Translations under genes and position numbers: made by a program
Notes under the pieces: generated by a model
Told to the model about the DNA's origin: nothing
The model's database searches: none
The model's input: only the letters and a program-made list of their open reading frames with translations
Shown here: piece by piece, positions 1 to 48,834 of the stretch
Layout of the letters: each line of letters begins with the position of its first letter
Position numbering within the stretch: position 1 is the stretch's first letter
Source: a virus
Virus record (IMG/VR): IMGVR_UViG_3300030233_000018
Location: 1 to 48,834 of that record
DNA length: 48,834 nucleotides
Reading direction: 5' to 3' (one strand)

Positions 1-141
1 AAGGCAAACCCCGGCTGACCGCCGTTGTTGAAGTAACTGCCCCTGAACTTTTCAAAGTGCAGTTGCGCGTTCGCTTTGCCGAGAATATTCAGGGTCTTGC
101 TAAATCCGTGCACATCGTCACCGGGGTTAAATGTGCGGGCG
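1..141. repeat. Terminal direct repeat, left copy (circular contig overlap)
   Basis: These 141 bases are identical to the last 141 bases of the window (48694-48834). The portal reading frame continues in phase when the two ends are joined there. This means the molecule was assembled as a circle, or is circularly permuted, and the true unit is about 48,693 bp. An overlap of exactly 141 is what a de Bruijn assembler with k=141 leaves on a circular contig, so it is more likely an assembly signature than a biological terminal repeat. Confidence 0.95.
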
Positions 142-680
142 TAAAGCATCTCATCTGGCGTGTAAATCACCTGACGGTCAAGCCCATAATAGCGGTAGCC
201 CGTGATAATCCCCTGCGGCGCGTCAATCATGACGCTATTGGTATTCAACCAGTGCAGGTTCTTGACGTACCCGCTGCGGTTCTCTGCCTTCTCTAAGAAC
301 GTCATGCCCCATAGCAGGTGCGAGCGTATCCACAGGTCAATCACACTCATCTTGTGATATTCCCATGACTTTTCTAATGCCATCAGCATATCGGAGTCCT
401 GCGGGTTTTCGTCACTGCGGGCGACCTCGTTACCATCACCATCCGTGACCACCAGCGGCGCACTTGCGCCGTTCTCCGCAATCACATCAATGCAGGACTT
501 GACGGGCGGCACGAACTGATACGCCAGCGACGCGCCGAGTGTGGTATAGCTCAAATCACGCTGTGCGTTGACACCATACCCGCTTAGCCCTAGCCCTTGC
601 CATACAGCGGGGGAATAGTTGCGCTGCGACTGCGTATCCTTACCGCGCAGGGCGTGCCATGCTCGTATAAACCGGTTCAT
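1..680 (-). CDS. Portal protein, N-terminal part (continues at 48693)
   Basis: The gene starts with ATG at 680 in an ATGA overlap with the end of the terminase large subunit. It reads off the left edge and continues in the same frame at 48693 down to 47673, giving one 566-residue protein. The portal is the dodecameric ring at the capsid vertex through which DNA is packaged and ejected. The first 226 residues here resemble HK97/SPP1-type phage portals, with stretches such as YQFVPPVKSCIDVIAENGAS (about residues 53-72) and WLNTNSVMIDAP. The position directly after the large terminase and before a minor head protein is the usual one. Family assignment is by motif and synteny. Confidence 0.9.
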   Translation of the reverse strand, partial: MNRFIRAWHALRGKDTQSQRNYSPAVWQGLGLSGYGVNAQRDLSYTTLGASLAYQFVPPVKSCIDVIAENGASAPLVVTDGDGNEVARSDENPQDSDMLMALEKSWEYHKMSVIDLWIRSHLLWGMTFLEKAENRSGYVKNLHWLNTNSVMIDAPQGIITGYRYYGLDRQVIYTPDEMLYARTFNPGDDVHGFSKTLNILGKANAQLHFEKFRGSYFNNGGQPGFA

Positions 681-2173
681 CGCAAGCTTACCAATGGAAT
701 ATTTGTAATAACACTATTTACTCCATACCACGCTTGAATAACAGAGTCGCCGTAATCCGTAGAACGCCCTGTGCGCTTGCGGATTTTGTCTTTGCTTTCG
801 ATAACGATTTTCCCCCCTTGGCGACTATAGCGCGGCGTTCTTAAGTCTTGACGCAACTTACGGTTGGGGGGCAGCGCAATTTCATAACCACTGTTCGGGT
901 CAAGCGCTTCACGAAAACGCCACCACCACATCGAGCGCTTATTCACAAAGAAATACATACCAGATTTATCACGTTTTTTACCAGCGGAAGCGCCTGCATT
1001 CATTGGCGTTACATTATGTGATTTCTTAAGTACGTCAAAAACAGAGGCACCAATGCCGATGCTATCAATGAATATTGGCGCAGATTGGATACCCATGGCA
1101 TCTTCAACTAGCTTTGCCCCTGCATCACCGTCAACAGCCTCGCTTCCAGCGTGCGCGATGAGTTCAAAATAATCTCCGTACAACTTAGCAATCCCGAATT
1201 CATCATCCCCACCGCGAGCAGGATCAACACCAACAGCACGTAATGATAAGTCAGGTTTACCTTGTTCGCGCCAACGCCGCTCTGCTGCAAGAATCCACGC
1301 GGTAGGGATCACCTGCCACGCATCATCCTTCTTACCAATGGTCATATCACCAAACAAAAGCTGTGATCGCAAAGGCTCCGGCAAGCTATTCAGTTGGTCG
1401 CGGTAGTCCGTTCGCATCAGCGCCGGATTATCCTCTACCTTTGCGTGAAAGAAGGTGCGCGACTTCGGGTTATATGAGATGCCGTCAATCACAACAGGCT
1501 CGCCGCTATCAACTTCAACGTCTTCGTCATTGTGACGAATGAACCATCGCAACTCGCCGTCTTCTGCCTTTTCGTCTGCGTAATCAGGGCTAATCCATGG
1601 TGCGAAGTACTGAATTAGCCATTCGCCGTTTTCATCCGGCGGGTTGAAGGTAAGCAGCGCTTGTGTCTTCTGGTTAGGGTCGTCAGTACGCAACCACCCC
1701 ATGAGCGTTCGCACCAGCATTTCACTAAATTCGCTTGCTTCATCGAATGCAATGAAATCGCGTGCGCGTCCACGATACTTACGAATGTCCTTAATTCGCT
1801 CGGCAGATGTTGCTACACAAAAGCGCTCATCTGGCAGTGTCCACCGCCGCTTCTCGCCACGAACGAAATATGCAGCGCCGTCAAGAATAGCGTCGCCACG
1901 TTCAATAATGTCTTGCAAGTCACCATGATTCAGGCGGTAAATCACAGCACGCTTAAACTGTGTGAATGCCTTACCCAGCACAAGGTCAGTCTTGCCACCA
2001 CCAGCAGCACCGCCATAGCCAATCACATCAGCAGTTGAATGATATGCCGCCTCCTGCGGGGATTCCGCGAACGGTTGCCAGTCAAGAGCAAAAGGTTCTT
2101 CGTTTGCCGACTCGCGTAGGTTGTCAGTTAGATGAGACAGCGCTGTTAACGCTGATGATTGAGTCAATGCCAT
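677..2173 (-). CDS. terL: Terminase large subunit (ATPase and nuclease)
   Basis: The motor that translocates and cuts phage DNA during packaging, docking on the portal. At 498 residues it has the normal length. The ATPase domain has a Walker A GYGGAAGGGKT at residues 52-62 and a Walker B ending in DE at 144-145 (DFIAFDEASEF). The C-terminal RNase H-like nuclease domain shows its acidic residues in GVDPARGGDD (D317), IFIDSIG (D370) and STDYGDSVIQAW near the end. It starts with ATG at 2173 inside the small-subunit gene (50-bp overlap) and its stop overlaps the portal start, so the three are translationally coupled. Confidence 0.96.
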   Translation of the reverse strand: MALTQSSALTALSHLTDNLRESANEEPFALDWQPFAESPQEAAYHSTADVIGYGGAAGGGKTDLVLGKAFTQFKRAVIYRLNHGDLQDIIERGDAILDGAAYFVRGEKRRWTLPDERFCVATSAERIKDIRKYRGRARDFIAFDEASEFSEMLVRTLMGWLRTDDPNQKTQALLTFNPPDENGEWLIQYFAPWISPDYADEKAEDGELRWFIRHNDEDVEVDSGEPVVIDGISYNPKSRTFFHAKVEDNPALMRTDYRDQLNSLPEPLRSQLLFGDMTIGKKDDAWQVIPTAWILAAERRWREQGKPDLSLRAVGVDPARGGDDEFGIAKLYGDYFELIAHAGSEAVDGDAGAKLVEDAMGIQSAPIFIDSIGIGASVFDVLKKSHNVTPMNAGASAGKKRDKSGMYFFVNKRSMWWWRFREALDPNSGYEIALPPNRKLRQDLRTPRYSRQGGKIVIESKDKIRKRTGRSTDYGDSVIQAWYGVNSVITNIPLVSLR

Positions 2174-2774
2174 TGGCTATTTTTATTCGCTGCTCTTTAT
2201 CGGTTACGACTTCGGTGATGACGTGCAATACTGCGCCCATGAGCGTCATAAGTTGTGAGGCGGGGATGGCATTCTCACCTTTGTACTGAATATCGGCGAT
2301 TGCTTTCTCATCTTGCCGCTGCTCTTTCATCAAGTCGTTAATGTCACCGATAGTCATGTGCATCAACATACCGTCAGACACAACCTCGTTCATCAGGTCA
2401 ATGCAGACCTTGACACCGCCGTAATTTTCGTTCTCAAATGCTTTGGTAAGCTCAGATAAGAGCTTTTGCATCTTATTCCATAACTCGCTGGATTCGGGGT
2501 AATCGTCAAGCGATTGCAAACGGTCAGCAAGCAGCGCATCGCGGATGCTAATATTGCGCCCCAAGACGCTTACGTGTTTGTCGCTACCGACTTCCTCAAA
2601 GCGTTGCTTAAGGCGTTGCGGCATGTACTTGCTAAACTTGCCGTGCTTGAATTGCGGTAGCTGCTCACCTTTGAGCGATTTCCCGCCGTGGATGTGACAT
2701 ACATCACTACCACGCATAGCATCCTTTTTGCAGCGTTTACCGCTGCGTTTTGACTTTGCTTTACACTGTGGCAT
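2124..2774 (-). CDS. Terminase small subunit-like protein
   Basis: A 216-residue protein just upstream of, and overlapping, the large terminase. The N-terminus carries the cysteine/histidine signature CxAxxKxxGxxC...CHIHGGKS (residues about 5-35), a pattern common in phage small-terminase-like proteins. The middle is helical and charged. By position it should recognise the packaging site and load the large subunit. A GTG one codon upstream (2777) is an alternative start; the ATG at 2774 is preferred. No strong Shine-Dalgarno is visible. Confidence 0.75.
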   Translation of the reverse strand: MPQCKAKSKRSGKRCKKDAMRGSDVCHIHGGKSLKGEQLPQFKHGKFSKYMPQRLKQRFEEVGSDKHVSVLGRNISIRDALLADRLQSLDDYPESSELWNKMQKLLSELTKAFENENYGGVKVCIDLMNEVVSDGMLMHMTIGDINDLMKEQRQDEKAIADIQYKGENAIPASQLMTLMGAVLHVITEVVTDKEQRIKIANGIDSIISVNSAVSSN

Positions 2775-2817
2775 CACACATCCATGAGGGTTTTAAGTAT
2801 CCATGGGGAATACCCAT

Positions 2818-3597
2818 CTAGCACACCTCACTTACCATTTGCTCGACCTCCTCTAACAGCACTTGCGCCACATACGCATTGCCCGCCGCGTCATAATGCC
2901 CGTCTGCCGCGCTCACGGTCATGTCATCACGATAGACAATCTCAATCGCATCCGGCACGGGCGGCGGCATGTAGAAATAGCCAACCACCATCGGTGCACG
3001 CTCCGTCATACGCTGTACACGCGCTTCGTACTCGCGCTGCTGCGCGTCCGTCACCGATTCGTCATCGCGCTGGAACCAGCGCCAATACGTGAGCGTGGCG
3101 CTGCGCCATAAAAACGGCAGGTCATCACCTACGCTGCCCGCGTCGGCGGGTATCTGGTCGCCAATGACAGCGAAGTAAACGTAGCCATCGGCGGGCGTTT
3201 CGTTCATCGTGCGCTCAATCTGCTCAATGTTGTAGCCATCCACGCCACGATTCAGTACGCGCACATCCTGCAACTGCTGCGCTATCCGGTTCGGATAGGT
3301 TTCGTCATCGTTGACCGCCCATCCGAAGGTGAACGAGTCGCCAATGAACGCCACGGTGCACGCGGCATTCGGGTCACTTGCTGGAACGATGCGCCACCCG
3401 TTTTGCACGGTGGCAACCCACCCGTCGAAGTCATGCACGCCATCGGTGTACCGATGGTCTTGTTTGCTCGCGACTGCCTGACGTAAGTCCCCGCGATACG
3501 CGAGGACACCAAGCGGGTCCACGATATGCAGTGCAAGTTCTAGCACGATGAGTGTGGCGCACGCTGCAAAGAGCGTGAGGTTGCGAATGGCGCGAAT
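2818..3597 (-). CDS. Membrane-anchored SGNH/GDSL-family hydrolase (apparent ATT start)
   Basis: The protein has an N-terminal hydrophobic helix (LTLFAACATLIVLELALHIV) followed by an SGNH domain. It shows the nucleophile block FIGDSFTFGW, an NRGVDGYN block, a VIGDQ block and a C-terminal DGHYDAAG block with the catalytic Asp/His. Such enzymes are esterases or acetyltransferases, often on glycans. The frame is open to a TTG at 3699, but an intrinsic terminator (3635-3660) lies in that stretch. The only good ribosome site is AGGAG at 3604-3608, 6 nt before an ATT codon at 3597, giving 259 residues. Function could be surface-glycan modification, superinfection exclusion or a lysis accessory. It sits at the head of the terminase-portal operon. 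Confidence 0.78.
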   Translation of the reverse strand: MRAIRNLTLFAACATLIVLELALHIVDPLGVLAYRGDLRQAVASKQDHRYTDGVHDFDGWVATVQNGWRIVPASDPNAACTVAFIGDSFTFGWAVNDDETYPNRIAQQLQDVRVLNRGVDGYNIEQIERTMNETPADGYVYFAVIGDQIPADAGSVGDDLPFLWRSATLTYWRWFQRDDESVTDAQQREYEARVQRMTERAPMVVGYFYMPPPVPDAIEIVYRDDMTVSAADGHYDAAGNAYVAQVLLEEVEQMVSEVC

Positions 3598-3634
3598 GGG
3601 TGTCTCCTGTGCGCTTGGCGGTCGTGTCGGGAAA

Positions 3635-3660
3635 TTAAAAACCCGCCAAGCAGCGGGTTC
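3635..3660 (-). terminator. Intrinsic terminator upstream of the SGNH gene
   Basis: On the minus strand a 7-bp stem (AACCCGC at 3653-3659 pairing with GCGGGTT at 3640-3646) with a 6-nt loop is followed by a T-rich run. It lies about 40 nt downstream of the likely start of transcription and before the SGNH ribosome site, so it would act as an attenuator between promoter and gene. Confidence 0.75.
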
Positions 3661-3704
3661 GGGTTGTCGTCGGGAGTTGGGCGCGTGGTTGCGCCTCAAT
3701 ATGT

Positions 3705-3713
3705 ATTATATCA
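3705..3713 (-). promoter_or_regulatory. Extended -10 promoter, leftward
   Basis: Minus-strand TGATATAAT is a perfect -10 hexamer (3705-3710) with a TGn extension. No convincing -35 is seen. Transcription would start near 3698, run about 40 nt and meet the terminator at 3635-3660. Confidence 0.5.
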
Positions 3714-3719
3714 CGGTGA

Positions 3720-4199
3720 TTATGCGGCATTCCCCTTCGCATTGCTATGCCGCCTGCACTTGGCGCAGATTGAATCATGCTTATCACGGCGAGCGCTGTT
3801 TGCGTAGAAGTCATACAACGGAATGTAATCCGGCTCATGTACCTTGCCATTATACCCGTTGCACCACTTGAACCCCTGTTCAAACATCTTTTCGCGCTCC
3901 CCCACGGCAGGCTTGCTATAGGCGCTTCGGTCGCTGCCACCAAACGCGCTATTCGCTGTTGAAAAGGTCAGGTCAAGCCGTCCGCGTATCATGCTTAGAA
4001 TGGCATCATATTCTGTCGGGCGGCGTATATCATCGGTTGCAATCTCTCGCACAAGCTGCGCAATGCTGTCATAGCCGTGTGACACGCCATCAATGACAAC
4101 GGGGGACCCTGCGAGCAATGGGCGCTGCACCACTTGCCACGCATGAATAATCTTTTGCGTCTTGCTTGGCGGTTTAATCGTCGGTGTCGGTAGTTTCAC
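3720..4199 (-). CDS. Zinc-binding protein of unknown function
   Basis: A 159-residue protein starting at a GTG that overlaps the stop of the small membrane gene upstream (GTGA). The first two thirds are not recognisable. The C-terminal quarter has two Cys pairs or Cys/His ligands around WCNGYNGKVHEPDYIPLYDF and CAKCRRHSN, the layout of small zinc folds often found near phage HNH domains. No complete HNH motif is visible, so I do not call it a nuclease. A DNA-binding role is only inferred. Confidence 0.6.
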   Translation of the reverse strand: MKLPTPTIKPPSKTQKIIHAWQVVQRPLLAGSPVVIDGVSHGYDSIAQLVREIATDDIRRPTEYDAILSMIRGRLDLTFSTANSAFGGSDRSAYSKPAVGEREKMFEQGFKWCNGYNGKVHEPDYIPLYDFYANSARRDKHDSICAKCRRHSNAKGNAA

Positions 4200-4324
4200 G
4201 CCGCCTCCTCCCGCCGGACTTCACGCAGACTCTCGCCGCGCTCCATGACCACGACCTTACGCTGTCCACTCACCAGCCACAGCACAAGGAAGCATGTGGC
4301 TAGGATTAAATACTCATCTCTCAT
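4196..4324 (-). CDS. Small membrane protein, 42 residues
   Basis: ATG at 4324 is preceded by GGGAG with an 8-nt spacer. The peptide begins MRDEYLILATCFLVLWLVSG, one transmembrane helix, followed by a basic and acidic tail (VVVMERGESLREVRREEAA). It ends in a GTGA overlap with the zinc-binding protein gene, which supports translation. It is the first gene after the leader terminator at 4345-4372. Function unknown. Confidence 0.6.
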   Translation of the reverse strand: MRDEYLILATCFLVLWLVSGQRKVVVMERGESLREVRREEAA

Positions 4325-4344
4325 CTCATCCACTCCCGCTTACG

Positions 4345-4372
4345 GAAAAGGCGCTCGCATCAGCCAGCGCCT
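4345..4372 (-). terminator. Intrinsic terminator in the late leader
   Basis: Minus strand: AGGCGCT (4366-4372) pairs with AGCGCCT (4349-4355) around a 10-nt loop and is followed by TTTTCC. It lies about 55 nt downstream of the start expected from the strong leftward promoter at 4435-4464, before any gene. Confidence 0.75.
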
Positions 4373-4416
4373 GTACGCCACACACGGAGCCTATGACCTT
4401 TCGTGTTCTCGTGGCT

Positions 4417-4536
4417 AAATTTGGGTATGACGAAATTGTAACATGGATAAACAGCGGGTGTCAAATTCTTTAGCGTACCATGTGGTGCGGTATAACCCAA
4501 GAAATTTGGGAAATATTCTCATAAACTTGGGTTATA
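4417..4536. repeat. Repeated operator-like motif around the leftward promoter
   Basis: The motif AAATTTGGG(TAT) or AACTTGGGTTAT occurs at 4417-4428, 4502-4510 and 4524-4535, with an inverted copy TATAACCCAAG at 4491-4501. Copies 4491-4501 and 4526-4536 form a perfect 11-bp inverted repeat. One copy sits at the expected transcription start and the others lie upstream of the -35. The array follows the ParR-like gene. It could bind ParR or a late regulator. Confidence 0.6.
4435..4464 (-). promoter_or_regulatory. Strong leftward sigma70 promoter (candidate late promoter)
   Basis: Minus strand: a consensus -35 TTGACA (4459-4464), 18-bp spacer and TACAAT -10 (4435-4440) with a TG extension. It drives the small membrane gene, zinc protein and probably everything through the head and tail genes if the terminators downstream are overcome. 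Confidence 0.8.
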
Positions 4537-4548
4537 CGGGGCTAGTGG

Positions 4549-4950
4549 CTATCGGTTTGTGCTAATGAAGTCATCCATCATGGAATTCAGGAAGTCATCG
4601 TCTGCCACCTCACCAGCTTCACCAGATGCAAACGCTCGTAATCCGTCAGGGTTTTTATCGCGTGCATCTTTCAGCAGTCCGGTGATTTCGCGCCATAGAA
4701 TCTCAAAGCGTTCATCTAATGCTGTCTCCAAGTCCCCCACGGTCACACTAGCCTGCTGTGGCTTCGCTTGCCGTTGCCCGTCAGCACGAAGGATAAGCGC
4801 GGAAATAGCTTCACGGTTATACGTCGTGGTTCGTGACTCGCCAAGCTCGGCAATGATCCGCTTGCGCTCATTCTGGATAATGTCATGAATGCGCCTGTCC
4901 TCATCAACGCTAAGGTCTAGGCGCATTGCATACTGTTTGTAATCGCTCAT
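4549..4950 (-). CDS. ParR-like adaptor of the partition system
   Basis: A 133-residue protein whose ATG overlaps the stop of the actin-like gene (ATGA), the normal parM-parR order. The N-terminal 60 residues are basic and helical (YAMRLDLSVDEDRRIHDIIQ), as expected of a ribbon-helix-helix DNA-binding adaptor. The C-terminus is acidic (EVADDDFLNSMMDDF), where ParR proteins contact the filament. Assignment rests on context and general build rather than a diagnostic motif. It would bind the centromere and link plasmid DNA to the growing filament. Confidence 0.6.
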   Translation of the reverse strand: MSDYKQYAMRLDLSVDEDRRIHDIIQNERKRIIAELGESRTTTYNREAISALILRADGQRQAKPQQASVTVGDLETALDERFEILWREITGLLKDARDKNPDGLRAFASGEAGEVADDDFLNSMMDDFISTNR

Positions 4951-5990
4951 TCAATTCTACCTGCACGTTTCAACATCTTTAGGGTTTTCATTGCGCCGCG
5001 CACATTCGCCATGTGTACCTCGTCGCGTTTTGCATCTGCAAGTAACACGTTGGGGTGCCCAAGTGAGTCACGCAAGCGACTTTCCAGCAATCCCGCCCCG
5101 CCTCCGGTGATAACAATGTTGTGTGCTGCCATGCCGTTGTATTGGTCGAATAAATCGCGAATTTGAGACACGATGACGTTACAGGCATGATCCGCTTCCA
5201 TGTGGCAGCTAATGTCACCCAAGCCGCCGCCATCAAAAACACCCGTGCGAATCGCTTCATGAAGCCGCCGATTGTCCAGCCGCTTAACCCGTTTCATCTT
5301 CGTTCGATTGTTGGCACGCAGTTCCTTCTCAAAATCCTGTACCACCATGTGAATACCGATTTCGTCAGATTGCGCGGAGAGGTAATCGGGTTTGCCATCT
5401 TCCAGCACAATAATATCCGTCGTAAAGCCACCAATGTCAATCACGATGGTTTCGCCATTCTTGATCGCACTACGGGCGGTCATGGTTCCGTCATCATTGA
5501 TAAGGCGATTGCGAACCCCGCCCACAGGCTCGTCAATACAGTTCACCTGCACGACGTTAAACACGCGCTCCACACCGTTGCACTCAACAGACCATTGCCC
5601 CTGCGCACTGGCAATAATATCTTGTCGGTACTCCACATCCTGCGGTGCGTGACTCCCATACAACAAAAGGTTCTGCATATTGCGGTCATATGACTTGAAT
5701 AGCGCAATAGCGGCAAAAACGCCGTAGTAGGTCGGGTCATATCGCGCTGCGCCGGACTTGCGAGAAGCGAACCCGTGCCGGATGGCGGTATCGCCTACCG
5801 CAAATGGCGTGCCGTTCACAATATAAACATCACTTTGCGACGTATCCCGCGTGACTGCCTGATTGTACTCGCGCCCACCCAATTCCTTGATGGCGTGCCG
5901 AAACATACTTTCCTTACCTTCGGATTTTGCTTTGATGCTGTAATTCCCAACATCAAGTGCAATGTACTGCATTTGCGTTTTCCTTGCCAT
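4947..5990 (-). CDS. ParM/Alp-type actin-like ATPase
   Basis: A 347-residue protein with the three signature motifs of the actin/Hsp70 superfamily: phosphate-1 ALDVGNYSIKA (D13), phosphate-2 TIVIDIGGFTTDIIVLEDG (D185) and the adenosine motif NIVITGGGAG (about 291-300). It is the size of plasmid ParM and Alp proteins, which polymerise to push sister plasmids apart. The start ATG at 5990 has AAAGGATAGGAA in front. It sits directly behind an iteron array and is followed by an overlapping ParR-like gene, so this is a complete partition cassette. Some actin-like phage proteins instead position replicating DNA; the adjoining ParR-like gene favours segregation. Confidence 0.85.
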   Translation of the reverse strand: MARKTQMQYIALDVGNYSIKAKSEGKESMFRHAIKELGGREYNQAVTRDTSQSDVYIVNGTPFAVGDTAIRHGFASRKSGAARYDPTYYGVFAAIALFKSYDRNMQNLLLYGSHAPQDVEYRQDIIASAQGQWSVECNGVERVFNVVQVNCIDEPVGGVRNRLINDDGTMTARSAIKNGETIVIDIGGFTTDIIVLEDGKPDYLSAQSDEIGIHMVVQDFEKELRANNRTKMKRVKRLDNRRLHEAIRTGVFDGGGLGDISCHMEADHACNVIVSQIRDLFDQYNGMAAHNIVITGGGAGLLESRLRDSLGHPNVLLADAKRDEVHMANVRGAMKTLKMLKRAGRIE

Positions 5991-5999
5991 TTCCTATCC

Positions 6000-6034
6000 T
6001 TTAAACTGTTTTAACGTTTTAAACGGTTTAAAAC
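6000..6034. repeat. AT-rich iterons upstream of parM (parC-like)
   Basis: Four TTTAAAC-type units in tandem: TTTAAAC (6000-6006), GTTTTAAC (6008-6015), GTTTTAAAC (6016-6024) and GTTTAAAAC (6026-6034), spaced 8-10 bp. They sit immediately ahead of the actin-like gene, exactly where parC centromere/operators of ParMRC systems lie. Likely both centromere and autoregulatory site. Confidence 0.6.
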
Positions 6035-6041
6035 AAATGAT

Positions 6042-6086
6042 AAATAAAAGAACGGTGCTAAGACGTGTTCAAAATGTTATAGCACC
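6042..6086 (-). terminator. Terminator after the T5orf172 gene
   Basis: Minus strand GGTGCTA (6080-6086) pairs with TAGCACC (6054-6060) around a 19-nt loop, then GTTCTTTTATTTA. It separates the regulatory genes from the partition operon. Confidence 0.55.
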
Positions 6087-6100
6087 GCCTAATCCGCAAG

Positions 6101-6604
6101 TTACCGATTACTGCGTTCACGGGCTAACCGTCCAATCATCTTGCTAGGGTGCTCGCTTCCCGTCAACTCTACCCACTTATCAACTTTAGCCATGCGTTCT
6201 TCAGTAAAACTGCTAGCGGCAAAATGCAGGTCAATGTAGTCTTTACCAGCAGGGGAAGGGTAAAGCGCAATTGCTTGCCTTAAATCATCCACCTCACTTT
6301 GCAAACGCTTCGCATCACCAATCAGAGAAGACACGCTATCTGCCCATGCGAGATCACGCTCAATGTCCCATTCCGTTATATCGAACCACTCGCCCTGTAG
6401 GCGATGAGATGTGTAACGCTCATGCATTAAGGACTCAAAGCGGCGCACCTCGTCTTCGCTATCAAACGTAATGTATTTTAGGACTTTCAATTTCTCATGA
6501 TGCGAGGTTTGCAATTCTCGCAATCGCCGATCAAGGTCATTGGTTCGACCTATTTTAATTGCGCCGCCAGAAACGGCTTGGATGAAATATGCGTAGCTTT
6601 TCAT
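6101..6604 (-). CDS. T5orf172/GIY-YIG-like domain protein
   Basis: A 167-residue protein. Residues 5-45 (YFIQAVSGGAIKIGRTNDLD followed by RRLRELQTSHHEKLKVL) match the T5orf172 branch of the GIY-YIG fold: a beta strand, KIG, then R-x-LxxLQ. The C-terminal 80 residues contain a likely coiled coil. Members are phage or homing-type DNA-cutting or DNA-binding proteins, but the classic GIY-YIG tyrosines are not obvious here, so catalytic activity is uncertain. ATG at 6604 follows AAGGAG with an 8-nt spacer. It ends at a terminator. Confidence 0.7.
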   Translation of the reverse strand: MKSYAYFIQAVSGGAIKIGRTNDLDRRLRELQTSHHEKLKVLKYITFDSEDEVRRFESLMHERYTSHRLQGEWFDITEWDIERDLAWADSVSSLIGDAKRLQSEVDDLRQAIALYPSPAGKDYIDLHFAASSFTEERMAKVDKWVELTGSEHPSKMIGRLARERSNR

Positions 6605-6671
6605 GCTATACTCTCCTTATGCTATACTCCCGCCGCACCGCGCCACACACGCGGATTCGCGGCGGTTTTGG

Positions 6672-6872
6672 TTATCGTTCGTCGGTTACGTCGTAGCCAT
6701 ACAAGGCTGCCACCTCAAGCAAGCGCTCAATGGCATGGTCAATCGTGTCCACTTCCGCAAGGTAATGCTCGCAGTCGTAGACCTCCCACACACTGACGGA
6801 TTCGACAGCGTATAGGTCGGTACCGTCGATAAACACGGCACGGTCAAAGATGCGCAACAGGTGCTCACTCAT
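6672..6872 (-). CDS. Small acidic protein, unknown
   Basis: A 66-residue acidic protein (SVWEVYDCEHYLAEVDTIDH in the middle). I recognise no family. ATG at 6872 has AGGAGG 8 nt upstream. It lies between two T5orf172-type genes in the same leftward unit. Function unknown. Confidence 0.65.
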   Translation of the reverse strand: MSEHLLRIFDRAVFIDGTDLYAVESVSVWEVYDCEHYLAEVDTIDHAIERLLEVAALYGYDVTDER

Positions 6873-6924
6873 CCTGCTGCCCTCCTATGCTGTGCGCTCA
6901 AATTCAACAAACTCAGTAATGTCG

Positions 6925-7335
6925 TCAATCTGCATGTAATTTGCCAGCGCCATCGTCAATAAAATAATCCCACTGATCTGTTTTGCGAAATTTCCGGAAG
7001 TAGTTGTACAGATCACTTACACCAAGCAATTCCCTAAGAGCAGTTTTTACAGACCCACGTATAGAAAACCACTCAACACCGGGCATATCCGTGCGGCGGT
7101 AAGCCTTATGGCGCACATGAAACTTTCGCTCTGTAAATTTGCCGCCCTTCATGACGCAGAGCAATTGCAAATCATAATCCTTGCATTTATAGCAAAGGGA
7201 AGCCATCCGCGCACGAGGTTTATAACTGTGCCCAACCTTTACAGCGTGATAGCGGGGACTGTAAATGATATACATCATTGTATCCCCGTAAATCTCAACG
7301 CCGTTTACTACCCTTATTGGTGCTATCTCACTCAT
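6925..7335 (-). CDS. T5orf172/GIY-YIG-like domain protein, second copy
   Basis: 136 residues from ATG 7335, which overlaps the stop of the HTH gene and has AAGGTGG upstream. The core MMYIIYSPRYHAVKVGHSYK then PRARMASL is the same strand-KVG-R-L pattern as the 6101-6604 product, so the two are distant paralogues. A Cys pair (CYKCKDYD) follows. Adjacent to and coupled with a repressor-like gene. Confidence 0.65.
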   Translation of the reverse strand: MSEIAPIRVVNGVEIYGDTMMYIIYSPRYHAVKVGHSYKPRARMASLCYKCKDYDLQLLCVMKGGKFTERKFHVRHKAYRRTDMPGVEWFSIRGSVKTALRELLGVSDLYNYFRKFRKTDQWDYFIDDGAGKLHAD

Positions 7336-7579
7336 TATGACCACCTTCCGACACAACAAAAACCATATTCATATCGTCAACGCCAATCACCTTACATATC
7401 TTTGCAATAACATTAGGGTCAGGGCGCTGCGCCTTACCCTGCATGTAGTGCGATAGCGTGCCGGGGTTTATGCCCGCCATGCCTGCTATCTGGTTTTGTG
7501 ATGGACGCTCATCTTCTGGCATCGAATTAAGCCATTCTTGCACCAAACTTGCTATGCGTATCTCCATGTATACCGCCAT
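7328..7579 (-). CDS. HTH (XRE-type) transcriptional regulator
   Basis: 83 residues from ATG 7579. Residues 27-62 form a helix-turn-helix: SQNQIAGMAGINPGTLSHYM followed by ANVIAK-type third helix (NVIAKICKVIG). This is the Cro/CI fold, so it probably regulates the divergent promoters just upstream. It is the first gene of the leftward unit, transcribed from the promoter at 7607-7635. An ATG at 7567 is an alternative start. No self-cleavage domain, so it is not a full CI-type repressor. Confidence 0.8.
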   Translation of the reverse strand: MAVYMEIRIASLVQEWLNSMPEDERPSQNQIAGMAGINPGTLSHYMQGKAQRPDPNVIAKICKVIGVDDMNMVFVVSEGGHNE

Positions 7580-7606
7580 TACTTTACTTTCCCTTCGATG
7601 TAATGA

Positions 7607-7635
7607 ATTATACCAAATCGTTCCGCATGCGTCAA
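7607..7635 (-). promoter_or_regulatory. Leftward sigma70 promoter for the regulator operon
   Basis: Minus strand: TTGACG (7630-7635), 17-bp spacer, TATAAT (7607-7612) with an adjacent TGG extension. It is back-to-back with the rightward promoter; the two -35 boxes form the inverted repeat GTCAA-7 nt-TTGAC (7631-7647), a plausible operator for the HTH protein. Confidence 0.85.
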
Positions 7636-7642
7636 ATGCCAC

Positions 7643-7672
7643 TTGACATATGCCGTATGGTTAATATATACT
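7643..7672 (+). promoter_or_regulatory. Rightward sigma70 promoter (early)
   Basis: Consensus -35 TTGACA at 7643-7648, 18-bp spacer and TATACT at 7667-7672. Transcription should begin near 7679 and enter the structured non-coding region. A second extended -10, TGTTATGAT, lies at 7723-7731 and could give a shorter transcript. Confidence 0.8.
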
Positions 7673-7678
7673 TATCAT

Positions 7679-8219
7679 TGTAACGCAAAAAGCCCCGTGG
7701 CACACGCCGCAGAGCTTGAATGTGTTATGATGTATGCAGATAGGTGAAAGACTCTCGCCAGTGCAATATCGAGTTGGGAAGCTCAACACTGGTGAGAGTC
7801 ACATCACTAAGATGCACAGCCATTATACCGCAGTAGGGGAGTCGCGCACTAAACCGGATTCGTACCGGATTATGACGCGACCTAAAACATACGCTCACCA
7901 CCACGGCGCACAGATGTGCTACAGTGAGATTCCGTTGGCTTCTGCTAACGTTATGCGAGCTTTATTGTGGTATTAAGGCTGATGTGATACGATTAACGAA
8001 CCATGCGCAATCCGGCGCAACAGGTGGGGATGAAAGAGAAGGTTGAGAGCAGCGCCTGTTATGTTATCCCGACACGACAACGCCACTCCCGACGCGAGAC
8101 AATGGACAACCAAAGTGCTTAGCCTCGCACAGACAAGGTGCGCACGCCGCTGATTGTTTCAATCTCTTTCTGTCGATTATACATGCGCAAATGGCGCGGT
8201 GCAATATCGGCACCGTTTT
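7679..8219 (+). ncRNA. Candidate large structured non-coding RNA (about 540 nt)
   Basis: This stretch holds no credible gene but begins at a strong promoter and ends at a hairpin with a T run (8197-8219). Helices seen: a 14-bp stem 7751-7764/7787-7800 with one G-U pair; GTCGCG 7841-7846 with CGCGAC 7876-7881; CTCAC/GTGAG enclosing GCAC-AGAT-GTGC near 7893-7928; CGTTGGC/GCTAACG near 7933-7950; and a pseudoknot in which AACAGG (8019-8024) pairs with CCTGTT (8055-8060) while GGGAT (8027-8031) pairs with ATCCC (8066-8070). Size, phage context and nearby tRNA-like element recall the ornate large RNAs ROOL and GOLLD, but I cannot confirm membership. Confidence 0.5.
8197..8219 (+). terminator. Hairpin and T run ending the structured RNA
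   Basis: CGGTGC and GCACCG form a 6-bp stem around a 7-nt loop, followed directly by TTTT. This is a short but plausible intrinsic terminator at the end of the 540-nt structured region. Confidence 0.5.
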
Positions 8220-8372
8220 CATACGTATGTGTAACACGGCAGATTAACATTCTTATACAAAAGTTTGGCGACGAAAATTAACGCTCTGCTGCTCGTGAGC
8301 CTATCGAGGCACCCCATTACCCATACGCGGTTGTAGTTTGATGGTTAGAGACACGGCAGCGGGGCGCACATA

Positions 8373-8444
8373 CCCCTTGTAGCTCAATTGGAGAGCATCT
8401 AGCGGCGAAGCTAGAGGTTGCAGGGACAAAACCTGCCAGGGGGG
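8373..8444 (+). ncRNA. tRNA-like cloverleaf with an 8-nt anticodon loop
   Basis: Full cloverleaf: acceptor CCCCTTG (8373-8379) pairs with CAGGGGG (8437-8443); T8 A9; D arm GCTC/GAGC with GG in the loop; anticodon stem TCTAG (8398-8402)/CTAGA (8411-8415); 4-nt variable loop; T stem GCAGG/CCTGC (8420-8424/8432-8436) with a 7-nt loop GACAAAA keeping C56 and A58. The anticodon loop CGGCGAAG is 8 nt and lacks U33, and the T loop lacks TT. No CCA is encoded. It is either a degenerate tRNA, an unusual tRNA or a tRNA mimic; amino-acid identity cannot be assigned. Confidence 0.6.
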
Positions 8445-8470
8445 CATGCGCTAGTTGATTATCCGTTTAT

Positions 8471-8790
8471 TTGAAGCGCACAGCCGAAAGGCGGCGACTG
8501 CCTGACACGAGAAATGACAGGCGCACCCCTGAAAGGTGCGTTCTATACCCTCGAGGGTGCGACGTTCGGGTGGCGTACAAGTACACTATAAACGGCGTTG
8601 GTGGTGAGAGCGTTAAACTACCCGTCCATGCAGTACAGACGAAAAATGTACGCTGGGGCGTGAGGTCGAGAGGCGCAGCGCCCCAACCTATGCCAGCGAG
8701 ATCGAATCGACCTCACGCGGGTTTGACTCCCGCCGCTGGTAGTAGCGGCAATAACGCCGTGAAATGACGGGAAACTGTCATGAGCTTTTC
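8471..8790 (+). ncRNA. Second structured non-coding stretch, hairpin rich
   Basis: No credible gene. Hairpins in series: GCC-GAAA-GGC (8483-8492), GCCTG/CAGGC (8500-8522), CGCACC/GGTGCG (8522-8540), ACCC-TCGA-GGGT (8547-8558), GTACA/TGTAC near 8633-8650. GGGGCG (8655-8660) pairs with CGCCCC (8679-8684) while the 11 bases at 8660-8670 are complementary to 8707-8717, a pseudoknot-like arrangement. CCAGCG (8692-8697) pairs with CGCTGG around a T-arm-like GCGGG-TTTGACT-CCCGC (8718-8734), resembling a tRNA acceptor/T minihelix. It may be leader RNA of the following genes or a separate RNA. Confidence 0.4.
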
Positions 8791-8814
8791 AGCCGCCATA
8801 GGCGGGGTAGCCCA

Positions 8815-8835
8815 ATGCAACGTGTGCCGATTGTG
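8815..8835 (+). repeat. 21-bp leader repeat, copy 1
   Basis: The sequence starting ATGCAACGTGTGCCGATTGT is repeated exactly at 9164-9184. Each copy lies 66-69 nt upstream of the start codon of a small membrane-protein gene, so it is a duplicated 5' regulatory element. Confidence 0.8.
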
Positions 8836-8883
8836 GCGAAATGCGGCAGTGGGGGCATTATGCAAAATTGCATGGAGGGAAGT

Positions 8884-9159
8884 ATGAAAAAAGGTTTAAT
8901 CATGATTGTTGTCGGGGTGCTTGGTGGCATTGCTCAAGCATTAGTACTAATGATGATGTGGCGATGGTACATCACGCCTCTGGGTGTACCAGAGATTAAC
9001 ATTTTTCACAGCGCGGGGATTATCTTGACCAAGATCGCCATTGCACCGGGCGGCACACAAAGCATTACTAACGATGAATGGCTATCGCAAATGCTCAAAG
9101 GAATTATTGCCCTAAGCATAGTCTTTGCACTGGGCGCGATTCTTCAGGTGTTCGTTTAA
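8884..9159 (+). CDS. Small membrane protein, 91 residues
   Basis: ATG at 8884 preceded by GGAGGGAAGT. Two hydrophobic helices: GLIMIVVGVLGGIAQALVLM (about 4-23) and the C-terminal IIALSIVFALGAILQVFV; a polar loop between. No family recognised. It shares a duplicated leader and overall build with the next gene, so the pair probably arose or is regulated together. Early phage membrane proteins of this type often act in superinfection exclusion, which is only a guess here. Confidence 0.7.
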   Translation: MKKGLIMIVVGVLGGIAQALVLMMMWRWYITPLGVPEINIFHSAGIILTKIAIAPGGTQSITNDEWLSQMLKGIIALSIVFALGAILQVFV

Positions 9160-9163
9160 GATC

Positions 9164-9194
9164 ATGCAACGTGTGCCGATTGTGCACACGTTGC
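9164..9194 (+). repeat. Leader repeat copy 2 with perfect hairpin
   Basis: 9164-9184 repeats the element at 8815-8835. Here GCAACGTGTG (9166-9175) also pairs perfectly with CACACGTTGC (9185-9194) around a 9-nt loop, forming a strong stem 36 nt before the ATG at 9230. It may be an operator, a leader regulator or a weak terminator. Confidence 0.75.
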
Positions 9195-9229
9195 GGTATG
9201 CTTGCCGGAAACACAACCGGAGGCATACC

Positions 9230-9463
9230 ATGAAAACACTGTTCACCATATTACTCGGCATCGCAATTTTAGGCGGCATCCTCGGCTTATTCATCTCCGA
9301 TGTGATGCTCGCAATCGGTATGGGCATGGCGGTAATCTGGGCGCTCTGCCTAATCGCCGTGCAGTTGAACGAGACGAATGATAAGCTGGACAAGCACTAT
9401 GAGGTTCAGCGCAGGTTGTTGCAGATCGAGCAGCAGCGCCAGCGCATGAGCCGGAAGAAGTAA
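9230..9463 (+). CDS. Small membrane protein with coiled-coil tail, 77 residues
   Basis: ATG at 9230 with GGAGG 8 nt upstream. The first 45 residues hold two hydrophobic helices (LFTILLGIAILGGILGLFIS and AIGMGMAVIWALCLIAVQL), followed by a charged helical tail (NETNDKLDKHYEVQRRLLQI) likely to be a coiled coil. Unknown function. Confidence 0.7.
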   Translation: MKTLFTILLGIAILGGILGLFISDVMLAIGMGMAVIWALCLIAVQLNETNDKLDKHYEVQRRLLQIEQQRQRMSRKK

Positions 9464-9473
9464 CGCAGCACAG

Positions 9474-9495
9474 GGGCATAGGTTGCTATGCCCTT
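9474..9495 (+). terminator. Hairpin after the small membrane genes
   Basis: GGGCATAG (9474-9481) and CTATGCCC (9486-9493) form a perfect 8-bp stem with a 4-nt loop. Only two T residues follow, so termination strength is uncertain. Confidence 0.4.
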
Positions 9496-9560
9496 ACCCC
9501 ACACTTCGCAAAATACACCCAAACCAAATAAAATTCATACGAGACTACGAATATTATCGC

Positions 9561-9589
9561 TTGCGCATATGCACATAACGTGGCATAAT
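9561..9589 (+). promoter_or_regulatory. Rightward promoter for the HTH gene
   Basis: TTGCGC at 9561-9566, 17-bp spacer, CATAAT at 9584-9589. Transcription would start near 9596 just before the AAGGAG of the HTH gene. Confidence 0.65.
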
Positions 9590-9612
9590 TAGAGACATCA
9601 AAGGAGTGTGTT

Positions 9613-9828
9613 TTGTACAAGTTACGTTTGAAGGAGTTGCGGACAAAGAAGGGCTTTACTCAAGCAGAACTTGCGGAAAAAGCCGACACACGGCAAGAAA
9701 CAATTTCGCACTGGGAACGAGGTCACAAGGATTACATCAACCTGGAAATCCTGTACCGCATTTGCAAAGCTCTTGAAGTAAGCATCGAAGAAATGATTGT
9801 TGAAGAAGAATTACAGGCGGTTGCGTAA
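9613..9828 (+). CDS. XRE-family HTH regulator (Cro-like)
   Basis: 71 residues from a TTG at 9613, with AAGGAG 6 nt upstream. Classic XRE fold: MYKLRLKELRTKKGFTQAEL then AEKADTRQETISHWERG, with recognition helix around residues 28-37. Size and position in the rightward unit match a Cro-like repressor that opposes the leftward HTH protein encoded at 7328-7579. It is transcribed from its own promoter and heads the main early operon. Confidence 0.88.
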   Translation: MYKLRLKELRTKKGFTQAELAEKADTRQETISHWERGHKDYINLEILYRICKALEVSIEEMIVEEELQAVA

Positions 9829-10042
9829 AGCTCCACCGAACGCAACTGCATAGGAGGTGGGGTAGCAGCGCCACAAGAGTGACGCTACCCAAATCGCGCA
9901 TAGCCTGCACCAATCGCCAAACTGAGTCAGGCACAGCGCAAATCACGCAGGGCAGTCGCAAGGCTGCATCGGTTTTACGCAACACAACTTACAAACAGCC
10001 CACTTAACCACGTTAAGAAGCTAAGCAATAGGAGTATACCAC

Positions 10043-10777
10043 ATGCAAGACAATAAATACCCCGAATGGCAAGCGGCAATCCGCGCCGCACAAGCAGAAG
10101 CACTCCGTAAAGAGCGTGAATACGACGCCAAAATTGAGGCAGAGCGTGCGCAGCAGGAAGCCGAGCGCAAGCAGCGTCAAGCGCAGGATATGAACGTTTT
10201 CTTGAAGCTGATGTGTATTCCAGGCGAAAGCACGGATGGCACATTCACGATTGACACCTACCGTTTTTCAAACATCAACTTGCACCGCGTTCAACCGCCC
10301 AAGCCGAAGTCTGTATTTTTGTCGCTACCAGAAGAAAAGCGTAAAGAAATTGAGCGCATCAACGCGCAAAAGCTCGCCAAGCATGAGGCGTGGTTAGCAA
10401 GCCAACCGCTTGAAGAAACAATCACCGGTGTAGACATCATCATTGACTGGCAAGAGGGCGGCGTGTTTCAAGATGCGGTTGAGTGGGACACAGACCACAA
10501 TTACGATTGCTGGCAACCGTATACCATCAATTGGCGACGCGCCAACGGTGCACACAAGCGCAATACGATTGAATCACTCATGGTTGATGTGTCGCACAGA
10601 ATGGACATGCTGCAAGTCCGGCGCGACACGCTTATTGAGCGTTACGAAACATACATCAAGCAAGATGCGGGGGCAGCACTGAAGCCAGAGGCAGAGTTCG
10701 AAGCCCCCACAGCCGCAGAGCGGTTAGTTGAACTGCTGCGCGAAATTGCCCGCGAAGAGCACGGATGGGAGTTTTAA
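10043..10777 (+). CDS. Hypothetical protein with N-terminal coiled coil
   Basis: 244 residues. Residues 10-50 are a charged helix (REYDAKIEAERAQQEAERKQ) and the rest is mixed alpha/beta with a helical C-terminus (LVELLREIAREEHGWEF). No family recognised. ATG at 10043 has AGGAG 9 nt upstream. It is followed after 3 nt by the Gp3/RDF-like gene, so the two are likely functional partners. The 214-nt gap before it holds a hairpin (GGTAGC/GCTACC near 9855-9890) and nothing else clear. Confidence 0.7.
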   Translation: MQDNKYPEWQAAIRAAQAEALRKEREYDAKIEAERAQQEAERKQRQAQDMNVFLKLMCIPGESTDGTFTIDTYRFSNINLHRVQPPKPKSVFLSLPEEKRKEIERINAQKLAKHEAWLASQPLEETITGVDIIIDWQEGGVFQDAVEWDTDHNYDCWQPYTINWRRANGAHKRNTIESLMVDVSHRMDMLQVRRDTLIERYETYIKQDAGAALKPEAEFEAPTAAERLVELLREIAREEHGWEF

Positions 10778-10780
10778 AAC

Positions 10781-12226
10781 ATGCCTATCATCGGGTTAAC
10801 CAAAGATGTGAAACTCATTGCAGAAGGCTTACCCATCCTCGGGAAGCTGCGCAAGGGCGCTGAAAAGACATCAGTGAATAAACCGGGGAAAGACCTCGAC
10901 CACTTCCGTTTCACCTCAGCAGAAGAATATAAGTCGCTAGACGCGGAAGAAAAGTTTCGCGAACTGTACGGCGGCACACCATCTGAGTTCGAGAATGCGC
11001 TGCTTGTGTCCAATAATGTCCACGACGCATTCTCGACGTGGTACGAATGGTGGGGCAAGAACGAAGAATTAAAAGTCCGGCACGACGGCGAAACGGTTGT
11101 ACGCGAGTACCGCAACCACCCGCACAATGAATACCAAGATGTTTCTCGCCCCGCAAATTTGCAGGAAAAAGAAAAGGCCAAGCCAGTAGGGCGATTGAAC
11201 ATCCTGCTGCTTGATTACTGCGAAGCGATTGGCGTTGAAGGCGTCATCACAGTGGAGACGCACAGCAAGAACGACATCCACGAAATTTACAAGCGACTCA
11301 CGGGCATTAGCAGCCTATACGGCAAGCTGACGGGCATCCCGTTCCGCTTTGGTCGCATCAACAAACGAATCAGCACGCCGGGGTGGGAACGTCAAGAGGG
11401 CGGTCACACAGGGCGGCAAGTTGTTACCAAGAGTCTATTCTTCATAGACGTCATGCCTTACTACACCCGCGATGTACTGCTGCCTGCGATCAAACAGAAT
11501 CTCATGGCGGTAGAGGCGGTTCCCCAAATTAAAGCACCAGAGCCGAAAATCCCTAGTCGTATTAAGCATGTGGAATTCGGCGCACGTAAAAACCGCCGCC
11601 TTAAAACAGGCATCAACGATGACGGTGTGAGCGACGATGACAACCCGCAACCCGCCGCCACGTTTACACGCATTAGCGGCACCAGCGCCATGAAGGCAGC
11701 CCCCCAACCAGATGACGAACCCGTTGACGGTGAAATCATCGAAGATGACGACGTTCTACCGCGCCCTTACACACTCGTAAAAGTACGTAGTGCCGCCGCA
11801 GACATGCCCGGCGCGTCCCTCCGGTTCGTTACTGAGGATGGCGAAGTGCTGAACGTGTACGAACCCGGCGTTGCCATGCTCCGTGAAATGGGCTGGCAGG
11901 TCGATGTGTGGACAAAGAAGCCTCACACGGAAGCGCAAAACGGCTTTGAAATCGAAGTGCTTGGCACGGTGGTAGGCGACGCGCTCACCATTGAAGCGGT
12001 CAACACTGAGAGCGAAGAAGGCGAAATATTCTCCTTTGCAATGGACAAGCTCGGCATGAGCGCCGAGGAAGTCACAAAGTGGATGAGTGGCAAGGACGTT
12101 AACGACATCTTCGGAACGGTTGACGCATGGCTCACCATGTCGGAACTAAATTTTGATACGGCAATGGCACACATCACCGCAACCGCCGAGGGGCGAGCGA
12201 AGGATAGCGCCGAGGGAAAAGCGTAA
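10781..12226 (+). CDS. Gp3-like protein (phage recombination-directionality-factor family)
   Basis: 481 residues. The N-terminal 250 residues, starting MPIIGLTKDVKLIAEGLPIL and containing LNILLLDYCEAIGVEGVI and RLTGISSLYGKLTGIPFRFG, resemble the Gp3-like family named for the phiC31/phiBT1 recombination directionality factors. The C-terminal part has acidic linkers (DGEIIEDDD) and an extra unrecognised domain. No serine integrase is present in this genome, so a role in excision is unlikely; a DNA-binding or replication role is more probable. The family call is from memory of sequence style and is moderate. Confidence 0.5.
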   Translation: MPIIGLTKDVKLIAEGLPILGKLRKGAEKTSVNKPGKDLDHFRFTSAEEYKSLDAEEKFRELYGGTPSEFENALLVSNNVHDAFSTWYEWWGKNEELKVRHDGETVVREYRNHPHNEYQDVSRPANLQEKEKAKPVGRLNILLLDYCEAIGVEGVITVETHSKNDIHEIYKRLTGISSLYGKLTGIPFRFGRINKRISTPGWERQEGGHTGRQVVTKSLFFIDVMPYYTRDVLLPAIKQNLMAVEAVPQIKAPEPKIPSRIKHVEFGARKNRRLKTGINDDGVSDDDNPQPAATFTRISGTSAMKAAPQPDDEPVDGEIIEDDDVLPRPYTLVKVRSAAADMPGASLRFVTEDGEVLNVYEPGVAMLREMGWQVDVWTKKPHTEAQNGFEIEVLGTVVGDALTIEAVNTESEEGEIFSFAMDKLGMSAEEVTKWMSGKDVNDIFGTVDAWLTMSELNFDTAMAHITATAEGRAKDSAEGKA

Positions 12227-12234
12227 CGCCCGAT

Positions 12235-12582
12235 ATGCTGGACCTGTACATACAAGGTTCCCTGCTGCGAGCAGGGGACTTTGCCCGACGCGGCAATGAG
12301 TCTGAAAGCGAGTGCATGTTTGAAATTCTCCGGTTTGCGAAAACAGGCAAACCGGGGGAGGGCAAACACTTCCGTACCGCTGAGGTGGAACTACACACCG
12401 CGCAGGGCATCCGGCAGACACGCATTGAAATCGGGCACAAGGCAGGATTCGACTACTACCGCCGTGAGCGCAAACCTGTGGACCCGTATGGGGTAGTGGA
12501 GATCGGCTACATGAACGAGCGCTACCGGACGTTACCAGATGGCGCGATAGTGGATAGATACGCGAGAAGAAAAGATGCTTAA
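12235..12582 (+). CDS. Hypothetical protein
   Basis: 115 residues, basic, mostly beta-like in the middle (KHFRTAEVELHTAQGIRQTR). ATG at 12235 just after the Gp3-like gene. Ends overlapping the next gene by 8 bp, showing tight coupling. No family recognised. Confidence 0.65.
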   Translation: MLDLYIQGSLLRAGDFARRGNESESECMFEILRFAKTGKPGEGKHFRTAEVELHTAQGIRQTRIEIGHKAGFDYYRRERKPVDPYGVVEIGYMNERYRTLPDGAIVDRYARRKDA

Positions 12583-12883
12583 ACCAACATTCGTAATTTA
12601 TGACCGCCGCGACTGCATGAGCGCGGCACACATCCGGCACGAGGCGCGACGCATGGGGCAGCCGGACCCCGTAAGGAAAACCGCGTTGCCAGAAATCACG
12701 TTCACACCAGACGAAAAGCTGGCAGATGGTATGACGTGGTGGGCAGTTCGCAACGAGCGCGGCGTGATTTGCGGATTTAAACAGATCACCACACTAGAAC
12801 TTATTGAGCGCGTAGAAGGAACCAACGCCGCATTCACGCAATCTGAGATCAACGCAATGATGCGAAGTGAGGCAGCGGCATGA
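12575..12883 (+). CDS. Hypothetical protein
   Basis: 102 residues from ATG 12575, overlapping the upstream stop. Composition is ordinary soluble protein (EITFTPDEKLADGMTWWAVR). It ends in an ATGA overlap with the next gene. No family recognised. Confidence 0.65.
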   Translation: MLKPTFVIYDRRDCMSAAHIRHEARRMGQPDPVRKTALPEITFTPDEKLADGMTWWAVRNERGVICGFKQITTLELIERVEGTNAAFTQSEINAMMRSEAAA

Positions 12884-13179
12884 GCAGACGCAAACGGAAA
12901 CGTCAGGCACGGGAGCACAAAACCCGCAACGCGCACAAGAACGAGCACCACCAGCGTCAGGCAGCACTTGCAGTAGAGGCGTCATGGCGGCGGTATCAAA
13001 AAGCCATCCTCGCTCATGACCTGCTGTGCTTGCTGCAAGTCAAGGTGCGTATTGATGATATGTGCCATGCGAGGCTGTACGTGCTGTGCGACATCTGGCA
13101 GGACAAACGCGACGCGGCAATGGCGGTCATTACGGATTACTACATGAAATCAGAAGGATACACGAGGGCAGCGGCATGA
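12880..13179 (+). CDS. Small basic protein
   Basis: 99 residues with a very basic N-terminus (SRRKRKRQAREHKTRNAHKN), suggesting nucleic-acid binding, and a helical C-terminus. ATG 12880 overlaps the previous stop and its own stop overlaps the next ATG. Function unknown. Confidence 0.65.
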   Translation: MSRRKRKRQAREHKTRNAHKNEHHQRQAALAVEASWRRYQKAILAHDLLCLLQVKVRIDDMCHARLYVLCDIWQDKRDAAMAVITDYYMKSEGYTRAAA

Positions 13180-13379
13180 TTGAATCTTACGACCCGACAC
13201 GGTGCGCGAATCCGCACTGCCGCCGCAAGCTGAGCACGCAGGACTTGGAGTTCCCCGGCACGCTGTTTGAGGGGATTTGCATGGCGTGCTATGAGCGCAA
13301 GTATGCGCCACAAGGCGACGACACACCGACGCTACCAACAGAACCGATTACACAGGAGGCACAGAACTATGGCAACTAA
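13176..13379 (+). CDS. Small zinc-ribbon protein
   Basis: 67 residues from ATG 13176 (ATGA overlap). Two metal-binding pairs, CANPHC near residue 9 and CMACYERK near residue 36, make a zinc ribbon. Probably a DNA- or protein-binding accessory. It overlaps the next gene by 11 bp. Confidence 0.65.
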   Translation: MIESYDPTRCANPHCRRKLSTQDLEFPGTLFEGICMACYERKYAPQGDDTPTLPTEPITQEAQNYGN

Positions 13380-13563
13380 AGCACAGATTCACCGCGCACA
13401 GAAGAAACGCGAGAAGCTGAACCGCAAGGCAAAAGCAAAACGTAAGGCACACAACCGCGCCAAAAACAGCGGCAAGCGGCGTTCACTGCATGAGGCATCT
13501 GTCACACCGTTAGACCTCATGCGAATCATGGCAGCAGCGCGAGACATGCGAAAGGCAGCGTAA
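13369..13563 (+). CDS. Very basic small protein
   Basis: 64 residues from ATG 13369, with CAGGAGG upstream. The first 40 residues are dense in Lys and Arg (AQKKREKLNRKAKAKRKAHN), consistent with DNA or RNA binding, perhaps a small histone-like or nucleoid-type protein. Unrecognised family. Confidence 0.6.
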   Translation: MATKAQIHRAQKKREKLNRKAKAKRKAHNRAKNSGKRRSLHEASVTPLDLMRIMAAARDMRKAA

Positions 13564-13565
13564 CG

Positions 13566-13748
13566 ATGGCTAAACCAGACAAGAAACGTGCAGGTGCGAG
13601 TACCCGCAATTGTACGTACTGCGCGGCACAACTACCCGCGAACAGCGGCAATCGTGCGCTGTGTGACGTGTGCAAGAAGTTGCCACGCGCCCGCCGCAAG
13701 ATCGACGTGTGGGGCGAGCGCACGTATGTGCGGGAGGTAGGGCGATGA
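13566..13748 (+). CDS. Small zinc-ribbon protein
   Basis: 60 residues. CTYCAAQLP and CDVCKKLP form a CxxC...CxxC zinc ribbon in a basic protein. It is the second zinc ribbon within 400 bp. ATGA overlap with the following gene at 13745. Confidence 0.65.
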   Translation: MAKPDKKRAGASTRNCTYCAAQLPANSGNRALCDVCKKLPRARRKIDVWGERTYVREVGR

Positions 13749-14029
13749 CACCGGAACAAATTAAACAGGCGCTCCAACAGCGGAATGAGCAGCGCCAGCG
13801 CATTGATACATTCCTCAGCAATGCATATGGCGATTGGGATGCACTAGAGATTAACGACTTTGATACACTCGCGCAGGTCATGTATGAGCGCGGCTACAGC
13901 CTCGAAGACGCCACAACCTTAATGGCACTCATGTACAACGCCATGCTAAACACGATTACAGACCGTGACCTGCATATTGCGTCACTAGAGACGTACATCA
14001 GGAATATGGAGGAGGAAGCACATGATTAA
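13745..14029 (+). CDS. Hypothetical acidic helical protein
   Basis: 94 residues from ATG 13745. Begins MTPEQIKQALQQRNEQRQRI and is helical and acidic throughout. No family recognised. Overlaps neighbours at both ends. Confidence 0.65.
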   Translation: MTPEQIKQALQQRNEQRQRIDTFLSNAYGDWDALEINDFDTLAQVMYERGYSLEDATTLMALMYNAMLNTITDRDLHIASLETYIRNMEEEAHD

Positions 14030-14222
14030 CTGGCGACACCTCAACAAACGCCGCGAAACCGCACAGCAGCACCCCACAAAGCGCACGATTGCCGCTTGGG
14101 AGCGTGCTATAGACGCCGCAATCCCGCTGGTAGAGTCGAGAATGGACGCACAATCCTTAATGATGCACGGACGTGCATGTCTAGACCTACGCCAGAGTTT
14201 ACGAAAGGAGAACGCAGCGTGA
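14022..14222 (+). CDS. Hypothetical protein
   Basis: 66 residues, helical, from ATG 14022. Its stop overlaps the GTG of the next gene. No family recognised. Confidence 0.6.
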   Translation: MINWRHLNKRRETAQQHPTKRTIAAWERAIDAAIPLVESRMDAQSLMMHGRACLDLRQSLRKENAA

Positions 14223-14998
14223 ACGAACTTACTTTGTACTTTGACGCATTCGACCAGATACCGGAGCGCACGCAGGGCGATTACGTCCTGAAAAGCGCGA
14301 GCCGCCCTGCAAAAGCGCCATGGACAACGAAGCCGTGGCAAGCGGTGTACGAACGTGAGGCGCGGGTTATTCCGCTGAGTGAGGTCATTGACCAGCTTCA
14401 GTCACGCGCCAATAAGTTTGGGCTTGAAGGCACGTATGTGCTGGACGAGCTCGTGACAGCGATTCGCGCCGCACAGGAGGAGCTTGACACCCTGCGCGAG
14501 AAACGGAGCGTCAATGACGTGCCTATCCGCATTAGCGACTCACACGGCGAGGCAGACACACTGGAAGACGTTGCAGCACTGCTGCGCCAAGAAATGCCAG
14601 TTTCTATTATTGACGAAGATTTTGCGTACATCCATGTTACCGACATGGAGCGCATGATTGCTGCTATCGAAGCCGCACAGGAGCGCATGGGGCGGTTGGA
14701 GGAAGAACGCGACGGGTTTATGGAAGCGTTGGACGACGCACGCGCCACCTGTCGCGACAAGCTCCGCATTGCCGACGAGCGCATTGTGAGAGCAGAAACA
14801 CAGAACCGTCACTACCGCGAGGCGCTGGAGGCGATAAAAGGCAGTGGGAATGTTTGGGTGTATATTGCACGCCATAAAGGGGTAATGACCCAACTCGAAC
14901 GCGATAACGCTGATTGGACTAAGGCAGCTATGAGCATCGCACGCCACGCGCTCGACGGTAGGGCAGTGCATGAGCCGGACGCCGAACATGATAGATAA
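14219..14998 (+). CDS. Hypothetical coiled-coil protein
   Basis: 259 residues from a GTG at 14219, chosen because AAAGGAG lies 8 nt upstream and it overlaps the previous stop (GTGA). An N-terminal mixed part is followed by long helical segments (EAAQERMGRLEEERDGFMEA, about residues 155-215) predicted as coiled coil. No family recognised. Last gene before a weak terminator and the small-RNA locus. Confidence 0.65.
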   Translation: MNELTLYFDAFDQIPERTQGDYVLKSASRPAKAPWTTKPWQAVYEREARVIPLSEVIDQLQSRANKFGLEGTYVLDELVTAIRAAQEELDTLREKRSVNDVPIRISDSHGEADTLEDVAALLRQEMPVSIIDEDFAYIHVTDMERMIAAIEAAQERMGRLEEERDGFMEALDDARATCRDKLRIADERIVRAETQNRHYREALEAIKGSGNVWVYIARHKGVMTQLERDNADWTKAAMSIARHALDGRAVHEPDAEHDR

Positions 14999-15012
14999 CT
15001 AACACGCACGCG

Positions 15013-15036
15013 AACCCCGACAGGGCAGGGGGTTTT
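15013..15036 (+). terminator. Weak terminator after the coiled-coil gene
   Basis: AACCCC (15013-15018) pairs with GGGGTT (15029-15034), followed by TTG. A short stem with a poor T tract. Confidence 0.4.
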
Positions 15037-15052
15037 GCATCGCGGCGGCATG

Positions 15053-15061
15053 TGTTATAAT
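15053..15061 (+). promoter_or_regulatory. Extended -10 promoter of the small RNA
   Basis: TGTTATAAT: a perfect TATAAT (15056-15061) with TGn extension. The -35 is weak. Start expected near 15068. Confidence 0.65.
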
Positions 15062-15067
15062 CGTGCC

Positions 15068-15163
15068 ATCGTAAACGCAAAACCCCGCATGTGCTGGTAA
15101 CACGAACGGGGTTGGAAAAATGCGAAACTCTCCGGGTGCGCAATCCGTGAGTTCTGTTTTTTA
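15068..15163 (+). ncRNA. Candidate 96-nt small RNA or attenuated leader
   Basis: Between an extended -10 promoter and a terminator lies a compact RNA with two hairpins: AACCCCG/CGGGGTT (about 15081-15115) and the terminator stem at 15126-15153. No start codon with a ribosome site lies inside. It either acts as a stand-alone phage small RNA or as an attenuated leader for the HNH and replication genes that follow about 80 nt later. Confidence 0.55.
15126..15163 (+). terminator. Intrinsic terminator of the small RNA
   Basis: AACTC...GAGTT with an inner CGG/CCG closing an 8-9 nt loop, then CTG and six T residues (15157-15162). The best plus-strand terminator in the window. Confidence 0.7.
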
Positions 15164-15245
15164 TTGTGTGGCTACTATACCGCACACGCAGACCTCGCGC
15201 AAGCCTCCGGTTAGATTTCGCGTAGAAATTTAACGGAGTTTAAAC

Positions 15246-15662
15246 ATGATTAGTCTTGAAGACAGATATGCAACTATACGTAAGTTAGCTGATAGAGATG
15301 GTTGTGTGTGTGTGTATTGCAAGAAGCCGCTTCAACACAAAGCACTTGATAGTTCATTGAAATACGATAAATACGATAAATCGTGGGCGCAAATTGAACA
15401 CAGGCTACCCAAGCATCTTGGGGGCAACAATGAGATTATCAATCTGGCTTTATCATGCAAGACTTGCAATTCCAGAAAAGGCACCCTTAGCGCTCCGGCT
15501 TTTATGTATTACATGGATAAGCAGGGGAATGTCGATTACCTCAGAGAGCATCTAAGGGGCATCTTTGAGGAAAATGAGCATGATGAAAGAATAACGCGGA
15601 TGTTATGCGCACTGCTTTACTACGTTGAGAAAGACAAAGACGTGAAAGGGCGGTTGGCATGA
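15246..15662 (+). CDS. HNH endonuclease
   Basis: 138 residues from ATG 15246 with GGAG 8 nt upstream. Metal-binding CVYCKKPL near residue 22, catalytic region AQIEHRLPKHLGGNNEIINL (His and Asn of the HNH core) and CKTCNSRKG define a typical HNH nuclease of the CxxC...CxxCN type. It may be a homing-type gene or have a role in DNA processing. It overlaps the replication initiator start by 4 bp. Confidence 0.9.
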   Translation: MISLEDRYATIRKLADRDGCVCVYCKKPLQHKALDSSLKYDKYDKSWAQIEHRLPKHLGGNNEIINLALSCKTCNSRKGTLSAPAFMYYMDKQGNVDYLREHLRGIFEENEHDERITRMLCALLYYVEKDKDVKGRLA

Positions 15663-16744
15663 ACCTCCTACAAGCCCTCAATGCCGAAAATGACTTTGTG
15701 ATGGTTCATCGTGGCGCTGCCGCCGCCATCGGGTTAAATGAATCCATCGCCCTAAAGCAAGTTCACAGCTTGACCACAAGTACATCCACAGCAAAAAAGC
15801 GCGGCAACGAATGGTCTATAAGCAATACATGGGCATCATGGAGAAAATATATTTTCCCGTTCTGGTCTATCTCTACCATCAGACGCGCATTTAACAACTT
15901 GGAAAAACTTGGGCTTATTCGAGTTGAGACTGAGTACCACGACAACTCAGGCGCTGTGAAGACACAGTGGTTTTTTGTGAATGAATCCAAGATGACTGAG
16001 ATTGATTGCAGTGCAAGCACCCCTAGTCAAAATGAACAGGGGGGTCTGTCCAAAATGAACAGGGGGTCTGTCCAAAATGAACAGACTCAAGAGATAACAA
16101 GAGATAACAAAGAGATAACTACACCGCCCGCCGTCACGCCGATGTCCCTACTCGCCAATTTTGTGAGCCACGTCACACCAGGGGTGAAAGTAAAACTTAA
16201 CCAGTGGTGCGAAACACTCGGTGAGAAAAAGGTGCTCTTTGAGATGAAGATGCTCATGACGCAACAGAAGACGACACTCACGGCATTAGAGCAGAAGCTG
16301 GAACCGTCACTAGAAGGGGCTGCTGAGGGGGGAAGCGATAAGCCGCCATCGGAGAAACACACACCGGAGACCCCTAAACCGCCAGCAACAATGCGTGATG
16401 CATTCCTGATTGGTAACGGCATCTCACCACTGGCAACCATTAGTCGCAAAGACTTAGACCGCCTTGACGAGTTAGAGAAAGACGAGCGCGTTACCCCGGA
16501 CTACGTTCTAGCGTTCATCAAAGACACGTTCAAATTAGATTGGTATACCGCGCCAAAGGTAAGTGCAGGCTACATTCTGCGCAAGATTCACCAGTACATT
16601 GAAGACAGCAAGCCCGCCCCCGTATCAAGGGTTGTTGAGATGACGGTTGATGAGTGGGAGACGAAAGAGGCAGAGCGCGAGGCAGAGCGCAAAAAGGAAC
16701 TACAGAAGCGCCTTAAACGCGCGAGAATGGCGGTGGCATCATGA
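15659..16744 (+). CDS. Replication initiator (winged-helix, lambda O-like arrangement)
   Basis: 361 residues. The N-terminal 110 residues (about MVHRGAAAAIGLNESIALKQ to GLIRVETEYHD) form a winged helix typical of phage and plasmid initiators, with RAFNNLEKLGLIRVE as the wing. A low-complexity linker (about 125-155) is encoded by origin-like iterons. The C-terminus is charged and helical and may bind helicase. Directly upstream of and overlapping the DnaB-type helicase gene, as initiators often are. A family name cannot be given with certainty. Confidence 0.78.
   Translation: MNLLQALNAENDFVMVHRGAAAAIGLNESIALKQVHSLTTSTSTAKKRGNEWSISNTWASWRKYIFPFWSISTIRRAFNNLEKLGLIRVETEYHDNSGAVKTQWFFVNESKMTEIDCSASTPSQNEQGGLSKMNRGSVQNEQTQEITRDNKEITTPPAVTPMSLLANFVSHVTPGVKVKLNQWCETLGEKKVLFEMKMLMTQQKTTLTALEQKLEPSLEGAAEGGSDKPPSEKHTPETPKPPATMRDAFLIGNGISPLATISRKDLDRLDELEKDERVTPDYVLAFIKDTFKLDWYTAPKVSAGYILRKIHQYIEDSKPAPVSRVVEMTVDEWETKEAEREAERKKELQKRLKRARMAVAS
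16026..16119 (+). repeat. Origin-like iterons and AT-rich repeats inside the initiator gene
   Basis: Three copies of a GTC(TGTCC)AAAATGAACAG unit (AAAATGAACAG at 16029-16039, 16052-16062 and 16074-16084; periods 23 and 22 bp) are followed by three AAGAGATAAC units (16089-16098, 16099-16108, 16110-16119). Because the periods are not multiples of three, the repeats encode different residues, so DNA rather than protein is being conserved. This is the layout of lambda ori: initiator iterons next to an AT-rich unwinding element. Confidence 0.8.
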
Positions 16745-18183
16745 GCAGCAAAAACCTGATTCAATTTGACCCTAACGGTGCACCACCACCGAACTCTGTT
16801 GCGCCGTATGACGCGCCGTATGACGAGGAAATGGAACGCGCCGTTCTGGGCGGTATTCTTATCAACTCGCAACTCATGAAGTTGATCGACATTTCGCCCG
16901 ATGATTTCTTCTTACTGCGCCACCGCTATGTCTTTGAGGCAATGCAGAACATTGAGGGTAAAAGCCTGGTTATTGAGCGCTCCACACTCCGGCGGGAGCT
17001 TCAAGACCTCGGTTTTTACGAGATGGTAGGCGGCGACCTCTACATTTCGGAGCTAACCAACAGCACGCCATCGGCGATTTACTGTGAGCAGTTCGCGGAG
17101 CTGATTAAGCGTGATGCCTATCGCAGGCGAGGACTAGTAGCCGCTGACCAGATTCGCGGCATGATGACAAACCGCGACATGTCACAGGAGGAAGTGGCAG
17201 CCGAGGCACAGAAGATGCTCACGGACCTAAACAACTCCATGCGGGAAAACACGACAAAGACCGCAAAGGAGATGGCATCAGAAATGCTAAAGGCGTTGGA
17301 GCGCGACACGCCCCCGACGATTGCCACGGGCATTCCTCGCCTAGATGAGAACTTAGGCGGCGGCATTGCTCGCGGTAACGTGACTGTGGTTGCTGCGCCA
17401 TCGGGTACGGGTAAAACGTGGTGGGGGATTAACTCCGCGCTCAACATTGCCCGTCAGAAGCGAACGGACGGACGCAAGCAGCGTGTGTTGTATTTCACAC
17501 TGGAAATGTCCACGGATACCGAATTTAACCCGCGTGTGCTGTCAATTCTTTCTGGCTTAACACTCAAGGAATGCACAACGCCGGGAATCATGAAGGGCGA
17601 TAACGAAAAGCTGCAACGCTACATCAACACAGTGAAGGAATTCACGGAATTAGACATGATTGTGGACGATGCCACGCGGGTGAGTCCTGCCTACATCAAA
17701 CGCAAAATTGCATTGCACAAGCCTGATTACGTTGTTGTAGATTACCTGCAACTCATGCATGGCAACGGATTCTACGGCACAAACAAGAGGTTGGAGTTTG
17801 ATGACATCATTGTTGAACTCAAGACCATTGCTAAGGACAGCGCACAAAAAAGCGAAGACAAGTGCGCCATTGTTGCACTTGCGCAGTTGAACCGCGCTAG
17901 CATCAACGAATTCCGCTATAAGAACGAACCGCCGCCAATTGAGGCAATTAAAGAATCCGGTGCGATTGAAAACACATGCGCCCACGTCATCATGCTATGG
18001 CAACCCAAGCAATTGGAGGATGACGGTTACATTGTGTGCGCTGTGCAAAAGAATCGGTTCGGTGATGAGTTTCGCGGTAAGTGGCGTGCAGCTCCACCGA
18101 TTTACAAGAAACTGACGGGCGGCAAGATTGAGCCGCAAGGTGTGTTATCACTCGAAGCATTACTAGGCGTTGAGGACGACTAA
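16741..18183 (+). CDS. DnaB-type replicative helicase
   Basis: 480 residues, the normal length. N-terminal DnaB domain (EMERAVLGGILINSQLMKLI, residues about 30-165), then the RecA-like domain with Walker A APSGTGKT (219-226), FTLEMS, Walker B VVVDYLQLM (D334), AIVALAQLNR and QKNRFGDEFRG carrying the arginine finger. It unwinds DNA at the replication fork. ATG overlaps the initiator stop. No separate primase or loader is recognised, so the host must supply them or an unrecognised neighbour does. Confidence 0.95.
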   Translation: MSSKNLIQFDPNGAPPPNSVAPYDAPYDEEMERAVLGGILINSQLMKLIDISPDDFFLLRHRYVFEAMQNIEGKSLVIERSTLRRELQDLGFYEMVGGDLYISELTNSTPSAIYCEQFAELIKRDAYRRRGLVAADQIRGMMTNRDMSQEEVAAEAQKMLTDLNNSMRENTTKTAKEMASEMLKALERDTPPTIATGIPRLDENLGGGIARGNVTVVAAPSGTGKTWWGINSALNIARQKRTDGRKQRVLYFTLEMSTDTEFNPRVLSILSGLTLKECTTPGIMKGDNEKLQRYINTVKEFTELDMIVDDATRVSPAYIKRKIALHKPDYVVVDYLQLMHGNGFYGTNKRLEFDDIIVELKTIAKDSAQKSEDKCAIVALAQLNRASINEFRYKNEPPPIEAIKESGAIENTCAHVIMLWQPKQLEDDGYIVCAVQKNRFGDEFRGKWRAAPPIYKKLTGGKIEPQGVLSLEALLGVEDD

Positions 18184-18185
18184 TC

Positions 18186-18443
18186 ATGAACAAAGTCAAA
18201 CTTCGGTTAACCATCTACAATCTAGAAACGCACAACACGAACCCGCAAGAGTTGCGCCGCCTGCGCGTGATCGACCGTGTGCTGCGCGACATTGAGGCAG
18301 AGTGCAAGCGGCAAATGCTCTCCACCGACAAGGCAGAAGCCAATGAGGCAATGCGGATACTCGCAGAGAACATCAACGACAGCAAAGCCGACGTGTGCGC
18401 ATATGTGCGTGGACTGATGACGGAAGGGCAGGGCGCGGCGTAA
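18186..18443 (+). CDS. Hypothetical small helical protein
   Basis: 85 residues, helical, directly after the helicase with a 2-nt gap. Begins MNKVKLRLTIYNLETHNTNP. Its TAA overlaps the next ATG (TAATG). A helicase-associated role is possible from position only. Confidence 0.65.
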   Translation: MNKVKLRLTIYNLETHNTNPQELRRLRVIDRVLRDIEAECKRQMLSTDKAEANEAMRILAENINDSKADVCAYVRGLMTEGQGAA

Positions 18444-18730
18444 TGGAATATAAGAAATCACCCTGCACATGGAATGGTATTGCATATGACTCTCACGCTG
18501 AGGCAGTCGAGGCTATTGGTATCACACGGCGAGCGATGACCATGCGATTATATCGCGGCAAAACGTGTGACGACGACATGCGCCAGCACAACGGCAAACG
18601 CATACGGGTAGGCGGTGTGACCTACCCTAGCATTCGACAAGCAGCGCGAGAACTGAATTACAGCACTGGCGGGATTCACTATTGGTTGCGTTCTGGCAAA
18701 GCAGAGTACATCGAGGAGGGCGCGGCATGA
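18443..18730 (+). CDS. Protein with two NUMOD/HTH-like repeats
   Basis: 95 residues from ATG 18443. Two tandem copies of the same module are visible: CTWNGIAYDSHAEAVEAIGI then TRRAMTMRLYRGK, and RVGGVTYPSIRQAARELNYS then TGGIHYWLRSGK. Each follows the G-x-x-Y-x-S-x-x-x-A pattern of NUMOD1-type DNA-binding modules of homing endonucleases, but no nuclease domain is attached. Probably a small DNA-binding protein. Confidence 0.65.
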   Translation: MEYKKSPCTWNGIAYDSHAEAVEAIGITRRAMTMRLYRGKTCDDDMRQHNGKRIRVGGVTYPSIRQAARELNYSTGGIHYWLRSGKAEYIEEGAA

Positions 18731-18999
18731 CCTACAAACCGCAAACCGTCACCGAAGAACTCGCCGAGGCGCGTAAGGAAATCGCCGCGCTCAAACGGGA
18801 GAATGCGCTGCTACGAATGCGGGTTAACGCCCGCAATTGGATGGTCGAGCGCATCTACCAGCTTGCCAAGCACGCTTATGAGACGCGCACGCCGCTGCTG
18901 CTGGAAACGCTTGACGTGTTCCGGCGCACTGCGTTCAAGGTGCACTATGACGACATGGACAAACGCTTGCAGGCGTTTGAGAAGCGAGGTGCAGCGTGA
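18727..18999 (+). CDS. Small coiled-coil protein
   Basis: 90 residues from ATG 18727 in an ATGA overlap. Heptad-like TEELAEARKEIAALKRENAL (residues about 9-28) indicates a short coiled coil. Function unknown. Confidence 0.6.
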   Translation: MTYKPQTVTEELAEARKEIAALKRENALLRMRVNARNWMVERIYQLAKHAYETRTPLLLETLDVFRRTAFKVHYDDMDKRLQAFEKRGAA

Positions 19000-19217
19000 A
19001 CACAGCCGCCATTGCATACGCAACCGATCAGGACACATACGATCAGATGGCGCAGGTGTGCGCTAGCGAACCAACGGACAGCGGGAAAGCGGCGATGCTT
19101 GCCATCACGATTCTGTACGCGCAGGATCACAACCCGCACTTTGCACACGGCGACCTTGCCGAGTTCATCATCCTGTTTAACGAGCAGGTGAAAGCGCTGG
19201 AAGGGGAGACAGACTAA
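18996..19217 (+). CDS. Hypothetical protein
   Basis: 73 residues from a GTG at 18996 overlapping the upstream stop. Acidic, helical. Ends on the ATG of the next gene (TAATG). No family recognised. Confidence 0.6.
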   Translation: MNTAAIAYATDQDTYDQMAQVCASEPTDSGKAAMLAITILYAQDHNPHFAHGDLAEFIILFNEQVKALEGETD

Positions 19218-19615
19218 TGGAATGGATAAACGTTCGCGTTCCGGCGGTAACGCGCCTCACGTACTATCGCGGCACACACATCAGCCACAACCCCGAGACA
19301 GGCATTGCGAAGGTGAGTTACACGCTCACCATGCGCCCTGTGGACCCGAACCCCGTTGTTGCCGTGCGGGTGTTCTCGCGGGACCGCTTCGGAAAGGCTG
19401 TGCTTACATTGCCGTACACCCGCGAAAAACTCTTGGAGCGCTGGCATCGGGGCGATGACATCCCGCAAGCGTGGAGAATTATATTTAATCGCACGGAGAA
19501 GCCCACCACGGCGCGAGATGTTAAACAGGTAGTGCCTACCGTGATGGGTGCTCAAAACGAAAATACGGCGCACATCAGCACGAAAGAACAGCAAATAAAT
19601 CAGGAGGCAGCATAA
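19217..19615 (+). CDS. Hypothetical protein
   Basis: 132 residues. Beta-rich first half (YYRGTHISHNPETGIAKVSY), helical and polar C-terminus. Immediately followed by the ASCH-domain gene. No family recognised. Confidence 0.65.
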   Translation: MEWINVRVPAVTRLTYYRGTHISHNPETGIAKVSYTLTMRPVDPNPVVAVRVFSRDRFGKAVLTLPYTREKLLERWHRGDDIPQAWRIIFNRTEKPTTARDVKQVVPTVMGAQNENTAHISTKEQQINQEAA

Positions 19616-20182
19616 ATGATCTTCAAACAGTACCACGAAATCTTGACCGGACAGAAAACGGAAACGCGCCGCGTGGCGAAACCGCACGAGGTCCTTGTGT
19701 TCGATGGCAATTTGCGGGTCCTCAGCAACGGACGCCGCAAGTGGGTGGTGGGGCGGGATTATGCCGCCGTGCCGAAATACCAGAAGCCCGCGTGGTGGTT
19801 ATGGGATGGCGGCGAAGGTCGGGGGATTCAAATGATTGATTTACCAAAAGAATCTGTAATGTTCGTGCAATGTGTGATGGGTACGGGAGACGCTTACCCG
19901 ACTGCGGCTGAGGCGAACAAATGGCTTGCCAGTCGTGGCGCACTACAGGCGCGAATCGTGATTGACCACCTGCACAAAGAGCCTGTACAGGACATAGACG
20001 ACGTGGGCGCGATTGCTGAGGGTGTCGCTAACGTGGAGGCATACGAGGCATTATGGCGCAGCATCAACACGAAGCGCGGCACACGCTGGGAGGATAACCC
20101 CGGCGTGTGGGTGATTCGCTTCCATGTGCCGCAGGATGTGCGGGATTTGTATGCGCTGTGGCGTGAACAGGAGGCAGCATGA
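19616..20182 (+). CDS. ASCH-domain (PUA-like) protein
   Basis: 188 residues. The ASCH pattern is visible across the protein: FKQYHEILTGQKTETRRVAK at the start, a GRDYAAVPKYQKP strand pair, ARIVIDHLHKEPVQDIDDVG with AIAEGV, and GTRWEDNPGVWVIRFHV at the end. ASCH folds bind RNA or modified nucleobases. In a phage with a DpdA-like gene it could handle modified bases, but that is inference. ATG has CAGGAGG 9 nt upstream. Confidence 0.75.
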   Translation: MIFKQYHEILTGQKTETRRVAKPHEVLVFDGNLRVLSNGRRKWVVGRDYAAVPKYQKPAWWLWDGGEGRGIQMIDLPKESVMFVQCVMGTGDAYPTAAEANKWLASRGALQARIVIDHLHKEPVQDIDDVGAIAEGVANVEAYEALWRSINTKRGTRWEDNPGVWVIRFHVPQDVRDLYALWREQEAA

Positions 20183-20499
20183 TGGACAAATACCACGGCT
20201 ACACCTTGCGCACGGACACCGATGCTGAAAAGCGCGAAATCTCACGGCGTATCAACAATGAGATTCTGGCATCCGGTCACTGCCCGTACTGCTATGAGCG
20301 CTCATGGTTCTTGCGTTCCGGCGCATGTCCGGAGTGCACGATCTGGCAGTACGGCGAATATGCCGCCGCGAATGGGTTTGTGTACCGCGTGGCAGCGGTC
20401 AAGCTGAGAGTGCGCGACTGGTTCCGGCAACGCCTGCACCGTGTGCGGTTGCGGTTCGATACGCGCTATCGTGATGAGTTGAACGATATACCGTTTTAG
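20179..20499 (+). CDS. Zinc-ribbon protein
   Basis: 106 residues. CPYCYERSW and CPECTIWQY form a CxxC...CxxC ribbon (residues about 35-55), with a basic C-terminus (RQRLHRVRLRFDTRYR). Probably nucleic-acid binding. Starts in an ATGA overlap with the ASCH gene. Confidence 0.65.
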   Translation: MMDKYHGYTLRTDTDAEKREISRRINNEILASGHCPYCYERSWFLRSGACPECTIWQYGEYAAANGFVYRVAAVKLRVRDWFRQRLHRVRLRFDTRYRDELNDIPF

Positions 20500-20515
20500 G
20501 AGGACAGGTGAGCCA

Positions 20516-20752
20516 ATGAACTTTGATGACATGGACATGGATGAACTCGTAGACGCATGGCAGGAATGGAACGCAGAGTTAGACAACCTGATACACGGCA
20601 ACTCCGGCGCATCCATTAGCGATATTATGCAGTTTGAGAATGACCTGCGTGAACTCAAGCAGCACATGCAAGAGCGCGGGATGTACCGCTGGCGCAGCGC
20701 GTCCCGCTGGGCGTGGTATTACGAACAAAATCGAATAGGGGAGTACGAATGA
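20516..20752 (+). CDS. Hypothetical acidic protein
   Basis: 78 residues. Strongly acidic N-terminus (MNFDDMDMDELVDAWQEWNA) and an aromatic C-terminus. AGGAGG lies 10 nt before the ATG. ATGA overlap with the next gene. No family recognised. Confidence 0.6.
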   Translation: MNFDDMDMDELVDAWQEWNAELDNLIHGNSGASISDIMQFENDLRELKQHMQERGMYRWRSASRWAWYYEQNRIGEYE

Positions 20753-21105
20753 ACGACAAGAACGCACGGATGTTAAACGCAAAGATGGCATCATATCCGG
20801 TCACATCGCCGCGTTGGGGCGCGAATGGTAGGATTGAAATAACTATTCATGACCTACCGGAGAACGATATGAGCGAGTTTGAGAAGGCAACAAAACAGCT
20901 AAACACGAACGTTACACCGACCATGTTCAATCAATTCCTTGAAGCGATGGCAAACGCAGGCGAGAGCAGTAAAGCAGCGGCATTGCGCGAGGCTGTGGCG
21001 CTGTACTGTGAGAAGCACGGTGTTAAAGACGTGGATGCTACCGTGGATAGCCGTGGCGGTTTCCGCGGCAAGCAGAGCAGTCTAGACAACCTGAAAAGTA
21101 AATAG
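20749..21105 (+). CDS. Hypothetical protein
   Basis: 118 residues from ATG 20749. A helical middle (SSKAAALREAVALYCEKHGV) resembles the helical part of small DNA-binding proteins, but no clear domain is seen. Last gene before an internal promoter. Confidence 0.6.
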   Translation: MNDKNARMLNAKMASYPVTSPRWGANGRIEITIHDLPENDMSEFEKATKQLNTNVTPTMFNQFLEAMANAGESSKAAALREAVALYCEKHGVKDVDATVDSRGGFRGKQSSLDNLKSK

Positions 21106-21119
21106 GTTGTAAATTGTGC

Positions 21120-21148
21120 TTGACTTTTGTCATAGGACAAATTAAACT
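21120..21148 (+). promoter_or_regulatory. Promoter with embedded operator palindrome
   Basis: TTGACT (21120-21125), 17-bp spacer, TAAACT (21143-21148). The spacer contains the perfect inverted repeat TTTGTC-ATAG-GACAAA (21126-21141), placed where a repressor would block RNA polymerase. Confidence 0.7.
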
Positions 21149-21187
21149 ATAAGCAAGTTAGAGAGACAAACACACGGAGTCAAGCAC

Positions 21188-21529
21188 ATGAACACAGTTA
21201 AGAAAAATTACGTACATGCCAAAATCAACCTTAATGCTGCCAACGAGAGATATATCCAGTACATCCAGAAGTTTGATTACTTGCTTGATGAAGATCGCAT
21301 CGAGGAATGGGAAGAGATCGCAGATTTAGCCCCTTCCTCGCTAAAAGAAATTCAGGCAATGATAGCCGCTGAAGACGAATTAATCGCTTGGGCAATTTCA
21401 ACCATGAAGTCTAACCTCATGATAGGTAAGTCTAAACTAATTGATATTGCGCAGGATGCAATTGAAAATCGCTTAGTGAAAAACAGTGTAAGGAAAAGCC
21501 TTATCAGATATGCGCTAAAGGTAAAGTAG
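21188..21529 (+). CDS. Hypothetical helical protein under its own promoter
   Basis: 113 residues, helical, charged (RIEEWEEIADLAPSSLKEIQ). It is richer in A and T than its neighbours and has its own repressible promoter, both signs of a separately acquired gene. No family recognised. GGAG lies 10 nt before the ATG. Confidence 0.65.
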   Translation: MNTVKKNYVHAKINLNAANERYIQYIQKFDYLLDEDRIEEWEEIADLAPSSLKEIQAMIAAEDELIAWAISTMKSNLMIGKSKLIDIAQDAIENRLVKNSVRKSLIRYALKVK

Positions 21530-21547
21530 TCAACCACAAACAATAAA

Positions 21548-21576
21548 GCCCCACGCTAGCAGCCACTAGCCGGGGC
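21548..21576. repeat. Hairpin after the promoter-controlled gene
   Basis: GCCCC...GGGGC enclosing GCTAG...CTAGC. It lacks a T run on the plus strand, but on the minus strand the stem is followed by TTTATT. It may limit read-through in either direction. Confidence 0.4.
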
Positions 21577-21606
21577 ACGGTCAACCAAGTCTTAAAGGAG
21601 ATTGAC

Positions 21607-21906
21607 ATGCAAAAGTATACATTAAGTGAAATCGAAGTTCCAGTCACATTAGGCGTAGAGGTATCGGACAGGGTGACGTTTTACCGCCGCGACAGCCGCA
21701 ACGAGTCACATGTTGCGCTGGAAGGCACAGTCACAGAGATAGATGAGGATTCGTTTGATGAGCGCTGGCTCACAATCACTTACGATGATTCGCGGTTTGG
21801 TGTGCTGAATTACACGCTGAGTGAATCAGCGTATCAGGCATACTGGGACGCCCAAAACCCCGTGATTACCCGCGTGAATCGCGTGGTGGAAATGGCGGTG
21901 GCGTAA
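21607..21906 (+). CDS. Hypothetical beta-rich protein
   Basis: 99 residues. Alternating strands (VTLGVEVSDRVTFYRRDSRN, LTITYDDSRFGVLNY) suggest a small beta barrel, perhaps SH3- or Tudor-like. AAGGAG precedes the ATG. Stop overlaps the next start. Confidence 0.65.
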   Translation: MQKYTLSEIEVPVTLGVEVSDRVTFYRRDSRNESHVALEGTVTEIDEDSFDERWLTITYDDSRFGVLNYTLSESAYQAYWDAQNPVITRVNRVVEMAVA

Positions 21907-22088
21907 TGCCTTACGACCTACTCGACGCACTCAACACCTATCTTGACCGCGCCTATAACGAGTGTCCAGAAATGGACCTCATCGACGGCACCGAATGGCA
22001 AGTCGATCCATGCGCGAAGTTAAACGCGCTGCTGGCGAACGCCGAGCACACCGATTACCTCAGCATTCGCGGCGAGGTGATGGCATGA
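21906..22088 (+). CDS. Hypothetical small acidic protein
   Basis: 60 residues, acidic, helical. Coupled to both neighbours by overlaps. No family recognised. Confidence 0.6.
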   Translation: MPYDLLDALNTYLDRAYNECPEMDLIDGTEWQVDPCAKLNALLANAEHTDYLSIRGEVMA

Positions 22089-22285
22089 CAATTTACTGCG
22101 CGTCATGTGAGCAGGCGCTTGATTGGCAGATACAAGCCATTGAGCGCAAGATTGATGGCGAATTTAAGCCAGTGGGTGGGTTCTTGATTCTCACCTGCTG
22201 GAACACCGATTGCTGCATGTGCGGCAAAACGCACAGCGGCACAGAGCATCACAAAGTGGCGATGAAAGTACAGGAGGTGAAGTGA
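22085..22285 (+). CDS. Small cysteine-rich protein
   Basis: 66 residues from ATG 22085 (ATGA overlap). CASCEQAL, then CWNTDCCMCGKTHSGTEHH gives enough Cys and His for one or two zinc sites. Unrecognised family. Confidence 0.6.
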   Translation: MTIYCASCEQALDWQIQAIERKIDGEFKPVGGFLILTCWNTDCCMCGKTHSGTEHHKVAMKVQEVK

Positions 22286-22410
22286 TGGATGACGAAATGT
22301 ACGTGCGAATCAACGCAGTACTAATTCGTGCGCGGGCGGGTCAGCCAGAAGCACAGGCAATGCTATTCAGGTCGCTGGAACATTTTACCCCGATTGTTGT
22401 TACCGATTAG
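22285..22410 (+). CDS. Very small protein, 41 residues
   Basis: From ATG 22285, overlapping the previous stop (TGATG) with AGGAGG upstream. Residues: MDDEMYVRINAVLIRARAGQ and so on. Its last codons coincide with the left arm of a 20-bp inverted repeat, so its C-terminus may have been added by rearrangement. Confidence 0.5.
   Translation: MDDEMYVRINAVLIRARAGQPEAQAMLFRSLEHFTPIVVTD
22381..22400 (+). repeat. 20-bp inverted repeat, left arm
   Basis: CATTTTACCCCGATTGTTGT is the exact reverse complement of 22617-22636. The arms lie in the last codons of one small gene and the first codons of another and bracket a 216-bp AT-rich segment. Confidence 0.85.
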
Positions 22411-22503
22411 GTGCGTTTGGACTGTTATGACATTTTCTGAGCGAGTGAAAACGCAAAAACAAAACCAGTAAACGTGTTCAGAAATCGAATTTTTCGTCTG
22501 GTT

Positions 22504-22585
22504 AAAATACCTTCGTGTACCACAAATTCCACGAAGGTATTTTCAGCGTAAACGGGAAATTTATGCTTATATACCGAAGGTATTT
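22504..22585. promoter_or_regulatory. Operator-like palindrome plus half-site
   Basis: AAAATACCTTCGTG (22504-22517) and CACGAAGGTATTTT (22530-22543) form a perfect 14-bp inverted repeat with a 12-nt loop. A third half-site CGAAGGTATTT occurs at 22575-22585, just before the ATG at 22599. The palindrome could be a terminator for the upstream genes; the extra half-site favours protein binding. Confidence 0.6.
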
Positions 22586-22598
22586 ATAGTTTCAGCCC

Positions 22599-22838
22599 AT
22601 GTCTTTCAAGCTACCGACAACAATCGGGGTAAAATGTTTCGGTGACCTGCTATTAAGCATCAATGGCGAAATATGGACGTGGTACATGAAGCGCCAAGTA
22701 TATATTGACAGCAATTTCACCCATACTCTCTGGCTATTAAGTGCCTGCACAAGTGTGCAGGAAGTTGAAAACGTGATTGTATCGATACGCACGCCACACT
22801 TGCGCAGGCAAGGAAGGAAAATTGGTTGGTTGAAATGA
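22599..22838 (+). CDS. Hypothetical protein
   Basis: 79 residues. Aromatic-rich (LLLSINGEIWTWYMKRQVYI). No good ribosome site precedes the ATG, and the 5' end overlaps the right arm of the inverted repeat, so the start may be displaced. Its stop overlaps the next gene in ATGA, which supports expression. Confidence 0.5.
   Translation: MSFKLPTTIGVKCFGDLLLSINGEIWTWYMKRQVYIDSNFTHTLWLLSACTSVQEVENVIVSIRTPHLRRQGRKIGWLK
22617..22636 (+). repeat. 20-bp inverted repeat, right arm
   Basis: Reverse complement of 22381-22400; lies within the first codons of the 79-residue gene. Confidence 0.85.
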
Positions 22839-23104
22839 ACCACGACACACGACGACGACGCGACGCATGGCGGGACGACACCCCGCCCGTGCACATCCCG
22901 CCTCGGCAAGTGTACCGCGCATTCCTGCGGCACATGGCAACCCGTGGCGTGACCCTGCACGGGTGGAGTGCACAGGACATTGAGGCGCTGGTGGAGCAGG
23001 TGGACCACTGGCGCGAACGGGAGACGAAGCAACGCGCTGCGCTGGAGGCATGGCAGCGGGCGCGGGAGATGAGATTAGCACGAGAGAAGATGGAGGCAGC
23101 ATAA
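22835..23104 (+). CDS. Hypothetical basic helical protein
   Basis: 89 residues from ATG 22835. Arg-rich N-terminus (NHDTRRRRDAWRDDTPPVHI) and a helical, charged C-terminus. No family recognised. Overlaps the next ATG. Confidence 0.6.
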   Translation: MNHDTRRRRDAWRDDTPPVHIPPRQVYRAFLRHMATRGVTLHGWSAQDIEALVEQVDHWRERETKQRAALEAWQRAREMRLAREKMEAA

Positions 23105-23265
23105 TGTTATTAACGTTCGAAGTGTCAAAACCGTTCCAGGGGAAGCCCTGGGTGTATACCAGCAAGATAGGGTGGCGAGTAGGGTGGCTATGGTTTGCTG
23201 TCGGGCACTATCGCGCTCGTGAGGATGAACTGATGCCGATGTTTGAAACGATTGACAACGCATAG
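23104..23265 (+). CDS. Small protein, 53 residues
   Basis: From ATG 23104 directly on the previous stop. Tryptophan-rich middle (VYTSKIGWRVGWLWFAVGHY). Unknown function. Last gene before the structured leader of the DpdA-like cassette. Confidence 0.55.
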   Translation: MLLTFEVSKPFQGKPWVYTSKIGWRVGWLWFAVGHYRAREDELMPMFETIDNA

Positions 23266-23316
23266 TCTAGCAGCACACTTCATTATAGAAGCGTGCGCCG
23301 TTCGCGCGAGTGCGCG

Positions 23317-23325
23317 TGGTATAAT
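23317..23325 (+). promoter_or_regulatory. Extended -10 promoter for the deazaguanine cassette
   Basis: TGGTATAAT (TATAAT at 23320-23325). No good -35. Start expected near 23332. Confidence 0.65.
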
Positions 23326-23331
23326 GGAGTG

Positions 23332-23500
23332 AGTGTAAATGACGCTAGCCCCATGTTCGCGCAGGGTTGAAAAACTTGCGCGGGCGTGGCGTATTTGGAA
23401 TTAGCGCAGAGTGACCCGCAATGACCTACTCAGAGCTTGGCTACACCGCCAAGCTACGTAAAGAACCGTAGTTAGTCAGTGATAATCACCATTATCACTT
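23332..23500 (+). ncRNA. Structured 5' leader of the DpdA-like operon
   Basis: The 310-nt gap before the DpdA-like gene holds three strong hairpins: CGCGCAGG/CTTGCGCG (23358-23382), AGCTTGGC/GCCAAGCT (23434-23455) and a 9-bp AGTGATAAT/ATTATCACT with a CACC loop (23478-23499). The last may terminate or occlude. A leader like this before a precursor-salvage cassette could be a ligand-sensing element. I do not recognise a preQ1 or other known riboswitch consensus in it. Confidence 0.45.
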
Positions 23501-23575
23501 GTAATTTGTAGTGAGCTTTTAGCGCCCTTCGTGGTGCGATTAAATGGTAAGTCTAGAGAATAGGAGTTCTGGAAG

Positions 23576-24220
23576 ATGCGTAATTTTATAGGCACATCGC
23601 CCAAAACTGCCATGAGCAAGGTGGGTGTCGAATCCTATCGTAAGCACTGCGGTTTGATTACCACGCCGCATAGCAGGCAGAATACTGCACACGCGGCTGG
23701 GGTTGGCGCGTCGTGGATTATGGACAATGGCGCGTTCACTGAGTTCAAGCCTCGTTCATTTATGGATTGCTTGCAGTCATGGCAATTTGTGCCTAATTGC
23801 GCATTTGTTGTTGCGCCTGATGCAATACAGGACGCATCTAACACACTTGCTTATTTTTGGCTCTGGCAACCTGTTATTAAATCATTTCGATTGCCTGTCG
23901 CGTTCGTACTGCAAAACGGAATGAATAATCACCACGTACCATACGAATTCACAGACGCAATTTTTATAGGCGGCAGCACAGATTTTAAATACACGCCATA
24001 CGTTGCCAATATCGTAAAAGAAGCGAAACGCAGAGGATTGCATGTGCACAATGGTCGCGTGAATAGCCGCTCCCGCATCAATCATAGTCACGCCATCGGT
24101 TGCGATAGCTTCGACGGCTCAGGGTATGCTATCGACCCGTCACGCATTACGCGAGAAATTCACTGGTGGTCATCACCGCAACTTTTACCAGTACAATTCA
24201 CACTATGGAGATCATCATAA
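23576..24220 (+). CDS. DpdA-like deazaguanine DNA transglycosylase
   Basis: 214 residues. Motifs of the phage DpdA-like branch of the tRNA-guanine transglycosylase superfamily: WIMDNGAF (48-54), VVAPDAIQDAS (78-88), FIGGSTDFK (130-138), LHVHNGRVNS (155-164) and GCDSFDGSG (175-183). TGT enzymes exchange guanine for 7-deazaguanine; DpdA proteins do this on DNA and protect it from restriction. The acidic residues in DNGAF and GCDSFD are candidates for catalysis. AGGAG upstream of ATG 23576. The next gene begins on the following base, tying it to a precursor transporter. Confidence 0.78.
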   Translation: MRNFIGTSPKTAMSKVGVESYRKHCGLITTPHSRQNTAHAAGVGASWIMDNGAFTEFKPRSFMDCLQSWQFVPNCAFVVAPDAIQDASNTLAYFWLWQPVIKSFRLPVAFVLQNGMNNHHVPYEFTDAIFIGGSTDFKYTPYVANIVKEAKRRGLHVHNGRVNSRSRINHSHAIGCDSFDGSGYAIDPSRITREIHWWSSPQLLPVQFTLWRSS

Positions 24221-24400
24221 ATGATTTTAGTTTCGTTATACCTCGTTGCTATTGTTGCGGCTAACTTGAGTGTTGCTTACTTTGGTGCATCCGCCAGCAT
24301 TTTTAATGCATTTTTGTTCATTGGTCTAGACCTGACTACACGCGACCTACTACACGAACAATGGCGCACCGTGCGTCGATTGAGACGATTCGAAAACTAG
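24221..24400 (+). CDS. Mini queuosine-precursor transporter (VUT/YhhQ-like), 59 residues
   Basis: ATG directly follows the stop of the DpdA-like gene. The peptide begins MILVSLYLVAIVAANLSVAY and contains FNAFLFIGLDLTTRDLLHEQW (quoted in two overlapping parts: FNAFLFIGLDLTTRD and RDLLHEQW), the IGLDLTxRDxLH signature of the VUT/YhhQ family that imports preQ0/preQ1-type precursors. Full-length members have about six helices; only the first two are present and a stop follows FEN. It is either a truncated relic or a minimal multimeric form. Too short for automatic calling, so easily missed. Confidence 0.7.
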   Translation: MILVSLYLVAIVAANLSVAYFGASASIFNAFLFIGLDLTTRDLLHEQWRTVRRLRRFEN

Positions 24401-24419
24401 TGAAGGGGTGGGAATAAAA

Positions 24420-24770
24420 ATGGACAACTTAACCAAAACACTGAAAGACCACCCGCCGCAGTATGGGCGGGATTTCATCGCTGGGCTAATCGCTGCGTTG
24501 AGGTTGTCACGCCTTATACGCGCAGAGGGATTTAGGCTTGTGCGTGTGCGCAAGGGGTTGTGGCAAGTGCAGGACAAGTCAGGCGACTTCCCTGTTATAA
24601 TTTGCCATGTGTATATCTGGAACATGCCAAGCATGTCCACCGATTCAGCATATTCGATTCCGGCGGCGAACCTGCAATTTAATTTGATGGATCGCATCAA
24701 GTTTGAACCGCGCCAGCAAATGAAGTCAGACGACTGGTTTTTATACCCCGCCTGGCGACGTAAACCGTAA
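24420..24770 (+). CDS. Hypothetical protein
   Basis: 116 residues from ATG 24420; a GTG at 24408 is an alternative start. Mixed alpha/beta (RLVRVRKGLWQVQDKSGDFP, VIICHVYIWNM). No family recognised. It sits between the transporter and PP-loop genes and may belong to the same pathway. Confidence 0.6.
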   Translation: MDNLTKTLKDHPPQYGRDFIAGLIAALRLSRLIRAEGFRLVRVRKGLWQVQDKSGDFPVIICHVYIWNMPSMSTDSAYSIPAANLQFNLMDRIKFEPRQQMKSDDWFLYPAWRRKP

Positions 24771-24799
24771 GAGAGGAATAGCGAATATGCGAGAATCTA

Positions 24800-25747
24800 A
24801 TGAGTAAGTATGTTTTTAGCTTCGGAGGGGGCGCAACCTCATTCTTGGGCGCACTACTGGCAATAGAACAATATGGATTCGACAACGTGGACGTGATTAA
24901 TGCGGCGCTCATTGATGACGAACCATACATCAAACCTGTGATTGATGCGTTTGAGCGCGTATCAGGCAAAACGGTTACGCGCCTCTCTGCGCACAGCGAA
25001 CGCCTGCACTACACCAAACGCGCAGTAGATGACGCCTACGCAGGCAACTTGGAACCGCAAATGCTACGCTGGTTACTAGAGCGAATCAATGCCAGCACAG
25101 ATGGCAGCTTGGTTGCACAAGCCGTTGATGAGCCGCTGTATAGCACATGGCACGTCGATTTCATGACACGCTTTATGTCGAATACGATGTTTGACCCATG
25201 TTCTAGCAACCTGAAGCGCAAACCGATTGGTGAGTACATCCGCACTCAATACCCTGCTGGAAGCGCAACGATAGGCGTTGCTATGACAGCAGATGAGATA
25301 GACCGCACGCTGTCCGTTACAAAGCGCTGGAAGCAAAGCGGGTATGAGGTTAGTTATCCATTGATCGACGATAACCGCTACAGTGATAAGGATTTTGTGC
25401 GCGGAGAGTTTGAGCGCATTGCGGAGTTTGTGCCAACTGCCTACCAGATGGACTTAGAGCACAACAACTGCACGCCGTGCCGAAAGGGCGGCAAAGCGCA
25501 CCATGCGAGAACGCTATATCACCGCCGTGATGCGTACCTGTGGAGTGAACGCCATGAAAGGCTGTGGCGCGAAACCTTCCAAAAGGATAACGCTATCCTG
25601 CGAGAAGTGCGCGACGGTGTGAAACACTACATCACACTTGAGCAATTCCGGCAGGAGATGGAAGCGCGCTGGGCTGGTAGGATGTTTGAGCCTTTCGAAG
25701 GATTAGAAGAAACTGCCGCGTGTTCGTTCTGTGAGGCAGCGGCATAG
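24800..25747 (+). CDS. PP-loop (PAPS reductase-like) enzyme
   Basis: 315 residues. The N-terminal YVFSFGGGATSFLGAL (residues 4-19) is a PP-loop nucleotide-binding motif in the place of SGGxDS. CSSNLKRKPIGEYIR in the middle matches the CxxxLKxxP element of PAPS reductase-like proteins. CTPCRKGG and a C-terminal CSFC may bind metal. Such enzymes adenylate a substrate; phage versions often work in DNA or tRNA base modification. It closes the rightward operon beside the DpdA-like gene, so a base-modification role is likely though unproven. Confidence 0.7.
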   Translation: MSKYVFSFGGGATSFLGALLAIEQYGFDNVDVINAALIDDEPYIKPVIDAFERVSGKTVTRLSAHSERLHYTKRAVDDAYAGNLEPQMLRWLLERINASTDGSLVAQAVDEPLYSTWHVDFMTRFMSNTMFDPCSSNLKRKPIGEYIRTQYPAGSATIGVAMTADEIDRTLSVTKRWKQSGYEVSYPLIDDNRYSDKDFVRGEFERIAEFVPTAYQMDLEHNNCTPCRKGGKAHHARTLYHRRDAYLWSERHERLWRETFQKDNAILREVRDGVKHYITLEQFRQEMEARWAGRMFEPFEGLEETAACSFCEAAA

Positions 25748-25779
25748 CATGTAAAACGTTTTCTGCGCTATCGACTCCC

Positions 25780-25944
25780 CTACCGCGCCGACACCCGCGA
25801 TAACGTGCGCTCGTGCAAAATTGCATGGCGCACGTCCACCGGACGAGCGATCCCGCGCGGGCGCAGTGCGTAGTCTATACTCGCCACAAGGATGACACCT
25901 AGACAAGCGGCGGCGGGGAACACTGCGAACGCAAGGAATGGCAT
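25780..25944 (-). CDS. Small membrane protein at the end of the lysis cassette
   Basis: 54 residues from ATG 25944, with GAGG upstream. MPFLAFAVFPAAACLGVILV is a signal or transmembrane segment with a cysteine at residue 14 that could be lipidated, followed by a basic, Arg-rich tail. It is the last leftward gene before the convergent end of the rightward operon. An outer-membrane spanin lipoprotein or antiholin are possibilities. Support is position, ribosome site and hydrophobic start only. Confidence 0.45.
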   Translation of the reverse strand: MPFLAFAVFPAAACLGVILVASIDYALRPRGIARPVDVRHAILHERTLSRVSAR

Positions 25945-25946
25945 TC

Positions 25947-26027
25947 CTAATCCTCGCACTCATCGCAACGGCACGCGGCGCGATAGCTCTGCACGAGCAG
26001 CGCCGCACACAGCACAGCGTAAGCCAC
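25947..26027 (-). CDS. Tiny candidate membrane peptide, 26 residues
   Basis: GTG at 26027 with AAGG 9 nt upstream. Peptide VAYAVLCAALLVQSYRAACR then CDECED: a short hydrophobic stretch and a Cys-rich acidic tail. It fits exactly between the holin-like gene and the next small membrane gene. Weak evidence. Confidence 0.3.
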   Translation of the reverse strand: MAYAVLCAALLVQSYRAACRCDECED

Positions 26028-26037
26028 GACAGCGACC

Positions 26038-26595
26038 TTAAGCGTCAGTGGCATCGGGCGTGCTCTGCTTCGGGAATATGGCATCCGTCATATCGTTCGC
26101 GGCGGCGCGTTCGGCACCGGTGACAGTGCTGCGTTTGAAGGTCATGGCTGGGTTATCCTCTGTTGGCGTGTGCGGCGGCAGCACAACGGGCGGTGATGTG
26201 CTGCGCTTTTCCTCATCAATCAACCACTCTATCACATCGGCAATGAGTGCATCGTTTACGTTTTTCCAGCCAAGAGACTTTAAAAACCGTGAGGCGGTTT
26301 CAACAGCGCGAGCTTTCAGCGCTTTGTTGAACTCCTGTTTACTCAGGCTCACCAACTCCTCAAACTGCCCACTTGATTTCATTTGCTCTACTGCGCGAAT
26401 ACCAATACCAGCCGCCACGCGATACCACGCCATGACACGCTCTGGTGCACGCTCTGCAATCCGCTGCTCAAAGTCTTTCCGTGCACGCTCTGCAATGATG
26501 CGCGTAATCGGAAGCATAGAGAACAAAATCGACACCACGCCGATCACGGCGATAATGGCATACCAGAATTGAACGGGTAATGTATCAATCATCAT
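26038..26595 (-). CDS. Holin of the LLH type (superfamily 6-like)
   Basis: 185 residues from ATG 26595, overlapping the upstream stop. N-terminal helix FWYAIIAVIGVVSILFSMLP, then a long charged helix, then SLGWKNVNDALIADVIEWLI, the shape of LLH-type holins: one membrane span with a cytoplasmic tail ending in an IADxIEWLI-like motif. A proline-rich tail (SPPVVLPPHTPTEDNP) is added. Likely to permeabilise the membrane at lysis. Alternative: a structural membrane protein. Confidence 0.6.
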   Translation of the reverse strand: MMIDTLPVQFWYAIIAVIGVVSILFSMLPITRIIAERARKDFEQRIAERAPERVMAWYRVAAGIGIRAVEQMKSSGQFEELVSLSKQEFNKALKARAVETASRFLKSLGWKNVNDALIADVIEWLIDEEKRSTSPPVVLPPHTPTEDNPAMTFKRSTVTGAERAAANDMTDAIFPKQSTPDATDA

Positions 26596-27061
26596 CTTGT
26601 GTCCCTCGGTTAATTTCGTTTTCTCGTTTGTAAAGCTCAAGCCGCAAGCGGCTAATCTCGGATTCAAGTTCCGCTATCTTCTGTAATAGCGAAGAGCGTT
26701 CAGCGCTCCATGTCTCGCGCTCCTCTTCACGCAGTTTCTCAAGTTCTGCAATGCGTTTTTCGTATTCGTCGCGTAGTTCTTGGAGTGCTTTTCTAAGTTG
26801 CTCGATTTCCATTTGCGCCTTGTCTGCGCGGTCATGCGCTTTTTCAGCCAAGCTCATTGCGCGAGCACTTGCTTCGATGGCGAGTGTGCTTGCTGACGTT
26901 GGTTTATCTGTCTCCGCTTGCGCGTCGCTCCATAGATCACTGTTGGCTATCCTCTGCTGTAAAATGGTGGCTATAATCGTGGCAATGACAACAACGAATG
27001 CCGCAATTTGTTGCCCGATACTTGGTGCTGCGGTGGGGGCTTGCAGTAGTAAAAAGAGCAC
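26585..27061 (-). CDS. Membrane-anchored coiled-coil protein (spanin-like)
   Basis: 158 residues from a GTG at 27061 behind AGGT. One N-terminal helix (AAFVVVIATIIATIL), then a long coiled coil from about residue 60 to 150 (EQLRKALQELRDEYEKRIAE). This is the build of an inner-membrane spanin (Rz) or of an LLH-associated protein. It overlaps the holin-like gene by 11 bp. Lysis role inferred from context. Confidence 0.6.
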   Translation of the reverse strand: MLFLLLQAPTAAPSIGQQIAAFVVVIATIIATILQQRIANSDLWSDAQAETDKPTSASTLAIEASARAMSLAEKAHDRADKAQMEIEQLRKALQELRDEYEKRIAELEKLREEERETWSAERSSLLQKIAELESEISRLRLELYKRENEINRGTQDDD

Positions 27062-27069
27062 ATCATCAC

Positions 27070-27516
27070 CTACCTAATCACACGGTCATAGGGTTCACGA
27101 AGTTGAATCATCAAGTACATCAACGAAAAACCCCACGAATAGATTGCGAGAGCAACCCATGACCCGCGTGCAACATTAAAAAGTATTGTCATGGCGATGT
27201 GCAGCGGAATCGGCAGCGCAAATAAGATGGATGCCATTGCACTGCGCTCTTGGGAGAAATACAGTGTGATTAAATTACTGACACCGAGTGCCAATTGAAT
27301 TAGCGCATACGCACGCACGTAAATATGAGGCGCTTGCACAGTGTCCATGAAGTAGCCAACAACCGCAGAATCTTCGTTCCACGTTGACCACGCCATGAGA
27401 ATGACCAGTAGTGCCGTAAAGGCGTCTGATAGAAAAAATATAGTTTTGATTGTGCGCTTGCTGCGCGTCAAGTTGGCAGGAGCGCGTCCTGTCCAGATCA
27501 TACGTTCACCTAACAT
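27070..27516 (-). CDS. Four-helix membrane protein
   Basis: 148 residues from ATG 27516 (GAGG upstream). An earlier in-frame start would place an intrinsic terminator inside the coding region, so the later ATG is chosen. Four hydrophobic segments, for example FFLSDAFTALLVILMAWSTW and SILFALPIPLHIAMTILFNV. First gene of the lysis cassette; could be a holin or antiholin. No family recognised. Confidence 0.65.
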   Translation of the reverse strand: MLGERMIWTGRAPANLTRSKRTIKTIFFLSDAFTALLVILMAWSTWNEDSAVVGYFMDTVQAPHIYVRAYALIQLALGVSNLITLYFSQERSAMASILFALPIPLHIAMTILFNVARGSWVALAIYSWGFSLMYLMIQLREPYDRVIR

Positions 27517-27525
27517 TGGTTGTAA

Positions 27526-27594
27526 GTCCTCGCCGACTTTGAGTGAAATAAAAACAGCCCGTGAGGGCTGCATGGGACGGAAGTCGGCGAGGAC
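27526..27594 (-). terminator. Terminator nested inside a 14-bp inverted repeat
   Basis: GTCCTCGCCGACTT (27526-27539) and AAGTCGGCGAGGAC (27581-27594) are perfect inverted repeats. Between them, on the minus strand, CAGCCC-TCA-type stem (27555-27570) is followed by TTTTTATTTC. A further copy CTCGCCGACT lies at 27645-27654. The outer stem could form an alternative structure or hide the ribosome site of the 27070-27516 gene. Confidence 0.7.
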
Positions 27595-27660
27595 AAACCG
27601 CCCCACACAGCCCGCAAAGGCTGTTCGTGGCGGGAGTATATCGCCTCGCCGACTGTTGTG

Positions 27661-30216
27661 CTATGGCAACAAGCTGCTCATTTGTGCTTCTAGTGTTGCT
27701 ATGCGGCTTTCAAGCGAGCGAACAACTGTCTCAACATATTCATTCGCTTGCACCTGTAAGCCCCACAGCGATGAATAGGCAATGGATAGCCCGCCACTAC
27801 CATCAGGCTTCACACTGCCATTATTGCGAACCAACCCATATTGAATGGCTGTGTAATCCTCACCTTCACCGCGTGGCACCACCGCTTCGCACGCAGTAAT
27901 AAGGCTCTGCGCACTTAGACCCAATCGGGGGTTATCATCAACGACGACAACTTCACCCCCCTCCTTGTCAAGTACGGTACGGTCTTTCCATTGGTAACGA
28001 ATGCCTTCAATGCGTCGCAGAATGTTGTATGCAACCTGCGGGGGTATCGTTGTGATGTTGCGCTTTTTGCGCGTGTCGGATGACACATCCACTGCGTTTA
28101 CTGTGTACACAGTATCAATGCGTGTGCCATCTGCACCAATGTCAATTTGCCCGTTGGTGCGACCCGAGAAGAACGGGTTGTCGCTAGCGCTTCCGGGCTG
28201 GAACTCAAAGTCCGATGTCAGTGCCGTGCTGCCATCTGGCACCAACTCAACACGCCTGAACGTCGGCATACTGCTGCCTGTGTGCGCTGCGGCGGCAAGA
28301 ATAATGTCATTGCTCACGTTTGCGTAATCTGATGTGCCATCCCACGCCCGCCCGGAATTGGTGGTAATCCAGTCATCCGCTAAAAGCTGCGATTCACTAC
28401 CTGAGGACCCCCGCGCCGCGCTAAACACAAATTGTCCACGCACAAACTTTTTTGTGCCTTTGTAGACGAGGGTGTTAACGCCCGTGTTGTCATCGCGGCT
28501 TAGAAAGATGCCATCTGCGCCACTGGCGTTAATGATGACTTCCGTTGCCGTGATGGAACCAGCGCCCGTGATTGAGAGCGCGGCAGATGACGCATTGTTG
28601 AGGACTTCCAGCACGGCGTCACCGTTGTCGCCCGTGCTGCTCTCAATCTGCACAGGATTCGCGCTGTTCGTGATGTCAATATTGTTGCCGTTGTCGTAAA
28701 CCGCTTGCAGGTCTACGGTGCTGTCAATTTTATCTTCTGTCACCGCCCCGTTGTTAATCTTGGCGGTTGTGATTGCGCTGTCTGCAATGCGAGATGTGCC
28801 GAACTCCCCCGACGCAATCGCCGCCGCGTCGAGTGTGCCGCCGCCTGCACTGCTTTCGTGGTCATGTGTGGCGTTTGTAAAATCACCTATCGTTGGCGTG
28901 GTGAGTGTTTTGTTCGTGAGCGTCTGCGTTGTGCTCGTGCCAACGAGTGTTAAATCCGAATCCGGCATGGTGGCAACACGGGTGGTGCTGGTTGTGAACC
29001 CGTCCACCTCAAAGCGTAGCTGCTTTGTGTCATCCACGCTGCCTTTGACGATGGCGGTGGTGTCTGCCACGGGCAGCGCGTCACCGCCTGCGCCGACTTC
29101 TATCCATACTGCTGACGTGCTCGTGGCGTCCACGCACAGGTATACCTTATCATTTGTGGTGTCAAACCACTGTGAGCTGACACTGTACCCGTCGCCGCTG
29201 TCATCGTTGGCGGTTGGCGCGGTGGTTGCGCTGCGATTCACCTTGACTTCAACAGTGCTTCCGCCTTCGATAAGTGGGTATCCGTCGTAAGCGCTCACGT
29301 CCGCTTCAAGACCGCCGTACTCATGTGCAACTCGCTGATTGCTGTCGAGTAGTGGCGTGCGCTTCCACTCATCGTCGGTGGCATCGTCATAGTACATGAC
29401 ATCACCTTCACTGATGCCTGTGTCGAGGTCGTCGTCCACGTCGGACAACCCCGGCAGCGCGGTAGCAAACGCACTCAGGTCAACGAAGCTCAAGAACTCG
29501 CGCAGGTCGTAAACATACTCGCTGCGAATATTGGAGAGCGCTGTTTCATCAGCAGTGATGTTATATGCCCATATCGGGAAGAACCCTGCCGAAAGTGTCA
29601 CCCCCAGCGCATCATTGCGCGTGAGTGTGACCTGCAATGTTTCATCCACTTCCGTTCCAAGCACAGTTTCAAACGCCTGCGTGGATGGATTAAACCCAAT
29701 CACAATCATCGCCGCTTTATTAGCAGTCATTGTGCCGTGAACGGTGGCTAAATCTGTCGTGCCTCCGGCAAATGCGCTTTTTGTGCTGTTATAGGTATAG
29801 ACGCCTGCACTTACCCGCACGACAAACCCGCTTGACTCCGGCACGACACGCAGTAATCGAATGCGATTCGTGATGACAGGCTCCGTGACAAGCTCCGCAG
29901 GCGCATCACTCCGGCTAAAGGCTGCTAGTGCAGCGCCCACCTTGTCCAGCGCCGCGCTAAAATCAGGACGCGCAATATACTCCACGCGCTTTTTTGGGTC
30001 GTATGCCACAACCACATCAATACCTGCCTGATATTGATAGCCAATGTTGATGACTGCCTTTTCCGAAATACCGTCATTGACCCAAATCAGACCGTCCTGC
30101 TCGGAGTCGTTGACATACACGCGGGTTTCACTGGAGTTGATGCGCCCAGTGACGTAATCCTTCTCTTTGAACCGCGCCATGTTGCGCAGGCGTCGTGCAT
30201 TCCGCTCAATTGTCAT
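27661..30216 (-). CDS. Tail fibre with C-terminal peptidase S74 chaperone domain
   Basis: 851 residues. A long beta-rich shaft with repeats of TSTTQTLTNKTLTTPTIGDF type (seen also in many phage fibres). From residue 712 comes SSDTRKKRNI, the start of an intramolecular chaperone of the S74 family, with the Ser and Lys needed for self-cleavage, then YQWKDRTVLDK and a C-terminal coiled coil (VRSLESRIATLEAQM). The chaperone trimerises the fibre and is then released. Likely host-recognition protein. Confidence 0.88.
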   Translation of the reverse strand: MTIERNARRLRNMARFKEKDYVTGRINSSETRVYVNDSEQDGLIWVNDGISEKAVINIGYQYQAGIDVVVAYDPKKRVEYIARPDFSAALDKVGAALAAFSRSDAPAELVTEPVITNRIRLLRVVPESSGFVVRVSAGVYTYNSTKSAFAGGTTDLATVHGTMTANKAAMIVIGFNPSTQAFETVLGTEVDETLQVTLTRNDALGVTLSAGFFPIWAYNITADETALSNIRSEYVYDLREFLSFVDLSAFATALPGLSDVDDDLDTGISEGDVMYYDDATDDEWKRTPLLDSNQRVAHEYGGLEADVSAYDGYPLIEGGSTVEVKVNRSATTAPTANDDSGDGYSVSSQWFDTTNDKVYLCVDATSTSAVWIEVGAGGDALPVADTTAIVKGSVDDTKQLRFEVDGFTTSTTRVATMPDSDLTLVGTSTTQTLTNKTLTTPTIGDFTNATHDHESSAGGGTLDAAAIASGEFGTSRIADSAITTAKINNGAVTEDKIDSTVDLQAVYDNGNNIDITNSANPVQIESSTGDNGDAVLEVLNNASSAALSITGAGSITATEVIINASGADGIFLSRDDNTGVNTLVYKGTKKFVRGQFVFSAARGSSGSESQLLADDWITTNSGRAWDGTSDYANVSNDIILAAAAHTGSSMPTFRRVELVPDGSTALTSDFEFQPGSASDNPFFSGRTNGQIDIGADGTRIDTVYTVNAVDVSSDTRKKRNITTIPPQVAYNILRRIEGIRYQWKDRTVLDKEGGEVVVVDDNPRLGLSAQSLITACEAVVPRGEGEDYTAIQYGLVRNNGSVKPDGSGGLSIAYSSLWGLQVQANEYVETVVRSLESRIATLEAQMSSLLP

Positions 30217-33200
30217 CAGTCGCCGCCTCCGATAATGCCTTGCAGGTCGCCAAACCCAACCTGCACACTGAAATCACCAGTCTTTTCTGTCATTTGCCTA
30301 CCCGCCAGCATATTGTTAAACGACTCCACAAACACCCGCCCCCTGGTTGTAAAGGCATACACGGTTTCACCGTCGGTGTAGCAGCGGTTGAACCGGACGG
30401 CATCGGGATTCGGTGATTCCACCCATGTCAACCCTTCGTCCTCGCTAACGAACATGCGGCGGTTGGCAATGAAACTAGATGTAGCAGCAGCAGCAGCCAT
30501 TGCAATACGACTGCGGTTGTTGGGCGCAGCGTAAAACGAATTGTTGGTGAATGGTACATACGTGTTTGTGCCGTCGGTTAATCCTGATACGTAGTTCGTG
30601 GAGCCTGTATCACTCCGGTAAACCGCTTGCCCGGGCGTCAGGTTGTCGGCAACGGCATACCAATACACCTCACCGTCTGCGTCATACAGACTGTGAATCA
30701 TCGGCGCTTCATCGCTGCCAATACTACCCAAGCTGCTCCACGTCGCGCCCGTGTCGGTGCTGCGGTAGAGGTCAATATTCGGCAGCCCGCTCACATTGGT
30801 CGCACCTGTGAGGTATTGAATTGCCGCATTCTTGGGTGAAATCTCCAACCCCGGCAGCAGTCCGCCACCGGATGTGTTGGCACCGGATGTGACCTGCTGA
30901 ATGGTGCTCCATGTGGAGCCGCCATCGGTACTTGTGGACGTCCACACGCCTTTACGTGTGGGGGCATTATTGTAGTTGAGTGCAACGGTGACGGTCTGTG
31001 TATCCGCAATATTGGCGCGTATGTTAGGTCGCCCTCCTCCCACGCCGTAGCTAAATTGCAGTGTCGCTGTCGGTGTGCCGAAGATGTCCGACACGTAATA
31101 GACACCCGAGGCGGTTGCAATCCACCCCGCGTCTAGCGCCGTGCCATCCAGAGCAAATGAAGAAACATTACCAACTAACCCACTAATGTTTGTTGGCGTC
31201 CACGTCGGTGACGTGTCTCTAAAGTTCCTCGTGACATACACGACGCTCGTTTCAGCAAAAATTGCCATGGTGCCATTGTAGCGCGTGACAAAAAGCTGGT
31301 CCGATGGCGCGAATACCACAGGCTCAAACGGTTGCAGGTCTAACGACGTTGGTGTAAACGGCGGGATGCCTAATTCTTCCTGTGTGACGCGTGTGACTGT
31401 CGTGCCGGAGCTTGTTTTGGTTTCGTGGTCCAGCGTGAGCGTAATATCCTTTGTGCCCAGGTCAAGGTCATAGACAATATTGACACTCTGAATGGTCCAG
31501 CGGTCATCTGTCGTAAACTCTTGACCGCGAGCGCCATCACTGAGTGTAATCGTCACGTATTCGCGATACGCGGGATCAAACACGTCATACCCGTCCGGCA
31601 GCGTCATCTGCACACCACGCGGAACAATGTACGTAGCATCATCGCTGTTGCGATACAAGCTATTGACCTTCGCAAAGTGATAGCCTGTACGATTGTTCAG
31701 GTCCGTTTGCGAGTTGGACTCAAGGCACACCTGACGTGCTAGCGTTTCCCGCTGTGCCCCCGAAGCGGGTGCAGGTCCGGGTCCATCACTGAATAACCCG
31801 AATACCCCACTCGCCGCCTCAGCAGCGCTCACTCCCTCACCGCGCACTGCCTTGACTGCACGATAATGCTGGCGGGGGATGGATATATTGATGATGTCAT
31901 ACGTTGTGAAGTTGTATGTTGTCGTGCGTGCGTTTCTGTCCGAATCGCTTAAATAATCTGCATCGCGCACGGCGTAAATCCTACCGAGACGGTCGCATTC
32001 AATCGTCATATTGAGACTGTTGGCAATATCGCGCAACTGCCCTGCAATACTGGAATCATCCTGCACGGTGAGCCGTGTCTGCGCAAACTCACGGGCATCA
32101 AGGTAAAGCACATCGTGCGCCAAGGATGCACCATAGCGCCATAAGTACCAGAACATGACTGCAACGGTTAGCGCTTTCGCCTCCTGCCATGTGCTCGGCG
32201 AACTTTCCCGCACAAGGATTTGTGGTAGTGCGCCCGTTTTTTCGAGGATGCGCAGTGGCGACACGGCAATAAAGCGCACCTCGTTGGTTTCAGCGTCATA
32301 TTCGAGTGTTTCACTGTCCAGATAGCCGACGAATTTCATGTGACTCCGGTCATCCGTCGGCGCGTTGGAACCAAACGATTCTATGGTGCCGTTGTAATTC
32401 TCGCGCTCAAAATAGTAAATTGGTGCGCCATCCGGCAGCGTGGCGATGTCGCTTGCGGTTGTGTCCGGTATACGGAACTCACATGACCACCCCGCCGCCG
32501 CATTGCCTGTTAGGCTCTCCACAATGACAGGCAATGGTGCATCGCTGCTGTCGTGGACGCGCACGTAAATAGGAATGGTGCTCGTTTCACTGTTGCTGCT
32601 GTCAGTGACAGTCAGTAAGACGTGGCGTTCTCCGGCGGGAAATGTTGCGGTTATGCTGCTGCTGTTCGATGTACCCACGGTTATCGTGCCATCGCCAACA
32701 TCCCACGAATACGTGACCGTGCCGACGCTATCGGGGTCAACCGTGTAGCTGTCGGTGCCATCGAACGTGACGGTTGCAAAGGTTTCGCCCGTGTCCACAA
32801 ACCCCACCCATGGACCGCCGCCGATGGCTACGGGAGCATAGTTGTCGGTCTGGTCTGTGTATGCCTCGCGACTGTCTTTGTTGAAGTTCCCGTCATTGCT
32901 AACCAGCGTGTCCCAAATGCGGTACTCATCAACCACGTCGAATCGGTCATTGTTGGCAACGCGCAGATTCCCGAGTGATGATTCATTGATCTGGATTGTG
33001 GTGGCGTCTGCCCCACCTACTGCCACCCGTGCCACGCCCTTCAATCGCGTTGAGTTGCCATCGAAGAACCGAATGGTCATCCCCTCACGCACATCTGAAA
33101 ATGCACCCACGCCGCCATCGGGGTCATCGTAGGTCAACTCTTGGACCGGATACCCAATGGTGCCTTGATTCACGGCGCGCGCAAAGACCACCGTTTGCTT

Positions 33201-33275
33201 TGCGCTGGACAGGTATCCGGTGTAGGTGTAGTTTCCGGCGCGAAACGTGGTCGCGTTAGCGGAAATGCTAGGCAT
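30216..33275 (-). CDS. Tail tip/hub protein with PKD and Asp-box (BNR) domains
   Basis: 1019 residues. Residues 147-240 are a PKD-like beta sandwich (VTYSWDVGDGTITVG core). Residues 280-620 resemble a siphophage tail hub (LRDIANSLNMTIECDRLGRI). Residues 660-990 contain three Asp-boxes SxDxGxTW (STDGGSTW 782-789, STDTGATW 839-846, SEDEGLTW 944-951), the mark of beta propellers of the sialidase/BNR type. The propeller probably binds or cuts surface glycan. It starts inside the upstream gene (8-bp overlap). Confidence 0.72.
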   Translation of the reverse strand: MPSISANATTFRAGNYTYTGYLSSAKQTVVFARAVNQGTIGYPVQELTYDDPDGGVGAFSDVREGMTIRFFDGNSTRLKGVARVAVGGADATTIQINESSLGNLRVANNDRFDVVDEYRIWDTLVSNDGNFNKDSREAYTDQTDNYAPVAIGGGPWVGFVDTGETFATVTFDGTDSYTVDPDSVGTVTYSWDVGDGTITVGTSNSSSITATFPAGERHVLLTVTDSSNSETSTIPIYVRVHDSSDAPLPVIVESLTGNAAAGWSCEFRIPDTTASDIATLPDGAPIYYFERENYNGTIESFGSNAPTDDRSHMKFVGYLDSETLEYDAETNEVRFIAVSPLRILEKTGALPQILVRESSPSTWQEAKALTVAVMFWYLWRYGASLAHDVLYLDAREFAQTRLTVQDDSSIAGQLRDIANSLNMTIECDRLGRIYAVRDADYLSDSDRNARTTTYNFTTYDIINISIPRQHYRAVKAVRGEGVSAAEAASGVFGLFSDGPGPAPASGAQRETLARQVCLESNSQTDLNNRTGYHFAKVNSLYRNSDDATYIVPRGVQMTLPDGYDVFDPAYREYVTITLSDGARGQEFTTDDRWTIQSVNIVYDLDLGTKDITLTLDHETKTSSGTTVTRVTQEELGIPPFTPTSLDLQPFEPVVFAPSDQLFVTRYNGTMAIFAETSVVYVTRNFRDTSPTWTPTNISGLVGNVSSFALDGTALDAGWIATASGVYYVSDIFGTPTATLQFSYGVGGGRPNIRANIADTQTVTVALNYNNAPTRKGVWTSTSTDGGSTWSTIQQVTSGANTSGGGLLPGLEISPKNAAIQYLTGATNVSGLPNIDLYRSTDTGATWSSLGSIGSDEAPMIHSLYDADGEVYWYAVADNLTPGQAVYRSDTGSTNYVSGLTDGTNTYVPFTNNSFYAAPNNRSRIAMAAAAATSSFIANRRMFVSEDEGLTWVESPNPDAVRFNRCYTDGETVYAFTTRGRVFVESFNNMLAGRQMTEKTGDFSVQVGFGDLQGIIGGGD

Positions 33276-33522
33276 TATGGCTCACTACTTCGTCTATCTT
33301 GAATGCATATACTTGACCGAAGACGCATTTGCTGGTTTCGATTATCACACTGTCCCCCATAGCGGTTGGTGGATCAATGGAAATATCGTTCGCGTAATCC
33401 GCCTCAAGTGTTTTTTGCACAGCCTCTATCGCTTTTGAGGTAGAGGAAAACACACCAACAAAAACTTCCTGATACCCCGTTCGATCTTCACGAATTTCCG
33501 CGTAATAAACTTCACCTGTCAT
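33268..33522 (-). CDS. Small tail-region protein
   Basis: 84 residues (EVYYAEIREDRTGYQEVFVG at the start). Unrecognised family. It is coupled by overlaps to the genes on both sides and lies between the distal tail and hub genes. Confidence 0.65.
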   Translation of the reverse strand: MTGEVYYAEIREDRTGYQEVFVGVFSSTSKAIEAVQKTLEADYANDISIDPPTAMGDSVIIETSKCVFGQVYAFKIDEVVSHNA

Positions 33523-34205
33523 GCTGTCACACTACTCCATGAATCCACGCCATCGCTTACAATGTCGAACCGCGCATTGAGTGCGGTCAAGTCTTGCGTT
33601 GTTTGCCCATCAATCGTCTCGCTGCTGTCGCCATCAATCGTGAGCGTGTTTGACGCACTCGTTTTCTGGAAGCTGTACACCGTATTCGCAGTCACAGACG
33701 CCGCTGCGGGTAATGTCAGTGTGACCGTACCGCTGCTGGTGTCCGCATACGTCAGACGGTCACTTGTGGTGATTGTTTCGCTGGCGGTTACGGTTTGGCT
33801 TTGCAGCGTCCAGCCGAACGCGGGAAAGCTGATCTCTTGCCAGTACGTCGAATTCACGTTTTGCATGGTCTGTGCGGGGTAGGCGCGGTCAAGCTCCACG
33901 AGAAACGCGGAATAGGCGTTCGTTTCGTCAATCGCACTGATATACACTTGCGTGCTAGCCGTAATGAAATCACCAAATACACCGTATACAAATGCATTGA
34001 ACAGCGTTTTCTCCATGTAGGAGAACGCAAGCGGCAAGCTCACCTTCCCATTGCGCACCGCTGCACCACTGGACAACCGCCGTAACGTTGGAGCCATCAG
34101 CGGGATGGTGTTCTCCTGCAAGCTGTTTGGGATAATGCTGTATGTGCTTTCGATGTTGACCATGTTTGCCAATGTGGTCCCGATGGCGTAGTACGTCTGC
34201 GGCAT
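33519..34205 (-). CDS. Distal tail-type protein with C-terminal beta domain
   Basis: 228 residues. The position just after the tape measure is that of distal tail or tail-tip proteins. The C-terminal 85 residues (SSGTVTLTLPAAASVTANTV, LTIDGDSSETIDG) are a beta domain of the type seen in phage head and tail decoration proteins, similar in style to the products at 42365-42751 and 42761-43123. N-terminus not recognised. Confidence 0.6.
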   Translation of the reverse strand: MPQTYYAIGTTLANMVNIESTYSIIPNSLQENTIPLMAPTLRRLSSGAAVRNGKVSLPLAFSYMEKTLFNAFVYGVFGDFITASTQVYISAIDETNAYSAFLVELDRAYPAQTMQNVNSTYWQEISFPAFGWTLQSQTVTASETITTSDRLTYADTSSGTVTLTLPAAASVTANTVYSFQKTSASNTLTIDGDSSETIDGQTTQDLTALNARFDIVSDGVDSWSSVTA

Positions 34206-36706
34206 TAGTCCTCTATCCCTGCCATGTCTAACGTTTCTTCTATGCGCCTATCCACAACCCGCATGGTTTCGCGCTTAATCTGCGAACGGCTCATACCCGC
34301 GCCGTTAATCGTAATTCCGCCCATGTTGATGTTCGGTGCACCGCCGCCACCTGCGCCCATCGCCTGCAACTGACGTGGGCGCAAAACCGCCTCCCCTGCC
34401 GCCACACGCAGCAGTCCGGGGCGCTCCACGATTGCGCCGCTGTCAGCGCTGAGAATGCCCGACAGGAGATTGCGCCCACCGCTGAGGGTGCGCGTTAGGA
34501 GGCTGCCGCCGCTGCTGCCGGAGGAGCTTGATGTGCGCGGGCGTGTGATGCGTGCCGATGTGTTACTTGATGACGTGCTGCCGAAAATGGAGGAGCGTTG
34601 CTGCCCTGCGGCACGTAGCGAGTTTGCAGCGCTTATCATGTTCTGCGCAAACTGCTGCGCGGCGCTGTCCAGTGTTTGCAGGGCGTTCAACTCCGCTTGA
34701 ATCTGCCGCTGTTTAATGCTGATTTCCTGCTGCGCTTTTTGCTGTTCAAGCTGGATTTGCGCCTGTGCACTGCGCTGCGCATCCTGTATTTGCTGCTGGT
34801 ACTGAAGGTTAATCTCAGCGCGTTGCCGTTGTAAATCACGCTGAATATCGGCGGTTTGTTCTGCATACTGGCGGTTAATCTCAGCGCGTCGCGTATCACC
34901 TTCCTCTTGCAAGTCAGCGAGTTCGTTGTCGCGCCGCTCGCGTGCTTCGAAGGCAGCAACCGCATTGCGGTCTCCGGCGGCTTGTGCTAGCGAACGTGTT
35001 GCCTCGCGCTCAATGCGCTGCCTGCGCCGTGCGAGGTCTTCCTCAAGTTCGATAATCGCGGTGTTTGCGTCACGCTGTGCTTCGGCGCGGGCTTCGCTTG
35101 CCTCACGTTCGGCGTCTGCAAGCCCCGTATCACGGTCTTGTTCAGCACTGCGAAGTGTTTCCTGTAATCGGGATTGAATCTGTTCTACCCGCTGCGCCGA
35201 ACGCTCGCGAATCTGCACAATCTCATCTTCGGCTTTGATTACCGCGTTGGCAGCGGTTTCGGCGAGGCGCTGTTGTTCGCTGGCACGGCGCTCAAGACTA
35301 CGCTGTATTTCCTCGCTAGCCTGTTCGATTTTGTCGCGCCCGGCAGCGATGGCGTTAGCAAGGAGTCCTGCGGCGGCGGCTTCCCGTTCACGCTGCTGCA
35401 CAAGGGGCATAACTTCTTCAATAAGCCGCGCTTCGGTTTCACGCAAGCGGTTAAACTCATCCACCGCGTTAGCAGTCGCTTCTGCCACCGCGGGAATGGC
35501 TTGATCTTCTTTAAGTAGAGCATCCAGACGTTCGGCGGCAGCGCGTTTCTGGATGTCTATTTCTTCCAGACGGACGTCTAATTGCTCTTGGCTAAATTGA
35601 CGGGAGGCACGGCGTATTTCATCGTTAATTGACACTTCCTCATTAATGCCGTCAATGCGCGTTTGTGCCGCCTCATTGAGTGCCGTTAACGCATCTGCTG
35701 CCGCTTGCGTGCTATCTGCGGCGTCATTGGCGGCAAATGATTCGTTTTCGAGGTCAGCCGTTAAGCTTGCAATCTGCTGCTGTAAACTCCCTTGCTGTTT
35801 GCGAAACTCTGCGGTTTTGGTCGCACTTGCGCCGAACGTGGCTGCCGTAGCAGCGATACTGCGCTGCAAGGCGTTACCGGATTGCGTCGCATTGACAGCG
35901 GCGGATTGTGTTTCAAACAGCGTTTGATTAACGGCATCCAATTCATTTTGTAGCGCTTCCAGCTTGGCGGCGGCTTCTTCTGTGGACAGCGTTTGACGGT
36001 CGAGGTTGCGCTGTAATTGATTATCAATCGTTTGCGCGAGTGCCTTGTTTACGTCATTAATCTGCTTGCCAGCGATGATTGCGGCAGTACCGATACCCGC
36101 AATGGCTATCGCCAGTGGTCCTAATGCCGCAACAGCAGCAGGCGCAGCGGCGGCAAGTTGCACAACACCTTCCGTGACTGCCGCAATTTCTCCAGCGGCG
36201 CGAACTACCCCACCACCTGCCTCAAATCCAGCGGCTTGTAATCCACCGCCGAGGGTTTGCGCGGCGGTGTCTACATCCCCAACCGCCCCGACACGGCGGC
36301 GAGCACTCGTGTTAAATCCCTCAGCGTCAAATCCACTGCGGGAGGCATCCGACGCTTTTTGAATTGACGCGCTGAGTGTGTCATAGGCGCTCGTAACCCG
36401 ACGCACCTCTGATTCACTCGCGCCAACATCCCGCAAAGCGCGTTCAAGAATATCCGTTTGCGCCCCCGCATTTGCCGCTTGTCGTGCGAGGTCAGACAAG
36501 GCGCTCTGTCGGGCAACCTTGGCGAGCGCCTTTTCAACATCATTAACCGCCTTCGCCTCGGCATCGGTTGCGCGGTTGGCGCGTTTAACAGCCCCTTCTA
36601 GCGATTGATATTCTTTTTTGAGGTTACGAATGGTTTTTGCGCCATCTCCCTCGGTGCGAAACGCCACGCCAAGTTCAATGATGTCGCTGTTGTTCGGGCT
36701 AACCAT
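34205..36706 (-). CDS. Tail tape measure protein
   Basis: 833 residues, the largest helical protein in the tail block. A short hydrophobic stretch (AAVAALGPLAIAIAGIGTAA, about 190-215) is flanked by long coiled coils rich in Ala, Gln, Arg and Glu; the C-terminus is Gly/Ser-rich. It sits directly after the frameshifted chaperones. By the usual rule of about 0.15 nm per residue the tail would be near 125 nm. ATG overlaps nothing upstream but is only 1 nt from the chaperone stop. Confidence 0.9.
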   Translation of the reverse strand: MVSPNNSDIIELGVAFRTEGDGAKTIRNLKKEYQSLEGAVKRANRATDAEAKAVNDVEKALAKVARQSALSDLARQAANAGAQTDILERALRDVGASESEVRRVTSAYDTLSASIQKASDASRSGFDAEGFNTSARRRVGAVGDVDTAAQTLGGGLQAAGFEAGGGVVRAAGEIAAVTEGVVQLAAAAPAAVAALGPLAIAIAGIGTAAIIAGKQINDVNKALAQTIDNQLQRNLDRQTLSTEEAAAKLEALQNELDAVNQTLFETQSAAVNATQSGNALQRSIAATAATFGASATKTAEFRKQQGSLQQQIASLTADLENESFAANDAADSTQAAADALTALNEAAQTRIDGINEEVSINDEIRRASRQFSQEQLDVRLEEIDIQKRAAAERLDALLKEDQAIPAVAEATANAVDEFNRLRETEARLIEEVMPLVQQREREAAAAGLLANAIAAGRDKIEQASEEIQRSLERRASEQQRLAETAANAVIKAEDEIVQIRERSAQRVEQIQSRLQETLRSAEQDRDTGLADAEREASEARAEAQRDANTAIIELEEDLARRRQRIEREATRSLAQAAGDRNAVAAFEARERRDNELADLQEEGDTRRAEINRQYAEQTADIQRDLQRQRAEINLQYQQQIQDAQRSAQAQIQLEQQKAQQEISIKQRQIQAELNALQTLDSAAQQFAQNMISAANSLRAAGQQRSSIFGSTSSSNTSARITRPRTSSSSGSSGGSLLTRTLSGGRNLLSGILSADSGAIVERPGLLRVAAGEAVLRPRQLQAMGAGGGGAPNINMGGITINGAGMSRSQIKRETMRVVDRRIEETLDMAGIED

Positions 36707-36707
36707 G

Positions 36708-37438
36708 TTATCCTAACATCGCATTGCGTTTATCTTCGTCGGCAAAAAACCGCATTTGCTGCTTGTACGCACTCACATCACGGAGCCATGCCCAATCCAC
36801 CTCGTCATGTGAGTTGGCATCATACTTGCGCGGGTTCAATGGCATTTGTCCTGTGTGCGCCTTTACAATAAGACCGCGTTCAATGTCATCACGGGAATAG
36901 GTAAAGGCATGGTATTCGATTTGCATTTCGGCGGTGTCATGCTTAGCGCGGAACTCGGCGCGTTTTTCCGCTTTGATGAGCGGCTTATAGTACTCCCGTG
37001 CGGCTATGAAGTACTGCTGCCTTCTTTTGGGTCGGTTTCGCCCGTGTCCTGCTCATCTTCACTTGCCGTACCGCCCCGCGTGGCGTCATAGGCGTTAATC
37101 CATTCCACCAGCGCGTTCGCACTCAGGGCAGCGCACGCAAATTGCCAGTTCTCACTTGCATTCCGTGTGCGGTTGCACCAGAACAGCTGAAACGTGCGAG
37201 CATCTTCGTTGAGCGTGTCGGCAAATTCCACATCAATCGTACACGCAGCGCACCGCGAGTAGTCCATGATGTTCGTGCTCCCCCAGTAGCGCCCGTCGCG
37301 CACCTCAACAAAATCCGCATTAGACAACTGCCGGAGCGTTTCGTTATACGCCAACGGGATATACGGCAGCATGTAGAACGTCACTTGACCGTCAAATGCT
37401 GTGTGTGTCGTCGCTATCGTCTTCAATGCTGGATTCAA
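36708..37438 (-). CDS. Tail assembly chaperone GT fusion, made by -1 frameshift
   Basis: Reading from 37438 to the slippery heptamer CCCAAAA (37031-37025), slipping back one base and continuing to 36708 gives one 243-residue protein. The shifted frame is open from the slip site, starting RRQQYFIAAREYYKPLIKAE, and runs into the 72-residue frame that ends ...ADEDKRNAMLG. This is the classic gpG/gpGT arrangement used by siphophages and myophages to chaperone the tape measure. Confidence 0.85.
37004..37438 (-). CDS. Tail assembly chaperone G (unshifted product)
   Basis: 144 residues if started at TTG 37438, chosen because GAGGAG lies 7 nt upstream; TTG 37459, GTG 37384 and ATG 37372 are alternatives. 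It overlaps the preceding gene. Ends ...ETDPKEGSSTS. The acidic C-terminus and position between major tail protein and tape measure identify it as the G chaperone. The slippery codons encode the Pro-Lys near the end. Confidence 0.8.
   Translation of the reverse strand: MNPALKTIATTHTAFDGQVTFYMLPYIPLAYNETLRQLSNADFVEVRDGRYWGSTNIMDYSRCAACTIDVEFADTLNEDARTFQLFWCNRTRNASENWQFACAALSANALVEWINAYDATRGGTASEDEQDTGETDPKEGSSTS
37025..37031 (-). promoter_or_regulatory. Programmed -1 frameshift site CCCAAAA
   Basis: Minus strand, in the G frame as GAC CCA AAA GAA, fits X XXY YYZ with X=C, Y=A, Z=A. The zero frame stops 21 nt beyond the heptamer, whereas the -1 frame stays open for 105 residues. Confidence 0.85.
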
Positions 37439-37643
37439 TGTCCGGCTCCTCGTCTTCAATCTGGCTGTCTATCCATGCGCGAATCTCGTGCACGGCGTGC
37501 GCCACGTCGTTACGGTTGGCAAACGACGGGATGGCAACGTGATACCCGTCACCGATGTGAAACAAAGAAGCCGCATGAGTATAGCGGCTTCCGAATACGT
37601 CTAACTCAGGACGCCCCGCGCCCTGCTTAATTCGGCGGTCCAT
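37392..37643 (-). CDS. Small acidic tail-region protein
   Basis: 83 residues; C-terminal half very acidic (IDSQIEDEEPDIESSIEDDS). It begins on the stop of the major tail protein gene (TAATGG). No family recognised. It overlaps the chaperone gene. Confidence 0.65.
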   Translation of the reverse strand: MDRRIKQGAGRPELDVFGSRYTHAASLFHIGDGYHVAIPSFANRNDVAHAVHEIRAWIDSQIEDEEPDIESSIEDDSDDTHSI

Positions 37644-38509
37644 TACGGAATATCCGCAAACTGCGTTTGATAGGCAAACACGCGAATATCACCGGATGTG
37701 CCACTAACAACGGTTGCTTCACCCGTGCTCGTGCTGAGTGCGCTCACGTCCGCAGCATCATCTGCGCCGTTGCTACTAAAGATGTTAATGGAGCCATCCA
37801 CCACCGAACTCGTCGGCAGGAAGCCCATGGTAATGTCGGTGTCTGCGCCATCGTCAACGAATGTGGTCAGGGTGTAGGCGTTCGACCCACGAAGCATCAC
37901 ATAGAGTGCCTGATTATTGGTGGCGTTCAGTGATGTGTTTGCGAGTGTCAATCCATAGCCTGTATTGCTGGACAATGACGGAATAATTTCATACGTCATT
38001 GGTGTGGGGTTAACACCGCCATCCTGTGTGAGTGTGGTAGGCTGCGGGCGGAACTGTACATTGGGAAAAACGAACGTGAGTGATTCCGTTGCTCCGCTCA
38101 CACTGTTATCAAAGAGTACATCTGCCAACATTACAAAGCGCGGCAAACTATTTGTTGTGGTGTTGTCCACGGTCTGAGAAATACCGCTAGCGGTGGTGGT
38201 ATCCACTGACGAACCCGTCACATAGGCGTGGAATGTTTCATCAAACTCGGATACCGTCATCGTGCCCGTGCCAAGGTCCCCCACACCGAGGTATACCTGA
38301 CCGCGAATGCGCTGCCCGCCGAAGTTGGTAGCAATAACACTCGATGGCGCAGGGGGTGTTAAGTCTACTGAGTTTGGCATACGATACACACTGGTGATCG
38401 TGCCTGCGCTCACGTTGTCGGGGTCTGTTTCCTGCCCCATGGGGTACCCATTCGAATCACGGAAGGCGATTTGAATGTTGTAAAATCCGGCTAACATACC
38501 TTTAGCCAT
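37643..38509 (-). CDS. Major tail (tube) protein
   Basis: 288 residues, beta-rich, with low Cys and Lys and high Thr/Ser (MTVSEFDETFHAYVTGSSVD). AGGAGG precedes ATG 38509, a strong site fitting a highly expressed protein. Position before the tail chaperones and after the connectors is that of the tube subunit. The call is by context and composition; no diagnostic motif. Confidence 0.72.
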   Translation of the reverse strand: MAKGMLAGFYNIQIAFRDSNGYPMGQETDPDNVSAGTITSVYRMPNSVDLTPPAPSSVIATNFGGQRIRGQVYLGVGDLGTGTMTVSEFDETFHAYVTGSSVDTTTASGISQTVDNTTTNSLPRFVMLADVLFDNSVSGATESLTFVFPNVQFRPQPTTLTQDGGVNPTPMTYEIIPSLSSNTGYGLTLANTSLNATNNQALYVMLRGSNAYTLTTFVDDGADTDITMGFLPTSSVVDGSINIFSSNGADDAADVSALSTSTGEATVVSGTSGDIRVFAYQTQFADIP

Positions 38510-38511
38510 AC

Positions 38512-38970
38512 TTATCCTCCTATTGTCCGCGATGCGAACGTAGTTACTGTGTGTGAAAAAATAATGATTGTTAACCCGCGCTGTGGATCGACACGCGGAA
38601 CCGATGCACCATTAAATATCGCCTGATGCACAAGGCGGTTGCCGTCGTAGTCAAGGTTCAATCGCCCTGCGTAAGCCACCTCCACGTCTTCCATGATGGA
38701 TTCAGTTAGCTCTCCGGTGGTCTGACTTGGCAAGCCCTTCATAACGGCACCCACCGCACAGAACTGCTCGACGGTGTACGTGGTGAAGCGACCACCCGCG
38801 CCAGACGTGCGGTTGTTGAGATTGCGTGATCGCACATATGGCACAATCCACGGTTGTTGCCCGGTGTTGGCGAACAACTCCGGCACAAAATACCGATAGC
38901 TCGTGACTGTGGTGAGTACATTCGTGTTAATCGTGTGGAAGCGGTTTAGAATATCCGTTTGCGTAGTCAT
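38512..38970 (-). CDS. Tail terminator-like / neck protein
   Basis: 152 residues. Placement just before the major tail protein is where siphophages encode the tail terminator. Mixed alpha/beta (YRYFVPELFANTGQQPWIVP). ATGA overlap with the connector gene. No diagnostic motif. Confidence 0.55.
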   Translation of the reverse strand: MTTQTDILNRFHTINTNVLTTVTSYRYFVPELFANTGQQPWIVPYVRSRNLNNRTSGAGGRFTTYTVEQFCAVGAVMKGLPSQTTGELTESIMEDVEVAYAGRLNLDYDGNRLVHQAIFNGASVPRVDPQRGLTIIIFSHTVTTFASRTIGG

Positions 38971-39815
38971 ACGATGAACGGACGATTCCGGCGGTACTTG
39001 TCTTTTAGATGGCGCACGATTGACGGGTCAAGACGCTCCACAGCAACGGTATCGCCTGCAAAGACTTGCACTTGCCCGCCGATGTCATGCAGCGTTTTGT
39101 AGAGATAACCGACAATTTTACTCACGTCGTGCACAAGGTCCGGCAGCTGCACGTAGGTTTCAATAGCGTCGCCTTCACTGTGCCCTGCGGCGGTTGTGCC
39201 AAGTTCACCGCGTGTGATGGTCAATTCGTTTGTGTCGGTATCGTTGGCGGTGATTTGCATGATTTCGCTGTTGATGCGAATGTATCCGAGCGTATCGAAC
39301 CCGCTGCTATCACTGACCGTGACGGTGGTTGCGTTTGAGGTAATCCCTCCGGCGGGTACATCAATACCGCTATCTAACCACTCGCGCCCATAGTGCGGCA
39401 CATACCCCCACGTCCCTGCGATGCTCACCGCGTCAACAACATCGCTGCTGTACGTCCATACAGTAGCCGATTGCTTGAGGCGCACCTGATACGCGGGTAA
39501 CTGGTTGGCAGGGCGCAGCACATAAGAAGACGAACTAATCGCGCTGCCTGCGTTGGTGAGTGTGGTCACTGCCAGCAGGTCGTCATCCACATACAGCGTG
39601 CGGGCATTCCAGATGCTTTCTTCGCAGTAGTCAAATGTTTTTGTAGCGACATAGGGCATGGGGATGCGCTCAATTAGCCGGATAATGTCAGACGATACAC
39701 CGTGTATGATGTCAGTTAGCACCGCGTCATCTGACGTTTCAGTTGATGGAAATTCACGCTGGCGGCGCATGTAGTCCAATGTCACAAGGTCGGGGTAATA
39801 TTGCAGGCTAGCCAC
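38967..39815 (-). CDS. Head-tail connector-like protein (gp6-like) with extra beta domain
   Basis: 282 residues from a GTG at 39815, supported by GGAGGAG 8 nt upstream. N-terminal helices (TLDYMRRQREFPSTETSDDA, LTDIIHGVSSDIIRLIERIP) match gp6-type adaptors that assemble under the portal. A beta insert (VTVSDSSGFDTLGYIRINSE, LTITRGELGTTAAGHSEGD) resembles domains found in phage structural proteins. C-terminus ends in a basic tail. Confidence 0.65.
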   Translation of the reverse strand: MASLQYYPDLVTLDYMRRQREFPSTETSDDAVLTDIIHGVSSDIIRLIERIPMPYVATKTFDYCEESIWNARTLYVDDDLLAVTTLTNAGSAISSSSYVLRPANQLPAYQVRLKQSATVWTYSSDVVDAVSIAGTWGYVPHYGREWLDSGIDVPAGGITSNATTVTVSDSSGFDTLGYIRINSEIMQITANDTDTNELTITRGELGTTAAGHSEGDAIETYVQLPDLVHDVSKIVGYLYKTLHDIGGQVQVFAGDTVAVERLDPSIVRHLKDKYRRNRPFIV

Positions 39816-40290
39816 GTATGCGACTCCTCCGGCGAATGGTTGTGTTCACAAACTCGCCATACTGCTGCTTAATGCGGTCAATCAAAAGCTCTTTTGCCGC
39901 CTCTTGCCAGAACTGCGTAATGTCCCACAGTGGCACCCAACGCCCCTGATGGACACGGGCAATGTCACGGGTTGCCTCTCTACGCGAGCGCTGGTTAAAC
40001 GTGCCGCGCACATAGCGGTCATACGGTGCACCACTCTGCGCATCAAAGAATAAGCCCTGCTCGGTAGCGCGATAGCTCACACTGGATTCATCGCGGAGAC
40101 GGAACGTTCTGACATAGCGCTGATTGGGCAACCGCGCCGGATAGAACGTCATATCCGCTTCAAACTGCGGTTGTATCTCACGCCCTACCGCGTCAGACGC
40201 CGCCTCGACTTCGCGCCCGAAGCTGTCGAAATAGGCGTCAAGGTCGTCGGCAAGCTGCACGTTGAATGCGCTGGTGAGTTCGAGTGCCAT
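39808..40290 (-). CDS. HK97 gp10-like neck protein
   Basis: 160 residues, basic, helical at both ends. Position between connector genes and content (YPARLPNQRYVRTFRLRDES) suit a minor head-tail joining protein. ATG at 40290 overlaps the previous stop. Family assignment is tentative. Confidence 0.5.
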   Translation of the reverse strand: MALELTSAFNVQLADDLDAYFDSFGREVEAASDAVGREIQPQFEADMTFYPARLPNQRYVRTFRLRDESSVSYRATEQGLFFDAQSGAPYDRYVRGTFNQRSRREATRDIARVHQGRWVPLWDITQFWQEAAKELLIDRIKQQYGEFVNTTIRRRSRIRG

Positions 40291-40625
40291 TAGAGTTTCT
40301 CGTAATATATGTAGACGGTCACAGGGTTTGTAACGGTTACGGTAAAGCGTCCGGCTACCACAATCGGTACATACTGGTCAGAAATGCCGGAGCCTGTGTT
40401 ATCGGTTGCCTGCGCCACGGGATAAACGGTGGTGTCCGTGTTGCCGCTTGCTAGGTCAACCAGCTTGCGCCCCGGTTCGCCATCTTCGTCTATATCTACG
40501 GTGGTAGCACTGCCATCAAAGTGAACATGGATGGCGTTCAGCTTGCCGTAGATAACTTCTGTTTTAATGCTGTCGCCGCCTGCGGTGATGTCTGCGGCGG
40601 TAATTTCTGCTACTGAAACTGCCAT
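40290..40625 (-). CDS. Small beta-rich structural protein
   Basis: 111 residues, almost wholly beta (GRFTVTVTNPVTVYIYYEKL at the C-terminus). Few charged residues; looks like a head-decoration or stabilising protein. GGAG lies 5 nt before the ATG. Unrecognised family. Confidence 0.6.
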   Translation of the reverse strand: MAVSVAEITAADITAGGDSIKTEVIYGKLNAIHVHFDGSATTVDIDEDGEPGRKLVDLASGNTDTTVYPVAQATDNTGSGISDQYVPIVVAGRFTVTVTNPVTVYIYYEKL

Positions 40626-40634
40626 ACCGTTCTC

Positions 40635-41345
40635 CTATGAAATACTCAGGTAATCAATGCGCTGCATGGTGTCCATGTCGCCCGTGTCGGGGTAGATCAC
40701 ACGCGGCGAGGGTTCAACCGTCATATGCCCGCACACCAGCCCCATGTCCGTCATCTGTGTGAAGCCGTTCGCTTGGCAGTCCACGGCGAAATACCAGTCA
40801 TTGCAGGCTTTGCCGCGTCGCTCAAACGGAATCGCTTCCAGCACATTGCGCTTGATGGCGGTGCACCCGAACCCCAACCCGCGCACACTTACGAGTGAAC
40901 GGGATTCAAACGTGCGTTTGGCGCGGGGTTTGTCTTTTACGATGCTTTCGCCGTAGTCATCCGGTGTATCCTCCACCTTTGTGTACGCGCTCCAATTGCC
41001 ACCGCCTACGCCATGCCGCCAGCAGTACAGCCCATAGCCCACGTCACACGTTTTCAGCAGCGCCATGAGGCGCGGAAAGGTATCCACCGGAATCACCATG
41101 TCATCTTCAATGGCAATCATCACATCGTAATTCCCCGCAAGGAACAACTCGCGTGCCTGCTGGTATTTCCGTGTGACCACATCATGCCCGTGTGCAGATT
41201 GCGGCAAGTCGTCAGGCTTACCGTGCAGGTACACCCAGTCAAATCGGGCGTTGTAGTTGTCGCGCCAGTAGTTCGCTGCTTTCGCCCACGAAATCATACA
41301 ATCGCCGTAATGGTGGTAGAGCAGCGTGACGATTAGGGTTTTCAC
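40635..41345 (-). CDS. Glycosyltransferase-like protein, second of pair
   Basis: 236 residues from a GTG at 41345 (GTGA overlap). A GT-A-like start (MKTLIVTLLYHHYGDCMISW) and an EDD metal site in YDVMIAIEDDMVIPVDTFPR replacing the usual DxD. C-terminal NDWYFAVDCQANGF resembles the acceptor region of family 2-like enzymes. Immediately downstream of another glycosyltransferase and inside the head module, suggesting sugar is added to a virion protein. Confidence 0.7.
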   Translation of the reverse strand: MKTLIVTLLYHHYGDCMISWAKAANYWRDNYNARFDWVYLHGKPDDLPQSAHGHDVVTRKYQQARELFLAGNYDVMIAIEDDMVIPVDTFPRLMALLKTCDVGYGLYCWRHGVGGGNWSAYTKVEDTPDDYGESIVKDKPRAKRTFESRSLVSVRGLGFGCTAIKRNVLEAIPFERRGKACNDWYFAVDCQANGFTQMTDMGLVCGHMTVEPSPRVIYPDTGDMDTMQRIDYLSIS

Positions 41346-42010
41346 TTAAACAACTCCATGGCTTCATCCCGAATGCGTTCGGTATCGGCGTCTTTTGCAC
41401 TGACATAACTTTGCGGGTCGTCGTGCGCAATCGCTATCGGTTCACTGTTCGTCGCGCAGTACCCGAGGCGATAACCCCGCTTGCGTGCCTGATGGTTATA
41501 GTAACCATCGGCATAGAACGGGTATTTATTCCCGCCCACAATCGGAATCGCGCCAATGTCTTTCATAAGGCTTGCAGGCGTTGCCATAATCATGCCGCCC
41601 ACATTACCCACGCTAATTTCCCTGAACCGCGTTTTGCCGTGCTGTGTGAACGGAATCATTTTGCCTTCCGGCATACCACCCGTCATATAGCGCACGCCCT
41701 CGGCAGTATTAGCAAGGTCCAACCCGCACACACCGAGGCGGTCAATATCCTCAAACGCCTGCACAATGTCATCTTGCCAGCCTTTGTTAAGCAGCACATC
41801 ATCATCCATCTTGATAACAATGTCGTGGCGCTCGGCGTCAACCACACGCTCTACGGCGTAATTCAACTCTTGCAGATGTCCACTGCCATGCCCCATGATG
41901 TCGCGCTGCACATAGATGTCTGTCTTGTGTGTGAAACTGTCGTGCAGACGTGCGAACACGAACCCGATGTTGTCGCGAATCGAAGGCAGTAGGATCAGAA
42001 AGGTTTTCAT
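41342..42010 (-). CDS. Glycosyltransferase-like protein, first of pair
   Basis: 222 residues from ATG 42010, which overlaps the upstream stop in ATGA; an earlier in-frame start would overlap the neighbour by 70 bp and is less likely. The metal-binding motif HDIVIKMDDDVLLNKGWQDD (about 63-82) is a GT-A DxD. GGMIMATPASLMKDIGAIPI and the later YADGYYNHQARKRGYRLGYC fit family 2-like enzymes. Transfers sugar from a nucleotide sugar to an unknown acceptor. Confidence 0.75.
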   Translation of the reverse strand: MKTFLILLPSIRDNIGFVFARLHDSFTHKTDIYVQRDIMGHGSGHLQELNYAVERVVDAERHDIVIKMDDDVLLNKGWQDDIVQAFEDIDRLGVCGLDLANTAEGVRYMTGGMPEGKMIPFTQHGKTRFREISVGNVGGMIMATPASLMKDIGAIPIVGGNKYPFYADGYYNHQARKRGYRLGYCATNSEPIAIAHDDPQSYVSAKDADTERIRDEAMELFK

Positions 42011-42378
42011 AGTATGACTCCGGCAAGTTGTTGCAGGTTGTAATCGTCGGATGGCTTCACTTGCTTGTAAAACCAACTATCAATGAACAGTGTTGTTCGT
42101 GCGCCCCGCTTGCGCAGCGTGAAATGTACATAACGCGGGAACAGGGCTTGCGTGATGCGAAACTGCGCTGTGCCACCGTGGGCGCTAAACACCGTAAAGT
42201 GTTTGAGCACATCCGGCGACTCCCCCGCACGTATTTCAAGGCTCGCATCAACAAAAGGAGGCGTGTTGATGCCAACAATCGCCTCCTTGATCCAGTTCAT
42301 GTCAATCACGTATCCGACAAGCTCGTCATCATCCGAGATGGTGATAATGTCGGTACGCCTATTGTTAGCTGTCGGCAA
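42007..42378 (-). CDS. Hypothetical protein upstream of the glycosyltransferases
   Basis: 123 residues from a TTG at 42378 that overlaps the preceding gene by 14 bp; a later start is possible because no strong ribosome site is seen. Mixed alpha/beta. No family recognised. Translationally coupled to the glycosyltransferase, so it may be an acceptor or partner. Confidence 0.55.
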   Translation of the reverse strand: MPTANNRRTDIITISDDDELVGYVIDMNWIKEAIVGINTPPFVDASLEIRAGESPDVLKHFTVFSAHGGTAQFRITQALFPRYVHFTLRKRGARTTLFIDSWFYKQVKPSDDYNLQQLAGVIL

Positions 42379-42751
42379 TGGTTACGTTTTCCGTCACGCT
42401 TTCGACGTTGACCGTATACCACACGCCGGACTTTGCAACGAGGTCAAGCTGCCCGCCAACATCGGTTGAAAAGGTTGCTACAACCGAAGCCGTGCCCGCG
42501 CTGTTAAAGCCGGGAGTGGACTGCGTGACCGTATGTGCTGAACCATCGAAGTTGTGGATGGTCAGGCGTGCGCCATCCATGTCTGTTGGCGGCGTGTCTA
42601 GCGTTGCCGCAATGGCGCTGCCTTTGTTCAAAAAGACGGTGCCATCAGCAATGCTAATTGCGCCATCGTCGGTTAATTCAACAAAGCGCTTCGGGAGGGC
42701 GCTCTGGTCGCCATCCGTCTTATTTGGTGAGAAGTTATCAGAAATAGCCAT
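42365..42751 (-). CDS. Head decoration-like protein
   Basis: 128 residues, beta-rich (GARLTIHNFDGSAHTVTQST). AAGGAG precedes ATG 42751. Found just after the capsid gene with a similar sister gene. The strand pattern recalls small domains used as capsid or fibre ornaments. Inferred role in stabilising or decorating the capsid. Confidence 0.6.
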   Translation of the reverse strand: MAISDNFSPNKTDGDQSALPKRFVELTDDGAISIADGTVFLNKGSAIAATLDTPPTDMDGARLTIHNFDGSAHTVTQSTPGFNSAGTASVVATFSTDVGGQLDLVAKSGVWYTVNVESVTENVTIADS

Positions 42752-42760
42752 GTTCGCTCC

Positions 42761-43123
42761 TTAGCTGCTAAATGCTACGCTGTCAGGATTCGACAGCACA
42801 AGCCACCGCGTGCTATTGAAAGCGCGGCATATAATCTTTTCGTTATCGGCGTCAAAGGTGGCAATGTTGTTTGTGCCATCCCACGTAACACCACTTGGGA
42901 GTGTGACGGTGCTGCCATCGTTGGTGTCAAGGCAGTAGATTTCGAGATAATCTCCGTCTTTCGGTGTTGTGCTGATGGTTACCGCGATGTTGCTGGCGTT
43001 ATTCAGCACAAGCGTGTTATTGCTTTTCAGTGCGATGGTGCTGGTGGAGGTCACTTCTGTGACCCCACTGCGCACATGCCCGACTTCGTTCTGTTTGACG
43101 TTTAAGAGCAGTGGCACACTCAT
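42761..43123 (-). CDS. Head decoration-like protein
   Basis: 120 residues. NTLVLNNASNIAVTISTTPK and GSTVTLPSGVTWDGTNNIAT then a short strand pair ending in RWLVLS form a beta domain similar to the C-terminus of the product at 33519-34205. Starts 1 nt after the capsid gene stop, so made in step with the capsid. Confidence 0.62.
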   Translation of the reverse strand: MSVPLLLNVKQNEVGHVRSGVTEVTSTSTIALKSNNTLVLNNASNIAVTISTTPKDGDYLEIYCLDTNDGSTVTLPSGVTWDGTNNIATFDADNEKIICRAFNSTRWLVLSNPDSVAFSS

Positions 43124-43124
43124 G

Positions 43125-44774
43125 CTACACCGCCACGTTGTAGGACACTGCCGCGCCGCCGCTGGTGCTAAAGTACTTCATGCCCATGCGGAAGGTGACG
43201 ACAATCGTCTTTGCCTGTGACAGCGGGTACTCGGCAACCTCGAACGTGGTATTGCGCTTGAACGCAAAGCTCCAGCGGTCCGGGCGAACGCACAGAATGC
43301 GCCCACGGGTGTTGTTGCTACTGGTGCCGCTAATCTTGCCCGACGTGTTGGCGAGGTCCATTTCGTTGGACACCAGCAGGTCAATACCCCACATCTTGGC
43401 TAAGCTGCCGCTTTCGATAGTTGCCGCGCTGTTCACGTCGCGTGTCTTGACGGACGGAATCTTGAGTGTTGCCAGTTCCGTGTCAGAGTCCACAACATAA
43501 GCAAGGCGGTCACGGTTAGCACGCTGGTTCTTTGGTAGACGTGCGAACGTGTCAAGGTAGACATCTTCGCTCAGCTTGTTTCCTGCTGTGCCCGATAGGC
43601 TTGTGGTGGTCACAAGTGGCAGTTTCAGGAATCCGTCTGTTGTGATGTAGAACGGTGCATCCAAACCACTACCCGGTGTGCCGTCAATCAGGTTGATGTT
43701 GGTACTTGCGGCAGTTGCCGTGTCACCGTTAATCATCAGGTTCTCAATGACTTCCTGCGCACGGAGTTCAAGTTGACGCCGGAATTGCGCAGCAACGGCA
43801 ATCAGGCTGTCTTCCTCAAGAATGTAGGAATAGGTCACTGCCGCGCCAACGGTACCCGGTTGCAATAGCTGGCGGCTGGTTCCGGCAGGTGTCTGGTTGA
43901 TGACCACCTGTGGGCGCTGCGTCGCGTCAACATCATTTGGCTGTGCCACGTTGTAGAACGTCGGGTCCGCGCCTTCTGTCGGCACATAGATGCTTTCCAT
44001 CCCCTGCGGAATTTCAAACTCCATCATGCCTTTTGCTTGCAATTGTTGATAGACAGTTGCCACGCGAATCTTTTCCCACAGCGTACTGCTGTAAGCAATA
44101 CCAACCCACTCCTGCCCCTGCCCTGTGATGTTGGAGGCGTCAAGTTCGTTGGCACGCCACGGTAGTGCAGACCGGACAGAGCTATGAGACAATCCCGGTG
44201 TCGCATCGCGTTTGATAGCATCATTGACCTTATGCGCCATATGCGTCATGAAGTCGTCAGAGATGTTGCGCCCTGCCTGCTTCAATGCCTGATGCGCAAA
44301 CGCCATATCCTCAAAGCTCATGTGATCGAACTTGCGGTTGCGGAATGAGTCAACGCGGTTGACCTGCGGAGGCACATCATTACCACTTACTCGCCCACCT
44401 ATCTGTGAGGCACGGCTCACAGCGGGTTCGGCACGGAGTGCGGCTTCACGGGCTTTGCGAACGGCTTCTTCGCGCTTGGCGCGTTTTTCTGCCTGCGCCT
44501 TAAACACACGTTCGGCAGTTGCTTCAAACAGAGCATCGCCGTGCGCTTTCAGCACGCGCTCAATCTGCTCGTCGGTTGGTTGCGCACCTTCGGTTACAGC
44601 CTGTAATGTCGGCTGAACACGGGCGGCAAACTCCTGCGCGAATGACCGCATTTCCTCGTCATCCATGCGCATTTCTTCTTCGTTCTCGCCCTCCATGCGT
44701 TCGGCGTCCATGCCATCAATTTCGGCAAGGGCATCCTGAATCATGGCAAGCAGGCGATTCAATAACTCTTCCAT
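43125..44774 (-). CDS. Internal-start product: scaffold-capsid without the protease
   Basis: ATG at 44774 (Met212 of the fusion) has AGGAG (44782-44786) with an ideal 7-nt spacer. It starts MEELLNRLLAMIQDALAEID, precisely at the scaffold coiled coil, giving 549 residues. This parallels lambda C/Nu3, where an in-frame start separates protease from scaffold. It would let capsid greatly outnumber protease. Confidence 0.65.
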   Translation of the reverse strand: MEELLNRLLAMIQDALAEIDGMDAERMEGENEEEMRMDDEEMRSFAQEFAARVQPTLQAVTEGAQPTDEQIERVLKAHGDALFEATAERVFKAQAEKRAKREEAVRKAREAALRAEPAVSRASQIGGRVSGNDVPPQVNRVDSFRNRKFDHMSFEDMAFAHQALKQAGRNISDDFMTHMAHKVNDAIKRDATPGLSHSSVRSALPWRANELDASNITGQGQEWVGIAYSSTLWEKIRVATVYQQLQAKGMMEFEIPQGMESIYVPTEGADPTFYNVAQPNDVDATQRPQVVINQTPAGTSRQLLQPGTVGAAVTYSYILEEDSLIAVAAQFRRQLELRAQEVIENLMINGDTATAASTNINLIDGTPGSGLDAPFYITTDGFLKLPLVTTTSLSGTAGNKLSEDVYLDTFARLPKNQRANRDRLAYVVDSDTELATLKIPSVKTRDVNSAATIESGSLAKMWGIDLLVSNEMDLANTSGKISGTSSNNTRGRILCVRPDRWSFAFKRNTTFEVAEYPLSQAKTIVVTFRMGMKYFSTSGGAAVSYNVAV

Positions 44775-45407
44775 GCGAATACTCCTATTGTGCTTAGAGA
44801 TACGATTGTTTGTGTTATCCTGCTCGCGGTTTGCTTCTTTAGCGTCATGCTCTCTAAGCAGGTCGGCTTGCAGGTCGGTTAACTCATATAGTCTTTTGGC
44901 AGGCAATTGGTTTCGGACATCACCGGGGACATGCGTAATGCTTCCCTCGGCAATAATCCACTGCTCCATATGCCCTGTTTCTTCGTTGACGCGCACACTT
45001 GCTGGATAAGCGCCGGAGCTAAGCCCGTTGCCGTGTCCGTACTTGCTGCGATAACGTGCGTCAAGTTCATTGACCATTTCCACATATCGCCGCTTTTCTT
45101 CGTCGCGTTCTTCCAACCACTCTATCCAGATACCGCACTCGCCATTTTCGTCAGGCTGTGCACGGACCTCCACACGATCAATCACACCAACGGTGCGGAA
45201 CTGAAACAGTCGATCCATACCGTGATTGAATAAAATGGGTTTTCCCTCTAGCGGGTGTTCATCTAACCCGTAGTTGGTGGTTTCATCGAAATGAGTCCGG
45301 TACAAGTCTTTTTCGTCTTTGTCCATAAACCGCACAAGGTAGCCTCCTTTGCGCCCCTCTCCGAGAGAGCGAATGGTGCCACCAAGTGCAACGCGCTTGT
45401 CTTTCAT
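43125..45407 (-). CDS. Prohead protease-scaffold-major capsid fusion protein
   Basis: 760 residues. Residues 1-180 are a U35/S78-like prohead protease: His in ILFNHGMDR (H62), Ser in NGLSSGAYP (S130/131) and Glu in IIAEGSITHVPG (E154). Residues 212-345 are a charged coiled coil (scaffold or delta domain). From about 370 onward is an HK97-fold major capsid protein (TAGTSRQLLQPGTVGAAVTY-like region, C-terminal VVTFRMGMKYFS). Fusions of protease and capsid are known but uncommon. An in-frame internal start at 44774 could make capsid separately. Confidence 0.85.
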   Translation of the reverse strand: MKDKRVALGGTIRSLGEGRKGGYLVRFMDKDEKDLYRTHFDETTNYGLDEHPLEGKPILFNHGMDRLFQFRTVGVIDRVEVRAQPDENGECGIWIEWLEERDEEKRRYVEMVNELDARYRSKYGHGNGLSSGAYPASVRVNEETGHMEQWIIAEGSITHVPGDVRNQLPAKRLYELTDLQADLLREHDAKEANREQDNTNNRISKHNRSIRMEELLNRLLAMIQDALAEIDGMDAERMEGENEEEMRMDDEEMRSFAQEFAARVQPTLQAVTEGAQPTDEQIERVLKAHGDALFEATAERVFKAQAEKRAKREEAVRKAREAALRAEPAVSRASQIGGRVSGNDVPPQVNRVDSFRNRKFDHMSFEDMAFAHQALKQAGRNISDDFMTHMAHKVNDAIKRDATPGLSHSSVRSALPWRANELDASNITGQGQEWVGIAYSSTLWEKIRVATVYQQLQAKGMMEFEIPQGMESIYVPTEGADPTFYNVAQPNDVDATQRPQVVINQTPAGTSRQLLQPGTVGAAVTYSYILEEDSLIAVAAQFRRQLELRAQEVIENLMINGDTATAASTNINLIDGTPGSGLDAPFYITTDGFLKLPLVTTTSLSGTAGNKLSEDVYLDTFARLPKNQRANRDRLAYVVDSDTELATLKIPSVKTRDVNSAATIESGSLAKMWGIDLLVSNEMDLANTSGKISGTSSNNTRGRILCVRPDRWSFAFKRNTTFEVAEYPLSQAKTIVVTFRMGMKYFSTSGGAAVSYNVAV

Positions 45408-45424
45408 CGTGATTGCTCCAAATA

Positions 45425-45447
45425 AAAAACCGCCTCGTTGGGCGGTT
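45425..45447 (-). terminator. Intrinsic terminator upstream of the capsid fusion gene
   Basis: Minus strand AAACCGCC pairs with GGCGGTTT around a 6-nt loop, then TTTTATTT. It closes the three-gene cassette 45478-46696. Confidence 0.85.
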
Positions 45448-45477
45448 TGTCGTGTGTATGTTGTTGGGTGGTGCGGG

Positions 45478-45762
45478 TTAGTTATCTTCTGGAGTACCTT
45501 TAGGCGGCGGCAAGAATAGCTCAGGCTTTACCTTCAACCCGTTATTCTTGGTTAAATCCGGTGAAGTCAATGGAATACTGATAGAAGGAGTACAATCATG
45601 AAGGGAATAAACCCTTTCATCCTCTTGCGCCTTATCCAAGCTATCGTTTAATCTGATGGGTTCTGAATCACTGGACATGTCAATTGGGGTTCCGTCGGCG
45701 GTTGCAAACGAAACTTCCACCTCAATTCGTTCACCGTCAATAAGCATATAACCTTTAGCCAT
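45478..45762 (-). CDS. Hypothetical cassette protein 3
   Basis: 94 residues from ATG 45762; a GTG one codon upstream is possible. Begins MAKGYMLIDGERIEVEVSFA; Pro-rich C-terminus (FLPPPKGTPEDN). Unrecognised. TGATG overlap with the gene before it; a terminator follows. Confidence 0.6.
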   Translation of the reverse strand: MAKGYMLIDGERIEVEVSFATADGTPIDMSSDSEPIRLNDSLDKAQEDERVYSLHDCTPSISIPLTSPDLTKNNGLKVKPELFLPPPKGTPEDN

Positions 45763-46109
45763 CACTCACCACCCTTCCGACTATCACCGCTTAAGTCAAT
45801 CCACTCTGGTTCACCCCCGCTAATGTCTGTCGGGGTAATATCGGGATTCATTGGTATATAATCAACGCGATTAACGTGCGTATCCCCATGCGTTGTGACT
45901 TGCACATACGCCAGCCGCGCCGCTTCATCCCACACAATCCACAGCGCGTTCTCATCTGCCCACACTGCCACAACCCCAACCGGAGTATCTTCCATGAGTG
46001 TCCAGTTGCGCGGGTGTGCGTCGAGTGCCTCGCGTTCGGTGGCGTATTCGCCATACTCGGCTATCTTGTGTCCTGTGGCGCGGTCTTGATGGGTTACGAT
46101 GTAGGTCAT
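45762..46109 (-). CDS. Hypothetical cassette protein 2
   Basis: 115 residues, acidic. WIVWDEAARLAYVQVTTHGD in the middle suggests a small alpha/beta fold. Overlaps neighbours at both ends (ATGA and TGATG). No family recognised. Confidence 0.62.
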   Translation of the reverse strand: MTYIVTHQDRATGHKIAEYGEYATEREALDAHPRNWTLMEDTPVGVVAVWADENALWIVWDEAARLAYVQVTTHGDTHVNRVDYIPMNPDITPTDISGGEPEWIDLSGDSRKGGE

Positions 46110-46696
46110 GAGTTCACCACCTTTTGCAGGTCGGTTGCATTGCCGCGATAGACCACTTGATTATCCTCATGAACCACATAAACTTCCATAAACCGGATAT
46201 TGGTATCAATTTCAACTTGCGCATGTCTATAGATGGAGAATTCATCGTCCTGTTTGCGATCTGCCTGTTCTAGCAAATACGATGTTGCACGATTGCATCT
46301 TATAACAGCATCTTTGACTTGAACTCCCAAATCTTCCATTATGAGATACGGCAGCATCAACCATGCAGGATTCCTGCCTGTATCAAAGTCATTGAGGTGA
46401 ATCATAAAACCCGCAGCAACATATGTAGCTAATTCACTATTTGTGATGCTATGAGGCGGTATGGGTAATGTAACGTACTCAGTCTTTCTTACATTATCAC
46501 GCTTGCCCAAAAAGCCCCACCCGCCGATTTCTTCCCACGAGTGACCAACTTTTAAATATCCATCGCTTAATTTTACATCAGTCATATGATGGTATGTGTG
46601 GCGCAGAAGCGGAAAAACCATTTGCCTAGCCATCTGCTGCACAAGTGTGATGTTAATAACGGGCGAATCCTCAGATTCATGTGTATAATCATTCAT
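46106..46696 (-). CDS. Hypothetical cassette protein 1
   Basis: 196 residues from ATG 46696; an earlier in-frame start at 46753 would overlap the promoter region and is disfavoured. Mixed composition (VGHSWEEIGGWGFLGKRDNV). No family recognised. First gene of a unit with its own promoter between the minor head and capsid genes. Confidence 0.62.
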   Translation of the reverse strand: MNDYTHESEDSPVINITLVQQMARQMVFPLLRHTYHHMTDVKLSDGYLKVGHSWEEIGGWGFLGKRDNVRKTEYVTLPIPPHSITNSELATYVAAGFMIHLNDFDTGRNPAWLMLPYLIMEDLGVQVKDAVIRCNRATSYLLEQADRKQDDEFSIYRHAQVEIDTNIRFMEVYVVHEDNQVVYRGNATDLQKVVNS

Positions 46697-46766
46697 GGTC
46701 AACGAGGTCCTTTCGTTGGCTCGGCGGCGGGTGTTGATCGCACCGCGCCGCATTTACATTGCCACT

Positions 46767-46775
46767 ATTATACCA
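46767..46775 (-). promoter_or_regulatory. Extended -10 promoter of the three-gene cassette
   Basis: Minus-strand TGGTATAAT (TATAAT at 46767-46772). It lies just beyond the minor head gene stop. The same 9-mer occurs at 7607-7615 (minus) and 23317-23325 (plus). Confidence 0.65.
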
Positions 46776-46777
46776 CA

Positions 46778-47683
46778 TCACGCCGCTGGTATCCTATCCA
46801 ACCGCCCCCGCGCCCGCCCGCTTACCCGCACAAGATTGCATTTGCAGTTAAAGCCTTTGCACTCCAATTCGCGGGTCCCGTTGGATTGCGGCAGGATACC
46901 CGAACGGTGCCACGCCTTGAGTCTGTGCCGCTGCCCGTTAGCTTTTAAGCACGTTCGGCAACTTTCCTCGGTTGGACCGAGTGCCCATTCGTATAAGCCG
47001 TTGGCGTCTGCGCTCAACTTCCCCGCCTCGTAAAACGGCTTAATTGAACGGTTGAACCACATCGCAGGCTTTTCCTGCGCCTGCGCATCGGTAATAGCAC
47101 GCATGGAAGCGAATGCAATAATATCGTCATCGCTTACGGGTTCATCCCACCCTGAACGAAACACCTGCTCACCCAAGTTCGTGACATACTGCGATTGCTC
47201 ACGGATTAACTCGGTGATGCGCTGTGTGTCGTCGTCGCTCAACTCGTCGGGGTCCACACCGCCATCTTCTAGCCCGTCACGGTAGGCTTGCCGCCCAAAC
47301 TCACGAATGAGCGCACGAACACGGAATGCCCACTGACCACGGGTTAGCTGCCCGTCGCGTGCCTGCTGCAAACTATCCTCAAATTCGCTTTCGAATAGCA
47401 AGCGCGTGGCTTGGATTGCGCGATAGGCGATTTTCTGTCGGGCGTCATCGAAAACCCGCTGCGCGTCCGTTTTGGTGTCAACGACTTGCAGTGCGCTTTC
47501 GATAAAGTCGGACAGGTCACCACGGGTGGCAATGGCTTCAAACGAACGGCTGTTCTTGCCCCATCGATTCAGCGTGAACTTTTCCCACGCATCCACTTCG
47601 GTCAACTTCGCCTCATCATCCAGCACAGGCACAGGTTCGGCGAGTTTCGCCCGCACGAACGCTTCGAAATCGCTAATGCACAC
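46778..47683 (-). CDS. Minor head protein (Mu F-like head morphogenesis)
   Basis: 301 residues from a GTG at 47683, supported by GAGGAG 7-8 nt upstream and an 11-bp overlap with the portal gene. The C-terminal part YEWALGPTEESCRTCLKANG then GQRHRLKAWHRSGILPQ, with CKGFNCKCNLVRV, is the Cys/His pattern of Mu F/SPP1 gp7-type proteins. These bind the portal and help ejection. Position after the portal is standard. Confidence 0.85.
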   Translation of the reverse strand: MCISDFEAFVRAKLAEPVPVLDDEAKLTEVDAWEKFTLNRWGKNSRSFEAIATRGDLSDFIESALQVVDTKTDAQRVFDDARQKIAYRAIQATRLLFESEFEDSLQQARDGQLTRGQWAFRVRALIREFGRQAYRDGLEDGGVDPDELSDDDTQRITELIREQSQYVTNLGEQVFRSGWDEPVSDDDIIAFASMRAITDAQAQEKPAMWFNRSIKPFYEAGKLSADANGLYEWALGPTEESCRTCLKANGQRHRLKAWHRSGILPQSNGTRELECKGFNCKCNLVRVSGRARGRLDRIPAA

Positions 47684-48834
47684 GTTCGAACTCCTCAAGG
47701 TAATCGAGGGCTTGCGACAGCGGAATATCAAACTTGTGTGCCACGCTGCGCAGGTCGTCTAGTGTCATGGCGCGGACATCGGCATTCGGTTGCCATGCCC
47801 AGCACGCCCAGAACCCAGCGGCGAACGGATCTTTCTTCTCGCTGCAATTATGGCGGGCATTGAAGTTCTCCCGTGCCTCGTCGTTGTCGCGCTCCATTTG
47901 CTCACCCGGCTGCCCCCAGTGCACAAGGCGCTCGTCGCCGTTGTGGCGTACATAACGCATGTACTTCTTATCATCCCGTGAGGACGGGCGCACTGGCGAG
48001 GCTTGGACCGTCACACCGTTATACGTCACACTGCTGAACTCGACATTCGCAGGCGCATCGCGGCGTGGTGCGGGTAGTGCGGGCGGCTCATTTTGCGTCG
48101 CGGGTGTAACCGCTTGCCCCAACTCCCCTACCGGGATAAGCTGTACGCTGGTCGGGAACACCCAAAAGTCTTGACTGCCCTGCTCCGGCTCGCCGCCCAA
48201 CTCGCGAATGTAGGCGTGGTGTGTGATACCACCGGATTTAAACTTATTCTCGGCAAGTTGCTGCGCCTTTAAATCCGCTTCACTGACCGTGCTGTACGCG
48301 CTAAAGTCTGCCATGATGCGATAGCCGCGCTCATACGCGGCGGGGTCAATCGCCGGATATAATTCACGGTTCAGTGCTTCGGTGATCGTGCTCATTATCG
48401 GCGCAACGGTCTGCACCATGAACGTGTTTTTGGTTTCGTCGCTGAACTGATAGGAATTGTTCTTGCTATCGCCAATCAGTTCAGCGGGCACGCGAAAGCC
48501 CTGCCGGATTTGGTCATAAAGCGTGTCCTCCGTGCCCTGCGATTTACTGAGGTCCACGGGGTCAAACTGCTCCAGCTTGCCGGGCAGCGGTGACATGAGC
48601 GTCTTGAAAAAGTTCTCAACGCCGCGCAGTTCCTGTTTCCAGAAGTTTGCCAGCAATTTCAATTGATCTTCGCTTGCATCCGCTTCGGGGATGAAGGCAA
48701 ACCCCGGCTGACCGCCGTTGTTGAAGTAACTGCCCCTGAACTTTTCAAAGTGCAGTTGCGCGTTCGCTTTGCCGAGAATATTCAGGGTCTTGCTAAATCC
48801 GTGCACATCGTCACCGGGGTTAAATGTGCGGGCG
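47673..48834 (-). CDS. Portal protein, C-terminal part (joins 1-680)
   Basis: Residues 227-566 of the portal when the ends are joined; bases 48694-48834 duplicate 1-141. Contains the portal-like stretch LSKSQGTEDTLYDQIRQGFR, then NSYQFSDETKNTFMVQTVAP and IRELGGEPEQG. The last 90 residues (MRYVRHNGDERLVHWGQPGE onward, with RHNCSEKKDPFAAGFWACWA) form a small extra C-terminal domain not usual in portals. TAG at 47673-47675. Confidence 0.9.
   Translation of the reverse strand, partial: ARTFNPGDDVHGFSKTLNILGKANAQLHFEKFRGSYFNNGGQPGFAFIPEADASEDQLKLLANFWKQELRGVENFFKTLMSPLPGKLEQFDPVDLSKSQGTEDTLYDQIRQGFRVPAELIGDSKNNSYQFSDETKNTFMVQTVAPIMSTITEALNRELYPAIDPAAYERGYRIMADFSAYSTVSEADLKAQQLAENKFKSGGITHHAYIRELGGEPEQGSQDFWVFPTSVQLIPVGELGQAVTPATQNEPPALPAPRRDAPANVEFSSVTYNGVTVQASPVRPSSRDDKKYMRYVRHNGDERLVHWGQPGEQMERDNDEARENFNARHNCSEKKDPFAAGFWACWAWQPNADVRAMTLDDLRSVAHKFDIPLSQALDYLEEFERVH
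48694..48834. repeat. Terminal direct repeat, right copy
   Basis: Identical to 1-141; see the left copy. Shows that the contig closes on itself. Confidence 0.95.

What the first reader, a model, noticed from the sequence alone, without database searches (positions are those of the whole stretch)
7679..8219. About 540-nt structured RNA with its own promoter, pseudoknot and terminator
A strong promoter opens a gene-free stretch packed with helices (14-bp stem, several 5-7 bp stems, a pseudoknot at 8019-8070) and ending in a hairpin with T run. Size, phage setting and a neighbouring tRNA-like element match the ornate large RNA classes ROOL and GOLLD, whose functions are still unclear. It may be a member or a new class.
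Basis: partly seen in the sequence, partly recalled or inferred. Interest (0 to 1): 0.85.

Follow-up and report, generated by a model that had tools for sequence, protein, structure and literature searches.

The report
Orphan phage long noncoding RNA gene
A virus of bacteria carries, between two divergent gene blocks, a roughly 540-letter stretch that makes no protein but has the start signal, stop signal and strongly folded first half expected of a free-standing RNA; it belongs to neither of the famous giant phage RNA families, and no relative was found to prove the fold.

Summary
The observation largely holds; the detail and the family assignment do not. In this 48.8-kb phage record the 1.24 kb between a leftward HTH gene and the first rightward gene (ATG 8884) is noncoding. 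It contains the only sigma-70-like site with at least 11 of 12 matches on the + strand (7643-7672). By a strict rule it also contains the only intrinsic terminator on that strand (8197-8219). Together they bracket a ~540-nt transcription unit. Its first 308 nt (7679-7986) are the most strongly folding of 198 windows tested (z about -6 to -7). The first helix begins at the predicted start site G7680, and the + strand folds better than the - strand. The 3' part (7987-8223) is no more stable than shuffled sequence (z -0.75), and a pseudoknot of the claimed kind occurs in 66% of shuffles. ROOL and GOLLD models give no match even at E 10. No homologue was found, so covariation is untested. Downstream lies a tRNA-derived cloverleaf (8373-8444) with 21 pairs kept but anticodon and T loops no longer tRNA-like. 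Best reading: an orphan phage long ncRNA of the type seen beside tRNAs in phage K. Main rival: a structured, attenuated leader of the rightward operon.

The parts
7643..7672 (+). sigma-70-like promoter TTGACA-18-TATACT; predicted start G7680
   Evidence: 11/12 matches, only such + strand site in the window
7607..7635 (-). divergent promoter TTGACG-17-TATAAT (TG-extended) for the leftward HTH gene, back to back with the ncRNA promoter
   Evidence: 11/12 matches
7328..7581 (-). Cro/CI-type HTH gene (probable regulator of the divergent promoters); start ATG 7581 after GAAGGG
   Evidence: Pfam HTH_31, HTH_26, HTH_3; start context
7680..7728 (+). helical domain 1; its first pair begins at the predicted transcription start
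   Evidence: MFE and centroid agree
7735..7815 (+). helical domain 2 with the 14-bp stem 7750-7763/7787-7800
7812..7986 (+). domain 3: a long-range, GU-rich closing helix around three hairpins (four-way junction)
   Evidence: z -4.75 on + strand, -2.71 on - strand
7987..8196 (+). 3' part of the unit, weakly folding; includes the claimed pseudoknot 8019-8070
   Evidence: z -0.75; pseudoknot of this class expected by chance
8197..8219 (+). intrinsic terminator hairpin plus TTTT; predicted 3' end
   Evidence: only strict site on + strand; not listed by the general scanner
8373..8444 (+). tRNA-derived cloverleaf, 21 pairs in four stems, 8-nt anticodon loop without U33, T loop GACAAAA, no CCA
   Evidence: Rfam tRNA 41.1 bits; 74% to a tRNA-Thr gene region of MW202545.1; not called by ARAGORN; anatomy
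8451..8883 (+). noncoding stretch before the first rightward gene, also folding well; outside the proposed unit
   Evidence: z -4.16; noncoding
8884..9159 (+). first gene of the rightward block, small membrane protein
   Evidence: SD GGAGG; weak PHROG 2169 match

Best explanation
The unit 7680-8219 is most likely a phage gene for a long noncoding RNA of about 540 nt. SHOWN by sequence: noncoding, a near-consensus promoter, a terminator hairpin, a very stable first 308 nt arranged as two hairpin domains and a four-way junction, and a position at the divergent control region beside an HTH regulator gene. INFERRED: when the HTH protein does not occupy the divergent promoters, host RNA polymerase makes the RNA from G7680 to about 8219; the 5' domains fold as they emerge and protect the RNA, so it accumulates. 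INFERRED and least certain: the RNA then acts as an RNA in its own right (a scaffold or binding platform), as proposed for the long RNAs that phages encode beside tRNAs. Leaky termination would carry some transcripts on into the tRNA-like element and the rightward operon, for which no good promoter is visible between 7673 and 8884.
For: Only + strand promoter with at least 11/12 matches in 48.8 kb and only strict + strand terminator bracket the same noncoding stretch. 7679-7986 ranks first of 198 windows for fold stability and z is -6.27. The first helix starts at the predicted transcription start. The + strand folds better than the - strand. GC skew turns from negative to positive at the divergent promoters, as expected for rightward transcription. 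Precedent: phage K makes two long noncoding RNAs beside tRNA genes, lnc001 from its own early promoter (PMC9241854); they do not match ROOL or GOLLD, and by the same yardstick fold with z -1.4 and -5.0.
Against: One sequence only: no homologue and no covariation. The 3' 230 nt fold no better than shuffled sequence. The strict terminator rule was set after seeing the site; the T run is short (TTTTC). A segment on the - strand near the tail-fibre gene folds almost as well (27501, z -6.7), so fold stability alone does not prove a functional RNA. The structured region continues downstream (8451-8883), which fits a leader as well.
Confidence: 0.5

Rival explanations
1. Structured, attenuated leader of the rightward early operon: the promoter at 7643 is the operon's promoter, the 5' domains act on the nascent transcript, and the hairpin at 8197-8219 is a regulated terminator that some polymerases pass, so that the RNA works in cis rather than as a separate product. 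The tRNA-like cloverleaf downstream could be a cut site for host RNase P.
For: No promoter-like site with at least 9/12 matches between 7673 and 8884 on the + strand, so the operon seems to need this one; strong folding continues to 8883; divergent arrangement with an HTH gene; the cloverleaf keeps a full 7+5 bp acceptor/T stack.
Against: 1.2 kb is long for an attenuation leader; no alternative antiterminator fold or leader peptide was found; weak promoters would escape the scan.
Confidence: 0.3
2. Decaying tRNA island or functionless spacer: the cloverleaf is a dying tRNA gene and the rest is neutral sequence that happens to fold.
For: The cloverleaf is 74% like a tRNA-Thr gene region from a spring phage with ruined loops; no homologues of the rest.
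Against: All four stems remain fully paired, which decay would break; only one tRNA match in the region even in permissive scans; fold stability ranks first in the window.
Confidence: 0.13
3. A DNA-level element (operators, replication origin or partition site) whose inverted repeats only look like RNA helices.
For: Intergenic, beside an HTH gene, in a phage with a ParM-like partition protein.
Against: No iteron-like repeats; GU-rich pairing makes the + strand fold better than the - strand.
Confidence: 0.05
4. A small protein is encoded in the 3' part (VGMKEKVESSACYVIPTRQRHSRRETMDNQSA, 8024-8122), alone or in a dual-function RNA.
For: Best ORF of the unit, AGG five bases before an in-frame ATG at 8030.
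Against: 18% of shuffles give an ORF as good; the SD is weaker than in the phage's genes.
Confidence: 0.02

Closest known systems
Phage K (Kayvirus) lnc001 and lnc002
   Same: Long noncoding RNAs of a phage (positions give 635 and 1154 nt) beside tRNA genes; lnc001 from its own early promoter; function unknown; not matched by ROOL or GOLLD models.
   Different: Proven by RNA-seq, next to standard tRNA genes; no sequence relation shown; the neighbour here is a tRNA-like element 150 nt past the terminator.
ROOL RNA (RF03087)
   Same: Similar length (model 574 positions), phage or prophage location, often near tRNAs (PMC12286853).
   Different: No match to the covariance model at E up to 10; ROOL is complex with several pseudoknots, whereas here only the 5' 308 nt fold beyond chance.
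GOLLD RNA (RF02032)
   Same: Phage or prophage RNA near tRNA islands; its linker sometimes holds tRNAs (PMC12286853).
   Different: No match at E up to 10; many GOLLD RNAs exceed 800 nt and have a universally conserved 3' region; here the 3' part is the weak one.
Phage leader RNAs with regulated early termination (for example satellite phage P4 immunity, HK022 put; from general knowledge)
   Same: Noncoding leader from an immunity-type promoter with a terminator before the operon.
   Different: Much longer; no CI-RNA-like or put-like element identified; not tested functionally.

Membership tests
ROOL (RF03087) | match to the family covariance model | tested here: not met
   no match in the record at E<=10; none in permissive Rfam scans of the region. 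The control genomes did not ring for ROOL, so the search had no positive control.
ROOL (RF03087) | phage setting near tRNA genes | tested here: inconclusive
   phage record; one tRNA-like element 150 nt downstream, no standard tRNA
ROOL (RF03087) | multi-pseudoknot fold supported by covariation | not testable with these tools
   no homologue found; the claimed pseudoknot is of a class found in 66% of shuffles
GOLLD (RF02032) | match to the family covariance model | tested here: not met
   no match at E<=10; none in permissive scans
Phage long noncoding RNA beside tRNAs (phage K type) | noncoding, own promoter, terminator | tested here: met
   (predictions from sequence)
Phage long noncoding RNA beside tRNAs (phage K type) | abundant transcription during infection | not testable with these tools
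   needs RNA-seq
Phage long noncoding RNA beside tRNAs (phage K type) | adjacent tRNA gene | tested here: inconclusive
   tRNA-derived cloverleaf 8373-8444 passes Rfam tRNA (41.1 vs 29 bits) but is not called by ARAGORN
Functional tRNA (for 8373-8444) | 7-nt anticodon loop with U33, T loop with TTC, CCA end | tested here: not met
   8-nt loop CGGCGAAG, T loop GACAAAA, 3' GCAT
Functional tRNA (for 8373-8444) | four paired cloverleaf stems | tested here: met
   7+4+5+5 pairs, one of them G-U

The most novel reading that the evidence does not exclude
A new class of large phage RNA whose 5' four-way-junction domain is followed downstream by a tRNA-derived cloverleaf that kept its stems and changed its loops, the two made as one transcript and parted by host RNase P.
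Probability: 0.12. Interest if true: 0.8.

Novelty: new member of a known kind. Interest (0 to 1): 0.42.

Why it matters
Long noncoding RNAs of phages near tRNAs (ROOL, GOLLD, the phage K RNAs) are abundant or conserved, and their functions are unknown. An unrelated example in another phage would suggest that such RNAs arise repeatedly and are not limited to two families. The tRNA-like element with intact stems and altered loops offers a concrete handle (processing by RNase P) that can be tested. As it stands it is a single-sequence candidate.

Tried and rejected
Rfam at gathering and permissive thresholds: only the tRNA; the VA RNA hit on the - strand is the 14-bp stem alone (21 of 62 bits). 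DNA similarity in phages and plasmids: short chance matches only. Eight IMG/VR scans: the terminase query gave relatives (11) without the RNA (25); four other proteins gave no relatives; the 16-17-nt patterns gave only unrelated places, judged from flanks or context. The genome scan gave two distant terminases. DNA in 398 genomes and a single-sequence covariance model of domain 3 in 16 phage records and 299 genomes: nothing; these genome sets are an arbitrary sample of one phylum, since the host is unknown. Considered and dropped: a second tRNA near 8650-8735 (T-arm-like GCGGGTTTGACTCCCGC; no Rfam support, 52); the 10-bp complementarities 7894/8599 and 8278/8607 (about one such pair expected by chance in 1.2 kb, my estimate); the small ORF 8024-8122. 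My first judgement that no terminator exists was reversed. Mycobacteriophage Bxz1, wanted as a GOLLD control, was not held.

Full report
SETTING. The window is one IMG/VR virus record of 48,834 bases. It has a tailed-phage gene set: large terminase, major head protein, tail genes, a ParM-like partition protein, DnaB helicase and a Gp3-like recombination directionality factor. Genes left of 7581 are read leftward and genes right of 8884 rightward. Between them lie a pair of back-to-back sigma-70-like promoters (7635-7607 on the - strand, 7643-7672 on the + strand, both 11/12) beside a Cro/CI-type HTH gene, which looks like an immunity-type control region. GC skew changes sign there.

IS IT NONCODING? 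Yes, as far as sequence can tell. Codon-usage scores of all ORFs in 7643-8883 are below every gene used for training. The best ORF in the unit is matched by 18% of shuffles. The first rightward gene starts at ATG 8884 after GGAGG.

IS THERE A TRANSCRIPTION UNIT? A search of the whole window finds one + strand promoter-like site with at least 11/12 matches, at 7643-7672. The general terminator scanner listed none on the + strand here. It finds three on the - strand, at 45446, 27570 and 3658. Shuffled strands hold 0.43 on average, and none of 300 shuffles of the 1.2-kb region had one. Because the rule was chosen after seeing the hairpin, I treat this as good but not independent evidence.

IS IT STRUCTURED? 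The full unit has z -4.7 and ranks second of 102 windows of 540 nt. The excess is in the first 308 nt: z -6.27, rank one of 198 windows of 308 nt, with MFE and centroid nearly the same. The model has a first helix starting at G7680, where the promoter predicts the start. Then comes a hairpin with a 14-bp stem, then a four-way junction (7812-7986) closed by a long-range, GU-rich helix. On the opposite strand the junction domain is less stable (z -2.71 against -4.75), as expected if selection acts on the + strand RNA. The remaining 237 nt have z -0.75, and the pseudoknot at 8019-8070 belongs to a class present in 66% of shuffles. One - strand segment (27501) scores almost as well, so the fold score is support and not proof.

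THE tRNA-LIKE ELEMENT. 8373-8444 matches the Rfam tRNA model with 41.1 bits and is 74% identical to a tRNA-Thr gene region of phage MW202545.1, which ARAGORN calls there. All four stems are intact (7+4+5+5 pairs). The anticodon loop has 8 bases and no U33, the T loop is GACAAAA, and no CCA follows; ARAGORN rejects it. Stems kept and loops changed suggest a retained tRNA-like fold rather than plain decay, but one sequence cannot show it.

FAMILY TESTS. ROOL and GOLLD models do not match the record at E up to 10, nor does any other Rfam family match the unit (a - strand match to VA RNA is chance). As a yardstick, the phage K long RNAs, which are expressed and lie beside tRNAs (PMC9241854), also match neither family, and fold with z -1.37 and -5.02. 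The candidate is therefore about as strongly folded as RNAs known to be made.

HOMOLOGUES. None found, despite eight viral scans, one genome scan, DNA searches of phages and plasmids, and model searches of relatives and about 300 genomes. The phage itself has few relatives in these collections: three terminases near 70% identity, otherwise about 45% or less. Covariation could not be tested.

VERDICT. The best reading is an orphan phage long noncoding RNA of about 540 nt with a strongly folded 5' part (0.5). The main rival is an attenuated structured leader of the rightward operon (0.3), favoured by the lack of another promoter before 8884 and by continued folding to 8883. What the RNA does is not shown by anything here; action as a scaffold or binding platform is inference by analogy.

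Noticed in passing
window 8815-8835 and 9164-9184: An exact 21-nt direct repeat ATGCAACGTGTGCCGATTGTG lies 50-70 nt upstream of two successive small membrane-protein genes; in both places it reads MQRVPIV in frame with the gene. At the second copy it forms an 11-bp hairpin.
   Followed up: partly
window 9195-9229: The leader of the gene at 9230 can fold GGTATGC...GCATACC with the Shine-Dalgarno GGAGG inside the hairpin, a possible translational switch.
   Followed up: no
window 27526-27594 (- strand fold 27501-27808): The longest helix of the window (15 bp) and the second most stable 308-nt segment, on the - strand beside the tail-fibre gene end; it overlaps a terminator-like hairpin with TTTTTATT at 27570-27555.
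   Followed up: partly
window 15001-15540: Highest 540-nt fold z-score on the + strand (-5.3), partly in the noncoding gap before the HNH gene at 15246.
   Followed up: no
window 6101-6604 and 6925-7359: Two adjacent GIY-YIG-type (T5orf172/MUG113) genes in the leftward block beside the HTH gene.
   Followed up: no
L048 4341-4458 (MW202545.1): A Manatee Spring phage carries an Rfam Betaproteobacteria-1 sRNA (100 bits) just after a six-tRNA array.
   Followed up: no
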